Shown here: piece after piece, positions 1 through 56,238 of the stretch
How the letters are laid out: each line of letters opens with the position of its first letter
Position numbering within the stretch: the first letter of the stretch is position 1
Assembly: GCA_021295815.1 (NCBI GenBank)
Contig: JAGWBQ010000018.1
Location: 1 to 56,238, forward strand
Origin: Gemmatimonadota bacterium
GTDB lineage: Bacteria; Gemmatimonadota; Gemmatimonadetes; Longimicrobiales; Gaopeijiaceae
Direction of reading: 5' to 3'
DNA length: 56,238 nt
Translations under genes and position numbers: made by a program
The notes under the pieces: generated by a model
Seen by the model: the letters and a program-made list of their open reading frames with translations, nothing else
Told to the model about the DNA's origin: nothing
Database searches by the model: none

Positions 1-505
1 TGCCGGTGGAGAGAGCCCATTTGCGCAGGAGCAGGTGCCCGAAGTTGAAGACGACGAGGAAAATCGCCAGGGTAGCCGCCGAAGCCGTGCCCGCGAACCA
101 GAGGAAGAGGGCCAGCACCGACGAAAGAGGCAGGAGCGCACCCCAGATCAAGGCGTCGCCGAGCCCTCCGAGAGCCGACCCACCTGCTTGCTTGAGTCTC
201 TCGATCTCATCAGGGTCGGTTCCCTCGCACTCAAGTCGGGCGGTCGCGCCGAGCAGGAGCGGGGAGAAATACGGGTGGGTGTTGAAATAGCCGGAGGAGC
301 GCAAGGTCGCACGTTCTAGGGCGTTGCGATCTCCTGCGTGAAGCTTCTTCAGGACGGGTAGAAGCGCGAACGCGAAGCCGGTGCCCAGGAGGGTGCGGAA
401 ATTCCAGGAACCCTGCACAAGGAAGGATCGCATGAGGACGGAGAACCTCGTCCGGCGATCAAGCCCGAGAGGGCGGAGATCGGGACCCAGGTGGCGGTCG
501 CTCAC
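1..505 (-). CDS. PTS mannose/fructose/sorbose-family EIID component (3' end cut by window edge)
   Basis: Membrane subunit of a mannose-family phosphotransferase permease, which pairs with EIIC to carry sugar across the inner membrane. The visible 168 residues include the EIID N-terminal signature RSFLVQGSWNFRTLLGTGFA, then a soluble stretch with FNTHPYFSPLLLGA, and hydrophobic segments near the cut end. The start is GTG at 505, which overlaps the stop of the EIIC gene as GTGA, showing translational coupling. The remaining C-terminal part lies beyond position 1. The family assignment is firm from the motif and from gene order; the transported sugar cannot be told. Confidence 0.9.
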   Translation of the reverse strand, partial: MSDRHLGPDLRPLGLDRRTRFSVLMRSFLVQGSWNFRTLLGTGFAFALLPVLKKLHAGDRNALERATLRSSGYFNTHPYFSPLLLGATARLECEGTDPDEIERLKQAGGSALGGLGDALIWGALLPLSSVLALFLWFAGTASAATLAIFLVVFNFGHLLLRKWALSTG

Positions 506-1167
506 AGGACCGTCGTCCCCAGGGCGGCCGCGACAACTCCCGCCACCACCAGGAGCATTGCGCGCCGACCCTCGAAGAAATCTGCGGCGAGAATGCCGAG
601 CGAGACCGCTCCCGCAGCGACGATCAGCGTGATCGTGAGCCGATCGGCCAGCGGCCACGCCGCTTCGATTCGTCTCACCGTCGCCGTCCCCAGGATTGCT
701 CCGGTGGCGGTCACCACGGCGCCGCGCGCGAAATCGAGAGTGATGGAAAAGAGATGGATGCGGGCGAGCCGGCCGGGGCTGACCCGCCCGCGCGTCCGCG
801 TCCTCAGCTCGGGGACCAGCCTCGAGTTGACGGAGCGAAGCCATTGCACGGATTCCTCGCCCAGCCGTCCCCAGCCCAGCCCGAACGCTATGGCGAAGGG
901 GAAGGAGCCGACCTCGTTCCCGGCTGCAGCACAGGCCACGGCTACCAGCGTGCCTGCGGTGGTGTCGGGGAGTTGCGTCACGCCGCTGGGAAGCGTGGCG
1001 AGCGCGAAGAGCTCCAAGGTCGCGCCCACGGCCACGCCGATCATCGGGACCCCGAGAGCCCAACCGGCCACGGCTCCGGACACGAGGGGGCGCGAGATCA
1101 TGAACTGGCCCACCGAGGTAGAGTCGATGGCCAGCAGGCCCCCGAGCAGGGGCAGGATCGGCGACAC
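502..1167 (-). CDS. PTS mannose/fructose/sorbose-family EIIC component
   Basis: Inner-membrane channel subunit of the mannose-family PTS, 221 residues. It opens with the typical EIIC segment in which ALLAIDSTSVGQFMISRP-like residues precede a Gly-rich helix, and contains several hydrophobic segments separated by a basic loop (residues about 118-130, RTRTRGR). It is shorter than E. coli ManY (about 266 residues), so it is a compact form or the start lies elsewhere; the start used is GTG at 1167. It sits between EIIB and EIID. An intergenic repeat of about 150 bp separates it from EIIB, which breaks the otherwise tight packing of this cluster. Confidence 0.85.
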   Translation of the reverse strand: MSPILPLLGGLLAIDSTSVGQFMISRPLVSGAVAGWALGVPMIGVAVGATLELFALATLPSGVTQLPDTTAGTLVAVACAAAGNEVGSFPFAIAFGLGWGRLGEESVQWLRSVNSRLVPELRTRTRGRVSPGRLARIHLFSITLDFARGAVVTATGAILGTATVRRIEAAWPLADRLTITLIVAAGAVSLGILAADFFEGRRAMLLVVAGVVAAALGTTVL

Positions 1168-1196
1168 CGTCAGGGCTGCCGGCAGCCCGCGGCGCA

Positions 1197-1350
1197 GCTC
1201 GCACGAGCGCCGAGAGGGGCGAAGCGCCGCGCCGGCAAGGCGCGATGAGGGGCGAATAGCACCGCTCTTCGCCCGAAGAGCAACACGGAGAGCAGCGTCC
1301 GGCGCGGATGCGGCGCAGCTCGAACGCCGTGGGAGGCTTTGTTCACGGGC
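1197..1350. repeat. Interspersed intergenic repeat, copy A
   Basis: This stretch between EIIB and EIIC aligns over its whole length with 3158-3310 between ribH and nusB. The two copies share many identical blocks, for example CGCGCCGGCAAGGCGCGATG, TTCGCCCGAAGA, TCCGGCGCGGA and CACGGGC, with small gaps between them. A hairpin CGCGCC-GGCAA-GGCGCG is conserved in both. This copy also has a second short palindrome, GCTCTTC-GCCC-GAAGAGC. Neither copy holds a convincing gene. It is probably a chromosomal REP/BIME-like repeat or a mobile miniature element remnant; which one cannot be told from two copies. Confidence 0.75.
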
Positions 1351-1353
1351 TGC

Positions 1354-1827
1354 CTAAGACAGTAGGGCCGCGAGGCCGACCGGTGCGCTCTCCGGAAGAT
1401 CTCTGGCCTCAACGCGGACGGACGAATTCTCGAGTTCGAGCAGACAGGCCGCCTCGCTCTTGGAGAGGTGTACGTAGCTCAGCCGCCGGTTCCTCCCCGG
1501 GCGGTGGTAGAGTCCGCCAAGGTTGACCTCGCATCCGCTCAGCACGCCGTCTCGAGCGACTTCGCGCATGGAGGCGACGTCCCGGGTGAGCAGCGCCGTA
1601 CGGGTCCGGTCTTCGCGCCAGCCTTCGAGCTGCTCGCGCGTTCGCGACACGGTCGAGAACACGACCTCGACCCCGCCCGCGCCGAGGCGGTAGATGTCCT
1701 GCTCCCAGTCCGAGACCGCCAGTTCGTCGTCCGCGACGACGTAGCGGTCGATCCTGAGCCTGGTGCCCCAACCGAGCACTACCTGTCCGTGGATCAGACG
1801 CTCGTCGACGCGTATGAGGACGATCAA
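1354..1827 (-). CDS. PTS mannose/fructose/sorbose-family EIIB component
   Basis: Cytoplasmic phosphocarrier of the mannose-type PTS, 157 residues, close to the usual EIIB length. It carries the family signature RVDERLIHGQV near the N-terminus. The histidine in it, about residue 14, is the expected phosphorylation site that receives phosphate from EIIA and gives it to the sugar held by EIIC/EIID. The start is TTG at 1827, one base after the EIIA stop. The C-terminus has the usual hydrophobic-strand plus acidic pattern of the fold. Its place between EIIA and EIIC fits a standard man-type operon. Confidence 0.92.
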   Translation of the reverse strand: MIVLIRVDERLIHGQVVLGWGTRLRIDRYVVADDELAVSDWEQDIYRLGAGGVEVVFSTVSRTREQLEGWREDRTRTALLTRDVASMREVARDGVLSGCEVNLGGLYHRPGRNRRLSYVHLSKSEAACLLELENSSVRVEARDLPESAPVGLAALLS

Positions 1828-1828
1828 G

Positions 1829-2317
1829 TCAGTCCCCCGCTCCGAAGGAGATCGCGTCCCGTCCGCATTCCACCATCTTCCGCGCTATCTCCCCGGGGCG
1901 GTCGCGTTCGGCGTAGACGAAGGTCAGGAGCATGGGAAGGTTGACTCCTCCCACCGCCACCCGCGCTCTGTTGTCGCGGCAGCAGGCGTGCGCGGCGAAG
2001 CCGCAGCTTCCCGTTCCCAGGTCGGAGAAGACAAGCGTGGGATGACCGGCCGCCATCTCCTCGATCCGATCGCAGAGCTCCTCAGGTGAGAGTCCCTCGT
2101 TCGACAAGGGTCGGAGAATCTCGGCGCCGCCGCCGGCGATGCGTTTGACCGCAGACACCAGTCCATGCGCCAGCCTCCCGTGCGCGACCACTATCCCTAT
2201 GACCCGACGGTCTTCCGAAGCGACTTCGACCTGCGCCGGGCCGGCCGTGCGCGTTTCGAGCGCTTGGGTGTCGGGTTCTCTCCGAGAGAGGTCGCCCTCT
2301 CCACAGACGTCCGTCAC
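1829..2317 (-). CDS. PTS mannose-family EIIA component
   Basis: Soluble phosphoryl carrier with the EIIA-Man fold. The sequence IGIVVAHGRLAHGL holds the expected active-site histidine (about residue 46 with the start used), followed by VFSDLGTGSCG and VGGVNLPML, which are characteristic of the family. No ATG, GTG or TTG lies directly before the conserved IGIVVAHG, where the family normally begins. The nearest in-frame choice is GTG at 2317, directly after the hpf stop, which gives about 40 extra N-terminal residues. A rare ATA start at the conserved block is possible but there is no strong ribosome-binding site. The gene is downstream of hpf and upstream of EIIB. Confidence 0.85.
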   Translation of the reverse strand: MTDVCGEGDLSRREPDTQALETRTAGPAQVEVASEDRRVIGIVVAHGRLAHGLVSAVKRIAGGGAEILRPLSNEGLSPEELCDRIEEMAAGHPTLVFSDLGTGSCGFAAHACCRDNRARVAVGGVNLPMLLTFVYAERDRPGEIARKMVECGRDAISFGAGD

Positions 2318-2318
2318 C

Positions 2319-2645
2319 CTATCCGGCGTCCGGAAGTGCGCTCGGCTTCTGGGCCTGATGGTCGCGGTCACGGTCGCGAAGTCTGCGCAACTTTCTCGAG
2401 AGGTGGCCGACCACTTGATCCAGGGCCGTGCGGAAGTCGTGAGCCTCTCCTCTCGCCACGACGCTCGGGCCTCCCTCGATCCGCATCACCACCTCCACCT
2501 CGCGAGTGCGTTTCTCCTCCGAGAAGATCACATCGGCCGATCTGGCCCGCACATGGAATTTCGAGAGTCTGCCGACCTGACGTTCCGCCATGCGCTGGAC
2601 ATATTGCGCGACGCGGCAGTTACGGGCGCTGATGCTGACTTTCAC
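2319..2645 (-). CDS. hpf: Ribosome hibernation promoting factor HPF/RaiA (short form)
   Basis: Binds the ribosome decoding region in stationary phase and inactivates or dimerises ribosomes. The 108 residues show the beta-alpha-beta-beta-beta-alpha pattern of the family: MKVSISARNCRV, then DVIFSEEKRTREVEVVM and a C-terminal basic helix HLSRKLRRLRDRDRDH. The C-terminal dimerisation domain of long HPF is missing, so this is the short type. The start is GTG at 2645, with a strong GGAGGTGAG ribosome-binding site just upstream. An hpf gene next to PTS genes is a known arrangement (for example near rpoN in Proteobacteria); no hprK kinase is seen here. Confidence 0.9.
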   Translation of the reverse strand: MKVSISARNCRVAQYVQRMAERQVGRLSKFHVRARSADVIFSEEKRTREVEVVMRIEGGPSVVARGEAHDFRTALDQVVGHLSRKLRRLRDRDRDHQAQKPSALPDAG

Positions 2646-2698
2646 TCCTCACCTCCATTGGTTCGGGATGTTCCTGAGTCGATGCCAAGGTTACGCCA

Positions 2699-3130
2699 TT
2701 ACCCACTTCGGCGGTAGATGCCGTCAAGGACGCCGTTGACGAATCCTGGGGAATCGCCGCCGCCGTAGCTGTCCGCGATTCTCACCGCCTCCTGGATCGC
2801 GACCTTCGCATGCACGTCGTCGACGTAGAGTATCTCGACGCTGGCGATCCGGATGATCGCCCGATCGATGCGAGAGATTCGGGAGAGCTTCCAGTTTTCC
2901 AGATTGCCCGAGATTCGGGCGTCGATCTCTTCGAGCCTGAGGTGCAGAAGTTCAAGCAGTTCAACGACATAGCTCAATCTGGCTGGAGAGATGTGCCGTG
3001 TGGCCGCGACCTCGGCAAGCGCATCGAGGACGGTTCCCCGTGGAAGTGCGGTTTCCCAGTGGTAGTGGACCTGCACGGCCCACGCTCGGGCCCGCGTCCG
3101 GTCGAGGAAGGGGCGCGCGGCACGCTTCAC
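2699..3130 (-). CDS. nusB: Transcription antitermination factor NusB
   Basis: NusB binds boxA RNA with NusE (S10) and supports rRNA antitermination. At 143 residues it has the normal length. It shows RTRARAWAVQVHYHWE at the N-terminus and the family signature around residues 85-120: LSRISRIDRAIIRIASVEIL, followed by VAIQEAVRIADSYGGGDSPGFVNGVLDGI. The start is GTG at 3130, with a weak AGGCGG upstream. It follows ribH, which is a common bacterial linkage. It is separated from ribH by the second copy of the intergenic repeat, so repeat RNA lies in its 5' leader. Confidence 0.95.
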   Translation of the reverse strand: MKRAARPFLDRTRARAWAVQVHYHWETALPRGTVLDALAEVAATRHISPARLSYVVELLELLHLRLEEIDARISGNLENWKLSRISRIDRAIIRIASVEILYVDDVHAKVAIQEAVRIADSYGGGDSPGFVNGVLDGIYRRSG

Positions 3131-3157
3131 ACCGTCCGCCTGCCAGCCCACGGACGA

Positions 3158-3310
3158 TCTTGCGCGAGCGCCGAGAGCGGGTAGCGTCGCGCCGGCAAGG
3201 CGCGATGAAGGGTGAACCACGCCGCTGTTCGCCCGAAGACCGAAACGGAGCGCAGCGGTCCGGCGCGGACGCCGCGATCTTCGAATGCCGTGAGATATAT
3301 GTCCACGGGC
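3158..3310. repeat. Interspersed intergenic repeat, copy B
   Basis: Second copy of the element described at 1197-1350, in the same orientation, filling the ribH-nusB gap. The conserved hairpin TCGCGCC-GGCAA-GGCGCGA is intact (7 bp). The block TTCGCCCGAAGAC is kept, but the longer GCTCTTC/GAAGAGC palindrome of copy A is damaged. The copies differ by many substitutions and a few single-base gaps, so the duplication is not recent. If transcribed with the rib-nusB operon, the hairpin would lie in the leader of nusB. Confidence 0.75.
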
Positions 3311-3312
3311 CG

Positions 3313-3798
3313 CTAACCGCCGATCCGCCCGAAAACGGCGATCATCTCGGCGGCGGCGGCGGCGGCTTCGCGGCCCTTGTTTTTCCCGTCGTCTCCGGAA
3401 CGGGCCAGAGCCTGCTCCATCGTGTCTGCGGTAAGCACGCCGAAGGTGACCGGAATCGGGGCAGCGTCGGCCAGGGCTCCCAACCCGAGCGCGGCGCGGC
3501 CGCACACGTAGTCGAAGTGCTGAGTTTCGCCCCTGACCACGCAGCCGAGCGCGATGACGGCGTCCGCCTCGGCCGCCGACACCACCCGAGCGCAGGCCTG
3601 CGGCAGCTCCCAAGCGCCCGGAACGCGATGGACGCGGACGGAATCCGGAGCTGCTCCGAGCTCGTTCAGGCAGCGGAGAGCGCCCGAAAGCAGACCGTCG
3701 GTCACCTCCGAATTGAAGCGAGCACAGACGATGGTGAAACGGCGCCCTGAGAGGTCCGCGTCCCCGAAGGCCGCAGGCTTCGGCCGTGCATCGCTCAC
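3313..3798 (-). CDS. ribH: 6,7-dimethyl-8-ribityllumazine synthase
   Basis: Condenses 5-amino-6-ribitylaminouracil with 3,4-dihydroxy-2-butanone 4-phosphate, the second-to-last step of riboflavin synthesis. The 161 residues contain the family motifs in order: RFNSEVTDGLLSGAL (about 27-41), VPGAWELP (59-66), VIALGCVVRGETQHFDYVC (81-99, including the catalytic histidine) and PVTFGVLTADTMEQALARSG (116-135). The start is GTG at 3798, overlapping the ribBA stop as GTGA. It is the last riboflavin gene of the ribD-ribE-ribBA-ribH run. Confidence 0.96.
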   Translation of the reverse strand: MSDARPKPAAFGDADLSGRRFTIVCARFNSEVTDGLLSGALRCLNELGAAPDSVRVHRVPGAWELPQACARVVSAAEADAVIALGCVVRGETQHFDYVCGRAALGLGALADAAPIPVTFGVLTADTMEQALARSGDDGKNKGREAAAAAAEMIAVFGRIGG

Positions 3799-4997
3799 AG
3801 GACGTGCCCAAGCTTGAGCCGCTTGGTTTCGAGATAACGTCGGTTGTGTTCGCCGGGCTCGATCTTGAGAGGCACGCGGTCGGTGATCTCGAGGTTGTAA
3901 CCGTCCAGCCCGACGATCTTGCGCGGATTGTTGGTGAGCAGCCGCAGGCGGCGGATTCCCAGATCGAGGAGGATCTGCGCGCCGATTCCGTAATCGCGCA
4001 GGTCGGCCTTGAAACCCAGGTGTCGGTTCGCCTCGACGGTATCGAGTCCGCCGTCCTGGAGGTGGTACGCCTTGACCTTGGCGCTGAGCCCGATGCCCCT
4101 TCCCTCCTGGCGCAGATAGACGACCGCGCCGCACCCCGAATCGGCCACCATCGAGAGCGCGGTGCGCAACTGTTCTCCGCAGTCGCAACGAACGGAGCCG
4201 AAGACGTCGCCGGTGAGGCATTCGGAGTGCATGCGGACAAGCGGTATGCCGTCTTCTCCGGAGAGGTCGCCCTTGATGAGCGCGATGTGCTCGCGTCCGT
4301 CCAGAACGCTGGCGAAGGCCGCTACCCGGAACTCGGCCAGCTTCGTCGGCAGCCTGGCGTCCGCCACCCTCTCCACGATCCGGGTTCTTCGGAGACGGTA
4401 GGCGACGAGTTGAGCGGTCGTTATGAAACGGAGCCCGTGGTCGCTCGCGAACTCGAGGAGGTCGGAGCGCCGGGCCATGGTGCCATCCTCGTTGAGTATC
4501 TCGCAGATGACTCCCAAGGGCGAGAGTCCGGCCGCTTCCGCAAGATCGACCGACGCTTCGGTCTGGCCCACCCTTCTCAGCACTCCTCCCGGCTTCGCGA
4601 CGAGTGGAAAGATGTGCCCGGGGCGGCGCAGGTCTTCAGGACGCGTGGTCTCGTCGGCGAGAAGCTCAATCGTTCGCGCCCGATCCTGCGCGCTGATCCC
4701 GGTCGTTACTCCGAACTTCCGGTGCGCGTCGACCGAGACGGTGAACGCGGTGCGCTGGGGGTCGGTGTTGTTCCTGGCCATGGGCGGGAGGTCGAGCGCC
4801 CTCGCCCTCTCTTCCGTGAGTGCGGCGCAGATGAGGCCTCGGCCGTGGCGGGTCATGAAATTGACCGCCTCCGGTGTGACCTTCTCCGCCGCCATGACCA
4901 GGTCGCCTTCGTTTTCACGGTCTTCGTCGTCCGCGACGATCACCATGCGACCGGCGGCGATGTCGTCGATGGCGTCCCGCACCGAATCGAACTTCAT
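3795..4997 (-). CDS. ribBA: Bifunctional 3,4-dihydroxy-2-butanone-4-phosphate synthase / GTP cyclohydrolase II
   Basis: Makes both precursors that enter riboflavin synthesis. The N-terminal half (about residues 1-200) is the RibB domain, with DDEDRENEGDLVMAAEKV and the MTRHGRGLIC block. The C-terminal half (about 205-400) is the RibA domain, with the zinc-binding cysteines in CLTGDVFGSVRCDCG, then LRQEGRGIGL and DLGIRRLRLLTNNPRK. The length of 400 residues is normal for the fused enzyme. The ATG at 4997 overlaps the ribE stop (ATGA), and its own stop overlaps the ribH start. Confidence 0.97.
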   Translation of the reverse strand: MKFDSVRDAIDDIAAGRMVIVADDEDRENEGDLVMAAEKVTPEAVNFMTRHGRGLICAALTEERARALDLPPMARNNTDPQRTAFTVSVDAHRKFGVTTGISAQDRARTIELLADETTRPEDLRRPGHIFPLVAKPGGVLRRVGQTEASVDLAEAAGLSPLGVICEILNEDGTMARRSDLLEFASDHGLRFITTAQLVAYRLRRTRIVERVADARLPTKLAEFRVAAFASVLDGREHIALIKGDLSGEDGIPLVRMHSECLTGDVFGSVRCDCGEQLRTALSMVADSGCGAVVYLRQEGRGIGLSAKVKAYHLQDGGLDTVEANRHLGFKADLRDYGIGAQILLDLGIRRLRLLTNNPRKIVGLDGYNLEITDRVPLKIEPGEHNRRYLETKRLKLGHVL

Positions 4998-5590
4998 CGG
5001 AGCGCGCCGGCGCGGGCCACGTACTTGGCCAGGATATCCCCTTCCACGTTGACGGGATCTCCCGCCCGCAGCTTCCCGAGATTGGTGTGTTTCAGCGTGT
5101 GCGAGATCAGGCCGACCGCCACCTGTCGCTCCGATCCTAGTCTGGCGACGGTCAGGCTGACTCCGTTGAGGGCGATCGAGCCTTGGGCCACGGAGAGCGC
5201 GTGCACCTTCTCGGGTACTTGGACCCGCAGCTCGGCTCCCTGCTCGCGCTCCTCGAGGGAGAGCGTGCGACCGACCCCGTCGACATGGCCTTGGACGAAA
5301 TGGCCCTGGAATCTGCCGGAGGCGGGAAGCGCGAGCTCGAGGTTGACCGAGCGGCCCGGTCGATATTCGCTCGCAAGGGTCCGGGAGAGCGTCTCGGGTA
5401 TGAGTTCGAACGAGAAGGTGCGCCGGTCCGATCCCGTGTTGGTGACGCAGGCGCCGTCGACCGCGACCGAGTCTCCGGCTCCGATCTGGGGGGCGATCTC
5501 CGGAGCCCGCACTCGACACCTGGTCATGCCGCCGCCGAGCGGTTCGAGCTGAACCACCTCTCCTACGGCTTCGACGATGCCTGTGAACAC
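4994..5590 (-). CDS. ribE: Riboflavin synthase alpha chain
   Basis: Dismutates two lumazine molecules into riboflavin. At 198 residues it has the expected length, with two homologous lumazine-binding repeats. The first opens MFTGIVEAVGEV and contains SVAVDGACVT; the second contains GHFVQGHVDGVG and SIALNGVSLTV. The start is ATG at 5590, inside the last codons of ribD (28-nt overlap), so the two are translationally coupled. In E. coli numbering this gene is ribC; ribE is the common name in other bacteria. Confidence 0.96.
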   Translation of the reverse strand: MFTGIVEAVGEVVQLEPLGGGMTRCRVRAPEIAPQIGAGDSVAVDGACVTNTGSDRRTFSFELIPETLSRTLASEYRPGRSVNLELALPASGRFQGHFVQGHVDGVGRTLSLEEREQGAELRVQVPEKVHALSVAQGSIALNGVSLTVARLGSERQVAVGLISHTLKHTNLGKLRAGDPVNVEGDILAKYVARAGALR

Positions 5591-6786
5591 TCTAGATCCT
5601 CCCTGGTTGTCTCGAAGACCTGGAGCAGGTCCTCGCCAAGCCGGCGCGGCGCCGCGACCGGACGCCAGACGCTCGCGCCCGCCATGGGGAATGCCCGTTC
5701 TCCATCGGGAAACGCCGGCACACCCCGGCCGCCAAGTAATTTAGGGGCTGTGAAGAGGTAGACGTGGCTCGCGAGGCCGGTTTCGAGGAACCCGGACGCA
5801 AGCGCTCCGCCGCCTTCGCAGAGAAGCGAGCGCATTCCCAACCGCCAGGTCAGAACGAGCGCCGCTCGCAGATCGACCCGGCCTTCGTCACCGCCGGGAA
5901 CGCGATGAACCCGCACACCGGCGGCTTCCAGTCTCGCCACCCGTTCGGGAGAGGCGCTTCTTGTCGTCAGGACGTGGACCGGCGCCTTGCCGTCGGTCGC
6001 CATCCTGGCGGTCGGAGGGAGCAGGGCTCGGGAGTCGACGACGACGCGGGCGGGCGGCCGGCCCTGCGCAGCCCTGCGCACGGTGAGGCTGGGGTCGTCG
6101 ACCAGCGCGGTTCCGGATCCCACCACTATGGCGTCGAAGCCGCTGCGGAGCCTGTGCGTTTCCACCTGTGCGTCGTCGCCGGTGATGCGGGTCGTCTCGC
6201 CGGGCTTCGCCGCGATGCGCGCGTCCAGACTCATCGCTAGCTTGATCGCCAGATAGGGTGTCTTCGGGTTTCCGGTATCCGAGCCCGACCGGCCCCCCCG
6301 GCGGTGCGGCCCGTGTTCGTGAAAGAAGGCGGGATTGTGGGTCCGGGCCGAACGGGCGCTCCAGACCGGACCTGTGGTCGGAATTCCCCGGGACTCCAGC
6401 CACTGCGCACCTCCCGCCCCCGGACCGGGATCGGCTGCGCCGAAGACCACCCGCTCGATTCCGGCATTGTAGAGGGCCCGGGCGCAGGAGGGTGTCTTGC
6501 CCAGGTGGGCGCAGGGCTCCAGGGTGACGAAGGCGGCGGCGCCGAAGGAGCGGTCGCCCGCCTCAGCCAAAGCGACGATCTCGGCGTGGGACCTTCCGAA
6601 TTCGGCGTGGAATCCCTCCCCGACGACCTCGTCGCCGCGTGCCAGGACGCAGCCGACCATCGGGTTGGGATGGACCCGGCCCCATCCCATGAGCGAGATC
6701 TCCCAGGCGCGGTCCATGTGCGAGCGTTCGGCGGGAGCGACCTCCGGGCCGCACTTCGGCGCTTCCTGATCGGCGGATCCGATCAC
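5563..6786 (-). CDS. ribD: Bifunctional riboflavin deaminase/reductase RibD
   Basis: Converts the pyrimidine product of GTP cyclohydrolase II by deamination and then side-chain reduction. The deaminase domain (about residues 24-150) has HPNPMVGCVLA and the zinc motifs HAE (in GRSHAEIVAL) and PCAHLGKTPSCARAL. The reductase domain (about 178-395) has PYLAIKLAMSLDARIA, TGDDAQVETHRLR and LLCEGGGALASGF. The listed start is GTG at 6786, one base from the stop of the upstream gene; an internal ATG at residue 24 (MDRAWEIS) matches the usual N-terminus and may be the real start. The linker between domains is Arg/Gly-rich. Confidence 0.95.
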   Translation of the reverse strand: MIGSADQEAPKCGPEVAPAERSHMDRAWEISLMGWGRVHPNPMVGCVLARGDEVVGEGFHAEFGRSHAEIVALAEAGDRSFGAAAFVTLEPCAHLGKTPSCARALYNAGIERVVFGAADPGPGAGGAQWLESRGIPTTGPVWSARSARTHNPAFFHEHGPHRRGGRSGSDTGNPKTPYLAIKLAMSLDARIAAKPGETTRITGDDAQVETHRLRSGFDAIVVGSGTALVDDPSLTVRRAAQGRPPARVVVDSRALLPPTARMATDGKAPVHVLTTRSASPERVARLEAAGVRVHRVPGGDEGRVDLRAALVLTWRLGMRSLLCEGGGALASGFLETGLASHVYLFTAPKLLGGRGVPAFPDGERAFPMAGASVWRPVAAPRRLGEDLLQVFETTREDLECSQASSKP

Positions 6787-7788
6787 TCAGATCGTAAGCC
6801 GTATGGCGAGACTGAGAAAGGTCGCCCGGCCTTCGGGAGCCCAGCTCTCCAGCGAGCCCGAGATTTCCTCCATCCCCTCGGCGAGTCCCGCTTCGGCCGA
6901 GAGCTGGATGAAGAGGAAGTTCCAGGAGAGTCCTCCAAAGTAGAGGCGACGATCTCCCGAAATCGAACCCTCCGTCCGGGCGTCGTCGACCCGCATTTCG
7001 AGGTCGGCGTCGTAGAGATCGAGTCCGACTCCGACCACGATCCCGAGAGCGACGAGGTCCTTCCCCATCGTGGCCCTGAGCGCGGTCACCCGCGGGAGAC
7101 TCGAGATCTCGGCCGCGGAGTCGCCGTCGCCGAGACGCACGGTGCGGCTGTACTGCCGTCTGGCGGAGAGGGTGATTCCGGGAACCGTGAAGGACTCTCG
7201 CAGGACGCCGATGCGTGCGCCCAGGCCGAAGCCCGTCACCCAGCCTTCGTAGCCTTTTCCGGTAGGGAAGCGCGTCACCCCCCCCTCCGCGATCAGGTCG
7301 ATCGAGAAGAGTCCCCAAAGGGTGGGAGCGATGCGCAAACCGTCCCACACGCCGCTTGCGATCCCCAAACGAGCGGCGGGGACGATGAACGAGGAGGCCC
7401 GGGTCCCGCCGTCCCGCGCAAGCACGGTTGGAAGGGAGGCCGACGCGGCGCCGGTCCTCAGCCATGCCGCCACCCGGGAAGAGCGGCCGAAGCGCATTCC
7501 CAGAGTTGACGCCGATCCCGGTATCTCGGTGCCGAATCCGCTGAGAAACGTCACCTGGTCGACCGATTCCAGCGCCGCCACCGCAGCTTGGCCGCATCGT
7601 CCCGCAGGGTTGGCGAGCTGAGCGACGCAGCTCTCCACAAGAGGCCTCACACTCTGCGCCGACAGCCTTGCCTGCGATGACGAGGCGCCGAAGAGAGTCG
7701 CGAGCAGCGCGAGGAAGCACGGGCCTTTCGTTATGCATGCACGGCCCGAGACCGCATCGCTCGAGCCGGATCCGCTACAGATACTCAA
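6787..7788 (-). CDS. Hypothetical outer-membrane beta-barrel-like protein
   Basis: No named family recognised. A hydrophobic signal sequence, PCFLALLATLFGASSSQARLSAQ, is followed by alternating polar/apolar strands and short Gly/Asp turns, and the chain ends SLAIRLTI, a strand-like C-terminus typical of outer-membrane barrels. The only standard in-frame start is TTG at 7788, inside the last codons of purM. It puts about 20 extra residues before the signal peptide, so the start is doubtful. The gene sits between purM and ribD, and its stop abuts ribD. A barrel or secreted beta-rich protein is an inference from composition only. Confidence 0.6.
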   Translation of the reverse strand: MSICSGSGSSDAVSGRACITKGPCFLALLATLFGASSSQARLSAQSVRPLVESCVAQLANPAGRCGQAAVAALESVDQVTFLSGFGTEIPGSASTLGMRFGRSSRVAAWLRTGAASASLPTVLARDGGTRASSFIVPAARLGIASGVWDGLRIAPTLWGLFSIDLIAEGGVTRFPTGKGYEGWVTGFGLGARIGVLRESFTVPGITLSARRQYSRTVRLGDGDSAAEISSLPRVTALRATMGKDLVALGIVVGVGLDLYDADLEMRVDDARTEGSISGDRRLYFGGLSWNFLFIQLSAEAGLAEGMEEISGSLESWAPEGRATFLSLAIRLTI

Positions 7789-8833
7789 CCGAATCGCCCT
7801 CTACCACGTCGCCGATCTTGAACGCGGCGATCCCGGCCTCCGCCGAGGACGCCAGAACGGTCGATCGATCCTCCGGGGCCACGACCACGAGCATCCCGGC
7901 GCCCATGTTGAAGACCCTGGCCATCTCCTCCGGGGCCACGTCGCCGCCTCGGGCGAGCGCCCCGAAGACGCACGGCACCGGCCAGGATCCCCTGCGGATG
8001 CGCGCACCGAGACCGTCGGGCAGGACCCGAGGCAGATTTCCCTCTATCCCGCCGCCTGTGACGTGAGCGAGGGCGCGAGGTATCCCCCGCTCGACCAGAG
8101 GTAGAAGCGCCGGAGCGTAGGAACGATGCACCCGGAGGAATTCGTCGGCGACGCTGTGTCCGGTTCCGGGAAGGGTGTCGTCGGCCTTCAGCCCCATTTC
8201 GGCCACGATACGTCGGGCAAGCGAGTATCCGTTGGTGTGCAGACCGGATGACGCCAGCGCGACTATGGAGTCGCCCGAGCGGACTCTCGACCCGTCCACG
8301 AGCCGGTCCTCTTCGACGACACCCACGATGAAGCCAGCCAGATCGTACTCTCCGGGACGGTAGAATTCGGGCATCTCCGCGGTCTCGCCCCCGAGCAGGC
8401 TCGTGGAGTTCGCCCGACAAGCGCGGGCGACCCCGCCCACGACATCGGCCACGACCTCCTCGTCCAGCCTGCCCATCGCCAGATAGTCCATGAAGAAGAG
8501 GGGGCGCGCCCCTTGGACGAGGATGTCGTTGACGCAGTGATTCACCAGGCATTGGCCGACCGTGTCGTGTCTGCCGCTCTCGAAGGCGAGGCGGAGCTTG
8601 GTTCCAACGCCGTCGGCGCTCGACACCAGGAGAGGCCGGCGCATGCCGGAAGGGAGAGCGTGGACTCCGCCGAAGCCGCCCGCTCCAGATACGGTGAGCT
8701 TCCCGTAGGTGGATCCGACGATCTCGACCAGCCTGCTCTTGGCGCGCGCGGCGGCGTCGAGATCGACACCGGCATCCTTGTACGTCAGTCCCGCCCGGCT
8801 CCGCCTTGGAAGTTTCTTCTCGGATCCGTTCAC
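7775..8833 (-). CDS. purM: Phosphoribosylformylglycinamidine cyclo-ligase (AIR synthase)
   Basis: Closes the imidazole ring in purine synthesis, using ATP. The 352 residues carry the family blocks in order: TYKDAGVDLDAA near the N-terminus, GAGGFGGVHAL, SSADGVGTKLRLA, VNDILVQGARPLFFMDYLA, LLGGETAEMPEFY, SSGLHTNGYSLARR, HVTGGGIEGNLPRVLP and VFNMGAGM. The length is normal. The start is ATG at 8833, two bases after the argS stop. purM is unlinked here to other purine genes. Confidence 0.97.
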   Translation of the reverse strand: MNGSEKKLPRRSRAGLTYKDAGVDLDAAARAKSRLVEIVGSTYGKLTVSGAGGFGGVHALPSGMRRPLLVSSADGVGTKLRLAFESGRHDTVGQCLVNHCVNDILVQGARPLFFMDYLAMGRLDEEVVADVVGGVARACRANSTSLLGGETAEMPEFYRPGEYDLAGFIVGVVEEDRLVDGSRVRSGDSIVALASSGLHTNGYSLARRIVAEMGLKADDTLPGTGHSVADEFLRVHRSYAPALLPLVERGIPRALAHVTGGGIEGNLPRVLPDGLGARIRRGSWPVPCVFGALARGGDVAPEEMARVFNMGAGMLVVVAPEDRSTVLASSAEAGIAAFKIGDVVEGDSVEYL

Positions 8834-8835
8834 GG

Positions 8836-10512
8836 CTACATCCTCTCCGGCGCCTGCACGCCCAGGATGCGGAGCCCGTTCCCGATGACCGTCTGAGACG
8901 CCCGAGCCAGCGCGAGACGAGCTGCCCGGAGACCCGGATCATCGACTAGCGCGGCCTTCTCGGGAGACCGCGCCGGATGGCCGGAATGATACCACGAGTT
9001 CACGGCTCCGGCTATCTCGCTCAGACTGGAACATATGAGGTGCGGCGCCCGCAGACGAGCGGCGCGCTCCAGAGCCACGGGAAAGTTCTCGAGGGCCAGG
9101 AGCAGAGTCCGCTCTTCGGGGAGCGCGAGGAGTCCCGCGTCGAAGCCCGTGCTGGGGACCGAGGATCGGTTGACGCCTCCCTTGACGAAGAGCGCGCATA
9201 GCCGAGCGTGCGCGTACTGGACCTTGTATACGGGGTTCTTGTCGGACCTGTCGAGAGCTCGATCGATGTCGAAGACCATCTGCGCCTCCGACCTGCTCAT
9301 GAGGAAGAAGTAGCGGGCGACGTCCGCGCCCACCTCGTCGACGAGTTCGCGCATGGTGTAGCCGGTGCCGGAGCGCTTCGAGGCCTTGACCTCTTCACCG
9401 CCTCGCTCGACACGGACCATCGAGTGAAGAACGTACTCGGGATAGCCTTCCGGGATTCCGAGCGCCTGGAGGCCGGCACGCACCCGGGCAACGGTACCGT
9501 GGTGGTCGGCTCCCTGAACGTTCACAACCCGTTTGAAACCTCTATTCCACTTGTGACGGTGGTAGGCGACGTCGGCGGCGAAGTAGGTGGGCCGCCCGTC
9601 GCTCCGCACCATCACGCGGTCCTTGGTGTCGCCGAAATCCGTTGCCCGGAGCCAGACCGCGCCGTCGAGCCCGAAGGCGTGCCCCTCGGCGTCGATATCC
9701 GCGACGGCCCGGTCCACCATGCCTTCGTCGTAAAGGGAAGATTCCAGGTAGTACTCGTCGAAGCGTACTCCGAAGCGGGCGAGATCGCGGTCCTGCTCGG
9801 ATCTGATGGCGGCCACGGCGAAGTTCCGGGCGCGGTCGAGGTTTTCCGGAACGGACTCGGCGAGCGCCCGGCCTTCCGACTCCACGAGAGCCGACGCGAT
9901 CTCGGCGACGTAGGCGCCGTGGTAGCCTTCCTCAGGCACTTCCGCGTCGGGGCCGTCGACACCGAGCTTCTGGAGGTAGCGCGCGTGGACGCTCTTCGCG
10001 AGCCGCTCGATCTGGAGGCCGGCGTCGTTGTAGTAGTACTCGCGATGTACCTTCCAGCCTCGAAACTCGAGGATGGAGGCGGTGGCGTCACCGAGCGCCG
10101 CCTGGCGGGCGTGGCCGAGGTGGAGCGGGCCGGTCGGGTTGGCGGATACGAATTCGACCATGACGAGGCGGCCTCCGCCTTCGTCGGAAGAGCCGTAGTC
10201 GCGCCCTTCCGCGATGATCTCCGAGAGGAGAGCTCCCCTGGCCTCCGCCGAACGCCTAAAGTTGAGGAATCCGGGACCGGCCACCTCGACGGAGTCGAGC
10301 CCGGCCGCCCTCATGTCGAGACGGGCACGGATCTCCTCGGCTATCTCCCTCGGTGGTCGGCGCAGCCTGCGAGCGAGGGTCAGGGCGAGGTTGGAGGAGG
10401 CGTCCCCCAGCGAGAGATCGCGCGGGCGTTCGAGATGCACCTTTTCTATGTCCACGCCCAATTCGCCGAGCACCCTGCCGAGCTCGGCTGTGAGGGCCGG
10501 GTCAGCTATCAC
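8836..10512 (-). CDS. argS: Arginyl-tRNA synthetase
   Basis: Class I aminoacyl-tRNA synthetase charging tRNA-Arg. The 558 residues include an N-terminal Add-1 domain, the HIGH-type motif PLHLGHARQ (HLGH at residues 131-134), the KMSKS-type motif VKASKRSG near residue 380, and a C-terminal DALR anticodon-binding domain with SLSEIAGAVNSWYH. The length is normal. The start is GTG at 10512, overlapping the fmdB-like gene by 11 nt. No missing key residue was seen. Confidence 0.97.
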   Translation of the reverse strand: MIADPALTAELGRVLGELGVDIEKVHLERPRDLSLGDASSNLALTLARRLRRPPREIAEEIRARLDMRAAGLDSVEVAGPGFLNFRRSAEARGALLSEIIAEGRDYGSSDEGGGRLVMVEFVSANPTGPLHLGHARQAALGDATASILEFRGWKVHREYYYNDAGLQIERLAKSVHARYLQKLGVDGPDAEVPEEGYHGAYVAEIASALVESEGRALAESVPENLDRARNFAVAAIRSEQDRDLARFGVRFDEYYLESSLYDEGMVDRAVADIDAEGHAFGLDGAVWLRATDFGDTKDRVMVRSDGRPTYFAADVAYHRHKWNRGFKRVVNVQGADHHGTVARVRAGLQALGIPEGYPEYVLHSMVRVERGGEEVKASKRSGTGYTMRELVDEVGADVARYFFLMSRSEAQMVFDIDRALDRSDKNPVYKVQYAHARLCALFVKGGVNRSSVPSTGFDAGLLALPEERTLLLALENFPVALERAARLRAPHLICSSLSEIAGAVNSWYHSGHPARSPEKAALVDDPGLRAARLALARASQTVIGNGLRILGVQAPERM

Positions 10513-10861
10513 CGCTTCCCTTCCCGTCGCCTCCGGCGTCGCCGCTCGACGTCGCGATCTCGCTCTTCTCGGACTTGCCGGCTCTCTTGCCGTTCTTTTC
10601 CGAAGCCTTCGCGGCGCCGGATCCGCCGCCGACTTCGCCGCCGACTTCGCCGCTTTCGGACTTCGCCTTCCTGCGGTACTCCTCCGAACGGTAGTCGGTG
10701 ATGTAGAAGCCGTCTCCCTTGAAGAGGAATCCGCTTCCGCCGGTTATTTTCCGGGACGCTTCACCGCCGCAACGCGGACATTCACCGGCCGGCGGGTCCG
10801 ACATGCGCTGGAAGAGCTCGAACGCGTGACCGGCCTTGCAGAGGTATTCGTAGGTGGGCAT
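10502..10861 (-). CDS. FmdB-family zinc ribbon protein
   Basis: Small regulatory-type zinc ribbon of 119 residues. It starts at MPTYEYLC, the conserved N-terminus of the FmdB/putative regulatory protein family. The second metal pair is normal (CPRC), but the first is C-x-x-x-H (CKAGH) instead of C-x-x-C, so the zinc site has a substituted ligand or is degraded. The last 50 residues are low complexity (Gly, Ser, Lys, Glu, as in GEVGGEVGGGSG). It is the first gene after the promoter at 10933-10960 and overlaps argS. Its role is unknown in the family. Confidence 0.85.
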   Translation of the reverse strand: MPTYEYLCKAGHAFELFQRMSDPPAGECPRCGGEASRKITGGSGFLFKGDGFYITDYRSEEYRRKAKSESGEVGGEVGGGSGAAKASEKNGKRAGKSEKSEIATSSGDAGGDGKGSGDS

Positions 10862-10932
10862 GGGTTCCACATGGAGGCCTCGGACGCCGAGGAGGTCCCG
10901 GCCCGAATAGCCGCCACCTCGCACCGGGGCGG

Positions 10933-10960
10933 ATTATAACGAGTTAGGGCATTTGGTCAA
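10933..10960 (-). promoter_or_regulatory. Sigma70-type promoter for fmdB-argS-purM
   Basis: Read on the minus strand: -35 TTGACC at 10960-10955, a 16-bp spacer, and a perfect -10 TATAAT at 10938-10933. Transcription would start near 10926, about 65 nt before the fmdB start. The local AT-rich stretch stands out sharply from the GC-rich surroundings. It could drive the whole downstream run as far as the riboflavin genes. Confidence 0.75.
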
Positions 10961-10980
10961 GGCCGGCTCTGGCCGACGGT

Positions 10981-12525
10981 CTACACCCGGTTCGCGGGCC
11001 GGTACCGTCCCCACACCCGCTGGAGCGCCCCGCTGATCTCACCGACGCTCGCGCCGGCCTTGACCGCGTCGATGATGCCCGGAACGAGGTTTTCGGTCCC
11101 GGAGGCCAGCTCCGTGAGCCGGGCGACGCATCCCGCGACCTGTTCTCGGTTTCGATCTTCCCTGAACGCCGACAACCTGTTCGCCTGGCGCCGCTCGAGG
11201 ACCCCGAAGTCGGGCGATGGTGGTGAAGGAGGCTGCGAATCCTGGACGTGGAGGTTCACGCCGACGACTTTGCGGCGACCCGCTTCGACCTCGAGTTGAT
11301 GGGCGTAGGAGGCGCGGTGAATCTCGTCCTGCATGTATCCGGTCGCCCGCGCCGCTCCCCCGAGTTCATGAATCCGCTCCAGGTGCAGGCGAGCCCGGCG
11401 CTCCACTTCGTCCGTAAGGGCTTCCACGAAATGCGAGCCTCCGAGCGGATCGACCGTGCCTGCGACACCGGTCTCGGACGCGATGACCTGCTGCGTCCTC
11501 AGCGCCAGACGCGCGGAATCCCGCGTGGGAAGCGCGAGGGCCTCGTCGAAGCTGTTGGTGTGGAGCGATTGCGTGCCGCCCAGCACGGCCGCGAGGGCCT
11601 GGACCGTGACCCGGACCACGTTGTTGAGGGGCTGCTGGGCCGTCAGGGTCGAACCGCCGGTCTGCGTGTGGAAACGGAGTCGGCAGGAACGGTCGGAGCC
11701 CCCGAAGCGTTCGCGCATGATGTGCGCCCACATCCTCCTGGCGGCGCGGAATTTCGCCACTTCCTCGAGGAGCTCGGTATGCGCGGCGAAAAAGAACGAG
11801 AGCCTTGGAGCGAAATCGTCCACCTCCATCCCGGTGGCGAGCGCCCTGTCCACGTACTCGATGCCGTTCGCCAGAGTGAAGGCGACCTCCTGCGGAGCGG
11901 TCGATCCGGCCTCGCGCATGTGGTATCCGGAGATCGAGATGGGATTCCAGCGCGGAAGCTCGCGGGAACAGAACTCGATGAGATCCGAGGTCAGACGGAG
12001 AGAGGGCTCGACCGGGTAGATGTAGGTGCCGCGGGCCACATACTCCTTGAGGATGTCGTTTTGAACGGTTCCCGCGAGCGAGCTCCGCGGGACGCCTCGT
12101 TCATCGGCGAGCGCGACATAGAGGGCCACGAGAATGGCGGCGGTGGCGTTGATGGTCATGGAGGCCGAGACCGAGTTCAGCTCGATGTCGTGGAAGAGCC
12201 TTCCCATGTCGTCGAGGGTGTCGATGGCCACCCCTACGCGACCGACCTCGCCGAGCGCCCGGTCGTCGTCGGAATCGAGTCCCATCTGGGTCGGCAGATC
12301 GAACGCCACCGAGAGGCCGGTCTGACCCTTGGCCAGCAGGTACCTGAAGCGTCGGTTGGTCTCCTCGGCGGTGCCGAAGCCGGCATACTGGCGCATCGTC
12401 CACAGCCGTCCCAGGTACATGTTCGCATGTACGCCGCGGGTGAAGGGATACTCGCCGGCCCGCTGTTCGCCGTAGATCTCGTCGATCGGAATCCCGGATA
12501 CGGTGGACCGCCCACGTTCCGTCAT
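10981..12525 (-). CDS. Methylmalonyl-CoA mutase, catalytic subunit without B12 domain
   Basis: Isomerises (R)-methylmalonyl-CoA to succinyl-CoA, or acts on a related acyl-CoA. The 514 residues cover only the substrate-binding TIM barrel: [84 protein letters not shown] and [15 protein letters not shown]. The cobalamin-binding domain (DxHxxG) is absent, so it must pair with a separate small subunit, not in this window. The ATG at 12525 overlaps the biotinyl-protein stop. The link with acyl-CoA carboxylase genes supports propionyl-CoA metabolism. Confidence 0.93.
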
Positions 12526-13022
12526 CGGTCCGCCTCGAATTCGACGATGACCTCGCCTTTCGAGACCCGGTCGCCCCGACCGACCTTCACGCTCCGCACC
12601 GTACCGGCGAGGTGACTGACCAGCTCGTTCTCCATCTTCATGGCCTCGACGACGGCGACGCCTTGGCCTGCCTCGACGAGGTCGCCGGACGCTACCCGAA
12701 CCGCGACCACCATGCCGGGCATGGGCGCTCGCACCGGCTCGGGACCGCGGCGGGCGACGTCTCCACCGACCCTCGCGCTCAGACGCTCCCTGACCGCCGA
12801 CAGCGTCCTCACTCGGAAGCGAATACCGTCGATCTCGATTCCGTCGTTCTCGTGGGCGCGGACGACACGATGCGAACGACCGTCGGCGAGGAGCGAATCC
12901 ACCCCGGAGTCGGCTACTTTCTCCAGGTGAGAAGCCACGCTTTCTCCGTTCACCGCCGCTCTCCCGCCGTCGATCTCGACTTCGTATCGATTTCCGTTCA
13001 CAAGAGTGACTCGGCTTCTCAT
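12522..13022 (-). CDS. Biotinyl carrier protein of an acyl-CoA (propionyl-CoA) carboxylase
   Basis: The 166 residues end in a biotinyl domain (about 97-165) with the canonical EAMKM motif; the lysine at about residue 129 is the biotinylation site. The N-terminal part ([20 protein letters not shown]) resembles the linker that follows the biotin carboxylase domain in fused alpha chains, so this looks like an alpha chain split in two. The ATG at 13022 overlaps the biotin carboxylase stop as ATGA, and the stop overlaps the mutase start, which strongly couples the three genes. Confidence 0.93.
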
Positions 13023-14530
13023 CCCCGCCCCCTCCAACCCGGCCTGACCGGCTCCCGGAGCGGTAGGCGCGGCGCTACTCCCGAAACGGCACCGCGTTCG
13101 GACAGGACGGCCGCCAGCGCAACCAGCGGTTCGAGGTCGGTTTCCTTGCCGGAAGCGAGCTCCGGGTACTCCTCCAAAAAGCGGATCGAGAGCTCGCCGG
13201 CTTGGAACGCCGGATGGGCGAGGAGCCTGCGGTGGAAAGGCGTGGTCGTCTCCACTCCCGCGACGACGAGTTCGTCGAGGGCGCGTTCCATGCGACATAT
13301 GGCGCGGGCCCGGTCGGGGGCGTGGACGATCACTTTGCCGAGCAGGGAATCGTAATGGAGGGTGACCTCCTGGCCGGCCACGATCCCTCCGTCCCAGCGC
13401 GTTCCCGGACCGCTGGGAACCCAGAGCTCGCGGACCCGGCCTGTCGCCGGCAGAAAGGACGCGTCCTCGGCCGCAATCCGGCATTCGATGGCGTGTCCGG
13501 CAAACGCGACGTCTTCCTGCGAGAATTCGAGCTCCCTGCCCATGGCCACCTCGAGCTGAGCCGTGACGATGTCGATGCCGGAAACCAGCTCGGTGACCGG
13601 GTGCTCGACCTGGATGCGGGTGTTCATCTCGAGGAAGTGGAACTCGTCTCGCTCGAAGAGAAACTCCACCGTGCCCGCACTCCGATACTCGACCGCTCGA
13701 GCCGCCTTCAACGCTGCGGCGTGGACGAATCCGCGTTCATCGTCGGTGAGAGAGGGAGCGGGGGCCTCTTCCATCAGCTTCTGGTGCCGGCGCTGGATGG
13801 AGCACTCGCGTTCGCCCAGATGAACGATGTTGCCGTGCGCGTCGCCGAGCACCTGAACCTCGATGTGTCGAGGCCGCTCCAAGTAGCGTTCCAGAAAGAG
13901 GGAACCGTCGCCGAAGGCACCCTCCGCCTCGCGTCTCGCCATCTCGAAGGCGATCGCGATCTCCTCCTCGTCGCGGACCACCCGCATGCCTTTCCCGCCT
14001 CCACCGGCCGCCGCCTTGAGGAGAAGAGGGTATCCCAGGCCTTCGGCCACGCTCCTTGCGTCGTCGGGGTCGGCCACCGGCCCGGGAGAGCCTGGAACCA
14101 CTGGAACACCGGCCGCCGCCATGGTGGCTCTGGCCCGGGTCTTGTCTCCCATGGCCGAGATCGTGGCGGAAGAGGGCCCTACGAAGACGAGGCCGGCATC
14201 TTCGACCGCCCGCGCGAATCCCGCTCGTTCGGATAGAAACCCGTAGCCGGGGTGGATGGCTTCCGCTTCCACGTCGCGCGCGATCTCCAAGAGCCTGTCG
14301 GCGGCCAGGTAGGATTCGGCGGCGGGCGAGGCTCCGAGGCGGTAGGCTTCATCGGCGGCGAACACGTGGGCCGAACGTCGGTCGGCGTCGGAATATACCG
14401 CTATCGACCTCAGACCCAGCTCGCGGGCGGCCCGGATGATGCGGACGGCTATCTCGCCCCGGTTCGCGACCAGGATCGAAGCGAAAGGCGCGGCGGCGGG
14501 CGGGTTCGGGAGCAAGGAGCTGGGTTTCAC
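13019..14530 (-). CDS. Biotin carboxylase subunit of an acyl-CoA carboxylase
   Basis: ATP-dependent carboxylation of the biotinyl carrier. In order, the 503 residues show an N-terminal domain ([22 protein letters not shown]), HPGYGFLSE, the ATP-grasp Gly-rich loop [61 protein letters not shown] and a C-terminal domain ending in a Pro/Arg-rich tail. The gene neighbours (biotinyl carrier, methylmalonyl-CoA mutase, and pccB upstream) point to propionyl-CoA carboxylase rather than acetyl-CoA carboxylase; that substrate choice is an inference. Confidence 0.94.
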
Positions 14531-14607
14531 GTTCGCCCGTCGCGGAGCTGAAGGAAGCGGTCGGAACGGGGACAGGGGTGGCGGTGAGGGCCGAGTACCC
14601 TGCCCCT

Positions 14608-14655
14608 GCAGGGTCGTTCAGCCGCAGGGTCGTTCAGCCGCGAGGTCGTTCAGCC
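14608..14655. repeat. Three 16-bp tandem repeats
   Basis: Units GCAGGGTCGTTCAGCC, GCAGGGTCGTTCAGCC and GCGAGGTCGTTCAGCC lie end to end in the 198-bp gap between the double-PDZ gene and the biotin carboxylase gene. The third unit differs by two bases. No gene or clear promoter was seen in the rest of this gap (14531-14728). Confidence 0.8.
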
Positions 14656-14728
14656 ACAGAGCCCGGCAGCGGTGGGGCCCCGTGTCCAGATCGCCGGCTC
14701 CGTCCAGATCGCGGCCCCCGGGTCGTCC

Positions 14729-15694
14729 TCAGCCGTCTCCGATTCTCCCGATCACCTCGATTTCCCTTCCCTCGCGCATGATGGTCATGCGGACCTCCTC
14801 GTCATCGCCGTATGAGCGCAGTATGCGCCTGACCCGCGATGAACTCGTGGCTTCGCGGTCTCCGATGCGAAGGATGACGTCGCCGTCGCGGAGTCCCAGC
14901 TCCTCGTTATCCGCTTCGAGAACGAGCATGCCCTCGTCGGTGCCGAAATAGCTCGCGAGTCCGTCGTGCATCTCGGTGAGTTCGATACCGAAGTCCGACC
15001 CGCCCATGTATCTAAACGATAACCCATCTGCGAGTTGTGTCAACTCGCGCATGGGGGTTGACGAGGCATCTCGAACGCGATCACTCAATGGGTCCATCTC
15101 GGAGCTGGGCAACATTAAGGATCTAAGGGCCAGCTCCCTTCCGGAACGGGCCAGCGCTCTTTCGAGGCGCTCCTTCTGCTCCTCCGTTGCCACAGCTTCG
15201 GGTTCGGCGGTAACCCTCCTCTCCTCGCCGTCCCGCAGATAGGTGACGACGACGGGTTCGCCCGCCTCCCAGTCCCGAGCAAGTGCGACCAGGCGTTCCA
15301 CGGGGTTGAGGTTGAAGGGATCTTCGAGAAATAGAGGTTTCTCATCCAGGGCCGAAAGCAGGGAGCGACCGTCGATGGCCGTGATGATGTCTCCCTCCTC
15401 GAGGCCGGCGCGTGCCGCCGGAGAATCTTCGGTCACCCCCGTGACCATGGCTCCCGCCGGGTCGTCCGCGAGAGTGACGCCCAGACGCGGACGGTCGACT
15501 TCCGCAAGGATAAGGTCCCAGGATCGGATGGGAACTGCCGGAGTTGGCTGGCATAAGCAGTTCAGGACCTCTTTGCCGGTGGGATCGACACAGCGGCAGT
15601 CCGACGACTGGGCGACAGCCGGTTCCGGTGCGGTGAGGGCGGGCACGGTGAGAGGAGCCAGCAGGAACGGGGCGAGAAGCAGGTGGCGATGCAT
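14729..15694 (-). CDS. Secreted double-PDZ domain protein without a protease domain
   Basis: The 321 residues begin with a signal peptide (MHRHLLLAPFLLAPLTVPALT). Next is a short cysteine-rich segment (CRCVDPTGKEVLNCLCQP), then a first PDZ domain (about 68-165) containing LGVTLADDPAGAMVTGVTEDSPAARAGLEEGDIITAIDG. A helical linker leads to a second PDZ-like domain ending the protein (about 225-321, with GLRDGDVILRIGDREATSSSRVRRILRSY). No trypsin-like or other catalytic domain is visible. The start is ATG at 15694, with GGGAGGT six bases upstream. It lies between pccB and the biotin carboxylase gene. A periplasmic scaffold or sensor is possible but unproven. Confidence 0.8.
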   Translation of the reverse strand: MHRHLLLAPFLLAPLTVPALTAPEPAVAQSSDCRCVDPTGKEVLNCLCQPTPAVPIRSWDLILAEVDRPRLGVTLADDPAGAMVTGVTEDSPAARAGLEEGDIITAIDGRSLLSALDEKPLFLEDPFNLNPVERLVALARDWEAGEPVVVTYLRDGEERRVTAEPEAVATEEQKERLERALARSGRELALRSLMLPSSEMDPLSDRVRDASSTPMRELTQLADGLSFRYMGGSDFGIELTEMHDGLASYFGTDEGMLVLEADNEELGLRDGDVILRIGDREATSSSRVRRILRSYGDDEEVRMTIMREGREIEVIGRIGDG

Positions 15695-15810
15695 CGGGTT
15701 ACCTCCCAAGGGGCGAGGATTGGTGAAACGAGCCTTCCACCCGATTTGACGCCACAGGGGCGGAATCGGTTGCCGCTCGCACCAGGGGGAACCCTACCCG
15801 GGGAAGGTCC

Positions 15811-17394
15811 TCAGAGCGGGATGTTGCCGTGCTTCCGTTTAGGAGTCGACACATCCTTGGTTCTGAGCGCGTCAAGCCCGGATAGCAGGCGGGGCCTGGT
15901 TTCCCGCGGGTCGATCACGTCGTCGAGGTAGCCTCGGGCCGCCGCGAGATACGGGTGGGCGAAACGGCGGCGATACTCGGCGGCGAAGCGCACCTTGAGC
16001 TCCGAGGGATCTTCGGCCTCCGCCAGCTCGCTCCGATGGAGGATCTCGACCGCGCCTTCGGGACCCATCACCGCGACCTCCGCCTGCGGCCAGGCCAGAT
16101 TGAGATCGCCGCCGATGTGCTTCGAGTTCATGACGTCGTAAGCGCCGCCGTACGCCTTGCGCGTGATGACGGTCATGCGGGGGACGGTGGCTTCGGCGAA
16201 GGCGTAGAGGAGCTTGGCGCCGTGCCGTATGACTCCTCCGTGCTCCTGCGCGACTCCGGGAAGGAAGCCGGGAACGTCCTCGAACACGACGAGCGGTATG
16301 TTGAAGGCGTCGCAGAAACGGACGAAGCGGGCGCCCTTGTCCGACGCGTCGATGTCGAGCACGCCCGCAAGCGTCGCGGGCTGGTTGGCCACGACGCCCA
16401 CCGAGTGTCCGTCCAGACGAGCGAAGCCGACCACGATGTTCCGCGCGAAGGCTTCGTGCACCTCGAAGAAGGAGGTCACGTCGACCACGCGGGCGATGAC
16501 CTCGCGCATGTCGTACGAACGGTTGGGGTTCTCCGGCACCACCTCCAGTATCGAATCGTCGCCGGACTTCAGGGGTTCGAGAGCTTCCTCTCCAGCCCCG
16601 AAGTCGTCGGAGACAGGAGGCAGCTCACGATTGTTCTGCGGCAGGTAGGTGAGTTGACGACGGATCGCCTCCAGACAGTCGAGCTCCGAAGCGTGGACGA
16701 AGTGCGCGACGCCGGAGACGCTCGCGTGGAGGTCCGCGCCGCCGAGTCCCTCCATGTCGATCTCCTCGTGGGTCACCGTCCGTACCACGTCGGGACCGGT
16801 GACGAACATATGGCTGGTGCCGCGGACCATATGGATGAAGTCGGTGATCGCGGGCGAATAGACGGCCCCTCCCGCGCACGGACCCATGATCGCGCTGAGC
16901 TGCGGGACGACCCCGGAGGCCAGAGTGTTGCGGTAGAAGATGTCGGCGTACCCGGCCAGGGCCACCACGCCCTCCTGAATGCGGGCGCCGCCGGAGTCGT
17001 TGATCCCCACGAGCGGGACGCCCGCCTGCATGGCCAGCTCCTGGATCTTGACGATCTTCGCCGCGTGCGCCTCGGCGACCGAACCGCCGAAGACGGTGAA
17101 GTCCTGGCTGAAGACATAGGTAAGGCGGCCGTTGATCCGGCAATGCCCCGTAACGACCCCATCGCCGAACGCCACATCGGCGTCGGAATCCGCGTTCTCT
17201 CCTGCGGTCCCCACCCCCCTCGGCGTCGCGAAACGGTCGATTTCGACGAAGGAGCTCTCGTCGGCCAGGAGCTCCAGCCGCTCTCGCGCCGTAAGTTTGC
17301 CCTTTTCCCTCTGCCGGGCCAGACGCTCCTCCCCACCCCCGCGCCCGGCCTGCTCGCCGAGGGCTCGGAGACGTTCCAGCGATCTCGTCGTCAT
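15811..17394 (-). CDS. pccB: Propionyl-CoA carboxylase beta chain (acyl-CoA carboxyltransferase)
   Basis: Transfers the carboxyl group from biotin to propionyl-CoA. The 527 residues contain GKLTARERLELLAD, VFSQDFTVFGGSVAEAHAAKI, GINDSGGARIQEGV, IMGPCAGGAVYSPA, FVTGPDVV, the second-half crotonase block VVFEDVPGFLPGVAQEHGGV, ITRKAYGGAYDVMNSKH and the typical C-terminus KHGNIPL. The ATG at 17394 overlaps the stop of the upstream binding-protein gene. Together with the carboxylase, biotinyl and mutase genes it completes most of the propionate-to-succinyl-CoA route; epimerase and the mutase small subunit are not in view. Confidence 0.95.
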   Translation of the reverse strand: MTTRSLERLRALGEQAGRGGGEERLARQREKGKLTARERLELLADESSFVEIDRFATPRGVGTAGENADSDADVAFGDGVVTGHCRINGRLTYVFSQDFTVFGGSVAEAHAAKIVKIQELAMQAGVPLVGINDSGGARIQEGVVALAGYADIFYRNTLASGVVPQLSAIMGPCAGGAVYSPAITDFIHMVRGTSHMFVTGPDVVRTVTHEEIDMEGLGGADLHASVSGVAHFVHASELDCLEAIRRQLTYLPQNNRELPPVSDDFGAGEEALEPLKSGDDSILEVVPENPNRSYDMREVIARVVDVTSFFEVHEAFARNIVVGFARLDGHSVGVVANQPATLAGVLDIDASDKGARFVRFCDAFNIPLVVFEDVPGFLPGVAQEHGGVIRHGAKLLYAFAEATVPRMTVITRKAYGGAYDVMNSKHIGGDLNLAWPQAEVAVMGPEGAVEILHRSELAEAEDPSELKVRFAAEYRRRFAHPYLAAARGYLDDVIDPRETRPRLLSGLDALRTKDVSTPKRKHGNIPL

Positions 17395-18761
17395 CGGAGA
17401 TGCGGACGTGGCGCCGCCGGTGGGTTACCTCTCATCGTATCGACGACCGGAGCTAGGAGCGTGTCCGGATCCAAAACCATCGAGCCGGGCTCGATCAGAG
17501 CTCCTTCCCGGATCTCGACGATGCGGGTTCGCCGGAGAACGCGACCTTCCTCGAAGGTGAAGAGGCCGGTGGCTCCCGGGATCTCGACGGAACTCCGGCC
17601 CGACGATTCGATCGCGCCCAGCAGCACCAGAACCGCGTCGAAGCCCAGAGCCGGTACGGAGCTGAGCAGCGTGCGCTCGAAGTGGGATTCGTAAAGGCGT
17701 CTGAACGCTTCCTCGTTCGCCCCATCCTCCAGGGACCCGGTCGGGGCGAAAACCCCGGTGGTGTGTCGATCGTCGACGAGCGAGAGCGTCGCTGGATGAG
17801 TCCACGCCGCGTTGCCCAGAATGTCGATGCCGAGGGTGTCGAGACCGAAGTGGGTGAACTGGGGCGCCAGCAGCTCGAGGGTTTCGGCGGGGACCGTGAT
17901 GTATGCCGCGACCGGATCGAGAAGGCTCACGTCGAGCGTGTCGTCCTCCTCGAGCCCGAGCGCCATGATCTCCTCCGATCTCAGTGCGGTGACCAGGGTC
18001 GAAAGCTGGTCGGCGAAGTGAGGCGCCCCCGATTCCTGGCTGACCACGGTCATGACCGGCAATCCGATGCGATCAGCCTCGTCGACGAAGGCTCGAGCCT
18101 CGGCGTAGGACGCGGGCGCCCCTTCATGGAGCACCGCGACGCGGTCGTAGCCTTCCTCGCGGGCGAAACGAGCCATTTTCCGCGCCGAGATCGGGTCCGG
18201 TCCCTCGAGCGAGTAGGCCCACCTGCCGGCGGCGTCGGCGTTGCGGGCTGTGGGAGACACCAGCGGAACGCGAACTCCGTATCCTGCGGCCGCCCTGAGC
18301 GCGGCTTCTTCCAGATAGCCGACCATTCCGTCCGCTCCCTGCAATTCAAGCTCGCGCGTGTGGATCGAAGCGGTCAGCGGTTCGGCCCTGTAATCCCGGA
18401 TGAGGAGTTCGATGTCGGCCCCGCGGTCGTTTCGTACCGCGACCGCCAGTTCGACACCCTGCCTGATCAGGTCGGCGAAGGAGGAGAGCGCGGGCGGGCC
18501 GCTGAGGGGCAGGACCGCTCCGATCAAGAGGTCTTCGGCGTGTGGAGCCCGGTCCGAGGTCGAGGTCCGTGCATGGTGTTCCGGCTCCGTCAACTGCCCT
18601 CCCGAGAGCGACGAGACGTGGAGCGTGCACGCGAGTAAGACCGGCAGCCCGCAAATGAACCTGGGACCCAGACCCGTCCGTCGGCATCCTGCGTTCCCGG
18701 AACCCTTTGGGCGCGATTCCGGAGAGAGCGCCTTCCGACTCAAACGAGTCTCATCGACCAT
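17391..18761 (-). CDS. Periplasmic ligand-binding protein of the Leu/Ile/Val (type I) receptor family
   Basis: The 456 residues begin with a long N-terminal stretch and a hydrophobic segment with a lipobox-like LLAC (ICGLPVLLACTLHVSS). A two-lobed binding fold follows: LLIGAVLPLSGPPALSSFADLIRQGVELAV opens it, with VPLVSPTARNAD, GYDRVAVLHEGAP and a late FTHFGLDTLGIDILGNAAW. No ABC permease or ATPase gene is nearby, so it may act as an orphan receptor or as a cell-envelope regulator of LpoA type. The ATG at 18761 is close to the rpsA end: 27 nt after the acidic-frame stop, or overlapping if the read frame is right. Confidence 0.8.
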   Translation of the reverse strand: MVDETRLSRKALSPESRPKGSGNAGCRRTGLGPRFICGLPVLLACTLHVSSLSGGQLTEPEHHARTSTSDRAPHAEDLLIGAVLPLSGPPALSSFADLIRQGVELAVAVRNDRGADIELLIRDYRAEPLTASIHTRELELQGADGMVGYLEEAALRAAAGYGVRVPLVSPTARNADAAGRWAYSLEGPDPISARKMARFAREEGYDRVAVLHEGAPASYAEARAFVDEADRIGLPVMTVVSQESGAPHFADQLSTLVTALRSEEIMALGLEEDDTLDVSLLDPVAAYITVPAETLELLAPQFTHFGLDTLGIDILGNAAWTHPATLSLVDDRHTTGVFAPTGSLEDGANEEAFRRLYESHFERTLLSSVPALGFDAVLVLLGAIESSGRSSVEIPGATGLFTFEEGRVLRRTRIVEIREGALIEPGSMVLDPDTLLAPVVDTMRGNPPAAPRPHLR

Positions 18762-20935
18762 CGAGACCTCCCAGGGGCTGTCCGGGTCTCAGTCCTCGAC
18801 GTCCTCGTTCTGGCCGTCCTCGCCATCCTCGACGTCCTCGTTCTCGACGTCCTCGCCATCTTCGACGTCCTCGCCATCCTCGACGTCCTCGCCATCCTCG
18901 ACATCCTCGTTCTGGCCGTCCTCGCCATCTTCGACGTTCTGGCCGTCTTCGACGTCTTCGACGTCTTCGACGTCCTCGCCATCCTCGACATGTCCTCGCC
19001 ATCTTCCACGTCTTCGACGTCATCGACGTCCTCGCCATCTTCGACGTCTTCGACGTCTTCGACGTCCTCGCCATCTTCGACGTCTTCGCCATCTTCGATG
19101 TCCTCGCCACCTTCGACGTCCTCGCCACCTTCGACGTCCTCGCCACCTTCGACGTTCTCGCCACCTTCGACGTTCTCGCCGTCTTCGCCGTTTTCGCCGT
19201 CCTGGCTGTCCTGGCCGTCCTCGTCGTTCCCGCCGTTTTCGCCGTCCTCGATGTCTTCTTCCGGCATGCCTTCCGGCCCTTCATCGGCCGACCTGCGTTC
19301 CGGGCTCTCCACGGCGGAGAGGGTCACCCGTCGATTCCTGATGTCGAACTCGGACACCCTCAGCGTCACGACGTCGCCCTTGCGATAGTAGGGCGCGAGC
19401 TCCTCGCCCTCGTCGATGCCCGAGAGCGAGATGGGTACGAAGCCGTCGAGTTCGTTCTCGATCTCAACGACGAGCCCCTTCTTCTCGACCGAAGCGACCG
19501 TGCCCTCGGTTTCGGTGCCGGGCGTGAAGCGTGCGGCGAGCTCCGGCCACGGATCGTCCTGGAGCTGTCGCATGCCCAGCGAAACACGCTTCTGGTTCGT
19601 ATCGACCTCGAGCACCAGGACCTCGACCTGTTGGCCCTTGTGCACCACCTTCGAAGGGCTGTCCACGCGCTTGGTCCAGCTCATGTCGGAGATGTGCACG
19701 AGTCCGTCTATGCCCGGCGCGACCTCCACGAAGGCCCCGAATGCGGTGAGGTTGCGAACGGTTCCGGTCAGCCTGGTGCCGGGTCGGTGCGTCTCATGCA
19801 GCGTCAGCCAGGGATCGACCGCGATCTGCTTGATGCCGAGCGAGATCTTCTCCTCCTTGGGATTGACCTTAAGGATGACGGCGTCGAGCTCCTGACCGAT
19901 CTCCACGACCTTGGAGGGATGGCGCACGTTGCGCGTCCACGACATCTCCGAGATGTGCACCAGTCCTTCCACGCCCTTCTCGAGTTCCACGAAGGCGCCG
20001 TAGTTGGTGATCGACACGACGCGGCCGCGAACGCGGGCGCCGATCGGGTACCTCCGGTCGATCTCGCGCCACGGATATGGTAGAAGCTGCTTCAGGCCGA
20101 GAGAGATGCGCTCGCGATTCCAGTCCACGTCGAGAACCTTGATGTCGAGAGTCATCCCCACCTGCACCACTTCGGAGGGATGGCTGACCCTTCCCCATGA
20201 CATGTCCGTGATGTGGAGGAGGCCGTCGAGTCCGCCCAGATCGATGAAGGCGCCGAAGTCCGTGATGTTCTTGACTTGGCCCTCGCGCACCTGCCCTACG
20301 AGGAGCTCCTTGAGAAGTGTTCCCCGCTCCTTCGCGCGGGCCGCCTCCAGCAGGATGCGCCGCGAGACGACGATGTTGCGCCGCTTGCGGTTGAGCTTGA
20401 TGATCTTGAGATCGAAGTCCTGGCCCACCAGGTCGTCGATGTTCTGCACCCTGCGCAGGGCGATCTGCGATCCGGGGAGGAACGCCTCCACCCCCAGAAT
20501 GTCGACCGAGGCGCCGCCCTTGATCTTGCGGGTGATGGTGCCGTGGATGGGACGCTCGGCCTCGAAGGCTTCGCGGATCTGCTCCCAGACCCGGAAGAAG
20601 TCCGCCTTGCGCTTGGAGAGGACCACGACTCCGTCCTCGTCCTCGAGGCTCTCGATGAGGACCTCGACCACATCCCCTTCGACGGGATGGGGACTGAACT
20701 CGTCCAGGGCCACCGAGCCTTCGCTCTTGAACCCGAACTCGAGGATGACTCCGCCGTCGTCGACACGGAGAACGGTGGCCTCGACCAACTGGTCGCGCTT
20801 GAATTTCGGGAAATCCGCGCCGTGCTCATCGAGGAGGGACTCGAATTCCTCCGTAGAGGTCTCGAGGATGTCCTCGCCGAACGGATCGTAAAGCAGCTCC
20901 GGTGAGATGGCGGGAGAAGATTGATCGTCGGTCAT
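18740..20935 (-). CDS. rpsA: Ribosomal protein S1 with six S1 domains and a frame-switched repeat tail
   Basis: Binds mRNA on the 30S subunit. From ATG at 20935 (MTDDQSSPAIS) there are six S1 RNA-binding domains within about 542 residues. Domains 3-5 are the most typical, each with a core like NITDFGAFIDLGGLDGLLHITDMSW. A low-complexity acidic tail follows (about residues 543-648, repeats of VEDGED and VEGGED). At about 18990 the repeat changes frame and the read product becomes a basic tail (repeats like ARTSKM) to the stop at 18740. In the other frame the acidic repeat continues without a stop for 66 more residues to TGA at 18789-18791. This suggests a net one-base indel, real or from sequencing. 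Confidence 0.9.
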   Translation of the reverse strand: MTDDQSSPAISPELLYDPFGEDILETSTEEFESLLDEHGADFPKFKRDQLVEATVLRVDDGGVILEFGFKSEGSVALDEFSPHPVEGDVVEVLIESLEDEDGVVVLSKRKADFFRVWEQIREAFEAERPIHGTITRKIKGGASVDILGVEAFLPGSQIALRRVQNIDDLVGQDFDLKIIKLNRKRRNIVVSRRILLEAARAKERGTLLKELLVGQVREGQVKNITDFGAFIDLGGLDGLLHITDMSWGRVSHPSEVVQVGMTLDIKVLDVDWNRERISLGLKQLLPYPWREIDRRYPIGARVRGRVVSITNYGAFVELEKGVEGLVHISEMSWTRNVRHPSKVVEIGQELDAVILKVNPKEEKISLGIKQIAVDPWLTLHETHRPGTRLTGTVRNLTAFGAFVEVAPGIDGLVHISDMSWTKRVDSPSKVVHKGQQVEVLVLEVDTNQKRVSLGMRQLQDDPWPELAARFTPGTETEGTVASVEKKGLVVEIENELDGFVPISLSGIDEGEELAPYYRKGDVVTLRVSEFDIRNRRVTLSAVESPERRSADEGPEGMPEEDIEDGENGGNDEDGQDSQDGENGEDGENVEGGENVEGGEDVEGGEDVEGGEDIEDGEDVEDGEDVEDVEDVEDGEDVDDVEDVEDGEDMSRMARTSKTSKTSKTARTSKMARTARTRMSRMARTSRMARTSKMARTSRTRTSRMARTARTRTSRTETRTAPGRSRWSMRLV
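18793..19260. repeat. Low-complexity coding repeat in the rpsA tail
   Basis: Degenerate 9- and 18-bp units built from GACGTCGAGGATGGCGAG-like sequence on the minus strand fill this stretch. In the rpsA frame they encode Glu/Asp/Gly/Val repeats. Because the unit is short and highly repeated, replication slippage or assembly error is likely here. Open frames on both strands are created by the repeat and should not be read as extra genes. Confidence 0.85.
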
Positions 20936-21084
20936 GGTTACGCTCGGGTCGGCTCCGCAGCGTTCGCGGAGCGCCCATGTCCGGCCGGGTCGGGCGCCGG
21001 AGTTGAGGGAGAAACGACGGGACCGCATGGGGGAACCCGTTCCGATGTCTCGTACACCGGTGTTGCAGAAATGATAAGCCGTAC

Positions 21085-21113
21085 ATCTTAGCGAGACGGA
21101 TGTCGGAAGTCAA
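21085..21113 (-). promoter_or_regulatory. Sigma70-type promoter for rpsA
   Basis: Minus strand: -35 TTGACT at 21113-21108, a 17-bp spacer, -10 TAAGAT at 21090-21085. Start of transcription would be near 21078, leaving a leader of about 140 nt before the rpsA ATG. It lies in the 200-bp gap between cmk and rpsA, long for this genome, which fits an independently transcribed ribosomal protein gene. Confidence 0.65.
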
Positions 21114-21135
21114 GAGACGAGCGCCGGGGGTCCAC

Positions 21136-21840
21136 CTACCTCCGCCGGAACCCCGCCTCCACGGCGAGCTCGGCCACGATCTCGGTCTGCTCTTCCAGGG
21201 TGAGCAGTGTGGTGTCGATGACTCGGGCCTCGTCAGCCTCGGCCAGCGGCGCGTGTTTCCGAGTGGCGTCGCGTTCGTCTCGGATCCTGAGATCGGCGAC
21301 CATCGTGGCGGGCATGGGACCGCCGTCCGTCCTGGCCAGGTAGCGCCTGCGCGCCCGTTCTTCGACCTCGGCCACGAGAAATACCTTGAGGGCGGCATCG
21401 GGGAAGACCACCGTGCCCATGTCCCGGCCATCGCAGACTATCGCCCCTAGGTCAATCGCCTTTCGTTGAAGTCCGAGCAGTTCATCGCGAACGCCCCGAA
21501 ATACCGCGATCTTCGAAGCGAAACTCGTGACTTCGGGCGCGCGCAACTCGCTCCCGAGCGCTTCGCCGGCCGCCAGCACGCGAAAGCACGGTTCGTCGCC
21601 GAGGGGTTCGATAGCTACCTGCCTCGCGGCGGCTTCGGCGGCCAGCGCCAGATCCGTGCGCGCCGGATCCGCAGCGCCGTTCCTGAGAACCTGGAACGCG
21701 ACAGCCCGGTAGAGGGCGCCGGAATCGAGATGGCGGCAGTCGATGATCTCGGCCACGGCGTGGGCCGTCGTCGACTTGCCCGCCCCGCCGGGGCCGTCGA
21801 TGGCGATCACCGGGTCGGCTCGGTCGCCCCTCAAGCGCAT
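21136..21840 (-). CDS. cmk: Cytidylate kinase
   Basis: Phosphorylates CMP/dCMP with ATP. The 234 residues show the P-loop IDGPGGAGKS (residues 14-23), RHLDSGALYRAVAF (36-49), DGRDMGTVVFPDAALKVFL (137-155) and a LID-type RRRYLAR. The start is ATG at 21840, ten bases inside the end of aroA. aroA-cmk-rpsA is a widespread bacterial gene order, which supports all three calls. Confidence 0.95.
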   Translation of the reverse strand: MRLRGDRADPVIAIDGPGGAGKSTTAHAVAEIIDCRHLDSGALYRAVAFQVLRNGAADPARTDLALAAEAAARQVAIEPLGDEPCFRVLAAGEALGSELRAPEVTSFASKIAVFRGVRDELLGLQRKAIDLGAIVCDGRDMGTVVFPDAALKVFLVAEVEERARRRYLARTDGGPMPATMVADLRIRDERDATRKHAPLAEADEARVIDTTLLTLEEQTEIVAELAVEAGFRRR

Positions 21841-23132
21841 GTTTCCGCAAGCATCCGCCAGAATCCCGGATAGCTGACCGCGGCGACCTCCGGTGTATCG
21901 ATTTGAATCTCGTTCCCGGGGATCCTCCCGAGAACGGCGAAGGCCATCGCAATGCGGTGGTCGGCGAAGGCCCGCACCCGGCCCTGCAGCGGACTGCGCG
22001 ACCCGAACACCGTCAGGCCATCCGGCCTCTCTTCCACTTGCGCACCCACCGCTCTCAGGTTGGTGACGAGAGCGCTGATCCGGTCCGATTCCTTGGCGCG
22101 AAGCTCCCCGGCTCCGGAGATGACGGTCTCTCCTTCCGCGACCGCCCCGAGCACGGCCAACAGGGGCAACTCGTCTATCATCCCCGGCACCTCCTGAGGG
22201 AGGATTTCCAGACCGCGAAGGTTGGAAGGGCCGGCGCGTACCTCGCCCACGGGCTCGAAGTCCGCCGAAGGGTTCCCGGCGTGCCGTCGGTGATCGACCT
22301 TCACATCGGCGCCCATGCGCCGGAGTACCTTGAAGAAGGCTATGCGGTGCGGGTTGAGCCCGACTCCCGGAAGCTCGAGCTCTCCGTCGGTCGCACCGAC
22401 CACCGCCGCCGCTGCGGCGAAAGCCGCCGACGACGGATCGCGGGGTACGGCGTAGTCGAGCGGAGCCAGGCGGGAGGGCGGCATCGGCATGTCGACGCGC
22501 CAGCCCGACGCTTCGGGACTCTCGCCTGCGAGCACGGTCGCACCCATGGCGCGCAACATCCGCTCGCTGTGGTCGCGGGATCGGTGCGGCTCGCTCACGC
22601 TCACCGCCGCTCCCCCCACCACGCCCCCGAGCAGGATGGCGCTCTTCACCTGTGCGCTCGCGACCGGGCTCGACCACGCCAGCGTCCGCGCTCGGCCCGC
22701 ACCGCGCACCCGGAGCGGAAGGCGGCCGTCTCGTTCGAGGGCTTCGAAAGAGGCGCCGAGCTCGGTGAGCGGATCGACGATGCGCCGCATCGGTCTGGAA
22801 CGGAGCGAGGCGTCGCCGGTGACTACGGCTTCGAGCCCTGATCCGGCGAGGACTCCCAGCAACAGACGGGCGCCCGTGCCGCTGTTGCCGAGGTCGAGCC
22901 TCCGCTCCGGCGGTACGAGCCCTCCGAGGCCCACTCCCCGCACGGCGATCTCGGAACCGTCTTCCGGGAGTTCCGGGATGCCGGCACCCAAGGCACGGAG
23001 CGCCGCGGCGGTCGAACGGGCGTCTTCCCCGGCGAGCACGCCGCGCAGGCGGCTGACTCCGTCGGCCAAGGCACCGAAGATGAGAGCTCGCTGGCTGATC
23101 GATTTGTCGCCCGGCACCAGCACGCGGGTCAT
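21831..23132 (-). CDS. aroA: 3-phosphoshikimate 1-carboxyvinyltransferase (EPSP synthase)
   Basis: Sixth step of the shikimate pathway. The 433 residues open with VLVPGDKSISQRALIFGALADG, then LDLGNSGTGARLLLGVLAG, GDASLRSRPMRRIVDPL, SSPVASAQVKSAILLGG, DYAVPRDPSSAAFAAAAA, and the C-terminal AKESDRISALVTNLRAVGA and FADHRIAMAFAV. The conserved Lys, Ser and Arg residues of the active site are present. The ATG at 23132 overlaps the tyrA stop as ATGA. Confidence 0.97.
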   Translation of the reverse strand: MTRVLVPGDKSISQRALIFGALADGVSRLRGVLAGEDARSTAAALRALGAGIPELPEDGSEIAVRGVGLGGLVPPERRLDLGNSGTGARLLLGVLAGSGLEAVVTGDASLRSRPMRRIVDPLTELGASFEALERDGRLPLRVRGAGRARTLAWSSPVASAQVKSAILLGGVVGGAAVSVSEPHRSRDHSERMLRAMGATVLAGESPEASGWRVDMPMPPSRLAPLDYAVPRDPSSAAFAAAAAVVGATDGELELPGVGLNPHRIAFFKVLRRMGADVKVDHRRHAGNPSADFEPVGEVRAGPSNLRGLEILPQEVPGMIDELPLLAVLGAVAEGETVISGAGELRAKESDRISALVTNLRAVGAQVEERPDGLTVFGSRSPLQGRVRAFADHRIAMAFAVLGRIPGNEIQIDTPEVAAVSYPGFWRMLAETCA

Positions 23133-24046
23133 CGCCCGCCCTCCTCCACCCAACCTCTGGTGGATTCCATCAGCCGCGCCAGCTCGGCTCCGTTGCGCTC
23201 CCTCGCGAGTTCGGCCACGCTTCCGAGACGACGGGAGAGCAAATCGAGCCCCTCCGCGAGCTGTTCCGGAGCCTCGTCGAATATGTCGCGCCACATTCCG
23301 GGGGCGCTCGCCGCCAGACGCACCATCCCCTTCCCTCCCGGACCCAGGTCCCGCGGCGCGACGTCCATCAGCCGAAGCGTGGCCGCCAGGGCGTTCGAAG
23401 CGAGCTGAGGAAGGTGGCTTGCGACGGCCATGAGCTCGTCGTGCGCGGTGGCGTCCGTGCGCACCGGAACACCGCCTGCGGCGCGCCAGAGCGCCTCGAC
23501 CTGCTCGATTCTTTCCGTCGACGGTTCCGAATTCCCCTTGTCGGCGATCCAGACCCGCGCCCCGCAGTAGAGCTCCGCCGAGGAAGCGTCGAAACCGGAT
23601 TTCTCGCTTCCCGCCATGGGGTGAGCCCCGACCCAGCGCTCGTAAACTCCCACACGCTTGGCCTCGTTCCGAACCGGCACCTTGAGGCTGGCGACATCGG
23701 TCACGGTGGCTTCCGGCGGAGCGGTCCGCGCGATTTCCGCCATAAGCTCGCACACCGTCCGGAGCGGCGTCGCCAGCACGACGATGTCGGCCGCCTCCAC
23801 GGCATCCCGCCGCTCGGAGGAGGCGCTGCGGAGCAGGCCCGCTTCAAGGGTCTTTCGGCGCTCGTCCGCTACCGGCGACCAGCCCGCGAGCTCATAGGCC
23901 GGGTTACCTGCCAGAGCACGGACGAGCGAGCCGCCCATCACCCCCAGTCCGAGAACGGCGACTCGCACGGGCTCGACCGTCGTGTCCGGATCCGACCTGA
24001 TCGGCCCCGACCTGATCGGCCTGGGCTGCGCCGATTCGGTCGTCAC
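23129..24046 (-). CDS. tyrA: Prephenate dehydrogenase
   Basis: NAD(P)-dependent oxidation of prephenate in tyrosine synthesis. The 305 residues include the nucleotide-binding VAVLGLGVMGGSLVRALAG, ADIVVLATPLR, TVTDVASLKVPV, VGAHPMAGSEKSGFDAS and a helical C-terminal domain with HDELMAVASHLPQLASNALA. No chorismate mutase or ACT domain is fused. The first 25 residues contain a short duplicated RPIRSGPIRSDPD, created by a small tandem DNA repeat. It overlaps the RNase Z stop (ATGA) at one end and aroA at the other. Confidence 0.93.
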   Translation of the reverse strand: MTTESAQPRPIRSGPIRSDPDTTVEPVRVAVLGLGVMGGSLVRALAGNPAYELAGWSPVADERRKTLEAGLLRSASSERRDAVEAADIVVLATPLRTVCELMAEIARTAPPEATVTDVASLKVPVRNEAKRVGVYERWVGAHPMAGSEKSGFDASSAELYCGARVWIADKGNSEPSTERIEQVEALWRAAGGVPVRTDATAHDELMAVASHLPQLASNALAATLRLMDVAPRDLGPGGKGMVRLAASAPGMWRDIFDEAPEQLAEGLDLLSRRLGSVAELARERNGAELARLMESTRGWVEEGGR

Positions 24047-24972
24047 GGCGCGCCGTTTTCGTCGTCGGGGAGAGCCACCTCGATACTCATGCCGTCCCGA
24101 GCCACCACGGTTTCCGGGAAAATCGCGCGCGCTTCGTCACGAAGCGGCTTGGGATCGTCCGAATAACGAGCCGACACGTGGGTGAGGATCAGCCTGCGCA
24201 CCCCCGACTGCATGGCGACCCGTGCGGCCTCCGAGGCGGTCGAGTGAAAGGTCTCGCGTGCCCGTGCGGACTCGTCGCCAGTGAAGGTGGCCTCGTGGAC
24301 GAGCAGGTCGGCCGCGCGGGCGTGATCGATAGTGGTGACCGCAGGGCGAGTGTCGCCCGTGTAGACCACCTTGCGCCCCCTGCGCGCACGGCCCACGAAA
24401 TCGCGGCCCCGGAGGAATTTCCCGTCGACCTCCACATCCTCACCGCGATGGAGCCGGCCGCGAACGGGTCCGTCGGGAACGCCCAGCCGGTCGGCGAGCT
24501 CGGCGTCGAAGCGTCCCCGGCGTTCGTCCTCCACCAAGGCCCATCCCACCGCGCTGCGCCCGTGCGAGACCGGGAAGGCCTCGAGGCGAAAGCCGTTGCC
24601 GCGAAAGACCGGGCCGGGCGCCGCCTCCTCGACCGTCACCGGGAGCCGAGCGCTCCCCTGCCCGACCTCGACGATCTCCCGCAGTTCGCGAAACGAACCC
24701 GGCGGCCCCAGTACCCGAATCGGATCGGTCCGGCCTTCCAGGGCCATAGTTCTGAGAAGCCCGGGAATGCCAAGGATGTGGTCGGCGTGGGTGTGGGTGA
24801 CGAAGACGTGGTTCACACCGAATCCGGTGCGGTAGCGCATCATCTGGCGCTGCGTCCCCTCCCCGCAATCGAAGAGGAAGCGTTCACCGCCGCGCTGGAC
24901 CGCGAGCGCGCTGACGTTTCGTCCCGATGTCGGGCGCGCCGCCGAGGTCCCGAGGAAGGTGACCCTGAGAAT
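24043..24972 (-). CDS. rnz: Ribonuclease Z (probable ATT start)
   Basis: Metallo-beta-lactamase-fold endonuclease that trims tRNA 3' ends. Motifs: VTFLGTSAARPTSGRN at the N-terminus, FLFDCGEGTQRQ, the zinc motif HTHADHILG, PVSHGRSAVG, VVYTGDTRP, HEATF and LTHVSARY. The family normally begins just before VTFLGT. No ATG, GTG or TTG is there, but an ATT at 24972 lies seven bases after a strong GGGAGG and gives a 309-residue protein of normal length. In-frame alternatives are TTG at 25017 and GTG at 25065, both inside the TonB receptor gene and giving an unlikely Gly/Ser/Ala-rich extension. Confidence 0.92.
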   Translation of the reverse strand: MLRVTFLGTSAARPTSGRNVSALAVQRGGERFLFDCGEGTQRQMMRYRTGFGVNHVFVTHTHADHILGIPGLLRTMALEGRTDPIRVLGPPGSFRELREIVEVGQGSARLPVTVEEAAPGPVFRGNGFRLEAFPVSHGRSAVGWALVEDERRGRFDAELADRLGVPDGPVRGRLHRGEDVEVDGKFLRGRDFVGRARRGRKVVYTGDTRPAVTTIDHARAADLLVHEATFTGDESARARETFHSTASEAARVAMQSGVRRLILTHVSARYSDDPKPLRDEARAIFPETVVARDGMSIEVALPDDENGAP

Positions 24973-25010
24973 TCCCGTTCCTCCCGCCCCGGCCTCGCTT
25001 CCGGACCCGT

Positions 25011-27071
25011 CTACCAAAGCTTGAGATGCAACTCCAGCGTGCGACCCGGTTGCGGCAGCCCACACTGGTCGAAGGCGGTGGCGTCGGTGAGATTGCGCAG
25101 CGAGAGAACCGCCTCCATGCGCCCGAGAGAGCTTTCCCCGACAGTGAATCCACGCCTGACCGAGAAGTCGCTGACGGCGCTCGCGGCAACGGGCTGGAGT
25201 CCGTCAATCTCAGGATTCTCGCAGCTCTGCGACCCGACCCATCGCGTGCTCGCCGTGGCGTCGACGCCTCCCGGGACAGGGAGGCTGGCGCCCATGCGGC
25301 CGAGGACGGAAGGTTCGTACTCGAGCTCGATGGCCTCGTCGTCCTCCTTGCCCCGCACACGCTGGAGAGTCAGGTCGCCGGTCAGGGAGAGACTGCCGAC
25401 CTGGCCCGAGACGAGGAACTCCGCTCCCGTGCTCACGATTTCGTCGCGATTGACACGTTGGAAGAGTCGGAGATCGCCCACCTGAACGGAGGTGCGCCCG
25501 ATACCGTCGGCGAGCCGCTGATGGAAGGCCACCGTCTGGAGTTCGAATTTTCCCGTATGGAGAGTGAAGCCGCCCTCGGCGCCCCAGAGTCTCTCGGAAG
25601 AGAGGTCCGGGTTGGGAAGGAAGCGACCCAGCGCCCCCGAATACAGCTCGCGCAGCGATGGAAAACGTGCACGACTGCTGGCCGCCGCGTGGGCGAGCAC
25701 GCCATCTCCCACGAGCGAGCTCAAGCCGATGCGAACGCCGTAGGCGGAGAGCGATCCGATAGAGGGCATGTCGTCTCCGCTGAGGGGCGTATCGGCGCCG
25801 TCAAGGGCCGCGCCCAGCGAAATCCGGGTGTAGCCGTGTCGCCGGAGTTGCCACTCGGTCTCGGCGGCCAAGCTCCACAGCCGCTGCCGGTACGATTGCG
25901 CGGGGCCTGGTCCCAGGACCTCTTCGTGGTTCACGTCGGCGTAGGTGAAGGCCGTGCGCAGGTCGCCTCTCCCCGCAAGCGAGTGGTCGGCTTCGATGCG
26001 CGCCGTGAAGGTGAAATCCTCCATCGTTTCGGTATCCTCCACGGTCTCGAAACGCTCGGAGGCGAAGGATTCGATGAGGGCGCTTCCGATGTCCGCTCCT
26101 ACGCTCACCTCGAGGTCGCCGGTGCCCCACGGGGTCCTCACGGTCCCGGTCCCAACGGAAAAAGCGTTGATCAGCCGTCGTTTGTCGGGGTATCTCCAGA
26201 GCCTGGGATTGTCCTGATGGGACTCGGGCGCCACACCCTGAGCGACATCGTAGGCGGAGGAGAAGAGCGAAACCCAAAAGCCGGTCTCATTCCGGAAGCG
26301 AGCGGCGAGGTACGCGTCGGCTCTGCGCGAATCGCTGTTGAGACGCAGCCCTTCGGCGTTGCTCAGGTATCGATCCCGCAGCTCGACCGACAGGTCGCCT
26401 GGCAGGGAGGCTCCGGGCGAATCCCTGAATCCGGCGCCGGCTCTGAGGACGACTCCGGTGCTCCGGTCCTCTCCGAAGATTCGCCCGACACCGAGGGACG
26501 CGCTCGCGCCGCCGAGGTGGTCCCGACCCAGGCTCAGCTCGACCGGGTTTACCGAGGGCCGTCTGGAAGAGCGCGCGACGTCTATCTCAAGCGCGCCGCC
26601 GATGACGTTGGGGCCGTAGAGAACCGAAGACATGCCGCGCACCACGCGCACCCCTTGGGCGGCGGTCATAGGCACGACCGAGAGGTCGGAGCGGTGATCC
26701 CAACCGAGGGTGATCGGGATCCCGTCCACGAGGATTCCGATCTGGCGCTCTTCGGATCCGCGCAGAGACGGCTGCGCCTCGCCGCGGGAGTTTCGGCGCA
26801 CCACCAGGAGCGGCATGCCACGCAGCACCTCTTCCAGGGTCGGGGCCGGTGGCGTGGGAAGGGAGTCCAGGAAAGCCTCGACGGCGCTCGATCCGCCCGT
26901 GGTGATGGCCGGTCTGGCCACCGATACCGTTATCCCGCTGAGTTCGTAAATGCGAGCGGCGTAGGTGGAATCGACCCTGACCGTATCGCGCACCTGGGCG
27001 GAGATCGACGTGTCGGACAGGAGGAGCAGGGCTCCCGCCGCCAGGAGTACGCCGGTCGACTTGACCCGCAT
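25011..27071 (-). CDS. TonB-dependent outer-membrane receptor
   Basis: Energised outer-membrane transporter, 686 residues from MRVKSTGVLLAAGALLLLS. A signal peptide leads to a plug domain (about 75-190: APTLEEVLRGMPLLVVRRNSRGEAQPSLRGSEERQIGILVDGIPI, then VVRGMSSVLYGPNVIGGALEI). A 22-strand-type barrel follows, ending in the aromatic-terminated strand LELHLKLW. No CarboxypepD-like N-terminal extension is present. The substrate is unknown. It is the first gene of a minus-strand run with RNase Z, tyrA, aroA and cmk, an unusual leader for such genes. Confidence 0.92.
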   Translation of the reverse strand: MRVKSTGVLLAAGALLLLSDTSISAQVRDTVRVDSTYAARIYELSGITVSVARPAITTGGSSAVEAFLDSLPTPPAPTLEEVLRGMPLLVVRRNSRGEAQPSLRGSEERQIGILVDGIPITLGWDHRSDLSVVPMTAAQGVRVVRGMSSVLYGPNVIGGALEIDVARSSRRPSVNPVELSLGRDHLGGASASLGVGRIFGEDRSTGVVLRAGAGFRDSPGASLPGDLSVELRDRYLSNAEGLRLNSDSRRADAYLAARFRNETGFWVSLFSSAYDVAQGVAPESHQDNPRLWRYPDKRRLINAFSVGTGTVRTPWGTGDLEVSVGADIGSALIESFASERFETVEDTETMEDFTFTARIEADHSLAGRGDLRTAFTYADVNHEEVLGPGPAQSYRQRLWSLAAETEWQLRRHGYTRISLGAALDGADTPLSGDDMPSIGSLSAYGVRIGLSSLVGDGVLAHAAASSRARFPSLRELYSGALGRFLPNPDLSSERLWGAEGGFTLHTGKFELQTVAFHQRLADGIGRTSVQVGDLRLFQRVNRDEIVSTGAEFLVSGQVGSLSLTGDLTLQRVRGKEDDEAIELEYEPSVLGRMGASLPVPGGVDATASTRWVGSQSCENPEIDGLQPVAASAVSDFSVRRGFTVGESSLGRMEAVLSLRNLTDATAFDQCGLPQPGRTLELHLKLW

Positions 27072-27133
27072 CGGCCGCCGGCGCGGTGATAGGTTCGGGC
27101 GAGAAGTGAACATTCGTATGAAACCTGTTTGCT

Positions 27134-27161
27134 TTGCTTTGGGGCGAACCCGTCATATCTT
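27134..27161 (+). promoter_or_regulatory. Possible promoter for the Tat-type aminotransferase gene
   Basis: Plus strand: TTGCTT at 27134-27139, a 16-bp spacer and TATCTT at 27156-27161, in the AT-richer divergent gap between the TonB receptor and the aminotransferase gene. The match is moderate (four of six bases in each box). Confidence 0.35.
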
Positions 27162-27263
27162 CCGAGTAGCGTACACCCGGACCGACCAACGGTCCCGTCC
27201 CTATCCCGGACCGACCGTCGAGGTCCGACCCGCAGCCCCGCTCACCTTTCTCCGGAGTCAGCC

Positions 27264-28565
27264 GTGTACAGTCGACGCAGCTTCATCAACACTCTCACGC
27301 TCCCGGCGGCCGCAGCGGCCACCGGCATCGCGCCCGCCCTCTTCAACTCCAGGGCGGCGGCCGTCTCCCGGGAACTGGCTCTCCACCCGGGTTCTCCGGG
27401 CCGGATCGCGGCCGACGAGGATTTCTGGTTCGAGGTCGCCCAGGCGTTCACGGTGGACCGTACCCTCGTCAACCTGAACAACGGTGGAGTGAGCCCTTCG
27501 CCGGCGTGGGTTCAGGATGCGATGGAGCGTCACCTCCGCTACTCGAACCTCGCTCCCACCTACACGATGTGGCAGGTGCTGGAGCCTCAGCGGGAAGGGG
27601 TGAGAAAGCGCATGGCCCGCGAGTGGGGCGTGGACGCAGAGGAGATCGCCTTCACCAGGAACGCTTCCGAGAGTCTTCAGACGATGCAGCTGGGGCTCGA
27701 TCTCGAGGCCGGCGACGAGGTGCTGACCACGACCCAGGACTACGGGCGCATGATCACCACCTTCAAGCAGCGGGAGCGCCGGGAGGGCATCGTGCTCCGT
27801 CAGATCAGGATCCCGGTTCCGGCGGAGCGCCCCGCGGAAGTGGTCCGTCTTTTCGAAGATGCGATCACGCCGCGCACGCGCATGATTCTCGCCTGCCACA
27901 TGATCAATCTCACCGGTCAGATACTTCCGGTGACCGAGCTGAACGCCATGGCGAGGCGCCACGGGATACCGCTCGTGATCGACGGCGCCCACGCGCTCGC
28001 CCACTTCCACTTCACCCTGGGCGAGATCGACGTCGACAATTACTCGACGAGCCTGCACAAGTGGCTCTTCGCACCCCACGGCACCGGACTGCTCTACGTG
28101 CGTCGCGAGAAGATCCCCGAGGTGTGGCCGCTGATGGCCGCCCCGGAGCCCATGACCGACAACATCCGCAAGTTCGAGGAGATCGGCACCCATCCTGCGG
28201 CGAACTACCTCGCGATCGGCGAGGCGCTCTCGTTCCACCAGGGAGTCGGCTCGGAGCGCAAGGAGGCCCGTCTCGTCCACCTGCGCGACTATTGGGCCGA
28301 CGCCCTGCTCCTGAACGACAACGTCAGGCTGCACACGAGCCGGAAGCCGGGTTTCGCCGCCGGCATCGCGAACGTCGAGGTCGTGGGAGTGGAACCGAAC
28401 GCTCTTCGCGACCACCTTTGGCAGGAGCACCGCATCATCACCGTGGCGATCAACCACCCCGAGTTCCGCGGCCTGCGCGTCAGCCCGAGCGTCTACACGA
28501 CCAAGCAGGAGCTCGACCGCTTCATAGACGTCGTGGATCACGTCGCCAAGCGGGGGCTCGCCTGA
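27264..28565 (+). CDS. Tat-exported class V aminotransferase / isopenicillin-N-epimerase-like PLP protein
   Basis: PLP-dependent fold type I enzyme of 433 residues. It starts at GTG 27264 with a twin-arginine signal (YSRRSFINTLTLPAAAAATGIA), so export across the inner membrane in a folded state is expected. Motifs: TRNASESLQT (cofactor phosphate region), VIDGAHALAHF with Asp240 and His243, and STSLHKWLFAPHGTG with Lys266 as the expected Schiff-base lysine. GGAG lies upstream of the start. The substrate is unknown; it could be a cysteine desulfurase-like, epimerase or aminotransferase activity. The next gene downstream encodes a lipoprotein on the same strand. Confidence 0.9.
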   Translation: MYSRRSFINTLTLPAAAAATGIAPALFNSRAAAVSRELALHPGSPGRIAADEDFWFEVAQAFTVDRTLVNLNNGGVSPSPAWVQDAMERHLRYSNLAPTYTMWQVLEPQREGVRKRMAREWGVDAEEIAFTRNASESLQTMQLGLDLEAGDEVLTTTQDYGRMITTFKQRERREGIVLRQIRIPVPAERPAEVVRLFEDAITPRTRMILACHMINLTGQILPVTELNAMARRHGIPLVIDGAHALAHFHFTLGEIDVDNYSTSLHKWLFAPHGTGLLYVRREKIPEVWPLMAAPEPMTDNIRKFEEIGTHPAANYLAIGEALSFHQGVGSERKEARLVHLRDYWADALLLNDNVRLHTSRKPGFAAGIANVEVVGVEPNALRDHLWQEHRIITVAINHPEFRGLRVSPSVYTTKQELDRFIDVVDHVAKRGLA

Positions 28566-28643
28566 GCTGCGGACGACCCCTACCGGCCGCAGCGTCCGTA
28601 CCGAACCGCATCACTCCAACGGAGCTCCCTCCAGGAAAACGTC

Positions 28644-29255
28644 ATGACCCTTACAGCCGATGGACGAAGCCTCCCGCGGCGGCGCGAGCTGCCAGGCGCA
28701 TCGTCCGCTCCCTTTCGAACGGTCCTTTCCGCGGTCCTCCTCATGTCGGCGGCTCTCGCATGCTCCGCCCCCACCGAAAATTCGGAGACTCCCGCGGACG
28801 CTGCTCAACCGACGGCGGCCGAGCTCACCGCCGTTCCCGACGTCCTCACGCAAGAGGAGGAGGCCGTCCTCGAGACCGTGCTCGATCTCTTCAGGGCCAT
28901 GCGCACCAGCGACGGCGAGCTGGCGGCGGCGGTCTTCCATCCCGAGGCCCGCATGGGCAGGCGCACCGAGGAGGGCGGCATCGCATTCGGGACGGCGGAC
29001 GGATTCATCGAGGCTATCGGACGCCCGAAGGAACAGGTCTGGGACGAACCGATCTGGGACGTGGTCGTCAACGTGGACGGGCAGCTCGCCCAGGCGTGGA
29101 CGCCGTACGCCTTTTACCTTGATGGCGAGTACTCCCATTGCGGCGTCGACGCCTTCCAGCTCTATCTCACCGACGGGCGGTGGCAGATAACACAGTTGGT
29201 CGACACGAGAAGAGAGGAGTGCGAGATGCCGGCGGAGGATCGTCTGTTAAGGTGA
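28644..29255 (+). CDS. NTF2-like (lumazine-binding-like) lipoprotein
   Basis: The 203 residues carry a long charged N-terminus, then a hydrophobic segment ending in a lipobox (LLMSAALACS), so a lipid-anchored envelope protein is expected. The rest (about 65-195) fits the cone-shaped NTF2/SnoaL fold: EEEAVLETVLDLFRAMRTSDGELAAAVFHPEARM, and a closing DAFQLYLTDGRWQITQLVDTRR as in the Lumazine_bd_2-type family. AGGA precedes the ATG. It follows the aminotransferase by 78 bp and is probably cotranscribed. Enzyme or binding role unknown. Confidence 0.8.
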   Translation: MTLTADGRSLPRRRELPGASSAPFRTVLSAVLLMSAALACSAPTENSETPADAAQPTAAELTAVPDVLTQEEEAVLETVLDLFRAMRTSDGELAAAVFHPEARMGRRTEEGGIAFGTADGFIEAIGRPKEQVWDEPIWDVVVNVDGQLAQAWTPYAFYLDGEYSHCGVDAFQLYLTDGRWQITQLVDTRREECEMPAEDRLLR

Positions 29256-29286
29256 CGCGCCCTCGGTCGGACCGGCCGGCCCCAGG

Positions 29287-32200
29287 TCACCTCCCGATAG
29301 CCAGCGGGTCAAGTCCCGCTTCGGCCAGAGCCCGGTCGAGAGCGGTCCCTTCCTCCGCCACGATCCGCTCCCACTCGGCCAGCGCGGCCTCCAGCCGCGC
29401 GGCGTAGATGTTCCCGACCTCCAGAGCTTGATCGGTGGGCGGGTCGTCGGTGCCTGAGCTGTAGCCCGCGAGACTGGCGATCTTGGCGTAGAGCTGTCTG
29501 GGATAGCGGATGGCGTCCTGACCGGCCAGACCTCCCGTGAGCCTGAGGTCGAAGAGCCCCATCTCCAGATCGACCAGCGACTCCGAGAGCGCATCCGCCG
29601 CGCTTCGCACTTCCGCCGTTCCCGCCCCGTCGATGCCGTCCGCAAGATCGAGAAGGCCCTTTCGCCCGAGTTCGATCCGGTCGATCAGCGCCGCCACCGA
29701 ATCGATCATCTCGCGCAGCTCGAGCTGAAACGCAAGCTGCGCGGCCATGTCTTCCGCTGCGGCGTACGAGGCGGGGTCCTGACGGAGCTCGAGCCGCCGT
29801 TCGTCGAAGCTGCCGTCGCCAAGGGTGACCCTCACGTCGTAGACCCCGGGAACCGCGAGCGGCCTTACTCTTCCGCCCTCCGGAACCGGTCGGGTTCCGT
29901 CGGCGCCCAGCGCCGCATGAGAGTGTTCGACCGGGGGCGTCCGCAGCGTCGGACGCCGGGAGGCGTCGTGGCGCAGATCCCAGTGCCAGCGGTTGACCCC
30001 GGTCAGGACCCTGTCCACGTTCGCCGTTCGCACCAGGTTCCCCGCCCCGTCCCGGATCTCGATCGTCGCGCCGTCTCCACCGGAAGCGGCGTGAAAGTCG
30101 AGAACGGCGCCGTACTCCGGGTTCTCGCCTGCGGCCGGATCTCCCGGCTGGCTGTTGGGACGCGCCCGAGGCAGAAAGCGCCAGGCGGGTCTCGGGCCGA
30201 AGAGATGCACAGGTTTTTCCAGGTGGCGATCCGAGCCCTGTTGGAGCGCCCCGATGTCGTCGGCGATCCAGAAGCCTCTGCCGTAGGTCCCGACAACCAG
30301 GTCTCTGAAGTGCGGCTGGACGGTGAGCCAGTGCACCGGCGCGCGAGGAAGATCGCCCTGGATCGAGCTCCAGCTCCCGCCGTCGTCCCATGAGGCGTAG
30401 ATTCCGTTCTCTGTGCCGAGATAGAGCAGGCCGGGCCGTACCGGATCCTCGCGGATCACGTGCGCGTAGCTGAAGACGCTCCTGGGAATCTCCGAGATCG
30501 CGATCCAGCTCTCGCCGCCGTCGTCGCTCCGGTACGCGTAGGGCTCGGTATCACCGAGCTGGTGCCTGTCGACGGTGAGATAGACCTTGTCCGGATCGTG
30601 ACGGGACGGCTCGAGGTTCGAGACCGTTCCGAGGGGAGGGAGGTCGGGAAGGCGGGCGGTGACGTCCGTCCAGCTCTCGCCGCCGTCGCGGGTCACCTGA
30701 ACCAGGCCGTCGTTCGAGCCGACCCAGATCAAGCCGGGAACCAGGGGGGATTCGGCAATGGCGAAAAGGACCGAAAAGTAAGTCGGACTCACGTCCTCGA
30801 AGGTCAGGCCGCCGCTCTTGAGCTGGCGGGTCTCGTCGTCGAGCGTGAGATCGGGGCTGATCTCCTGCCAGCTCTGACCTCCGTCGCGGGTGCGGTGGAG
30901 ATGCTGGCTTCCCACGTAGACGGTTTCGGGGTCGTGCGGCGAGATGTGGATCGGGAAGGTCCAGTTGAAGCGGTAGCGCAGATCCTTGGCCGCCCAGCCC
31001 TCCGGATTGTCGGGCCAGACGCTGACCGTGCGGCTGAGGCCGGTATCGAGATCGTGGCGGGCGAGGATGCCCTCGTAGCAGCCCGACCACACCACCGAAT
31101 TGGATACGGTGTCGGGAATGGCGAACCCGGTTTCGCACCCGCCCACGGAGCGCCACGCGCCTATCGGGATGGCGCCGCCCGCGAGGGTGTTCGACGGCCC
31201 TCCGGTCGACGGACCGTCCTGCCGGTTTCCGTAAAGGTTGTAGGGGACGGCGTTGTCGGTGAAGACGTGGTACATCTGCGCGATGGGGAGCAGCGGCGAG
31301 TACCAGCTTCTTCCGCGCGTCGTCGAGATCCTGACTCCCTGGTCGTTCCCCACGATCATGCGCGACGGGTCGACGGGATCGATCCACATGTCGTGATTGT
31401 CTCCTCCCCCCAGCGGCGTGACCGTCGCTCCGCCGTCGAGCGAACGGGTGTGAAGGGTGGACATGAAGTGCACCTCGTCGGCGTTGTCGGGAGCCACCGC
31501 CAGCCGCGAGTAGTAGAGCGGACGTTGGGCGAGCGCGTGGTCGCCGTTGATGTGGCGCCAGCTTTCGCCACCGTCGTCGGAGCGCCAGAGCGTGCCGGCG
31601 TGGTCCTCGATCGGCTCGTGGTCGCGATTGGAGTTCGTTTCGATGAGGGCGTAGATCCGAAGCGGATCGGCCGGCGAGACTCCGATCCCGATCCGGCCAA
31701 GCGTGCCCCCCGGAAGTCCCCTGCCTTCCAGGCGAGCCCAGGTGTCGCCGCCGTCCTCGCTCGTCCAGAGAGCGCTTCCCGGCCCTCCGCTCTCTCGCCC
31801 CCACGGCCAGATGCGCATTTCCCAGGTCGCCGCGAAGAGCTTGTCGGGGTCGTCCGGAGCGAGCACGACGTCGATCGCCCCCGCCTCCGGTCCGGGATCG
31901 AGCACGAGCTCCCAGCTCTCTCCCCCGTCGCGCGTCCGGTAGAGCCCGCGGTCCTCGTCCTGAGGCCCGTACATGTGGCCGGCGGCGGCGACCCAGGCCA
32001 CGTCGGGATCGTCCGGGTGGACGGCGATGCGTCCGATGCGGCCGCTGGTTTCCAGGCCGAGCGGCTCCCAGCTCCGGCCGCCGTCGGTGGAGCGGTAGAC
32101 GCCGTTGCCGATGGATACGTTCGATCTGATGGAGGATTCGCCGCTTCCCACCCAGACCACGTCCGGGTCCGAGGGTGCGACCGTGATCGCTCCGATCGAC

Positions 32201-32553
32201 TGCGCGGGTTGGTCGTCGAAGATCGGGGTCCAGGAGTGGCCGCCGTCTTCGCTCTTGAAGACGCCGCCCGAAGCCGCGCCCACGTAGAAGACGTTGGGGT
32301 CGCCCGCCTCGCCCGCGACCGCGGAGACCCGGTTTCCCACCGGGCCGACATGGCGGTAGTCGAGGTCGAGAAGGGACGCGGGATCGGTGAGCGGAGGCGG
32401 ACCGACGGGCCGTGCCCCGGAGATGCGGTCGATCTGGGCGCTTGCCGGTACGGCGGTCGCCCCTATCGACGCCGCGAGAACGATGGGGCGGGCCAGACGG
32501 CGAGGCCGGGGACGACGCGGCGGTCTCTTCGACCGGATGGGTTCTGTGGTCAT
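29287..32553 (-). CDS. Secreted BNR/sortilin-type beta-propeller protein (WD40/YVTN/BNR-like)
   Basis: The 1088 residues start with an Arg/Pro-rich N-terminus and signal peptide (LARPIVLAASIGATAVPASA). Many BNR (Asp-box) repeats follow, such as SEDGGHSWTP, STDGGRSWEP, TRDGGESWEL and TRDGGQSWQE, in the arrangement of the glycosyl-hydrolase-like 'exo-alpha-sialidase/VPS10-sortilin' proteins. After about residue 800 is a beta-sandwich with VYDVRVTLGDGSFDERRLEL, and a helical C-terminal region. The gene is convergent with the NTF2-like lipoprotein gene, with only 31 bp between them. A role in polymer binding or degradation is likely but the substrate is unknown. Confidence 0.88.
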   Translation of the reverse strand: MTTEPIRSKRPPRRPRPRRLARPIVLAASIGATAVPASAQIDRISGARPVGPPPLTDPASLLDLDYRHVGPVGNRVSAVAGEAGDPNVFYVGAASGGVFKSEDGGHSWTPIFDDQPAQSIGAITVAPSDPDVVWVGSGESSIRSNVSIGNGVYRSTDGGRSWEPLGLETSGRIGRIAVHPDDPDVAWVAAAGHMYGPQDEDRGLYRTRDGGESWELVLDPGPEAGAIDVVLAPDDPDKLFAATWEMRIWPWGRESGGPGSALWTSEDGGDTWARLEGRGLPGGTLGRIGIGVSPADPLRIYALIETNSNRDHEPIEDHAGTLWRSDDGGESWRHINGDHALAQRPLYYSRLAVAPDNADEVHFMSTLHTRSLDGGATVTPLGGGDNHDMWIDPVDPSRMIVGNDQGVRISTTRGRSWYSPLLPIAQMYHVFTDNAVPYNLYGNRQDGPSTGGPSNTLAGGAIPIGAWRSVGGCETGFAIPDTVSNSVVWSGCYEGILARHDLDTGLSRTVSVWPDNPEGWAAKDLRYRFNWTFPIHISPHDPETVYVGSQHLHRTRDGGQSWQEISPDLTLDDETRQLKSGGLTFEDVSPTYFSVLFAIAESPLVPGLIWVGSNDGLVQVTRDGGESWTDVTARLPDLPPLGTVSNLEPSRHDPDKVYLTVDRHQLGDTEPYAYRSDDGGESWIAISEIPRSVFSYAHVIREDPVRPGLLYLGTENGIYASWDDGGSWSSIQGDLPRAPVHWLTVQPHFRDLVVGTYGRGFWIADDIGALQQGSDRHLEKPVHLFGPRPAWRFLPRARPNSQPGDPAAGENPEYGAVLDFHAASGGDGATIEIRDGAGNLVRTANVDRVLTGVNRWHWDLRHDASRRPTLRTPPVEHSHAALGADGTRPVPEGGRVRPLAVPGVYDVRVTLGDGSFDERRLELRQDPASYAAAEDMAAQLAFQLELREMIDSVAALIDRIELGRKGLLDLADGIDGAGTAEVRSAADALSESLVDLEMGLFDLRLTGGLAGQDAIRYPRQLYAKIASLAGYSSGTDDPPTDQALEVGNIYAARLEAALAEWERIVAEEGTALDRALAEAGLDPLAIGR

Positions 32554-32654
32554 TGCGGGATGTCAGGTCTGGGCTTCGGGGTCGTACATGTCGCTTCGGA
32601 ACCGTGCTCGTCGAGCGCGGGTAGCGCACCTACCATACTTCCTGCCGAGGCAAA

Positions 32655-33638
32655 ATGATAATCAAGACGAGCGCCACCTCCGATGTTCCTTCGTCCGAGA
32701 TAACCCCGGAGCGCGTATATCGGAACAGGCGAGCCTTCATCCGCGAAGCGGCCCTGGGAGCCGCCGCGGTGGGGCTCGCGCCCGGACTCGCCGCAGGTAC
32801 GCGGAGCGGGACCGTTACCGGAAACGCCGATGCCCGGGAGCAGGAGATTCCGGCCCGCTTCGCCGACATGCGCTCGGAGCTGGACGAGGAACTCAACCCC
32901 TGGGAAGACGTCACCGAGTACAACAACTTCTACGAATTCGGCACCTCCAAGGAAGATCCGGCGAGGAACTCGGGCTCGTTTCGCCCCAAGCCGTGGACGG
33001 TGCGGGTCGGTGGTCTCTGCAACAATCCCGGCGAGTTTCAGCTCGAAGATTTCCTCGCGCCCCACACGATCGAGGATCGGGTCTACCGGATGCGCTGCGT
33101 CGAGGCGTGGTCGATAGTCGTGCCCTGGCGAGGCTTCCCGATGAGGGATCTCGTGCGCGCGGCCGACCCCATGGGCTCCGCGGCCTATGTGGAGATGCGC
33201 ACCGTCGTCCGACCCTCCGAGATGCCCGGCCAGCGCACCCGCGTGCTGGACTGGCCCTATGTCGAAGGGCTCCGGCTCGACGAGGCCATGAATCCGCTGA
33301 CGCTCCTGACGACCGGCGTCTACGGCCTCGACCTCCCGAACCAGAACGGCGCGCCCTTGCGGCTGATAGCGCCGTGGAAGTACGGCTTCAAGGGGGTCAA
33401 GTCCATAGTCTCCATCGATTTCGTGGAGGAGATGCCGCGCAACACCTGGCAGGTTCAGAACTCGCGCGAATACGGTTTCTTCGCCAACGTCAACCCGAAC
33501 GTCGATCACCCTCGCTGGAGCCAGAAGCGAGAGCGTCGACTCGGAGAGTTCCGTCGTCGCCCGACCCTCATGTTCAACGGCTACGAGGAACAGGTGGCGT
33601 CGATGTACGCGGGGATGGATCTGACGCGCTGGATTTAG
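32655..33638 (+). CDS. msrP: Periplasmic methionine sulfoxide reductase catalytic subunit MsrP
   Basis: Molybdopterin enzyme that repairs oxidised methionine in envelope proteins. The 327 residues start with a twin-arginine signal ([17 protein letters not shown]), then [35 protein letters not shown] with the molybdenum-ligand cysteine at about residue 148, and [24 protein letters not shown] precedes the ATG. It is followed by msrQ on the same strand, the standard pair. Confidence 0.96.
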
Positions 33639-33678
33639 CGGCCCCGGACCGGGCGTCCAGCAGCCGCCTCTCCCGCAA

Positions 33679-34287
33679 GTGTCTCCCAAGCTCGTCGTCC
33701 GGCTTCTCAAGGTCGCGATCTGGCTGGGCGCCCTCGCGCCCGCCGCCTGGCTCGTCCTCGGGTACCCCTTCGACTGGCTGGGTCCGAATCCGATCGAGAA
33801 GATCACCCACGTCACGGGGAAGACGGCGCTCTCGCTGTTGCTGATCACTCTCCTGATCACGCCGCTGCGCAAGATCACCGGCTGGAATCGCATAGTGCTC
33901 GTCAGGCGTCCGCTCGGACTCTTCGCCTTCTTCTACGTCTGCCTCCATTTCTCCACCTGGGCGGGTCTCGACATGACTCTCATGCTGGAGTGGATGATCG
34001 AGGATATCGCGGACCGACCGTACATCACCGTGGGATTTGCGGCCTTCCTCGTCCTGATCCCGCTGGCGGTCACGTCGACGCGGGGCTGGATACGAAGGCT
34101 GGGAAAGCGGTGGAACCTGCTCCACAAGGGCGTCTATCTCGCGGCGATTCTCGGGATCGTCCACTTCTGGTGGCTCGTCAAGGCCGACCTGCGCGAACCC
34201 GTTCTCTTCGGGCTCGGGCTGACCGCTCTGCTCGGCTACCGGGTCGTGGTCGCGCTGCGCAAGCGGGGAGCCCGAGCGGGGCGTTGA
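33679..34287 (+). CDS. msrQ: Heme-binding membrane subunit MsrQ
   Basis: Inner-membrane cytochrome b-type protein that passes electrons from the quinone pool or flavin reductase to MsrP. The 202 residues have about six hydrophobic segments and the family blocks THVTGKTALSLLLITLLITP, RPLGLFAFFYVCLHFSTW and RWNLLHKGVYLAAILGIVHFWW, whose histidines are the expected heme ligands. The start is GTG at 33679, 40 bp after msrP. A basic C-terminal tail follows the last helix. Confidence 0.95.
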   Translation: MSPKLVVRLLKVAIWLGALAPAAWLVLGYPFDWLGPNPIEKITHVTGKTALSLLLITLLITPLRKITGWNRIVLVRRPLGLFAFFYVCLHFSTWAGLDMTLMLEWMIEDIADRPYITVGFAAFLVLIPLAVTSTRGWIRRLGKRWNLLHKGVYLAAILGIVHFWWLVKADLREPVLFGLGLTALLGYRVVVALRKRGARAGR

Positions 34288-34369
34288 GCGGCCGTCGGGC
34301 GTCAGGCGGCGACCTGCGGTTCGCGAAGACGGCGCCGTTCGGAAGCCGCAGAGCTTCGTCCGCAGGCGA

Positions 34370-35062
34370 CTAGAGCAGCTTCTCCCTGAATCGTCTGAGC
34401 AGGCTGGCGGCTCCGCGCACGTCCGGCAGGCTGTCCCTGAACTCCTCGATGGTGGCCGTCCTGGTCAGCGGCAGGTAGGTCTCCGCGTACTGAGAGATGC
34501 GCTTGACGATCCCCGCTCGGTCGAGTTCCGGATGGAACTGCGTCGCGTAAATGGGTCGGCCCGGGAAACGGAAGGCCTGATTCACCACGGTGGCCGTGGA
34601 GCCCAGAAGGACGGCGCCCGGCGGCAGGGATTCGACGATGTCCTCGTGGCCGATGAGCACGGGAAAGCTATCCCCGATCGCGCCGAAGAGCGGATCGCGG
34701 CGACCGGCTTCGGTCAGGGTCAGTTCGACGGCCCCGATCTCGGCCCGCGAATGATCGGTGACCACATCGCCGCCGAGCGCCTTGGCCAGGGCTTGGAACC
34801 CCCAGCAGGAAGCGAAGGTCGGCACCGAACGATCGTGAAGGCCGCGCATGGTGTCGAGCGCGGGTTCGAGCCACGTCCCTCCGCGCACCACCGAGAAGTC
34901 GCCGCTTCCGCCGATCAGCACCGCATCCGCTCGGGCGAGTTCGCCGGCGGGCGGCGGGCCGGCGATCAGGTCCCAGCACGTGAGACCGGTCTCGTGGATG
35001 CCGAGCGCGTTGACGAAGCACTCGACCTCGTGGTCGAGCATCCGGTCGTCCGGTTTGCGCAC
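34370..35062 (-). CDS. Class I glutamine amidotransferase-like protein
   Basis: Triad-type amidotransferase. The nucleophile elbow is FASCWGFQALAKALGG, and the catalytic His-Glu lie in ATQFHPELD. It resembles the GMP-synthase-like/'type 1 glutamine amidotransferase' proteins that act alone. The listed start is GTG at 35062 (230 residues). However, the conserved-looking RFLLLQVRKPDD begins upstream, where the only plausible codon is ATT at 35095, 12 nt from the tRNA-Leu end. An ATG at 35041 would cut into the domain. It lies directly downstream of tRNA-Leu and is probably cotranscribed with it. Substrate unknown. Confidence 0.88.
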   Translation of the reverse strand: MRKPDDRMLDHEVECFVNALGIHETGLTCWDLIAGPPPAGELARADAVLIGGSGDFSVVRGGTWLEPALDTMRGLHDRSVPTFASCWGFQALAKALGGDVVTDHSRAEIGAVELTLTEAGRRDPLFGAIGDSFPVLIGHEDIVESLPPGAVLLGSTATVVNQAFRFPGRPIYATQFHPELDRAGIVKRISQYAETYLPLTRTATIEEFRDSLPDVRGAASLLRRFREKLL

Positions 35063-35106
35063 CTGGAGGAGAAGGAAGCGCGGTTCCGAGCGAATCGCCG
35101 TCGGAA

Positions 35107-35188
35107 TGCCGGGGGCGGGACTCGAACCCGCATGCCTTGCGGCGGAGGATTTTAAGTCCTCTGTGTCTACCGATTCCACCACCCCGGC
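35107..35188 (-). tRNA. tRNA-Leu(UAA)
   Basis: Minus strand, 82 nt. The acceptor strand GCCGGGG pairs with CCCCGGC, followed by discriminator A; the anticodon arm GAGGA-CTTAAAA-TCCTC gives anticodon UAA; the variable arm is long (GCC-GCAA-GGC); the T arm is GCGGG-TTCGAGT-CCCGC. CCA is not encoded, so it must be added after transcription. Confidence 0.97.
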
Positions 35189-35223
35189 GGTCGCGAGGTC
35201 GTCAGCTCTCATTCTGGGGTGCG

Positions 35224-35631
35224 TCAACCCCGCCTTCGAACCCGGGCGACACACTCTATTTCGACGTCGCAGAACTTCGGAAGCGCCGCCGCCTGGACGG
35301 CTGCCCGCGCCGGACGGTGGTCGCCGAAGTGGCGCGCATAGACGTCGTTCATCTCGGCGAAGGTGTTCATGTCCGAGAGAAAGACCGTGGTCTTGACCAC
35401 TCCCTGGAGGGACGAACCGGCCGCTCGCAGGACTTCCGCGAGGTTGCGGAGCGCCCGGTCGGTCTGTTCGGCCACCGAGCCTTTCCCCAGCTCTCCGGTA
35501 GCCGGGTCGATCGGGATCTGGCCGGAGCAGAAGACCCAGCCGTCCGCGACGATGGCCTGCGAGTAGGGTCCGATGGCCCCCGGGGCCTTCTCGGTGCTGA
35601 CCGGAACCAGGCCGTCGGGATGGTCAGGCAT
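35224..35631 (-). CDS. ridA: RidA family enamine/imine deaminase
   Basis: Hydrolyses reactive enamine/imine intermediates produced by PLP enzymes. The 135 residues show APGAIGPYSQAIVADGWVFCSGQIPIDPATGEL near the N-terminus, VVKTTVFLSDMNTFAEMNDVYARHF in the middle and the signature RAAVQAAALPKFCDVEIECVA at the end, with the conserved Arg and Glu of the active site. The length is normal. The ATG at 35631 lies inside the last codons of the TlpA-like gene (8-nt overlap). Confidence 0.96.
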   Translation of the reverse strand: MPDHPDGLVPVSTEKAPGAIGPYSQAIVADGWVFCSGQIPIDPATGELGKGSVAEQTDRALRNLAEVLRAAGSSLQGVVKTTVFLSDMNTFAEMNDVYARHFGDHRPARAAVQAAALPKFCDVEIECVARVRRRG

Positions 35632-36151
35632 CGCCCAAGGCCTCCTCTATCGCGTCGATGAATCCGTCGGTCGTCTCGTCCACCGGTCCGTAACGGAGCC
35701 AGCGAAGCACGCCCTCGCGATCTATCAGGAACGTTGCCGGCAGACCGGGTGCGTGGTAGATGCGGTCGCCGCGGAGCTGGGTGTCGTGGAGGATCGTGTA
35801 GGTCACCCCGTACTCATCGGTGAACTGAGCGATCTGATCGGCGGCGTCGCTCGTCTCCTGGGAGACGCCGACCACGCGAAAACCTCTTTCCCGATAGCGC
35901 TCGTAGATGCTCTGCAGGAAAGGCGTCTCGTGACGACAGGGAGCGCACCAGGTCGCCCACAGGTTCAGGAGAACCACCTCGCCTTCGAGGTCGGAGAGAG
36001 CCAGGGTGTCGCCGGCGAGGTTCGCGGCGGCGTAATCCGGCGCCGGCCGGTCGATCGCGAAGGTCCGGTCCTCGGGTACGCACCCGCCTGCGAGCGCGAG
36101 CGCTCCGACCGCGACGGTCGTAAGACACGCTCGTGACCTGTTTCTGTTCAT
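35624..36151 (-). CDS. TlpA/ResA-like thiol-disulfide lipoprotein
   Basis: Envelope thioredoxin-fold protein of 175 residues. The lipobox ALAGGC (Cys24) anchors it to a membrane. The redox motif WCAPC (Cys69, Cys72) sits in LLNLWATWCAPCRHETPFLQ, and the cis-Pro region is APGLPATFLIDREG. It fits the AhpC/TSA-like ResA group, which reduces cytochrome c or other periplasmic thiols. GGAGA is just before the ATG. The gene upstream encodes a BNR lipoprotein with a CxCC motif, a possible redox or metal partner (inference). Confidence 0.92.
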   Translation of the reverse strand: MNRNRSRACLTTVAVGALALAGGCVPEDRTFAIDRPAPDYAAANLAGDTLALSDLEGEVVLLNLWATWCAPCRHETPFLQSIYERYRERGFRVVGVSQETSDAADQIAQFTDEYGVTYTILHDTQLRGDRIYHAPGLPATFLIDREGVLRWLRYGPVDETTDGFIDAIEEALGDA

Positions 36152-36200
36152 GTATCTCCAAGTTTGTCGCCGGTTTCCCGTATCGTCCGGACCGGAATCC

Positions 36201-37520
36201 TCAGCGGAGTGATTTTGCCTCTACCCTGGCGATGCGCACCGAGTTCGACGGCTCCGTCTCCGTCCAGGCGACGAGCACGCGCCCGGGCGCTTCGAGAGCC
36301 GCGCGCGGGAATCCGGCGGCCCTGCCTGCGGCTGTCTTGCCGACGGTGGCGGAGGAGCCGGCGCGGCCGTCCCCGTCAATCGGAAGGGCGACGAGGTCCG
36401 CGCCGCCGCCGTCCGTTCGTTCCAACCAGAACGCCAGGAACGAACCGTCGCCCATGCCCACCAGCTCGACCCGACCGATCGGGTCTCCGCGGTCGAGGGC
36501 GAGCGGCGCACTGAAACTAGCGCCGGAATCGGTCGAGACGGCCGCCTTGACCTGCGGCCTGCCGTCCGCACCGGTGAACCAGAGCACCGCCAGCCGCTCT
36601 CCGCTGACCGCGAGTGCGGGGCCGTTGACCGGACAGCCCTCGAAATGCCAGCCGTCCCGGTGCACCGGCATCGGCTCGCTCCAGCGATCGTCAACCCTCC
36701 TTACTATGCGTATGTCTCGGATCTCGTCCGGGCTGCGGTCGCGGTAGACCACCGCCGGACCGTCGGACGTGGCGGCCATGTCGGTCTGACAGCACTCGCA
36801 GGTCCTCCCGTCGAGAAGGACTTCCGGTCCCGCCGAGAGCTGTCCGTCGAGGAAAGCGACCTCCCGGTAGCGGATGGTCATCTCGCGTTCCGACTCGGCA
36901 TCGGCGTCCGGAGCCATTTTGCGACCGTCGAGCCATACGAAGGCGGCTCCGGACCCGGCGTCGCTCGACGCACCGTCTCCTATCCCGATGGAGCTCACGA
37001 ACCCGTGCTCCACGGGCGAGCCGTCGTCATGGAGGGAGATCGGCTGGGACCAAGTCGCCCCACCGTCCTCCGAGCTCACCAGGCGGACACCGTAGTCGTA
37101 TCCGCCGGCCGCGCCTCTCTCCAACCAGTGCGTCCAAAGCCTGCCGCGCGCATCCTCCACGACCACCGGGAAGTCGGCCCAGTTGACGAAGTAGTTGTCG
37201 GAGCGACCCGCTTCGCGTACCGGACTCCAGGTGCCGTCGGCCGTCGCTCCATCGGCCGGGGCACCCTCGGGGATCCGCTGCGCGAGCAGGAGGCGGTGGT
37301 CGTTTCCGTCGGCTTCGAGCCAGCTCATCCAGACCCCGTCCCGACCCGGCGACAGGAAAGGAGCCACGCTTCCGGCTCCCGCCGGCGACGCCAGAACCGT
37401 AACCCGTAGCTCTACGGGCCAGCCGGATTCGCAGGCCGGTGTCGCCAGAACGAGGCAGCCGGCGAGAACGGCCCTTCCCCGCCGCTTGCGTGAATGGGGC
37501 TTCCTCTCCGGCTCTTTCAT
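36201..37520 (-). CDS. BNR-repeat (sialidase-like propeller) lipoprotein
   Basis: The 439 residues have an N-terminal lipobox (LVLATPAC) and then propeller repeats with Asp boxes: SSEDGGATWSQP and STDSGASFSAP. A cysteine cluster CECCQTDMA sits about residue 250, with GCPVNGPAL later. Sialidase catalytic residues were not identified, so an enzymatic activity is not claimed. It is 49 bp upstream of the TlpA-like gene on the same strand. Copper- or heme-related electron transfer would fit the cysteine cluster, but this is speculation. Confidence 0.8.
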   Translation of the reverse strand: MKEPERKPHSRKRRGRAVLAGCLVLATPACESGWPVELRVTVLASPAGAGSVAPFLSPGRDGVWMSWLEADGNDHRLLLAQRIPEGAPADGATADGTWSPVREAGRSDNYFVNWADFPVVVEDARGRLWTHWLERGAAGGYDYGVRLVSSEDGGATWSQPISLHDDGSPVEHGFVSSIGIGDGASSDAGSGAAFVWLDGRKMAPDADAESEREMTIRYREVAFLDGQLSAGPEVLLDGRTCECCQTDMAATSDGPAVVYRDRSPDEIRDIRIVRRVDDRWSEPMPVHRDGWHFEGCPVNGPALAVSGERLAVLWFTGADGRPQVKAAVSTDSGASFSAPLALDRGDPIGRVELVGMGDGSFLAFWLERTDGGGADLVALPIDGDGRAGSSATVGKTAAGRAAGFPRAALEAPGRVLVAWTETEPSNSVRIARVEAKSLR

Positions 37521-37754
37521 CTGAAGCGACCTTGGCGGTAAGGGAATGCGCTCTCGCGGCGTACCGACAGAAAGCTAATCCAGGATCCGTTCCATTGGAA
37601 CCATGCGCCCCGCTCAGGTTTCCAATGCTGTGACGGCGCTCGCACAGGGCCCCGGGCGGCACCGTTCCGTCACGGTCCCGAAGGTCAGTCGTGCAAGCTG
37701 CGACGCTAGCTTCGTCTCACGGGTGCGGGAGTGCACACGAACCGGAGAACACAC

Positions 37755-40700
37755 ATGCTGGTATCTCGCAGGAACCGCGGAGTCGGACGCGGAGCGGCTG
37801 TCGCCCTCGGATTTCTCACCCTGGCGGCGTTCGCACCGAGCGCAGCGGCGCAGGAGTACTTCGGCCGGAACAAGGTCCAGTTCGACAATTTCGAATTCGA
37901 GATCCTGCCGACCGACCACTTCGACGTCTACTTCTACGGCGAGGAGCGGGAGGCGGTTCGGGACGCGTCGCGCATGGCCGAGCGCTGGTACGAGAGGTTC
38001 GCCCGGGCCTTCCAGCACGAGTTCGAGGCGAAGAAGCCCCTCATCTTCTATGCCGACCATCCGGATTTCCAGCAGACCAACACGCTGAGCGGATTCATCG
38101 GCGAGGGCACGGGCGGCGTGACCGAGTCGCTGAAGAATCGGGTCATCATGCCGCTCGCCGGATCCTACTGGGACACCGATCACGTGCTCGGCCACGAGAT
38201 CGTGCACGCCTTCCAGTACAACATCGCCCAGTCTCGACGCGGGACCACGGGCATGCGCGGTCTCTCGGCCCTCCCGCTGTGGCTGGTCGAAGGCATGGCC
38301 GAGTACCTGTCGGTCGGCAGGGACGACCCGCTCACCGCCATGTGGATCCGGGACGCCATCCGTCGAGACGACCTCCCCACCATCGAGCAGATGACCAAGG
38401 AATCGCGCTTCTTCCCCTACCGATTCGGACAAGGGCTCTGGGCCTATATCGGCGGAACGTACGGGGACGACGCGGTGATCCAGGTTTTCAGACGCGCCCT
38501 CTCGATAGGTTTCCACAACGCCCTTCCCCAGGTCCTGGGTATCGATGCCGAAGATCTCTCCGAGCAGTGGAAGCAGCGGGTGGCTCTCGAATACATGCCG
38601 CTCATGGCCGGCAGGGAAGCGCCGGGAGACCACGGACGCGTCCTTCTGGCTCCCAGCACCGGATCGGGAACCACCAACATCTCCCCCTCCATCTCTCCCG
38701 ACGGCCGCTACGTCGCTTTCCTTTCCGAGAAGGACCTCTTTTCGGTGGACCTCTACCTCGCCGACGTCGAGACCGGCAGGATCATGCACAAGCTGTCGAG
38801 CGCGGCATCGAATCCGCACGTTGACGCGCTTCGCTACATCGACTCGTCCGGGAGCTGGTCGCCCGACTCCAGGCTCTTCGCCTTCGTGGTCACCGCCGCC
38901 GGAAGGAACGAACTTTCGATCGTGCGCGCCTCGGACGGTCGCCCTGAAGGGAACTACGCCTTCGACGACCTGGGAGCCATCGCCAACCCCGCGTGGTCGC
39001 CGGACGGTTCGCGCATCGCCTTCACGGGAACGAAGGGCGGCATCACCGACCTCTACGTCTACCATCTCGAAGAAGACCGTCTGGTACAACTGACCGACGA
39101 CAAGTTCGCGGACCTCCAGCCCGCGTGGTCGCCGGACGGTTCGCGCATCGCCTTCGCCAGCGACCGCGGTTCGGAGACCAATTTCGACCGGCTCACCTTC
39201 AGTTCGTTCCAATTGAACGAGATCGACGTGAGCACGGGGCGGGTCTCGCATCTTCCCATATTCGGCAACGTAAAGCACATCAACCCGGTGTACGCGGCCG
39301 ACGGCGCCAGCCTCTTCTTCATATCCGACCAGGACGGTTTCAGCGACATCTACCGCATTCACCTGAGCTCGGGAGAGCTCCAGCGGGTCACCAACACCAT
39401 GACGGGCGTGAGCGGTCACACCTATCTGGCCCCGGCGATGAGCGTGTCGGCCACCGACCAGATCGCCTACACACTCTTCAACGAGCTCGAATTCCACGTC
39501 TACACCGCCCCTGTCACGGGACAGGAGCCGGTCGTGACCGTCGTGGAGCGTCCGCAGGATCAGTTGGGCCGGCGGCTGGTGCCGAGCGAGCCCGACCGCT
39601 TCAGCCGGGTCGCCACCTACCTCACCGACGCCGAGACCGGCCTGATTCCCGCCGCGACCTTCGAGGCCGAACCGGAGGCCTACCACTCCGGTCTCTCTCT
39701 CGACTACGTGGGCCAGCCGACCTTGGGAGTCGGTACCGACAACTTCGGCAACTACGTCGGCGGCGGCGCGTCGGCGTACTTCAGCGACATGCTCGGCAAT
39801 CGCGTGCTGGGTGTGGCGGCTCAGGCCCAGGGAAGCTTCAAGGACATCGGCGGACAGGTCTTCTATTCCGACCTCTCCCGACGATGGAACTGGGCGGCCC
39901 TGGTCGGCCACCAGCCCATCCTCTATCCCTTCTGGTCTTACGGACAGGAGCAGAACGGCGAGTACTACACCGCCCTCCAGAAATACCGCATCTACGTCTC
40001 TCAGGCAGTGGGCCAGATGTCCTACCCCTTCTCGTCTTCGCAGCGGCTGGAGTTTTCGGCCGGACCGGTGCGCTACGACTACAACATCGAAGTCGACAAG
40101 TACTACCAGAACGCCTTCGGGCAGGTATACGACTTCAGGCGGATCGAGCTCGACGCTCCCGATCCTCTCACCATGATCAGAGCCTCGGGGGCGTTCGTGG
40201 GAGACGACGCCTTCTTCGGCTTCGTCTCACCCATTCGGGGCGGTCGCTACCGGCTTCAGTACGAACAGACGACGGGACAGGTCAACTTCTCGACGGTCAT
40301 CGGCGACTGGAGACGCTACTTCGCGCCTGACCGCAACCTCACGGTGGGCGTCCGGCTGCTTCACTACGGTCGCTACGGCCTCACTGCGGACGAACAGGCC
40401 GAGGACCAGTTCGGTCTGCTCAGACCTCTCTTCCTCGGCTACGAGACCTTCACCAGAGGCTACTCCTACGGGAGCTTCTCCGGCAGCGAATGCTTCGCCG
40501 ACCAGCCGGGGGTCGGAGATACGGGTGCGTGTCCCGTGTTCGACCGGCTTTGGGGTCAGCAGATCGCGGTGGGCAGCCTCGAGCTGCGTGTGCCGCTCGT
40601 CGGAGTGGAGCAGTACGGCATCATCAACTTCCCGTTCGTTCCCACTGAGCTCGTGCTCTTCGCCGACGCGGGAGCCGCGTGGAACCAGGGCTCGACCTGC

Positions 40701-40895
40701 ACCGTCGACGACTGCGACGACCTGGTGCTCGCCTGGGACAGAACGGGGAACCGGCGCGTGCCGGTGCTCTCGACCGGCGTCTCGGCGCGCATGAACGTCC
40801 TCGGCTTCATGATCCTGGAGACCTACTTCGCGTATCCGTGGCAGCGGCCCGAGAAGGGCTGGCACTGGGGATTCCAGATGGCCCCGGGTTGGTAG
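37755..40895 (+). CDS. Gluzincin metallopeptidase-like / TolB-type propeller / outer-membrane barrel protein
   Basis: The 1046 residues from ATG 37755 (GGAG upstream) contain three parts. First, a signal peptide and a gluzincin-like domain with HEIVH (residues 147-151) and the third ligand in EGMAEYL (Glu183). Second, a propeller of TolB/WD40-like blades (about 280-600), with the duplicated phrase AWSPDGSRIAF twice. Third, a C-terminal barrel-like region (about 640-1046), with many aromatic strands and a bacterial surface antigen-like pattern, ending HWGFQMAPGW. The upstream 234-bp gap (37521-37754) holds no other gene. It probably sits in the outer membrane; the substrate is unknown. Confidence 0.85.
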   Translation: MLVSRRNRGVGRGAAVALGFLTLAAFAPSAAAQEYFGRNKVQFDNFEFEILPTDHFDVYFYGEEREAVRDASRMAERWYERFARAFQHEFEAKKPLIFYADHPDFQQTNTLSGFIGEGTGGVTESLKNRVIMPLAGSYWDTDHVLGHEIVHAFQYNIAQSRRGTTGMRGLSALPLWLVEGMAEYLSVGRDDPLTAMWIRDAIRRDDLPTIEQMTKESRFFPYRFGQGLWAYIGGTYGDDAVIQVFRRALSIGFHNALPQVLGIDAEDLSEQWKQRVALEYMPLMAGREAPGDHGRVLLAPSTGSGTTNISPSISPDGRYVAFLSEKDLFSVDLYLADVETGRIMHKLSSAASNPHVDALRYIDSSGSWSPDSRLFAFVVTAAGRNELSIVRASDGRPEGNYAFDDLGAIANPAWSPDGSRIAFTGTKGGITDLYVYHLEEDRLVQLTDDKFADLQPAWSPDGSRIAFASDRGSETNFDRLTFSSFQLNEIDVSTGRVSHLPIFGNVKHINPVYAADGASLFFISDQDGFSDIYRIHLSSGELQRVTNTMTGVSGHTYLAPAMSVSATDQIAYTLFNELEFHVYTAPVTGQEPVVTVVERPQDQLGRRLVPSEPDRFSRVATYLTDAETGLIPAATFEAEPEAYHSGLSLDYVGQPTLGVGTDNFGNYVGGGASAYFSDMLGNRVLGVAAQAQGSFKDIGGQVFYSDLSRRWNWAALVGHQPILYPFWSYGQEQNGEYYTALQKYRIYVSQAVGQMSYPFSSSQRLEFSAGPVRYDYNIEVDKYYQNAFGQVYDFRRIELDAPDPLTMIRASGAFVGDDAFFGFVSPIRGGRYRLQYEQTTGQVNFSTVIGDWRRYFAPDRNLTVGVRLLHYGRYGLTADEQAEDQFGLLRPLFLGYETFTRGYSYGSFSGSECFADQPGVGDTGACPVFDRLWGQQIAVGSLELRVPLVGVEQYGIINFPFVPTELVLFADAGAAWNQGSTCTVDDCDDLVLAWDRTGNRRVPVLSTGVSARMNVLGFMILETYFAYPWQRPEKGWHWGFQMAPGW

Positions 40896-42058
40896 GGGGG
40901 TATCTCTCCCTGAGCCGGAGCGACCGGCGCGCAAGTCGTCGCATCCGGGGCGGTTCCCTCCCGGGATCGACAGTCGTTCTCCTTTACTCGGCATTGGCGG
41001 TTTCGTCGTTTGGCCCGCCCCAGGTGGCGGCCCAGGCGGTGCCCGAGCCTATCGCCGTGGCGCCATGCGAGGAGGCTTGCGGGATCACCCTGGATCTGGA
41101 GATGGAGTACGGCGACGATTCCGGACCGGGAATCCTCGACCTGGTCGGTTGGGTCAAGGGGTATCGAGATGTCTCGGGGCGGACATACATCGTCGGCGAG
41201 CCGATCGACAACGTGCTGGTGTTCGATCCGGACGGACAATTCCTTCGGCGAATCGGTAGCAGGGGCTCCGGCCCCGGTGAACTCAAGGGCGGTTCGTCGC
41301 TCGTGGTCACGGGCGACGGCGAGTTCTCGGTCCTCGACCGCGGACGCGGAGCGATCCTGAACTTTGACCACACCGGACGCCTTCGCAGCGAGGTCAGGAC
41401 GGTGGGATGGGTTCCAGAGGGAACGCGTACCTTTGCATGGGATGGACCCCGAGCGATACATGTGGCCGATCTGGGCACAACGCACGGGATCGGATTCCCC
41501 CTGCATCTTTTCAACGTCGAGACCGGCGAGCTCGAGCGCTCGTTCGGCTCGATGACGGGCGAACGCGAGTTGGGCGGCAGCCCCGGCCTTCATCCCATAG
41601 CCGTCCGCCCAGACCGCCGGATCTGGATGGTCGTGGGGTTCGAGAGGTATGAGATCGCCCTCTGGGACATGAATCGACCGCATCGGTTGCTTCGGCGCGA
41701 GGCGAGTTGGTTTCCCGAGCTGACTCGGGACGACCGGACGCACGGTGGAAAGCCACATCCCTTCATCTACGCCCTCGATCTGAACGAATCCGATTCGCTT
41801 CTTTGGGTTGCGGCAAGCGTCGCCGACGAGGAGTGGAGGGAGGCCGGCCTGTACGGCAGCGACTCCGACGGCTACTACGACGACATAGTCGAAGTCATCG
41901 ACCTGCGCACGCCCAGAGTCATCGCTAGCCAGCGCTTCGACCATAGCTACCACCTCGTCGAGGGGGGCCTTCTAGGCAGACTCGCGGTCACCGCGAACGG
42001 CTCGGTTCGATACCAGATTTTCAGGGCGCGCCTCGAGGCGGCCGACTCGGAGCGGTGA
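40889..42058 (+). CDS. Secreted six-bladed beta-propeller protein
   Basis: The 389 residues from TTG 40889 begin with basic residues (SDRRASRRIRGG) and a hydrophobic signal (STVVLLYSALAVSSFG). NHL/6-bladed-propeller repeats follow: NVLVFDPDGQFLRRIGSRGSGPGELKGGSSLVV and EFSVLDRGRGAILNFDHTGRLRSEV. The start is inferred: TTG overlaps the previous stop, and no better codon lies between it and the signal sequence. The gene probably shares a transcript with the metallopeptidase-like gene. A binding or scaffold role is likely; no catalytic motif was seen. Confidence 0.75.
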   Translation: MVGGYLSLSRSDRRASRRIRGGSLPGSTVVLLYSALAVSSFGPPQVAAQAVPEPIAVAPCEEACGITLDLEMEYGDDSGPGILDLVGWVKGYRDVSGRTYIVGEPIDNVLVFDPDGQFLRRIGSRGSGPGELKGGSSLVVTGDGEFSVLDRGRGAILNFDHTGRLRSEVRTVGWVPEGTRTFAWDGPRAIHVADLGTTHGIGFPLHLFNVETGELERSFGSMTGERELGGSPGLHPIAVRPDRRIWMVVGFERYEIALWDMNRPHRLLRREASWFPELTRDDRTHGGKPHPFIYALDLNESDSLLWVAASVADEEWREAGLYGSDSDGYYDDIVEVIDLRTPRVIASQRFDHSYHLVEGGLLGRLAVTANGSVRYQIFRARLEAADSER

Positions 42059-42285
42059 AAACCTTTTCGCGGAGCCGCTCGATCTTGTTAAACGCCTGGT
42101 CCAGGAACACGGAAGGGTTGGACGGAATTGCGAGCGGTCTTCGGGTACATGATCGGTCTTCTGGTGGCATGCCTGGAGAGATTTCCTGCTCCGACGCCGC
42201 ACCTGGTAGGGAGACGAGGGTCAGAAAGGAAGCTGCGGTAAAAACCGATCTTGAGCCATCTTTCCTCTCCTCAGGAACAACGTGG

Positions 42286-43239
42286 CTATCCCGTGCGCCG
42301 TCTCCGCGACCGTTCAGGTGTTTCCCACCATGTCCAGCCGCGGCTGATATGTCCGAAGTCGAAGCGGTCCGGGTGCAGGAATTCGGCCAGGATCTCGGCT
42401 GACTCCACCAGCCGCGGGCCGGGCCGGTTGAAGTACTGGTTTCCGTCGGTGAGGACCACGCGCCCCTCACGCACGGCGGAGAGCCGTCGCCATTCCGGCT
42501 GCGCGACGAGGGGCGCCATCTCCCGCGAGGAGCGCTCGATGTCGAAACCGCACGGCATGACCGCGATGACATCGGGATCGGTCTTGACAAGCCGCTCGAT
42601 GTCGACGTAGCCGGAGTGCTTCCCGGCTTCACCGAGCGGGTCCGTGCCGCCGGCAATTTCCACCAGTTCGGGCACCCAGTTCCCTGCCATCATCAACGGG
42701 TCCGTCCACTCGATGCAGGCGACGGTGGGGCGGGATCGGATGGCTCGCGTCCGGGTGTGAAGGTCGTCCAGCCGGCCCCGGAGCCGAGCCGCCAGGGCCT
42801 CACCGCGGGCCGGGACCCCGAGCGCGGAGGCGACGGAGCGGATATCCTTCCAGACATCACCGAGAGCCATCGGCTCCAGCGAGACGAGGACCGGGTTCGA
42901 GGTGACGAGTTCGCACACGGCGCGTTCGACGTCCTGCAGGCTGGCGGCGCATACCTCGCACTGTGTCTGGGTGACGATGACGGTCGGTGCGAGACGGTTG
43001 AGCAGGTCGGGATCGACGCGGTACACCGAGAGTCCATCGCCGACGAGCGACCGGACCTGGTCGTCGATCTCCCGGCTGCTTGCCTGCACCTGCACCTTGG
43101 ACGAGCAGCAGGAGGGGAGGCGCTCGACGCCGGGCGGGTAGTCGCATTCGTGGGACCGGCCCACGAGTTCGTCCTCGAAGCCGAGAGCGCACACGATCTC
43201 GGTTGCGCTGGCGATGAGCGAGACGACGCGGTGCGTCAT
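42286..43239 (-). CDS. Cobalamin-binding protein, BtuF-like
   Basis: The 317 residues follow the helical-backbone periplasmic-binding fold of BtuF: RVVSLIASATEIVCALGFEDELVGRSHECDYPP, IVTQTQCEVCAASLQDVE, RPTVACIEWTDPLMMAGNWVPELVEIAGG and VDIERLVKTDPDVIAVMPCG. No signal peptide is visible, so the protein may be cytoplasmic, or a different export route is used. AAGGAAG precedes the ATG within the end of the upstream membrane-protein gene. No BtuC/BtuD genes are in view. The cobalamin link fits the methylmalonyl-CoA mutase elsewhere in the window. Confidence 0.88.
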   Translation of the reverse strand: MTHRVVSLIASATEIVCALGFEDELVGRSHECDYPPGVERLPSCCSSKVQVQASSREIDDQVRSLVGDGLSVYRVDPDLLNRLAPTVIVTQTQCEVCAASLQDVERAVCELVTSNPVLVSLEPMALGDVWKDIRSVASALGVPARGEALAARLRGRLDDLHTRTRAIRSRPTVACIEWTDPLMMAGNWVPELVEIAGGTDPLGEAGKHSGYVDIERLVKTDPDVIAVMPCGFDIERSSREMAPLVAQPEWRRLSAVREGRVVLTDGNQYFNRPGPRLVESAEILAEFLHPDRFDFGHISRGWTWWETPERSRRRRTG

Positions 43240-43252
43240 CGCAATGCTTCCT

Positions 43253-43858
43253 TTACGTGTGGCTGGCGGCGAAGCCGTACTGCGGGGCGGACGTCGGCCT
43301 TGTGAGCGTGACTCGACTGAACAGGACCGGCAGGAAGACCGCCATGCTGACCAGCGTGTTCCGCAGATACGGAATCGCCATCACGTAGCACTCGACCAGG
43401 CCGGCGAAGTTGAGCGGATATATCGCGCCGCCGCCGAACGCCCACACGCCGAAGTTGCTGAGCACGAAGAACCCGAGCGACGCCCCGAGTCCTGCGCCGG
43501 CGACGCGTTTCCACGACCGCTCGCGCCGGAGGGCGAAGCCGATGAACGCCACGAGGGCGAACGAAAGATAGATCACCGGCTGGTGCGCGTAGAACGCCCA
43601 GTCGGAGCGTCCGGTGAGCGCCCAGATACCCAGGTCGCCCAGCAGCCAGGCCGCGAACGGGACCAGGTACGCCATCCGGGCTCGCGCGAAAATGGCGCCG
43701 CCGAACAGGCAGATCGGCAGGAACGGCGATAAGTTCCAGGGATAGGTCGTGCTGCCGGGTTCGAGCGCCATTCCGAACTGCGCCAGCACATAAGGAATCA
43801 GCCGTGCCGCGACGCTCACGGCGAGCAGTGCGAGGATGACGAAGAGCCGAGGTTTCAC
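43253..43858 (-). CDS. Small integral membrane protein, DUF6580-like, possible transporter subunit
   Basis: The 201 residues contain five or six hydrophobic segments (RLFVILALLAVSVAARLIPYVLA, FLPICLFGGAIFA, YLVPFAAWLLGDLGIWAL, ASLGFFVLSNFGVWAFGGG, NTLVSMAVFLPVLF). The pattern, including SNFGVWAFGGGAIYPLNFAGL, resembles the DUF6580 putative transport family and, loosely, the S component of ECF vitamin transporters. The start is GTG at 43858, with GGAAGG eight bases upstream. It is cotranscribed with the BtuF-like gene, so vitamin B12 or a precursor is a reasonable guess for its substrate. The family assignment is from memory of the sequence pattern. Confidence 0.75.
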   Translation of the reverse strand: MKPRLFVILALLAVSVAARLIPYVLAQFGMALEPGSTTYPWNLSPFLPICLFGGAIFARARMAYLVPFAAWLLGDLGIWALTGRSDWAFYAHQPVIYLSFALVAFIGFALRRERSWKRVAGAGLGASLGFFVLSNFGVWAFGGGAIYPLNFAGLVECYVMAIPYLRNTLVSMAVFLPVLFSRVTLTRPTSAPQYGFAASHT

Positions 43859-43883
43859 GTCGCAACCTTCCGTGTTCATGGTT

Positions 43884-44019
43884 TGGCGGAAATCGGGCTG
43901 CGAGATTTGAACCCGCGCCCAGCCGGAGGAAGTCGATTCAGTCCGAAGCCTCGCAATCGGCCGGACCACCCTCTCTGATAAAGATAAAGAACCGCAGCCC
44001 CATGAGGACATCGACTTCC
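43884..44019 (-). other. Structured, tRNA-like RNA candidate
   Basis: On the minus strand this stretch contains a textbook T arm, GCGGG-TTCAAAT-CTCGC at about 43902-43918, and ends in GATTTCC-G-CCA (43894-43884). The GATTTCC strand can pair with GGAAGTC at 44019-44013, and CGCAGCCC (43902-43895) with GGGCTGCG (44000-43993). The distance from end to end is 136 nt, too long for a tRNA. GGAAGTCGAT can alternatively pair perfectly with ATCGACTTCC (43937-43928). It lies in the leader of the membrane protein/BtuF-like pair. It could be a tRNA remnant, a tRNA-mimic leader or a new RNA element. Confidence 0.4.
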
Positions 44020-44039
44020 CGATCACGTCGTCCGGGGGA

Positions 44040-44999
44040 TCAGAAGATCGAGACGTCGATGTACTTCTTCGGATTCTCCCTGAAGTCCGCCAGCAGCTCG
44101 GTGACGGATACCAGGGTTGCGTTGGCGTTGTCGTAGAGCTCGGGGTCGTTTACCAGCATCCCTAGGGTCCCCTCCCCCGAGTCGATCTTTTCGAGGATCG
44201 AGCGGAGCACCGACAACGTACCGTCGATGGAAGCGACGGCCTCGTCGAGAGTGGCGATGGCCGTGTCCGCCTGGGCCAGGACGCTCTCGATCCCCGGCGT
44301 TACCGCGCTGCCGATGGCGGCGGCCGAATCGGCGGCGGCCTGAACCGAGGCCGCCATCGCGGCAATCACGGAGCTCGTGGTCTCGAAAGACTCGCCGGTC
44401 GCGGTCAGGAAGGTCTCGAATTCGCGAACGCCCGACTGGACCGAGGCCACCGTCCCGGTGTCGAGCATGGCGTTCATGCGATCCAAGAAATCGGTCGCGT
44501 TGTCGGCCATGTCCTCGACCGAACCCAGGATGCCTCCGTCGCCCCCTTCCACTACGGGCAGCAGGTCTCCATCCTCATGGGTTCCCGGACCGGGGCCGGG
44601 CAGTACGAGGATGGTGCGGCCACCGAAGAGTTCGGGGCTCCCGAGCTCGACCTGTGACCCCACCGGAATCGGCCAGCGACGCTCGACCTCCAGGTTGACG
44701 TGCACCAGTCCGTCCTCGCGGAGGTTGAACGAATGCACTCTCCCGACATTCACTCCCCGCATCAGCACCGGATCCCCGCGCCTGACGCCCCCGGCGTCTT
44801 CGATCAGGGTGTAGAGGGTGTGGCGCCCGCGGAAGGTGGCGGGTTCGGTCATGGTGAACAGGACCGTCAGAGTGGCGACGGTTCCGAGGATGACGAAGAT
44901 GCCCACGACGGCCAGGCTGGCCTTTCTGGGAGGTGGAAGATGATCGCTTACCTGCGGGTCGTGATCGGTTCTTCGTCCTGTGGCGTTCGTATTGGTCAT
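44040..44999 (-). CDS. MCE-family lipid transport protein MlaD-like
   Basis: Periplasmic substrate-binding subunit of an Mla-type ABC lipid transporter, 319 residues. A single N-terminal transmembrane helix (KASLAVVGIFVILGTVATLTVLFTM) is followed by one MCE domain (about 52-135), with TLYTLIEDAGGVRRGDPVLMRGVNVGRV and GSQVELGSPELFGGRTILVLPG. A long helical coiled C-terminal region (about 160-300) with a LGMLVNDPELYDNANATL segment comes next. The start is ATG at 44999, overlapping the ATPase gene stop as ATGA. It probably forms a hexameric ring on MlaE. Confidence 0.93.
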   Translation of the reverse strand: MTNTNATGRRTDHDPQVSDHLPPPRKASLAVVGIFVILGTVATLTVLFTMTEPATFRGRHTLYTLIEDAGGVRRGDPVLMRGVNVGRVHSFNLREDGLVHVNLEVERRWPIPVGSQVELGSPELFGGRTILVLPGPGPGTHEDGDLLPVVEGGDGGILGSVEDMADNATDFLDRMNAMLDTGTVASVQSGVREFETFLTATGESFETTSSVIAAMAASVQAAADSAAAIGSAVTPGIESVLAQADTAIATLDEAVASIDGTLSVLRSILEKIDSGEGTLGMLVNDPELYDNANATLVSVTELLADFRENPKKYIDVSIF

Positions 45000-45772
45000 G
45001 TGACTTCCATGTCGGCGGCCGCTCCGGCGGCAGCCCGGTCGAGGAATGCCCTGATCACCGGATCTTCGGATGACCAGAAGCCGGCGGGCTCGCCGATGTA
45101 GCGAGTCACCCCGTCATAAAGGATTGCCACCCGGTCGCAGATTTCGAGGCCGCCGAAAATGTCGTGGGTGACGACCACCGACGTGACCTCGATCCGGTTG
45201 GAGAGGTCTGTTATGAGCCTCTCCACGGCGGCGGTGTTGATAGGATCGAGACCGGTGGTCGGTTCGTCCCAGAGCAGGACTCGAGGAGTGCCTATGATGG
45301 CTCTGGCGATCCCCACCCTCTTCTTCATCCCGCCGGAGAGCTCCGCAGGCGTGGCCGAGAGCACCTCGCGGGGATCGAGGTTGACCAGGTCGAGGGCTCG
45401 CCACACCCTGCGGCCCTGCTCGATCCGGGAGAGGCCGCCGAGCTCGTTCTCGGGAATGCCCATGCACACGTTGTCGAATACGTTCATGGAGTCGAAGAGG
45501 GCGGCGTGCTGGAAGACGTATCCCACTTCCTTGCGTACCGCCGCCATGGCGCGGGCGCCGCTGCGGTAGATCGGTTCTCCCTCGAAGAAGACCTCGCCGC
45601 GGTCCGGCCTCACCAGTCCGATCGTCGTCTTGAGCAGCACGCTCTTGCCGACGCCCGAGGGTCCGAAGATGGCGAACATCTCGCCCGGTCGCACCTCGAG
45701 ATCGACCCCGGTGAGCACGGGCTTATCGAAGGCCTTATGGATTTGGCGATACTCGATCAGGTTCAAACGCAA
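44996..45772 (-). CDS. MlaF-like ABC transporter ATPase
   Basis: Drives phospholipid transport between the membranes. The 258 residues contain a Walker A (FGPSGVGKSVLL), a Q-loop region (VGYVFQHAALFDSMNVFDNV, as in MlaF), the signature LSGGMKKRVGIARA, Walker B LLWDEPTTGLDP and the H-loop VVTHDIF. The ATG at 45772 is three bases after the mlaE-like stop. The gene order permease-ATPase-MCE on the minus strand is the usual mlaEFD core. Confidence 0.95.
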   Translation of the reverse strand: MRLNLIEYRQIHKAFDKPVLTGVDLEVRPGEMFAIFGPSGVGKSVLLKTTIGLVRPDRGEVFFEGEPIYRSGARAMAAVRKEVGYVFQHAALFDSMNVFDNVCMGIPENELGGLSRIEQGRRVWRALDLVNLDPREVLSATPAELSGGMKKRVGIARAIIGTPRVLLWDEPTTGLDPINTAAVERLITDLSNRIEVTSVVVTHDIFGGLEICDRVAILYDGVTRYIGEPAGFWSSEDPVIRAFLDRAAAGAAADMEVT

Positions 45773-45775
45773 TCG

Positions 45776-46588
45776 CTAGTCGAGGAGTAGCGGAGCGGCC
45801 AAGGCGTCGAGCACAAGCACCGTCACCGTCATGAACATGACCGCCTGCGTGGTGGTCCGGCCCACACCCTCGGCTCCGCCTGACGTGCGGAAGCCCATGT
45901 GCACCGCGATGAGAGGAATGAACAGTCCGAACGACACCGACTTGATAAGGGAAAAGGCGATATCCCAGGAGTTCCAGAAGACGCGGGCCCCGTATAGGAA
46001 GCGATCGAGGCCGAGACCGGAATCGAGATTGGCGCCCAGGTAGCCGGTGGCGCACCCCGAAACCGTCGCGATCCCGACGAGCAGCGGCATGACCAGAATG
46101 CCGGCAAGCACGCGCGGGGTGCCGAGGATGGCGAGCGGGTCGCGGCCCATCGCCTCGAAGGCGTCGATCTGCTCGGAGACGACCATGGTGCCGATCTCGG
46201 CGGTTATCCGGGCGCCGATGCGTCCCACCAGGACCAGCCCGGTCAGCACGGGCCCCATCTCGAGAACCATGGTCTCGACCACCAGGCTCCCGAGCACATA
46301 GTCGGGAACCACCGACGTCATCTGGTAACCGCCCTGCTGGCTGGTGACCACGCCCGCGAGCGCACCGGTGATGAGGACGATACTCACGCTCTGGAATCCC
46401 ATCACGTGCATCTGCCGGACCACTGCGCTCAGGGCGAACCTTCCCCGTACCACCGCCCGCACGATGTGCCACGTCAGCTCGCCCAGCCCTCCCGCATGCT
46501 CGGCCGCGACGACGAACTTGCGCGCGGTCGAGCGTGTCATGCGGCGCGGAAGAGACCTACTTGGGCGAGTGCGGGTTGGCGTTGGCAT
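45776..46588 (-). CDS. MlaE-like ABC permease
   Basis: Inner-membrane permease of the Mla-type transporter, about 270 residues. It has the MlaE signatures VVRQMHVMGFQSVSIVLITGALAGVVTSQQ, VVETMVLEMGPVLTGLVLVGRIGARITAEIGTM and VSEQIDAFEAMGRDPLAILGTPRVLAG, with several membrane helices and the C-terminal FVGVGRTTTQAV-like block. The start is uncertain: ATG at 46588 (used) or ATG at 46540; neither has a clear ribosome-binding site. The divergent 141-bp gap up to the M20 peptidase gene shows no recognised element. Confidence 0.93.
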   Translation of the reverse strand: MPTPTRTRPSRSLPRRMTRSTARKFVVAAEHAGGLGELTWHIVRAVVRGRFALSAVVRQMHVMGFQSVSIVLITGALAGVVTSQQGGYQMTSVVPDYVLGSLVVETMVLEMGPVLTGLVLVGRIGARITAEIGTMVVSEQIDAFEAMGRDPLAILGTPRVLAGILVMPLLVGIATVSGCATGYLGANLDSGLGLDRFLYGARVFWNSWDIAFSLIKSVSFGLFIPLIAVHMGFRTSGGAEGVGRTTTQAVMFMTVTVLVLDALAAPLLLD

Positions 46589-46729
46589 CAAGGGGGTCGG
46601 GTCCGGCGCTCCGGGGTTCGGTCTTCACGGGATTGACGACGCCGAAAGAGCGGAGCGCCTGTCACCCGAGCGAGTCTCGGGGGTATTGTCGAGGTGGATG
46701 TCATACACCCTTTCGGTCGGGATTATCCA

Positions 46730-48037
46730 ATGAAGATTCGGCTACCTCGCACAGGTTACCTCGGCGTCCTCGCGGTCGTTTGCGGTGCCTCCCCTCCCCT
46801 CCCGGCACCCGTGCTCTCGGCCCAGGAGCCGGAGGTCGATGTTGCGAACCTGGCGGCTCTGCCCGGGGTGGAGCGCGCTCTCATGCTCGTGGACGAACGC
46901 GATGTCCGCACCATGAGCGACCTGCTCGAGATCACCGAGATACCCGCTCCGCCCTTCGGCGAGGAATCGAGAGGCCGGCGCTTCGCCGAGATGCTTGCTG
47001 ACTATGGCGCCGACTCCGTGTGGACCGACGAGGAAGGCAACGTGATCGGCCTGAGGCGGGGTCTCGGCTCCGATGCCGGAGTCCTGGCCGTCACCGGTCA
47101 CCTCGACACCGTGTTCCCCGAGGGCACCGACGTCACCGTACGCCAGCGCGGCGACACCCTCTTCGCACCGGGCATCGGCGACGACTCCCGGGGGCTGGCC
47201 GCTCTCCTCGCCGTTCTGCGCACGCTCGAGGAGGCCGGGGTCGAGACTCGCGACGATCTGCTCTTCGTCGGAACGGTCGGAGAGGAAGGGATCGGAGATC
47301 TGCGAGGGGTCAAGCATCTCTTTCGCGAGGGCGGGCCGCGCATCGACGCCTTCATCTCGGTGGACGGAACCGGGCATGCCACCATCACCCATCAGGGGCT
47401 GGGTTCCTACCGGTACCGGGTGACCGTGAGAGGACCGGGAGGCCACTCCTGGAGCGCGTTCGGGTTGGCGAACGCCGCCCACGCCCTGGGCAGGATCATC
47501 TCGGCCTTCGACCTCGCCTCCGACGCCATCACCCGGAACGGACCGCGCACCAGCTACAACGTGGGAAGAATAGGCGGCGGCACCTCCGTGAACTCGATTC
47601 CCTTCGAGGCCTGGATGGAGATCGACATGCGCTCCATCTCTCCCGAACACCTGACCAGGATCGACGACGCCTTCCGCCACACGGTCGAGCGGACCCTCCT
47701 GGAGGTGAACGCGGCTCGTCGCGAAGGCCCGGAGCTGAGCGCCGAGATAGAGATGATCGGGAACCGCCCCTCCGGCGAGATTCCGGCCGACCATCCCCTG
47801 GTCAGGACGGCCGTCGACGTCTCGGAATACCTGGGCATTGATCCCGTCCTCGGTCGCGGCTCCACCGATTCCAACATCCCTATCTCTCTGGGAATACCCG
47901 CCATCACCATCGGCGGCGGCGGCGTGGGCTTCGGGGCTCACTCCCCCGGAGAGTGGTTCATTAACCGGGAAGGGACGCTCGGGATTAAGCGCGCCCTGCT
48001 CATCGCTCTGGCGCGGGCGGGGGTGGCCGAGAGCTGA
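46730..48037 (+). CDS. Secreted M20-family metallopeptidase
   Basis: The 435 residues from ATG 46730 carry a signal peptide (MKIRLPRTGYLGVLAVVCGA). The M20 pattern follows: VTGHLDTVFP (first His-Asp metal site), GIGDDSRGLAALLAVLRTL (bridging Asp), GTVGEEGIGDLRGVKHLF (catalytic Glu region), the dimerisation domain with RVTVRGPGGHSWSAFGLANAAHALGRI, and late HSPGEW (last His ligand). It matches tripeptidase/T-like and CPG2-like members. No strong ribosome-binding site was seen. Probably degrades short peptides in the envelope. Confidence 0.92.
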   Translation: MKIRLPRTGYLGVLAVVCGASPPLPAPVLSAQEPEVDVANLAALPGVERALMLVDERDVRTMSDLLEITEIPAPPFGEESRGRRFAEMLADYGADSVWTDEEGNVIGLRRGLGSDAGVLAVTGHLDTVFPEGTDVTVRQRGDTLFAPGIGDDSRGLAALLAVLRTLEEAGVETRDDLLFVGTVGEEGIGDLRGVKHLFREGGPRIDAFISVDGTGHATITHQGLGSYRYRVTVRGPGGHSWSAFGLANAAHALGRIISAFDLASDAITRNGPRTSYNVGRIGGGTSVNSIPFEAWMEIDMRSISPEHLTRIDDAFRHTVERTLLEVNAARREGPELSAEIEMIGNRPSGEIPADHPLVRTAVDVSEYLGIDPVLGRGSTDSNIPISLGIPAITIGGGGVGFGAHSPGEWFINREGTLGIKRALLIALARAGVAES

Positions 48038-48180
48038 CGCGCGGCGACCGACCGGCGTTCGGGGGACCGCCTGCGACGGTCCGGATCGCGGTCGCTCTTG
48101 ACCCCGACGGGCTCTTGCAGGAAGATTGACGGGTCCGGCCCCGCTTCGTCAGCAGGGCTTCCTCTCGCCCACGCTCCAGC

Positions 48181-50895
48181 ATGAAATCCAAGTTCGCCCG
48201 TATCCAGCTCGTTCTCTGGCCCGCCCTTCTCCTCTCCACCGCCCTGCTGCTCGTCGGTCAGGAGCGCGGAGTCACAACGCCCAAAGAGGAGTTCGGCCAC
48301 GAGATCGGAGCCGACTACACGCTCATCAACTACGAGCAGCTTCACTCGTACTGGGCCAAGCTCGCGAGCGAGTCCGACCGGGTCGTTCTCGACACCATCG
48401 GCCTCACCGCGGAGGGACGACCTCACATCCAGGCCGTCATCACATCGCCCGCGAACCACGGCGATATCGACCGTTACAGGGAGATCGCGGCCCGCATGGC
48501 CAAGGCCGAGGGAGTCGACGAGGAGGAGGCCTTTGAGCTCGCCGCCGCCGGAAAGGCGATAGTCTGGATCGACGGCGGACTTCACGCCTCCGAGGTGCTC
48601 GGAGCCCAGCAGCTCACCGAAATGGTCTACCGGCTCGCCGCCTACGACGATCCCGAGACCCTCCGCATCCTGGACAACGTCATCGTTCTGGCCACCCACG
48701 CCAACCCCGACGGTCACGCGCTCTACGCCACCTGGTACATGCGACACGACGATCCTATGGAGCGCACGACCGGCGGCGTCCCGGTTCTCTACCAGAAGTA
48801 CGCCGGCCACGACAACAACCGCGACTTCTACATGGCGGCGCTCGCGGAAACGCAGAACATGAACCGCTCGATGTACCGCGAGTGGTTCCCGCAGATCGTC
48901 TACAACCACCACCAGACCGGACCGTCGGGCACGGTCATGTTCGCCCCGCCCTTCCGGGATCCGCCGAACCACTACCTCGATCCTCTCATCATCACCAGTC
49001 TGGATCAGGTGGGCTCGGCCATGCACCATCGTTTCGTGCGCGAAGGCAAGGGCGGCACGACGATGCGTTCCGGCGCCTCGTACTCGACCTGGTGGAACGG
49101 CGGATTGCGGACGACTCCGTATTTCAAGAACATGATCGGGCTGCTTACCGAGACCATCGGCCACCCGACCCCGATCGAGATCCCGTTCATCGCTCGCCGA
49201 CAGATGCCGCACGGAGACTTGCCCCTACCGGTCGAACCCGGACCCTGGCGCTTCCGGCAGTCCGTCGAATACTCGCAGACGGCGAACTGGGCGGTGCTGG
49301 ACTACGCGGCCCGGAACTCCGACCACCTGCTCTTCAACGGTTGGCGGATGGGGATGAACTCCATCGAGCGCGGCAATCGCGACTCATGGACCACGCTTCC
49401 CTTCGAGCTGGCTCCGCCCGACGGCTCCGCCCCGCCCCGGGGGGATCGAACCGCCTGGGAGGAGACCCTCCGCGATCCGGCGGACCGGGACCCGAGAGGC
49501 TTCATCATCCCGTCGGATCAGACGGATTTTCCGACGGCCACCAAGTTCGTCAACGCGCTCCTCTACGGCGGCGTGGACGTTCACAGGGCGACCTCCGACT
49601 TTACTGCGGAAGGCAAGGTCTATCCCGAGGGCTCTTACGTGGTGATGGGTGCGCAGGCCTTCCGTCCTCACGTGCTCGACATGTTCGAGCCGCAGCAGCA
49701 TCCCAACGACTTCGCCTATCCCGGGGCGCCGCCCACCGCACCCTACGACAACACCGGTTGGACTCTGGCCTGGCAGATGGGTGTCGAGTTCGACCGTCTG
49801 GTCGAGGGGTTCGACGGTCCTTTCGAGCTCATAGAGGACGTCATCGAGTCCCCGCCGGCCGGAACGGTCGCTGGTGCGGAGGACGCCGCCGGTTACTTGA
49901 CCGCCCATGTCAACGACGGCTTCGCCGCGGTCAATCGGGTGCTCGCCTCCGGCGGTTCCGCGTCCTGGATCACCGAACCGTTGAGCGCAGGCGGTGCGCA
50001 GTTCGACGCCGGAGCCTTCTACCTGGAGGCCGACAGAGCCTCGATAGAGGCGCTCGCGGCGGAAAAGGGTCTGGATTTCGTCGGGGTCGCGGCCGCTCCC
50101 CCGGCCGAGTCCATGGAGCTGAAGCCTATCAGGGTGGGGCTCTGGGACCGGTACGGAGGCTCGATGCCGTCCGGGTGGACGCGGATGATCATGGAGGATT
50201 TCGAGTTCGACTTCAACGTGGTCTTTCCGCCCGAGCTCGATGAAGGCGATCTCTCCGCATACGACGCGCTCGTCTTCGAGGACGGAGCCATGCCGCCGGT
50301 GGACGGGGGCATGGGCGGAGCCTTCCGAGGACGGGCCTTGCCCGAAGATATTCCGGAGGAGTATCGAGATCGGTTCGGGCAGGTGACCGCCCGGACCACG
50401 ATCCCGCGTCTGCTCGATTACGTGCGGGGAGGTGGAACCGTGGTGGCCATCGGCTCGTCGGCATCTTTCGCGATGCACGCCGGACTCCCGGTCTCGAACC
50501 ACCTTGTGGACGACGACGGTCGGCCGCTGGGGCGGGAGGAGTACTTCACGCCCGGCTCGGTGCTCGACATGAAGATCGAGCACGGATCGCCGCTCACCCA
50601 CGGTTTCGGTGAGCGGGCCGACGTCCTCTTCAGCCACTCTCCGACCTTTTCGATGAACCCGGGTGCGGAGGCGGCCGGAGTGCGGGCGGTCGGACGGTTC
50701 GATTCGGACGCGCCGCTCAAGAGCGGATGGTCATGGGGAGGGCACCACCTCGAAGGCGGAGTCGGTGTGCTCGAGGCGGATTACGGCGAAGGCAAGATAT
50801 TCATCTTCGGCCCGAAGATCACCTTCCGCAGCCAGTCGCACGGCACCTTCAAGTTCCTCTTTAACGCCTTGCACTACGGAGCTGCGGGAGGATAG
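48181..50895 (+). CDS. Secreted M14-family zinc carboxypeptidase with a C-terminal extension
   Basis: The 904 residues begin with a signal peptide (FARIQLVLWPALLLSTALLLVG). The peptidase domain (about 45-370) contains the H-x-x-E zinc pair GGLHASEV (His135, Glu138) and a later VYNHHQTGPSG with the third histidine. The remaining half has no recognised catalytic motif; it includes a class I glutamine-amidotransferase-like C-terminal part (TVVAIGSSASF, GKIFIFGPKITFRSQSHGTFKFLFNAL). This matches the large M14 peptidases common in soil and marine bacteria. It stands alone, 143 bp after the M20 gene on the same strand; the gap holds nothing recognised. Confidence 0.92.
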   Translation: MKSKFARIQLVLWPALLLSTALLLVGQERGVTTPKEEFGHEIGADYTLINYEQLHSYWAKLASESDRVVLDTIGLTAEGRPHIQAVITSPANHGDIDRYREIAARMAKAEGVDEEEAFELAAAGKAIVWIDGGLHASEVLGAQQLTEMVYRLAAYDDPETLRILDNVIVLATHANPDGHALYATWYMRHDDPMERTTGGVPVLYQKYAGHDNNRDFYMAALAETQNMNRSMYREWFPQIVYNHHQTGPSGTVMFAPPFRDPPNHYLDPLIITSLDQVGSAMHHRFVREGKGGTTMRSGASYSTWWNGGLRTTPYFKNMIGLLTETIGHPTPIEIPFIARRQMPHGDLPLPVEPGPWRFRQSVEYSQTANWAVLDYAARNSDHLLFNGWRMGMNSIERGNRDSWTTLPFELAPPDGSAPPRGDRTAWEETLRDPADRDPRGFIIPSDQTDFPTATKFVNALLYGGVDVHRATSDFTAEGKVYPEGSYVVMGAQAFRPHVLDMFEPQQHPNDFAYPGAPPTAPYDNTGWTLAWQMGVEFDRLVEGFDGPFELIEDVIESPPAGTVAGAEDAAGYLTAHVNDGFAAVNRVLASGGSASWITEPLSAGGAQFDAGAFYLEADRASIEALAAEKGLDFVGVAAAPPAESMELKPIRVGLWDRYGGSMPSGWTRMIMEDFEFDFNVVFPPELDEGDLSAYDALVFEDGAMPPVDGGMGGAFRGRALPEDIPEEYRDRFGQVTARTTIPRLLDYVRGGGTVVAIGSSASFAMHAGLPVSNHLVDDDGRPLGREEYFTPGSVLDMKIEHGSPLTHGFGERADVLFSHSPTFSMNPGAEAAGVRAVGRFDSDAPLKSGWSWGGHHLEGGVGVLEADYGEGKIFIFGPKITFRSQSHGTFKFLFNALHYGAAGG

Positions 50896-50933
50896 GTGGA
50901 AGACCGGATCGCCGGCGTGGGCGCGGTAAGAAC

Positions 50934-52220
50934 CTACCTGCCGTACCTGCGCAGTATCTCTCGGAGACGGTCGTGCGGCAGGGCGTGAACCGTCACGTCG
51001 TTCGCGCCGGTCATGGTCTCGGCGGCCACGAGCGCGTTTATCACGGCCTCCTCGGTGGCCTCCACCGTCGCACGGAAGATGCCGTCGAGCCGGTTGTTGG
51101 GCAGCGCGGTCAGAGTGGCGGTCTCGCCGGCGCGGGCCGCCTCCCGGTTCGCGGTCGTGAAGGCGACGAAGATGTCGCCGGAGCCGCCGGTCGAGACGCT
51201 CCCGTTCCGGGCCAGACCGAGAGAGACCCGCCGCGCGACTCGTTTGAGCTGATGGGGCAGCAAGGGGGCGTCGGTGGCGACGACCACGATGATCGAGCCC
51301 TCGCGCTCCTCGTCGGCGAGCTCGGGCGCCGGTTCCGGTGAGCCTTCCGGCCTCGGCCGTTCCGGCATGAGGTCGGCGATCTCCCGCCCGACCGGAACTC
51401 CCGCCACCCGAAGCAGGTCTCGAGCGCCGTAGTTGCACTGCACCAGCGCGCCGACCGTGAACTCCTCGCCATCGACCGTCACCAGACGGGACGAGGTGCC
51501 GATGCCGCCCTTGAAGCGGTGGCAGATCATTCCCGTGCCTCCGCCGACGTTTCCCTCGGAGACCGGGCCTCCCCGCGCGGACTCGAGGGCGGCGATGGCG
51601 TCCTCTTCGGTCACGTGCTGGCCGCGGATGTCGTTCAGCGTGCCGTCCCAGGTTTCCGCGACCACGGGAAGAGCGTTGAGCCAGTGTCCGATTCCCGTCT
51701 CCCGGGAACGGGCCATGCCGTAGCGGATTACGGCATGGTGGACCGCGCCCACGCTCAGCGTGTTGGTGATAGCGATGGGAGGATCCAGCATGCCTCGGTC
51801 CTCCATCCAGGTGGTGCCGGTCATTTCGCCGTCGCCGTTGAGCGAGAACCACGCGGCGAAGACCGGATCAGGGCTGGCGTCGCCACGCGGCCAGATGGCG
51901 GTCACCCCCGTGCGCACCGGGCCCTCGCCGATCACGAGCTCCCCTTCCCCGCGGACGATGGTGACGTGGCCCACCGTCACCCCGGCGACGTCGGTGATGG
52001 CGTTGTGGGCGCCTGGGCTGCCGTCGAAGGGCACGCCGAGGTCGCGAGCCCTGGGTTTCTCGGCGCTCTGCCGCTGTGAAGGGCTCGTTCGCGACGCCGC
52101 ACCCAGGCTGTCTGCGGAAGCTCCGGCAAGGAGGCACGCGCTCGCGAACAGGAGGATGGTCGAAGAGACTGACACTATGGAGCTTGCTGGTGGTGGAACG
52201 GCCGGGTGGTCTTCCAACAT
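50934..52220 (-). CDS. P1 (S58/DmpA) family self-cleaving peptidase
   Basis: The 428 residues from ATG 52220 have a signal-like segment (STILLFASACLLAGAS). The DmpA fold follows: NAITDVAGVTVGHVTI, TGVTAIWPRG, NTLSVGAVHHAVIRYG, GNVGGGTGMICHRFKGGIGTSSR and EREGSIIVVVATDAPLLPHQL. The Gly308-Ser309 bond is the expected autocleavage site, with Ser as the new N-terminal nucleophile. The family includes L-aminopeptidase D-esterases and beta-peptidyl aminopeptidases; the substrate cannot be told. Convergent with the M14 gene, with 38 bp between, and 26 bp after the nadE stop. Confidence 0.92.
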   Translation of the reverse strand: MLEDHPAVPPPASSIVSVSSTILLFASACLLAGASADSLGAASRTSPSQRQSAEKPRARDLGVPFDGSPGAHNAITDVAGVTVGHVTIVRGEGELVIGEGPVRTGVTAIWPRGDASPDPVFAAWFSLNGDGEMTGTTWMEDRGMLDPPIAITNTLSVGAVHHAVIRYGMARSRETGIGHWLNALPVVAETWDGTLNDIRGQHVTEEDAIAALESARGGPVSEGNVGGGTGMICHRFKGGIGTSSRLVTVDGEEFTVGALVQCNYGARDLLRVAGVPVGREIADLMPERPRPEGSPEPAPELADEEREGSIIVVVATDAPLLPHQLKRVARRVSLGLARNGSVSTGGSGDIFVAFTTANREAARAGETATLTALPNNRLDGIFRATVEATEEAVINALVAAETMTGANDVTVHALPHDRLREILRRYGR

Positions 52221-52246
52221 CCGAGGCCGCAGGAACCGGCGGTAAC

Positions 52247-54124
52247 TCAGTAGTCCACCGGACGGAGGAAGGATTCGCCGATGGCGGTGGAAGAGACCAC
52301 CGCGACGGCGGGAAGCGCCCGCTTCCAATGGGTAGTCCGCAGCCGGCGGGCGGCGATAGCCACTGCCGACGCCGGGAATCCGGCCGCCTCCAGCTCGTGC
52401 TCGCGATAGCCGGTCAGGAGGCCGTGAAGAATGGGATCGGCGTCGTGATACGGTACGCCCAGTTCGTCTTCGTCGTCCACGCCGACAACAAGGTCCGCGC
52501 TCGCAGGCTTGCTCACCACTGGCTCGGGAATGCGGAGATGACGCGCCAGCTTCCAGACCTGGGTCTTGTAGAGATCGCCCAGCGGGTTGAGCGGCGGCGA
52601 GTCGTCGGCGTGCCAGGTGAAGTAACCGAGCAGCCGTTCGCTCTTGTTGCCGGTGCCCAGCGGCAGGGCCTCCAGCTTCGCGGACTGATCGAAGATCGCC
52701 ACCGCCCTGAACCGAGCCATGACGTTGCCCCGGCGGAGGGGCGAGAGTTCGGGCTCGTGCTCCCGCACGTAGGCGTCGACCGAGCCGGTGATGTCGATGG
52801 TCCGCTCCGCGACCCCCAGACTGCTGGTGACGAGACGGGCATGAGAGAGGCTCTCGGGATTCGAGGTCCGGTACGGAAGGCGCAGCGCGTGGACGTTCTC
52901 CGGTCCGAGGGCCCGGCAGGCCAGGGCCAGCGTGACCGCCGAATCGACCCCGCCGCTTACCCCAACCACCGCCCGTTCGAAACCACGCCGGCGGAGCAGC
53001 TCGTCCCGCAGGAACTCGACCAGGGTTCTCTCCACCAGCGCCAGGTCGAGCTCGAGCTCGCGCTTGAGATTCTCGCGGGTCGGGAAGGCCCGAACGGGTC
53101 GCTCACAGCTATCGGCGACCGCCGCCGGGATCTCGGGATCCTCGGTCTCCTCCACGATGGCTCCTCGTCTCTTCCGGCTTCCGCCAGGCGTATCGGCGCG
53201 CGCGGCGCTGATAAGAGAACGGCCCAGGTAAGGCAGGGCCCGCACGAAATCGCCCAAGAGCGGCGAATCGGCCCGAGCCCGGTCCAGAGTTTTCCAGTCG
53301 AGAGCGACCGGCGTGACGCCGTCCTCCCAGAGCGGCCCGCGCGCCGTTATCGCTCCGTCAGGTCCGCAGACCACCGAACCGCCTGCGAAGAGCTTTCCGC
53401 CTTCCGAACCCGTCAACTGGCCTACCGCCACGTAAACGCCATGTTCACGGGCCGCAGCGATAGCGAGCTCGTCCCAGAACCTGAGATTGGCGGGTCTTCC
53501 GGCGGATTCGGCCCCGAGTCCGCGTACCGGTGACGCGCTCGGCACCAAGATCGCGCGTGCTCCGCCCACGGCTAGAATTCCGGCGGAGAGCGAGTGCCAC
53601 ATGTCTTCGCAGATCAGGATGCCCATCCGTCCGAAGCGGGTGTCGAAGGCCTCGATCGCGCGCCCGGCCTCGACGAAGCGGGCCTCGTCGAACAGGCCGT
53701 AGGTGGGCAGGAAGACCTTGCGGTGGATGTGGATCACCCGCCAACGATCCCCGGCCGCTTCCAGATAGGCCGCCGAGTTGTGAACGCGGTGTCGCCAGAG
53801 CTCGAAGAAGCCGACGACGAGATCGGGGGCCTCTGCCGACGGGACGCCCAGCCCGTCCACGAGCTCGGCGGCGGTGAGCGCGGCGTCCTCGACTCCGCCC
53901 TCCAGGAAGTATCCGCTTAGCACCGCCTCCGGGAAGAGCGCGATGTCGGTCGTGCCGGCCAGCTCCTCCGCGATCTCCCTCACGGCAGCCAGGTTGGCGC
54001 CCACTCGGGCCTTTTCGGGTCTGTACTGGACCATGGCCAGCCGGACGCTCGCCGAGACGGCCGCCAAGGCCTGAACGGGGTCTTCGCGCACCGTGGCCGC
54101 AATGCCCGTCGAGGTCGGCCTCAC
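52247..54124 (-). CDS. nadE: Glutamine-dependent NAD+ synthetase
   Basis: Last step of NAD+ synthesis, using glutamine as amide donor. The 625 residues comprise an N-terminal CN-hydrolase/glutaminase domain with Glu66 (ALFPEAVLSGY), Lys in HRKVFLPTYG and Cys in ILICEDMWH. The C-terminal synthetase domain has the ATP-binding SGGVDSAV, LPLGTGNKSERLLGYFTWHAD and DLYKTQVWKLARHL. The GTG at 54124 overlaps the MT-A70 stop as GTGA. The first 30 residues are not conserved-looking and an alternative start near SVRLAMVQY is possible. Confidence 0.94.
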   Translation of the reverse strand: MRPTSTGIAATVREDPVQALAAVSASVRLAMVQYRPEKARVGANLAAVREIAEELAGTTDIALFPEAVLSGYFLEGGVEDAALTAAELVDGLGVPSAEAPDLVVGFFELWRHRVHNSAAYLEAAGDRWRVIHIHRKVFLPTYGLFDEARFVEAGRAIEAFDTRFGRMGILICEDMWHSLSAGILAVGGARAILVPSASPVRGLGAESAGRPANLRFWDELAIAAAREHGVYVAVGQLTGSEGGKLFAGGSVVCGPDGAITARGPLWEDGVTPVALDWKTLDRARADSPLLGDFVRALPYLGRSLISAARADTPGGSRKRRGAIVEETEDPEIPAAVADSCERPVRAFPTRENLKRELELDLALVERTLVEFLRDELLRRRGFERAVVGVSGGVDSAVTLALACRALGPENVHALRLPYRTSNPESLSHARLVTSSLGVAERTIDITGSVDAYVREHEPELSPLRRGNVMARFRAVAIFDQSAKLEALPLGTGNKSERLLGYFTWHADDSPPLNPLGDLYKTQVWKLARHLRIPEPVVSKPASADLVVGVDDEDELGVPYHDADPILHGLLTGYREHELEAAGFPASAVAIAARRLRTTHWKRALPAVAVVSSTAIGESFLRPVDY

Positions 54125-54720
54125 AACGCTTCCCTCCGCCTGGAGCCCGTGCTCGCGACGGCCCGCTCGTCGTCGGCCTCCAGCCCCCACGCCCGCCAGC
54201 CGTCCACGCGCCCCCGCGCAAACAGTTCAATTTTCCGAAGCGCCGGAAACATCCTGTCGATGCGGTCTCGGACCTCGTCCGGCTTGCGCGAGTGTTCCCG
54301 CCTGGGACTCCGGACCATCTGGCGAACGTTTCGCGCACCGCGCGGCAGGGGAATTCTGCCGCGCTTGAAGACGAGACAGAGCTCGCACTGGCTCATGGTG
54401 TAGAAACCGGGGTTGACCCGGCCCTTGTCCCATACGAAACCGACGGTCGCCCACCGGAACCCCCACGCTTTCCCGAGGTCGATTCCCTGGTCGAGATGGG
54501 GGTTGGTCACCCACATGAACAAGAGGCTGTCCGGGGCCGCGATCCGGTGAACGGAAAGGCCCTTGAGATCGTCGAGGGTCACCGTGGGATAGTGGCGGAT
54601 CGCTCCACCGCTGTCACCGTTCCCGCCCCCGGCGTGTTGGAGCTGGCCCTTATAGTCCCATGGTGGATCGGCGTAGAGGATGTCGAACCGGCTCGTCGGC
54701 AGCGGCGGGAAGCCGATCAT
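54121..54720 (-). CDS. MT-A70 family adenine N6-methyltransferase
   Basis: The 199 residues carry the MT-A70 catalytic motif DPPW (residues 18-21, in DILYADPPWDYKG), then LFMWVTNPHLDQGIDLGKAWGFRWATVGFVWDKG, QCELCLVFKRG and a C-terminal KIELFARGRVDGWRAWG. The C-terminus ends in a charged tail. Bacterial and phage members methylate DNA (or RNA); the target here is unknown. A solitary gene without a restriction partner suggests an orphan regulatory or anti-restriction role. GGGTGG precedes the ATG. It is translationally coupled to nadE, an unexpected partner. Confidence 0.92.
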   Translation of the reverse strand: MIGFPPLPTSRFDILYADPPWDYKGQLQHAGGGNGDSGGAIRHYPTVTLDDLKGLSVHRIAAPDSLLFMWVTNPHLDQGIDLGKAWGFRWATVGFVWDKGRVNPGFYTMSQCELCLVFKRGRIPLPRGARNVRQMVRSPRREHSRKPDEVRDRIDRMFPALRKIELFARGRVDGWRAWGLEADDERAVASTGSRRREAL

Positions 54721-54758
54721 GCCACCCTGTCGTCCCGAGGAGCCTCGGTTGGATCCCG

Positions 54759-55187
54759 CTAGTCGTTTCCCTCGGGCGGGGCGGCCTGCAAGGTGATCCG
54801 TCCTGTGCGCACGTCCCAGACGAACTCGGTGTCTTCCTGGTAGATGAAGCTGTCCGAGACGCGCGTCGGCGGCGAGTTCTGGCCTCGGGCCGGGTCCATG
54901 CGGTCGGAGGAGGAGCTGTAGACGACGAAGGTCCACCTCCCGATCATCCCGGTTCGCCGGAAGCACTCGGTCACCCTGCGGCCGATGCCGACCTCGCCGA
55001 TGCGGAGCCTCTGCCTACTTTCGTGTCGGATCCACACGTTGCCGATGGGTCCGCCGCCGTCCTCGTTGTTGACGGTGAAGCAGGCGCGGGGAGCATTGGG
55101 GTCCTCGGGGGCGGACGCGCACGCCGTCAGGACCGCGAGAGCGGCGAGGGGAGCCAGGAGACGGGAGGGTGTGATCTGAACGTTCAT
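54759..55187 (-). CDS. Small hypothetical lipoprotein
   Basis: The 142 residues from ATG 55187 start with a signal peptide and lipobox (LLAPLAALAVLTAC). The mature part has two cysteines (ACFTVNN and TECFRR) and a beta-rich pattern (VWIRHESRQRLRIGEVGIGRRVTECF, WTFVVYSSSSDRM). No known family recognised. It is 38 bp upstream of the MT-A70 gene on the same strand, and is the last gene before the CRISPR array. Confidence 0.7.
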   Translation of the reverse strand: MNVQITPSRLLAPLAALAVLTACASAPEDPNAPRACFTVNNEDGGGPIGNVWIRHESRQRLRIGEVGIGRRVTECFRRTGMIGRWTFVVYSSSSDRMDPARGQNSPPTRVSDSFIYQEDTEFVWDVRTGRITLQAAPPEGND

Positions 55188-55310
55188 GTCTGTACCGCAG
55201 CCTTTAAGGGCGGGAGGCCAATGGCGGGAGGCCGATCTACGGGTGGTTGACATTCCCTTACCCTGCGCATCGGTCTCGGTTCACGGGTTTGGATATAGCG
55301 GCGTTCCGTC

Positions 55311-56238
55311 GCTTCAATGAGGCCGAGGCGGACCCGCCCCGGTAGGGTTCCTGGCCAAATTCGGTCCTGCGCTGGCCACCGTCGGCTTCAAAGAGGCCGG
55401 GGCGGACCCGCCCCGGTAGGGGGAGCGACACGTCGGTAAATACGGACCTTCGCTCCAGGTGCTTCAAAGAGGCGGGGGCGGACCCGCCCCGGTAGGACGC
55501 GGCCGGCGCAGGCGAGAGGATCGGCATTAACCTGCTTCAAAGAGGCGGGGGCGGACCCGCCCCGGTAGGACCCGAGGGAGAGGCGACCGAATCCGAGGAA
55601 GACGAGGCTTCAAAGAGGCGGGGGCGGACCCGCCCCGGTAGGCTCCTACCGATTGGGACGGGGTAAAGGCCGACATTTGCCGCGCTTCAAAGAGGCCGGG
55701 GCGGACCCGCCCCGGTAGGCTAAACGCCGGAAGGCCGAGCCGGCCGAGTCCGTCCCGCTTCAAAGAGGCCGGGGCGGACCCGCCCCGGTAGGAGTACCGG
55801 GCTGGGTCGGGACGCCCCCGCTGCAAAAAGCTTCAAAGAGGCCGGGGCGGACCCGCCCCGGTAGGCCCCAAGCAGCTTTAGATCGGCGTGCCAGTCGATG
55901 CCGCTTCAAAGAGGCCGGGGCGGACCCGCCCCGGTAGGCTGCCTGCGGGACGTGTCGCGTTGCTGTCTGGACCTGGCTTCAAAGAGGCCGGGGCGGACCC
56001 GCCCCGGTAGGTGTACGCCTGATGCCCCCGGTTATGGAGATTTTCCGGCTTCAAAGAGGCCGGGGCGGACCCGCCCCGGTAGGTCGAACCAGCCGTACGA
56101 CCGCTGATCGACCCATTCGCGCTTCAAAGAGGCCGGGGCGGACCCGCCCCGGTAGGCCGTTCGCTCACATGTGGGGCATCCTGTGCGGCGAAGCTTCAAA
56201 GAGGCCGGGGCGGACCCGCCCCGGTAGGGAGGCTACAC
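55311..56238 (+). CRISPR. CRISPR array, 13 repeats visible, continues past the window
   Basis: Repeats of 36 bp begin GCTTCAAAGAGGCC and end CCGGTAGG; the centre forms a stem CCGGGGCG-GACC-CGCCCCGG. Starts: 55311, 55385, 55461, 55534, 55607, 55684, 55757, 55830, 55903, 55976, 56048, 56121, 56193. The 12 complete spacers are 36-41 bp and all different by eye. Repeat 1 is degenerate (two changes, AATGAGG and CCGAGG). Repeats 3-5 share one C-to-G change in the stem. No cas gene or AT-rich leader is in view. The strand given follows the handle-like end; the degenerate left end suggests instead that the leader lies to the right, so orientation is open. Confidence 0.97.

Follow-up and report, generated by a model that had tools for sequence, protein, structure and literature searches.

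Two operon gaps of a Gemmatimonadota genome likely hold old copies of an IS630-type miniature element whose folded strand is kept across several phyla

Bacterial MITEs are usually regarded as passive remnants confined to their lineage, with interiors of arbitrary sequence. REP/REPIN-RAYT systems are intergenic palindromic repeats, and recognition of folded single-stranded DNA is the logic followed by attC or IS200. IS630 reportedly prefers TA within CTAG, a finding ascribed to Tenzen and Ohtsubo in 1991. According to the passages compared from PMC2170065, members of the IS630 family target TA and duplicate it on insertion. Judged from such passages, the closest published case to the element described here is RUP of Streptococcus pneumoniae, 107 bp long, with IS630-Spn1 as its proposed mover (PMC2229807). 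RUP and our element are both short, non-coding and intergenic, with IS630-like ends and, probably in our case too, a TA target, whereas ours is G+C-rich, measures ~165–178 bp, contains a conserved folded core and occurs in several phyla. The Correia/NEMIS elements share terminal inverted repeats with TA ends and have 107- and 155-bp forms with stem-loop transcripts, but they are described for Neisseria, and covarying arms are not mentioned in the passages compared from PMC2229807. For Geobacter metallireducens, a family of short RNAs has been predicted that has 24 intergenic copies with a central palindrome, GRCGTAGCGCTGCTACGCC, resembling the apical hairpin GGCATAGCAGCGCTACGTC of our element in genome G015 (PMC2700814). 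The text compared for that family, which we match by description rather than by alignment, carries no transposon ends (PMC2700814). It may be an earlier sighting of the same element, minus the ends. One element copy is present in a record titled Geobacter sp. (L126).

The window, by which we mean the whole stretch of 56,238 nucleotides analysed from contig JAGWBQ010000018.1 of a Gemmatimonadota bacterium (GCA_021295815.1, the source genome), carries on its minus strand the genes that a preliminary description named ribH (3313–3798), nusB (2699–3130), EIIB (1354–1827) and EIIC (502–1167). That description proposed two diverged copies of one repeat in the ribH-nusB and EIIB-EIIC gaps, and this was borne out: each gap holds one copy, and the two share 80% identity over 152 nt in blastn and 84% over the best 75 nt. 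The 150 bp allotted to the repeat proved too short. When the source-genome blastn matches were aligned with their flanks (17 of 18, C15:20392 being omitted as probably a chance match), each element proved to be bounded by CTAG-type ends carrying inverted repeats, approximately NTAGCAGCCCGYGG...CCACGGGCTGCTAG, placing copy A at 3140–3316 (177 bp) and copy B at 1179–1357 (179 bp), or about 178 bp. Both lie on the plus strand, antisense to the genes. The inverted repeats of copy A are CTGCCAGCCCACGG (3140–3153) and CCACGGGCCGCTAA (3303–3316), and those of copy B CCGGCAGCCCGCGG (1179–1192) and TTCACGGGCTGCCTAA (1342–1357), all given on the plus strand; the left CTAG end has decayed in both, the outer ends now reading CTGC/CTAA in A and CCGG/CTAA in B. 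The minus-strand TAG stop codons of ribH (3313–3315) and EIIB (1354–1356) lie inside the right ends of copies A and B, respectively. A structured model, R2, built from 14 copies of relatives and none from the source genome, recovers both copies (E 4.9e-7 for A; E 2.7e-16 for B, matched at 1179–1356, its last base being read from the sequence). No conserved reading frame across the window elements was seen among the listed open reading frames. The element is thus short and non-coding, as an IS630-type MITE should be, and family members span 59–254 bp.

A simple local duplication is refuted by the many further copies found in the source genome. There, blastn gave 18 matches, and a sequence-only model, R1, to which copy A contributed as a training copy (118 bits), gave 67 at E ≤ 0.001 in 2.47 Mb, a figure that includes 10 training copies, many fragments and one place that was scored on each strand. 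Such dispersal is likewise that of an IS630-type MITE. Ten of the 18 blastn matches form alignment A1, from which half copies (C6_74, C7_252, C11_108), rearranged or cut copies (C13_96, C10_24, C7_230, C11_42) and a probable chance match (C15_20) were left out. The hairpin CGCGCC-GGCAA-GGCGCG, previously put forward as conserved, does occur in both window copies (3188–3204 in A and 1228–1244 in B, plus strand), but it was rejected as a conserved feature, since at least 5 of the 10 A1 copies lack the left arm or carry a changed one. The hairpin is absent from the consensus fold of A1, and in the wider family its left arm has another partner, within a rod that runs the whole length of the element.

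The ends of the element, which comprise CTAG and an inverted repeat of roughly 21–27 bp, are of the kind on which IS630/Tc1-mariner transposases act. The CTAG target of IS630 is probably also that of the element, which has no transposase. IS630-family transposase genes were found inside elements of ~1.13–1.19 kb with the same end layout in G019, G017 (identical to G053), G041, G039, G048, G052 and the source genome, one end of the G041 element being CTAT. By our own count, identity between the IS end and the resident short element reached 18/22 in G041, 18/23 in G017 and 17/23 in G019. Terminal inverted repeats are therefore IS630-like, with weak similarity in the source genome, whose IS630 copy (L089:716-1878) has a transposase split over two frames and ends that agree with those of the local element in little more than CTAG and CCGT. 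An IS630 transposase model scored above its cut-off in 9 of 24 element-bearing genomes; none did so in the copy-rich G012, G015 and G046, and MAGs lose repeats. A scan of the source genome for the end pattern with 2 mismatches stayed below its control (166/161 against 258/247). Such ends also survive, together with short remnants of the core, in three shortened elements (88, 68 and 59 bp). Among the identities suggested at first for the repeat, a miniature element was the right one: its CTAG ends and inverted repeats make it an IS630-type MITE.

The element extends well beyond the source genome. R1 matched 17 of 39 genomes in the set of relatives, source included, and the copies fetched from 11 relatives have a common core; ten have different end sequences, and the ends in G010 are like those of the source genome. 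A pattern scan of named genomes yielded at least 120 stretches, and the 80 listed were used. Among the matches listed, record titles carrying the element name Gemmatimonadota/Longimicrobiales, Acidobacteria/Vicinamibacteria/Bryobacterales, Actinomycetota, Deltaproteobacteria, Geobacter, Myxococcales, Nitrospirae and Latescibacterota. R2 gave 97 matches in 75 of these 80 loci, most of them full length and 7 on the strand opposite to the listed element, and none in L093, L140, L147, L151 and L171. All 17 genomes picked for carrying the element gave matches at E ≤ 0.001, from 1 to at least 150 each, and a sample of 150 genomes from the phylum had 33 with a match, source included. The element was not found in the plasmids, phages and viral contigs searched. 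Binning errors might affect single phyla; copy-rich MAGs have listed matches across many contigs.

Across phyla the core is more conserved than the ends, and its fold is maintained. With no structure assumed, a covariation scan of 48 standard-length copies (effective number 13.7; L153_2115, L096_2290 and L144_3556 dropped beforehand) placed hairpin pairs at 10 of the top 10 and 12 of the top 15 ranks, the lower ranks being mixed with non-hairpin pairs. From this set we chose 33 copies, source genome excluded, as alignment A4, which was not fitted to any structure. RNAalifold folded A4 into one rod of 57 pairs, 42 of them with changes on both sides; 94.6% of cells were paired, against 30–44% in slid controls, and 0 of 500 shuffles scored as high on any of five measures, although the shuffles leave shared descent in and the controls do not fully remove relatedness. 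Nearly invariant bases occupy the internal loops, such as CCGA (columns 34–37) facing GAA (columns 142–144). Because the core is common to several phyla and the arms covary, something seems to select the fold. The copies of the source genome tell less: covariation appears in copies of other genomes and is lacking in the 10 A1 copies alone, where 1 of the 29 predicted pairs has changed on both sides and the covariation term counts against the fold. Copy A breaks several R2 pairs; its own folding energy is unremarkable on both strands (z −1.1 and −0.9), and single-sequence folding of copy A was set aside as uninformative.

The paired strand is asymmetric. With the arms aligned blind to wobble, the terminal stems of 55 of 56 representatives (L096_2290 dropped) hold 124 G.T against 58 A.C wobbles, and 38 representatives lean to G.T against 7 to A.C, with P about 1e-6 if these are independent. 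The same blind alignment gives the reverse in the interior, G.T 152 against A.C 257, an excess that we ascribe to the fixed internal-loop mismatches. On the RNAalifold structure of A4, which itself favours G.U and so biases the count, G.U exceeds A.C in the terminal (64 vs 14), inner (93 vs 4) and apical (10 vs 7) stems. The plus-strand fold is the more stable in 14 of 14 copies from relatives, and copy A is equal on both strands. Taken together, the wobble bias and the fold stability in relatives mark plus as the strand with kept pairing for the family. We consider it quite probable that the two gaps hold old copies of an IS630-type MITE whose plus-strand fold is selected across phyla. As far as its sequences tell, the family seems to be selected as a folded single strand, either RNA or, less likely, single-stranded DNA.

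A plain IS630 MITE with a functionless core, whose arms match through a shared transposase and template-switch correction of imperfect palindromes, would account for the IS630-like ends, the palindromic layout of the entire element, the shortened derivatives without most of the core and the scant covariation among source-genome copies. It fits poorly with a core that is better conserved than the ends across phyla, with covariation reaching the inner and apical stems, with internal-loop mismatches that stay nearly invariant instead of being corrected and with wobbles biased towards one strand. We regard this explanation as unlikely, if one to be taken seriously. Template-switch correction of palindromes could in any case be a partial source of the arm matching.

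The orientation of the copies bears on what the selected strand might be. In the complete chromosome OX639991 (G039), 72 matches form 55 clusters; 32 of these lie between co-directional genes, 27 antisense and 5 sense, the other 23 being flagged inside genes or having flanks not of one direction. A mixed set of 100 elements (76 of the 97 R2 matches, 14 copies of relatives and 10 source-genome copies, with cut, opposite-strand and some weak matches excluded) gave 32 antisense and 17 sense copies, with 15 at locus edges and 10 called inside genes. The gene calls were crude and our own, even copy A being scored inside a gene. Split by us, the set gives 29 antisense against 8 sense outside Actinomycetota and 3 against 9 inside. 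Skew sampling of G039 indicates that orientation tracks replication as well as transcription, the two being not fully separable. Where G039 clusters lie in genes opposed to their surroundings, those at 1836761, 3355340 and 4183412 follow the genes and that at 3651087 follows replication.

A mobile element recognised as folded single-stranded DNA rather than RNA would draw on several of these observations, as G.T pairs form in DNA too, the strand asymmetry would be expected and orientation in G039 follows replication as well. Three of the four opposed-gene clusters nevertheless go with the genes and one with replication, and the ends suit a DDE transposase acting on duplex DNA. To this alternative we give a small share of our belief, much like that of the plain MITE. 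The wobbles and the tie between orientation and gene direction incline us slightly towards RNA over single-stranded DNA.

An RNA that serves the ribH/nusB and EIIB/EIIC operons themselves, as a terminator, attenuator or riboswitch-like regulator, is very improbable. The copies do sit between co-directional genes, and the structure is conserved in the family. The idea of a shared RNA signal raised in the preliminary description holds in part, the family showing selection for one-strand folding in its covariation and wobbles, but nothing marks it as signalling to these operons. Both operons run antisense to the strand whose pairing is kept, and further copies occupy many other places of the source genome (neighbours there without annotation). 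Rfam 15 has no match overlapping the element in 14 sources (the window part, 7 loci and 6 loci), and a known Rfam RNA was rejected on that ground. The relatives are equally telling. A ribH match occurs once in 36 of 39 genomes, source included, and in all 29 loci examined among the 35 other genomes with a match, nusB follows ribH on the same strand. Measured from the end of ribH, nusB starts at −89 to +61 bp in these 29 genomes, by extrapolation of the tblastn matches, and at 182 bp here. The 29 loci thus have no room for the element; with the dispersed copies, this tight spacing led us to reject a signal specific to these operons. The gap, rightly singled out as unusual, is best read as an insertion.

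Least credible of all, and rejected on gene content, is a repeat of the REP/REPIN type, with a RAYT (Y1) transposase acting on single-stranded hairpins as its mover, the first identity considered for the repeat, since, although the element is likewise an intergenic palindrome with some tandem arrays and single-strand folding, a Y1_Tnp match is absent from 18 of 24 element-bearing genomes (the source, G012, G015, G039, G042, G046 and G048 among them) and present in only 6, a count in which incomplete MAGs leave a remainder, and since its long terminal inverted repeats with CTAG ends differ from those of REPs and are common to DDE-type IS630 elements. Tandem arrays of the element occur in some places.

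Further support for insertion was sought in empty sites. From the matches listed of 333 spanning rows, many of them caused by neighbouring copies, we chose nine comparisons: one was clean, three looser, one kept a right-end remnant, two concerned ribH-nusB and two were uninformative. In the clean one, the flanks of G039:2551841 are joined in L158, where, in our reading, two genes overlap as TGATG. The looser empty sites correspond to G039 positions 2385218, 3046305 and 4183412, and the counterpart of site 207166 retains a remnant of the right end of the element. The flanks of the empty sites are too diverged for a 2-bp TA duplication to be read. TAG or TAA at an element end closes an open frame of at least 80 aa at 43 of 103 such ends, compared with 154 of 464 CTAG sites of the same loci, a control that includes the element ends and depends on our own crude gene calls. 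Stop-codon overlap is only somewhat above that of any CTAG, so that the location at stops is mostly a matter of where CTAG is found and an insertion tolerated.

These observations are consistent with a route in which an IS630-type transposase, acting in trans, would cut the element out and paste it into CTAG at its TA. Where that TA belongs to a TAG stop, insertion would, going by the sequence of the ends, rebuild TAG on one side, because the canonical inverted repeat starts with G; with its stop restored, a tightly packed operon could let the element slip between its genes. The folded plus strand would most likely be produced as RNA, with a bound factor aiding persistence or movement, and insertions that put this strand into an operon mRNA would usually be lost. 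Such loss of sense insertions could produce the antisense bias, which the Actinomycetota do not fit. More tentatively, and with rather more doubt than confidence, the family could represent a cross-phylum mobile class of non-coding RNA, in which the conserved core is functional (bound by the transposase or a host factor) and the terminal repeats are re-fitted to the resident IS630 transposase. The function of the core is in each case an inferred one.

No description of the family was found in the literature searched, which included passages of PMC2229807, PMC10969869, PMC2170065, PMC2700814 and PMC2996986. The longer core strings are in no paper of that literature; the 12-mer GCACCGAGAGCG occurs once each in two animal papers, probably as primers. 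The family behaves as an IS630-type MITE, and a folded core conserved over several phyla sets it apart from the MITEs described in the passages compared. It makes testable whether a gene-less parasite carries a functional RNA (or single-stranded DNA) structure, and suggests a route by which transposon insertion at a TAG stop codon could do little damage. The element also accounts for odd operon gaps and for contig breaks in MAGs. In G015 the copies are nearly identical and often at contig ends, with CTAG wherever an end is in view, and their near-identity points to recent spread.

The orientation of the element's folded strand relative to co-directional flanking genes differed between groups of bacteria. 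At Actinomycetota loci (L099, L104 and L161, among others), nine copies were in the sense orientation versus three in antisense, whereas records outside Actinomycetota displayed the reverse lean, with 29 antisense and 8 sense copies, both counts being derived from a manual split of rows from a mixed set of 100 copies with crude gene calls.

The element is also organized in head-to-tail arrays in the Longimicrobiales chromosome OX639991 (G039:C1:3738486-3739347, and loci L146 and L308), with periods of approximately 171 and 249 bp and up to five copies. Long variants of about 248-254 bp were found at L100, L130, L146 and similar loci; judged from the match to R2, the structured model built from 14 copies of relatives, the added length would sit in the apical part. 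Elements shortened to 88, 68 and 59 bp (L364:195-282, L365 and L366) keep the usual ends, and their core is reduced to short remnants only.

In the genome that carries the window, the copy at L019:2954-3123 has the reverse complement of its left end at its right end, and its sequence looks as if the arms had been swapped. Three other copies (L014, L018 and L020) comprise only the left half, ending near AAGGCGC. Many contigs of the copy-rich metagenome-assembled genome G015 start or end within the element, and therefore the repeat itself seems to break this assembly.

Two weak R2 matches elsewhere in the window, at 55770-55863 and 56061-56154 (E-values of 0.095 and 0.23; spacing of 291 bp), perhaps reflect chance or a repeated coding segment. 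At another locus, the copy at L062:620-786 adjoins a TPP riboswitch (L062:790-890), which scores above the gathering cut-off and starts about 4 bp past the end of the copy.

Follow-up and report, generated by a model that had tools for sequence, protein, structure and literature searches.

A probable truncated tRNA-Pro(GGG) gene at the edge of an apparently acquired cobalamin-linked segment in a Gemmatimonadota bacterium

Background

Genomic islands that enter tRNA genes in a site-specific manner leave a tRNA 3' end at one edge of the acquired DNA, and are distinguished by an integrase and by a direct repeat at the other edge. A tRNA 3' end also stands at the edge of a small gene block in the window studied here (the whole 56,238-nt stretch of contig JAGWBQ010000018.1, from a member of the Gaopeijiaceae), where the other edge is instead a truncated protein gene and where neither an integrase nor a flanking direct repeat was found. 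The closest relative of the site is a locus in g80, a genus in another family of the same class, in which a complete tRNA-Pro(GGG) gene precedes a gene for a DUF6580 membrane protein. A further homologous arrangement, in a genome of the window's own family (G010, genus g11), is led by a cobalamin riboswitch. No paper on DUF6580 turned up in the collection of literature searched.

The original prediction for this site envisaged a 136-nt RNA with a tRNA-like end and mutually exclusive pairings, upstream of a cobalamin-linked gene pair, and read it as a tRNA-mimicking regulator or a decayed tRNA. All its elements lie on the minus strand, from 44019 to 43884, in the interval from mlaD (ending at 44040) to the DUF6580 gene (GTG start at 43858). 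The features of the region, as delineated by our analysis, are as follows.

44040..44999, minus strand: mlaD, the neighbour across the junction (Pfam PF02470)
43921..44039, minus strand: intergenic DNA after mlaD, 119 nt, not tRNA-derived by the tests run; holds the 5' partners of the proposed alternative helices
43893..43920, minus strand: 3' fragment of a tRNA-Pro(GGG) gene, with the T-arm (43916..43900), the acceptor 3' strand and the discriminator A at 43893
43859..43892, minus strand: 34-nt spacer between the tRNA fragment and the DUF6580 gene, containing 'GCCA'
43253..43858, minus strand: DUF6580 membrane protein gene, start GTG (VKPRLF...; Pfam PF20221, E 2.2e-42)
42286..43239, minus strand: BtuF-like periplasmic binding protein gene (Pfam PF01497, E 1.5e-22)
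42171..42259, minus strand: truncated 5' end (signal-peptide region) of a gene that we take from its sequence to be amidohydrolase-like, delimited by the junction alignment with the g80 genome G105

Results

A genuine T-arm among pairings of chance frequency

The perfect T-arm is present as described: GCGGG-TTCAAAT-CTCGC is read from 43916 to 43900 on the minus strand, and the T-arm pattern has two matches in the window, namely this one and a real tRNA-Leu, against a chance expectation of 0.18 per window. The helices GGAAGTC/GATTTCC, GGGCTGCG/CGCAGCCC and GGAAGTCGAT/ATCGACTTCC, like the GGGC/GCCC extension of the T stem, can indeed be traced in the letters, but pairings of these kinds are no more frequent than chance would provide. 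Thus, the window contains 19 perfect 10-bp inverted repeats within 140 nt, where 21 are expected from simulated sequence, and 295 8-bp inverted repeats, where 295 are expected (about 0.7 per 136 nt). Folding of the stretch gave z = -1.77 on the minus strand, with 9 of 200 shuffles folding equally well, and z = -0.74 on the plus strand.

A full cloverleaf was recognized at the site neither by ARAGORN, which called no tRNA, nor by Rfam, whose best tRNA score there was 14.5 bits against a cut-off of 29; the Rfam search that had been proposed as a check on the prediction returned no match at gathering cut-offs. Upstream of the window's T-arm no GGG anticodon is preserved in a 7-nt loop on a paired stem. 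The tmRNA and tRNA-Sec models of Rfam were likewise unmatched at the site, those for the cobalamin riboswitch and the T-box gave nothing there up to E = 10, and matches in phage and plasmid collections were no better than chance. The tRNA-Sec reading is ruled out by this lack of a match together with a normal selC on contig C21 of the host genome, and the tmRNA reading by the host's own tmRNA on contig C6.

An intact homologue upstream of DUF6580 in another family

A BLAST search with the 136 nt against 57 relatives of the same family and order recovered no match outside the host genome. When the search was extended to the phylum (395 genomes), four strong matches emerged (E 4.8e-11 to 4.8e-8), all of them in g80 (G105, G109, G281 and G198; the genomes compared are draft assemblies). 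All four g80 genomes carry an intact tRNA-Pro(GGG) gene directly upstream of DUF6580, as detected by ARAGORN and by Rfam at 63 bits. G281 has in addition a second copy of this tRNA gene on another contig (G281:C117:1821-1895), 100% identical over the 75 nt searched.

The window fragment is homologous to, and collinear with, the intact g80 copy, 24 of 29 aligned columns being identical. G105 reads ...CGCGAGTTCAAATCTCGCCGCCCCGA-TTTTCGCCAAACCACGAACACGAAGG...GTGAAACCTCGG, and the window, aligned to it, ...CGCGGGTTCAAATCTCGCAGCCCGA-TTTCCGCCAAACCATGAACACGGAAGG...GTGAAACCTCGG, with the spacer and the next gene common to both. Since this alignment runs across the tRNA end and the spacer alike, the supposed discriminator-plus-CCA end proves to be a misreading: the tRNA of the intact homologue ends in ...CCCCGA, and TTTTCGCCAAACC, with its GCCA, belongs to the downstream spacer. 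The two loci therefore resemble each other in the T-arm, acceptor 3' strand, discriminator, spacer and downstream genes, but differ in that the g80 tRNA is complete, whereas the window retains 28 nt, in which the acceptor 3' strand has lost one base.

An abrupt end of homology at the T-arm

Between 43920 and about 42178 the window and g80 are 84-87% identical in DNA without interruption, a block of about 1.75 kb that comprises the tRNA 3' end, the 34-nt spacer, the DUF6580 gene, the BtuF-like gene and the first 29 or so codons of the truncated amidohydrolase; in G105 the latter gene is present at full length behind btuF (L108 2604..4175). The T-arm, acceptor and discriminator are 83% identical to g80 and the spacer 77-83%. 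At 43920 identity drops sharply: the 46 nt upstream match the 5' part of the tRNA at 54%, where random 46-mers of the window have a median of 50% and a 95th percentile of 57%, and an anchored alignment of the 5' part is equalled by 30 of 200 shuffles. By these tests, 43921..44039 resembles the tRNA-Pro 5' part no more than shuffles or random 46-mers do. These alignments establish the homology, the common gene order and the fall in identity at 43920. Because the T-arm, the acceptor and even the untranslated spacer were kept at 77-83% while the 5' part is at chance, the tRNA appears to have been broken off at the T-arm and not to have decayed uniformly. A highly degenerate 5' half, disrupted by indels, might conceivably persist there, 54% being slightly above the random median.

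tRNA genes of the host genome

In the host genome (G000) 44 tRNA genes and tRNA-Sec were found, with intact genes for nearly all tRNAs, including an intact tRNA-Pro(GGG) elsewhere (contig C23:8238). For glutamine only tRNA-Gln(CTG) was detected; tRNA-Gln(TTG) was not found, and an assembly gap may hide its gene (96% complete, 35 contigs). The idea that this gene is hidden in the stretch received no support. Several other origins were also rejected. Among the host's own tRNAs, tRNA-Asp gave the top local score, but 4 of 100 shuffles reached it, and tRNA-Pro(GGG) explains the place. A remnant of a tRNA native to the vicinity of mlaD is contradicted by the absence of any tRNA next to mlaD in 29 relatives. 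A match (E 0.001) between the upstream part and contig C11 of the same genome falls within a peptidase-like gene and was judged spurious.

Phyletic affinities of the block and its neighbours

The proteins of the block are nearer to g80 than to the window's own family: DUF6580 is 86-91% identical to its g80 counterparts as against 67% to that of G010, and the BtuF-like protein 85-89% as against 78%. The neighbouring MlaF shows the reverse order, 50-51% to g80 and 60% to G010, as expected under vertical descent. In the DUF6580 tree the window groups with g80 with support of 97/96. From these opposite affinities it follows that the block was apparently acquired horizontally, from another bacterial family; its truncation at both ends in the window would point to a g80-like donor as the source.

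The gene that mlaD meets at its 3' end is, in most of the family relatives inspected, a convergent PD40-type gene, and in the window the block sits between these two. The same interval holds a gene for a 6-bladed beta-propeller (Pfam DUF5128; 40896-42177), unmatched in the g80 loci. None of the genes identified in the 3.1 kb that separate mlaD from the PD40-type gene is an integrase, no insertion sequence that would account for the cut was found, and a search for direct repeats of the tRNA fragment, both around 42178 and in the rest of the window, yielded nothing beyond 10-15-mers. A site-specific island, as recognized by an integrase and a direct repeat at the other edge, is thus not shown here.

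The cobalamin connection

The description of the two downstream genes as a cobalamin-linked pair is borne out by G010, where DUF6580 and btuF follow a TonB receptor gene behind a cobalamin riboswitch (cluster L066, G010:C61: RF00174 at 72 bits, TonB receptor, DUF6580, BtuF-like). This gene neighbourhood suggests that DUF6580 takes part in the uptake of cobalamin (or cobalt). RF00174, which precedes the homologous cluster in G010, is unmatched at the window site; the only cobalamin riboswitch found in the host genome is on contig C12.

Discussion

The site is very probably the truncated 3' end of an ordinary tRNA-Pro(GGG) gene, lying at the ragged upstream limit of a segment that was acquired horizontally. 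A donor-like arrangement as in g80, with an intact tRNA-Pro(GGG) followed by DUF6580, the BtuF-like gene and the amidohydrolase-like gene, would have been severed, presumably by recombination, at two points: within the tRNA gene, at its T-arm, and close to codon 29 of the amidohydrolase. In the lineage of the window, the resulting segment would then have been inserted between mlaD and the PD40-type gene. As the anticodon, the D-arm and the acceptor 5' strand are missing and the host has an intact tRNA-Pro(GGG), the 28-nt 3' end would be a passenger without function. It adjoins the 119 intergenic nucleotides that follow mlaD.

The decayed-tRNA option of the original prediction was correct to the extent that 43893..43920 is a tRNA-Pro(GGG) 3' end, but the evidence favours truncation over gradual decay. 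In a scenario of decay in place, a whole tRNA-Pro(GGG) would have been acquired and its redundant 5' two thirds subsequently lost through point changes and indels; MAFFT can, by inserting gaps, align the whole tRNA to the window, and the second, intact copy in the host would have made the acquired one dispensable. Such a history is nonetheless unlikely, as a single mutation rate cannot yield both a well-preserved spacer and T-arm and a 5' part at chance level, and as shuffled sequences so often match the anchored alignment. That the tRNA resemblance is wholly coincidental deserves practically no credence: the T-arm motif alone might be attributed to chance, given its expectation per window, but in four genomes the homologous T-arm, located likewise ahead of DUF6580, belongs to an intact tRNA, and the g80 loci refute this reading.

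A tRNA-mimicking regulatory RNA whose exclusive folds control the DUF6580-btuF pair can be drawn on paper, and gains some appeal from the link of these genes to cobalamin and from the riboswitch before the G010 cluster. We nevertheless consider it extremely improbable. The 5' partners of its helices lie outside the homologous segment, the helices and the folding score are of the order expected by chance, and the homologous leaders are devoid of them, holding a plain tRNA gene in g80 or having a riboswitch-led TonB receptor gene upstream in G010. Moreover, the 136-nt unit as such is without a homologue in the 395 genomes, so that the covariation suggested as its test had nothing to count. It is very unlikely, if slightly less so, that the junction of the T-arm with host intergenic DNA has become a new, lineage-specific structured leader affecting expression of the acquired genes. 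The truncated tRNA-Pro(GGG) gene thus remains by far the best account of the site.

Conclusion

These results remove a false candidate for a tRNA-mimic riboregulator. They also document a small cobalamin-linked block, DUF6580 with a BtuF-like gene, as apparently moving between bacterial families, and occurring in two settings: behind tRNA-Pro(GGG) in one genus, and within a TonB receptor cluster led by a riboswitch in a second.
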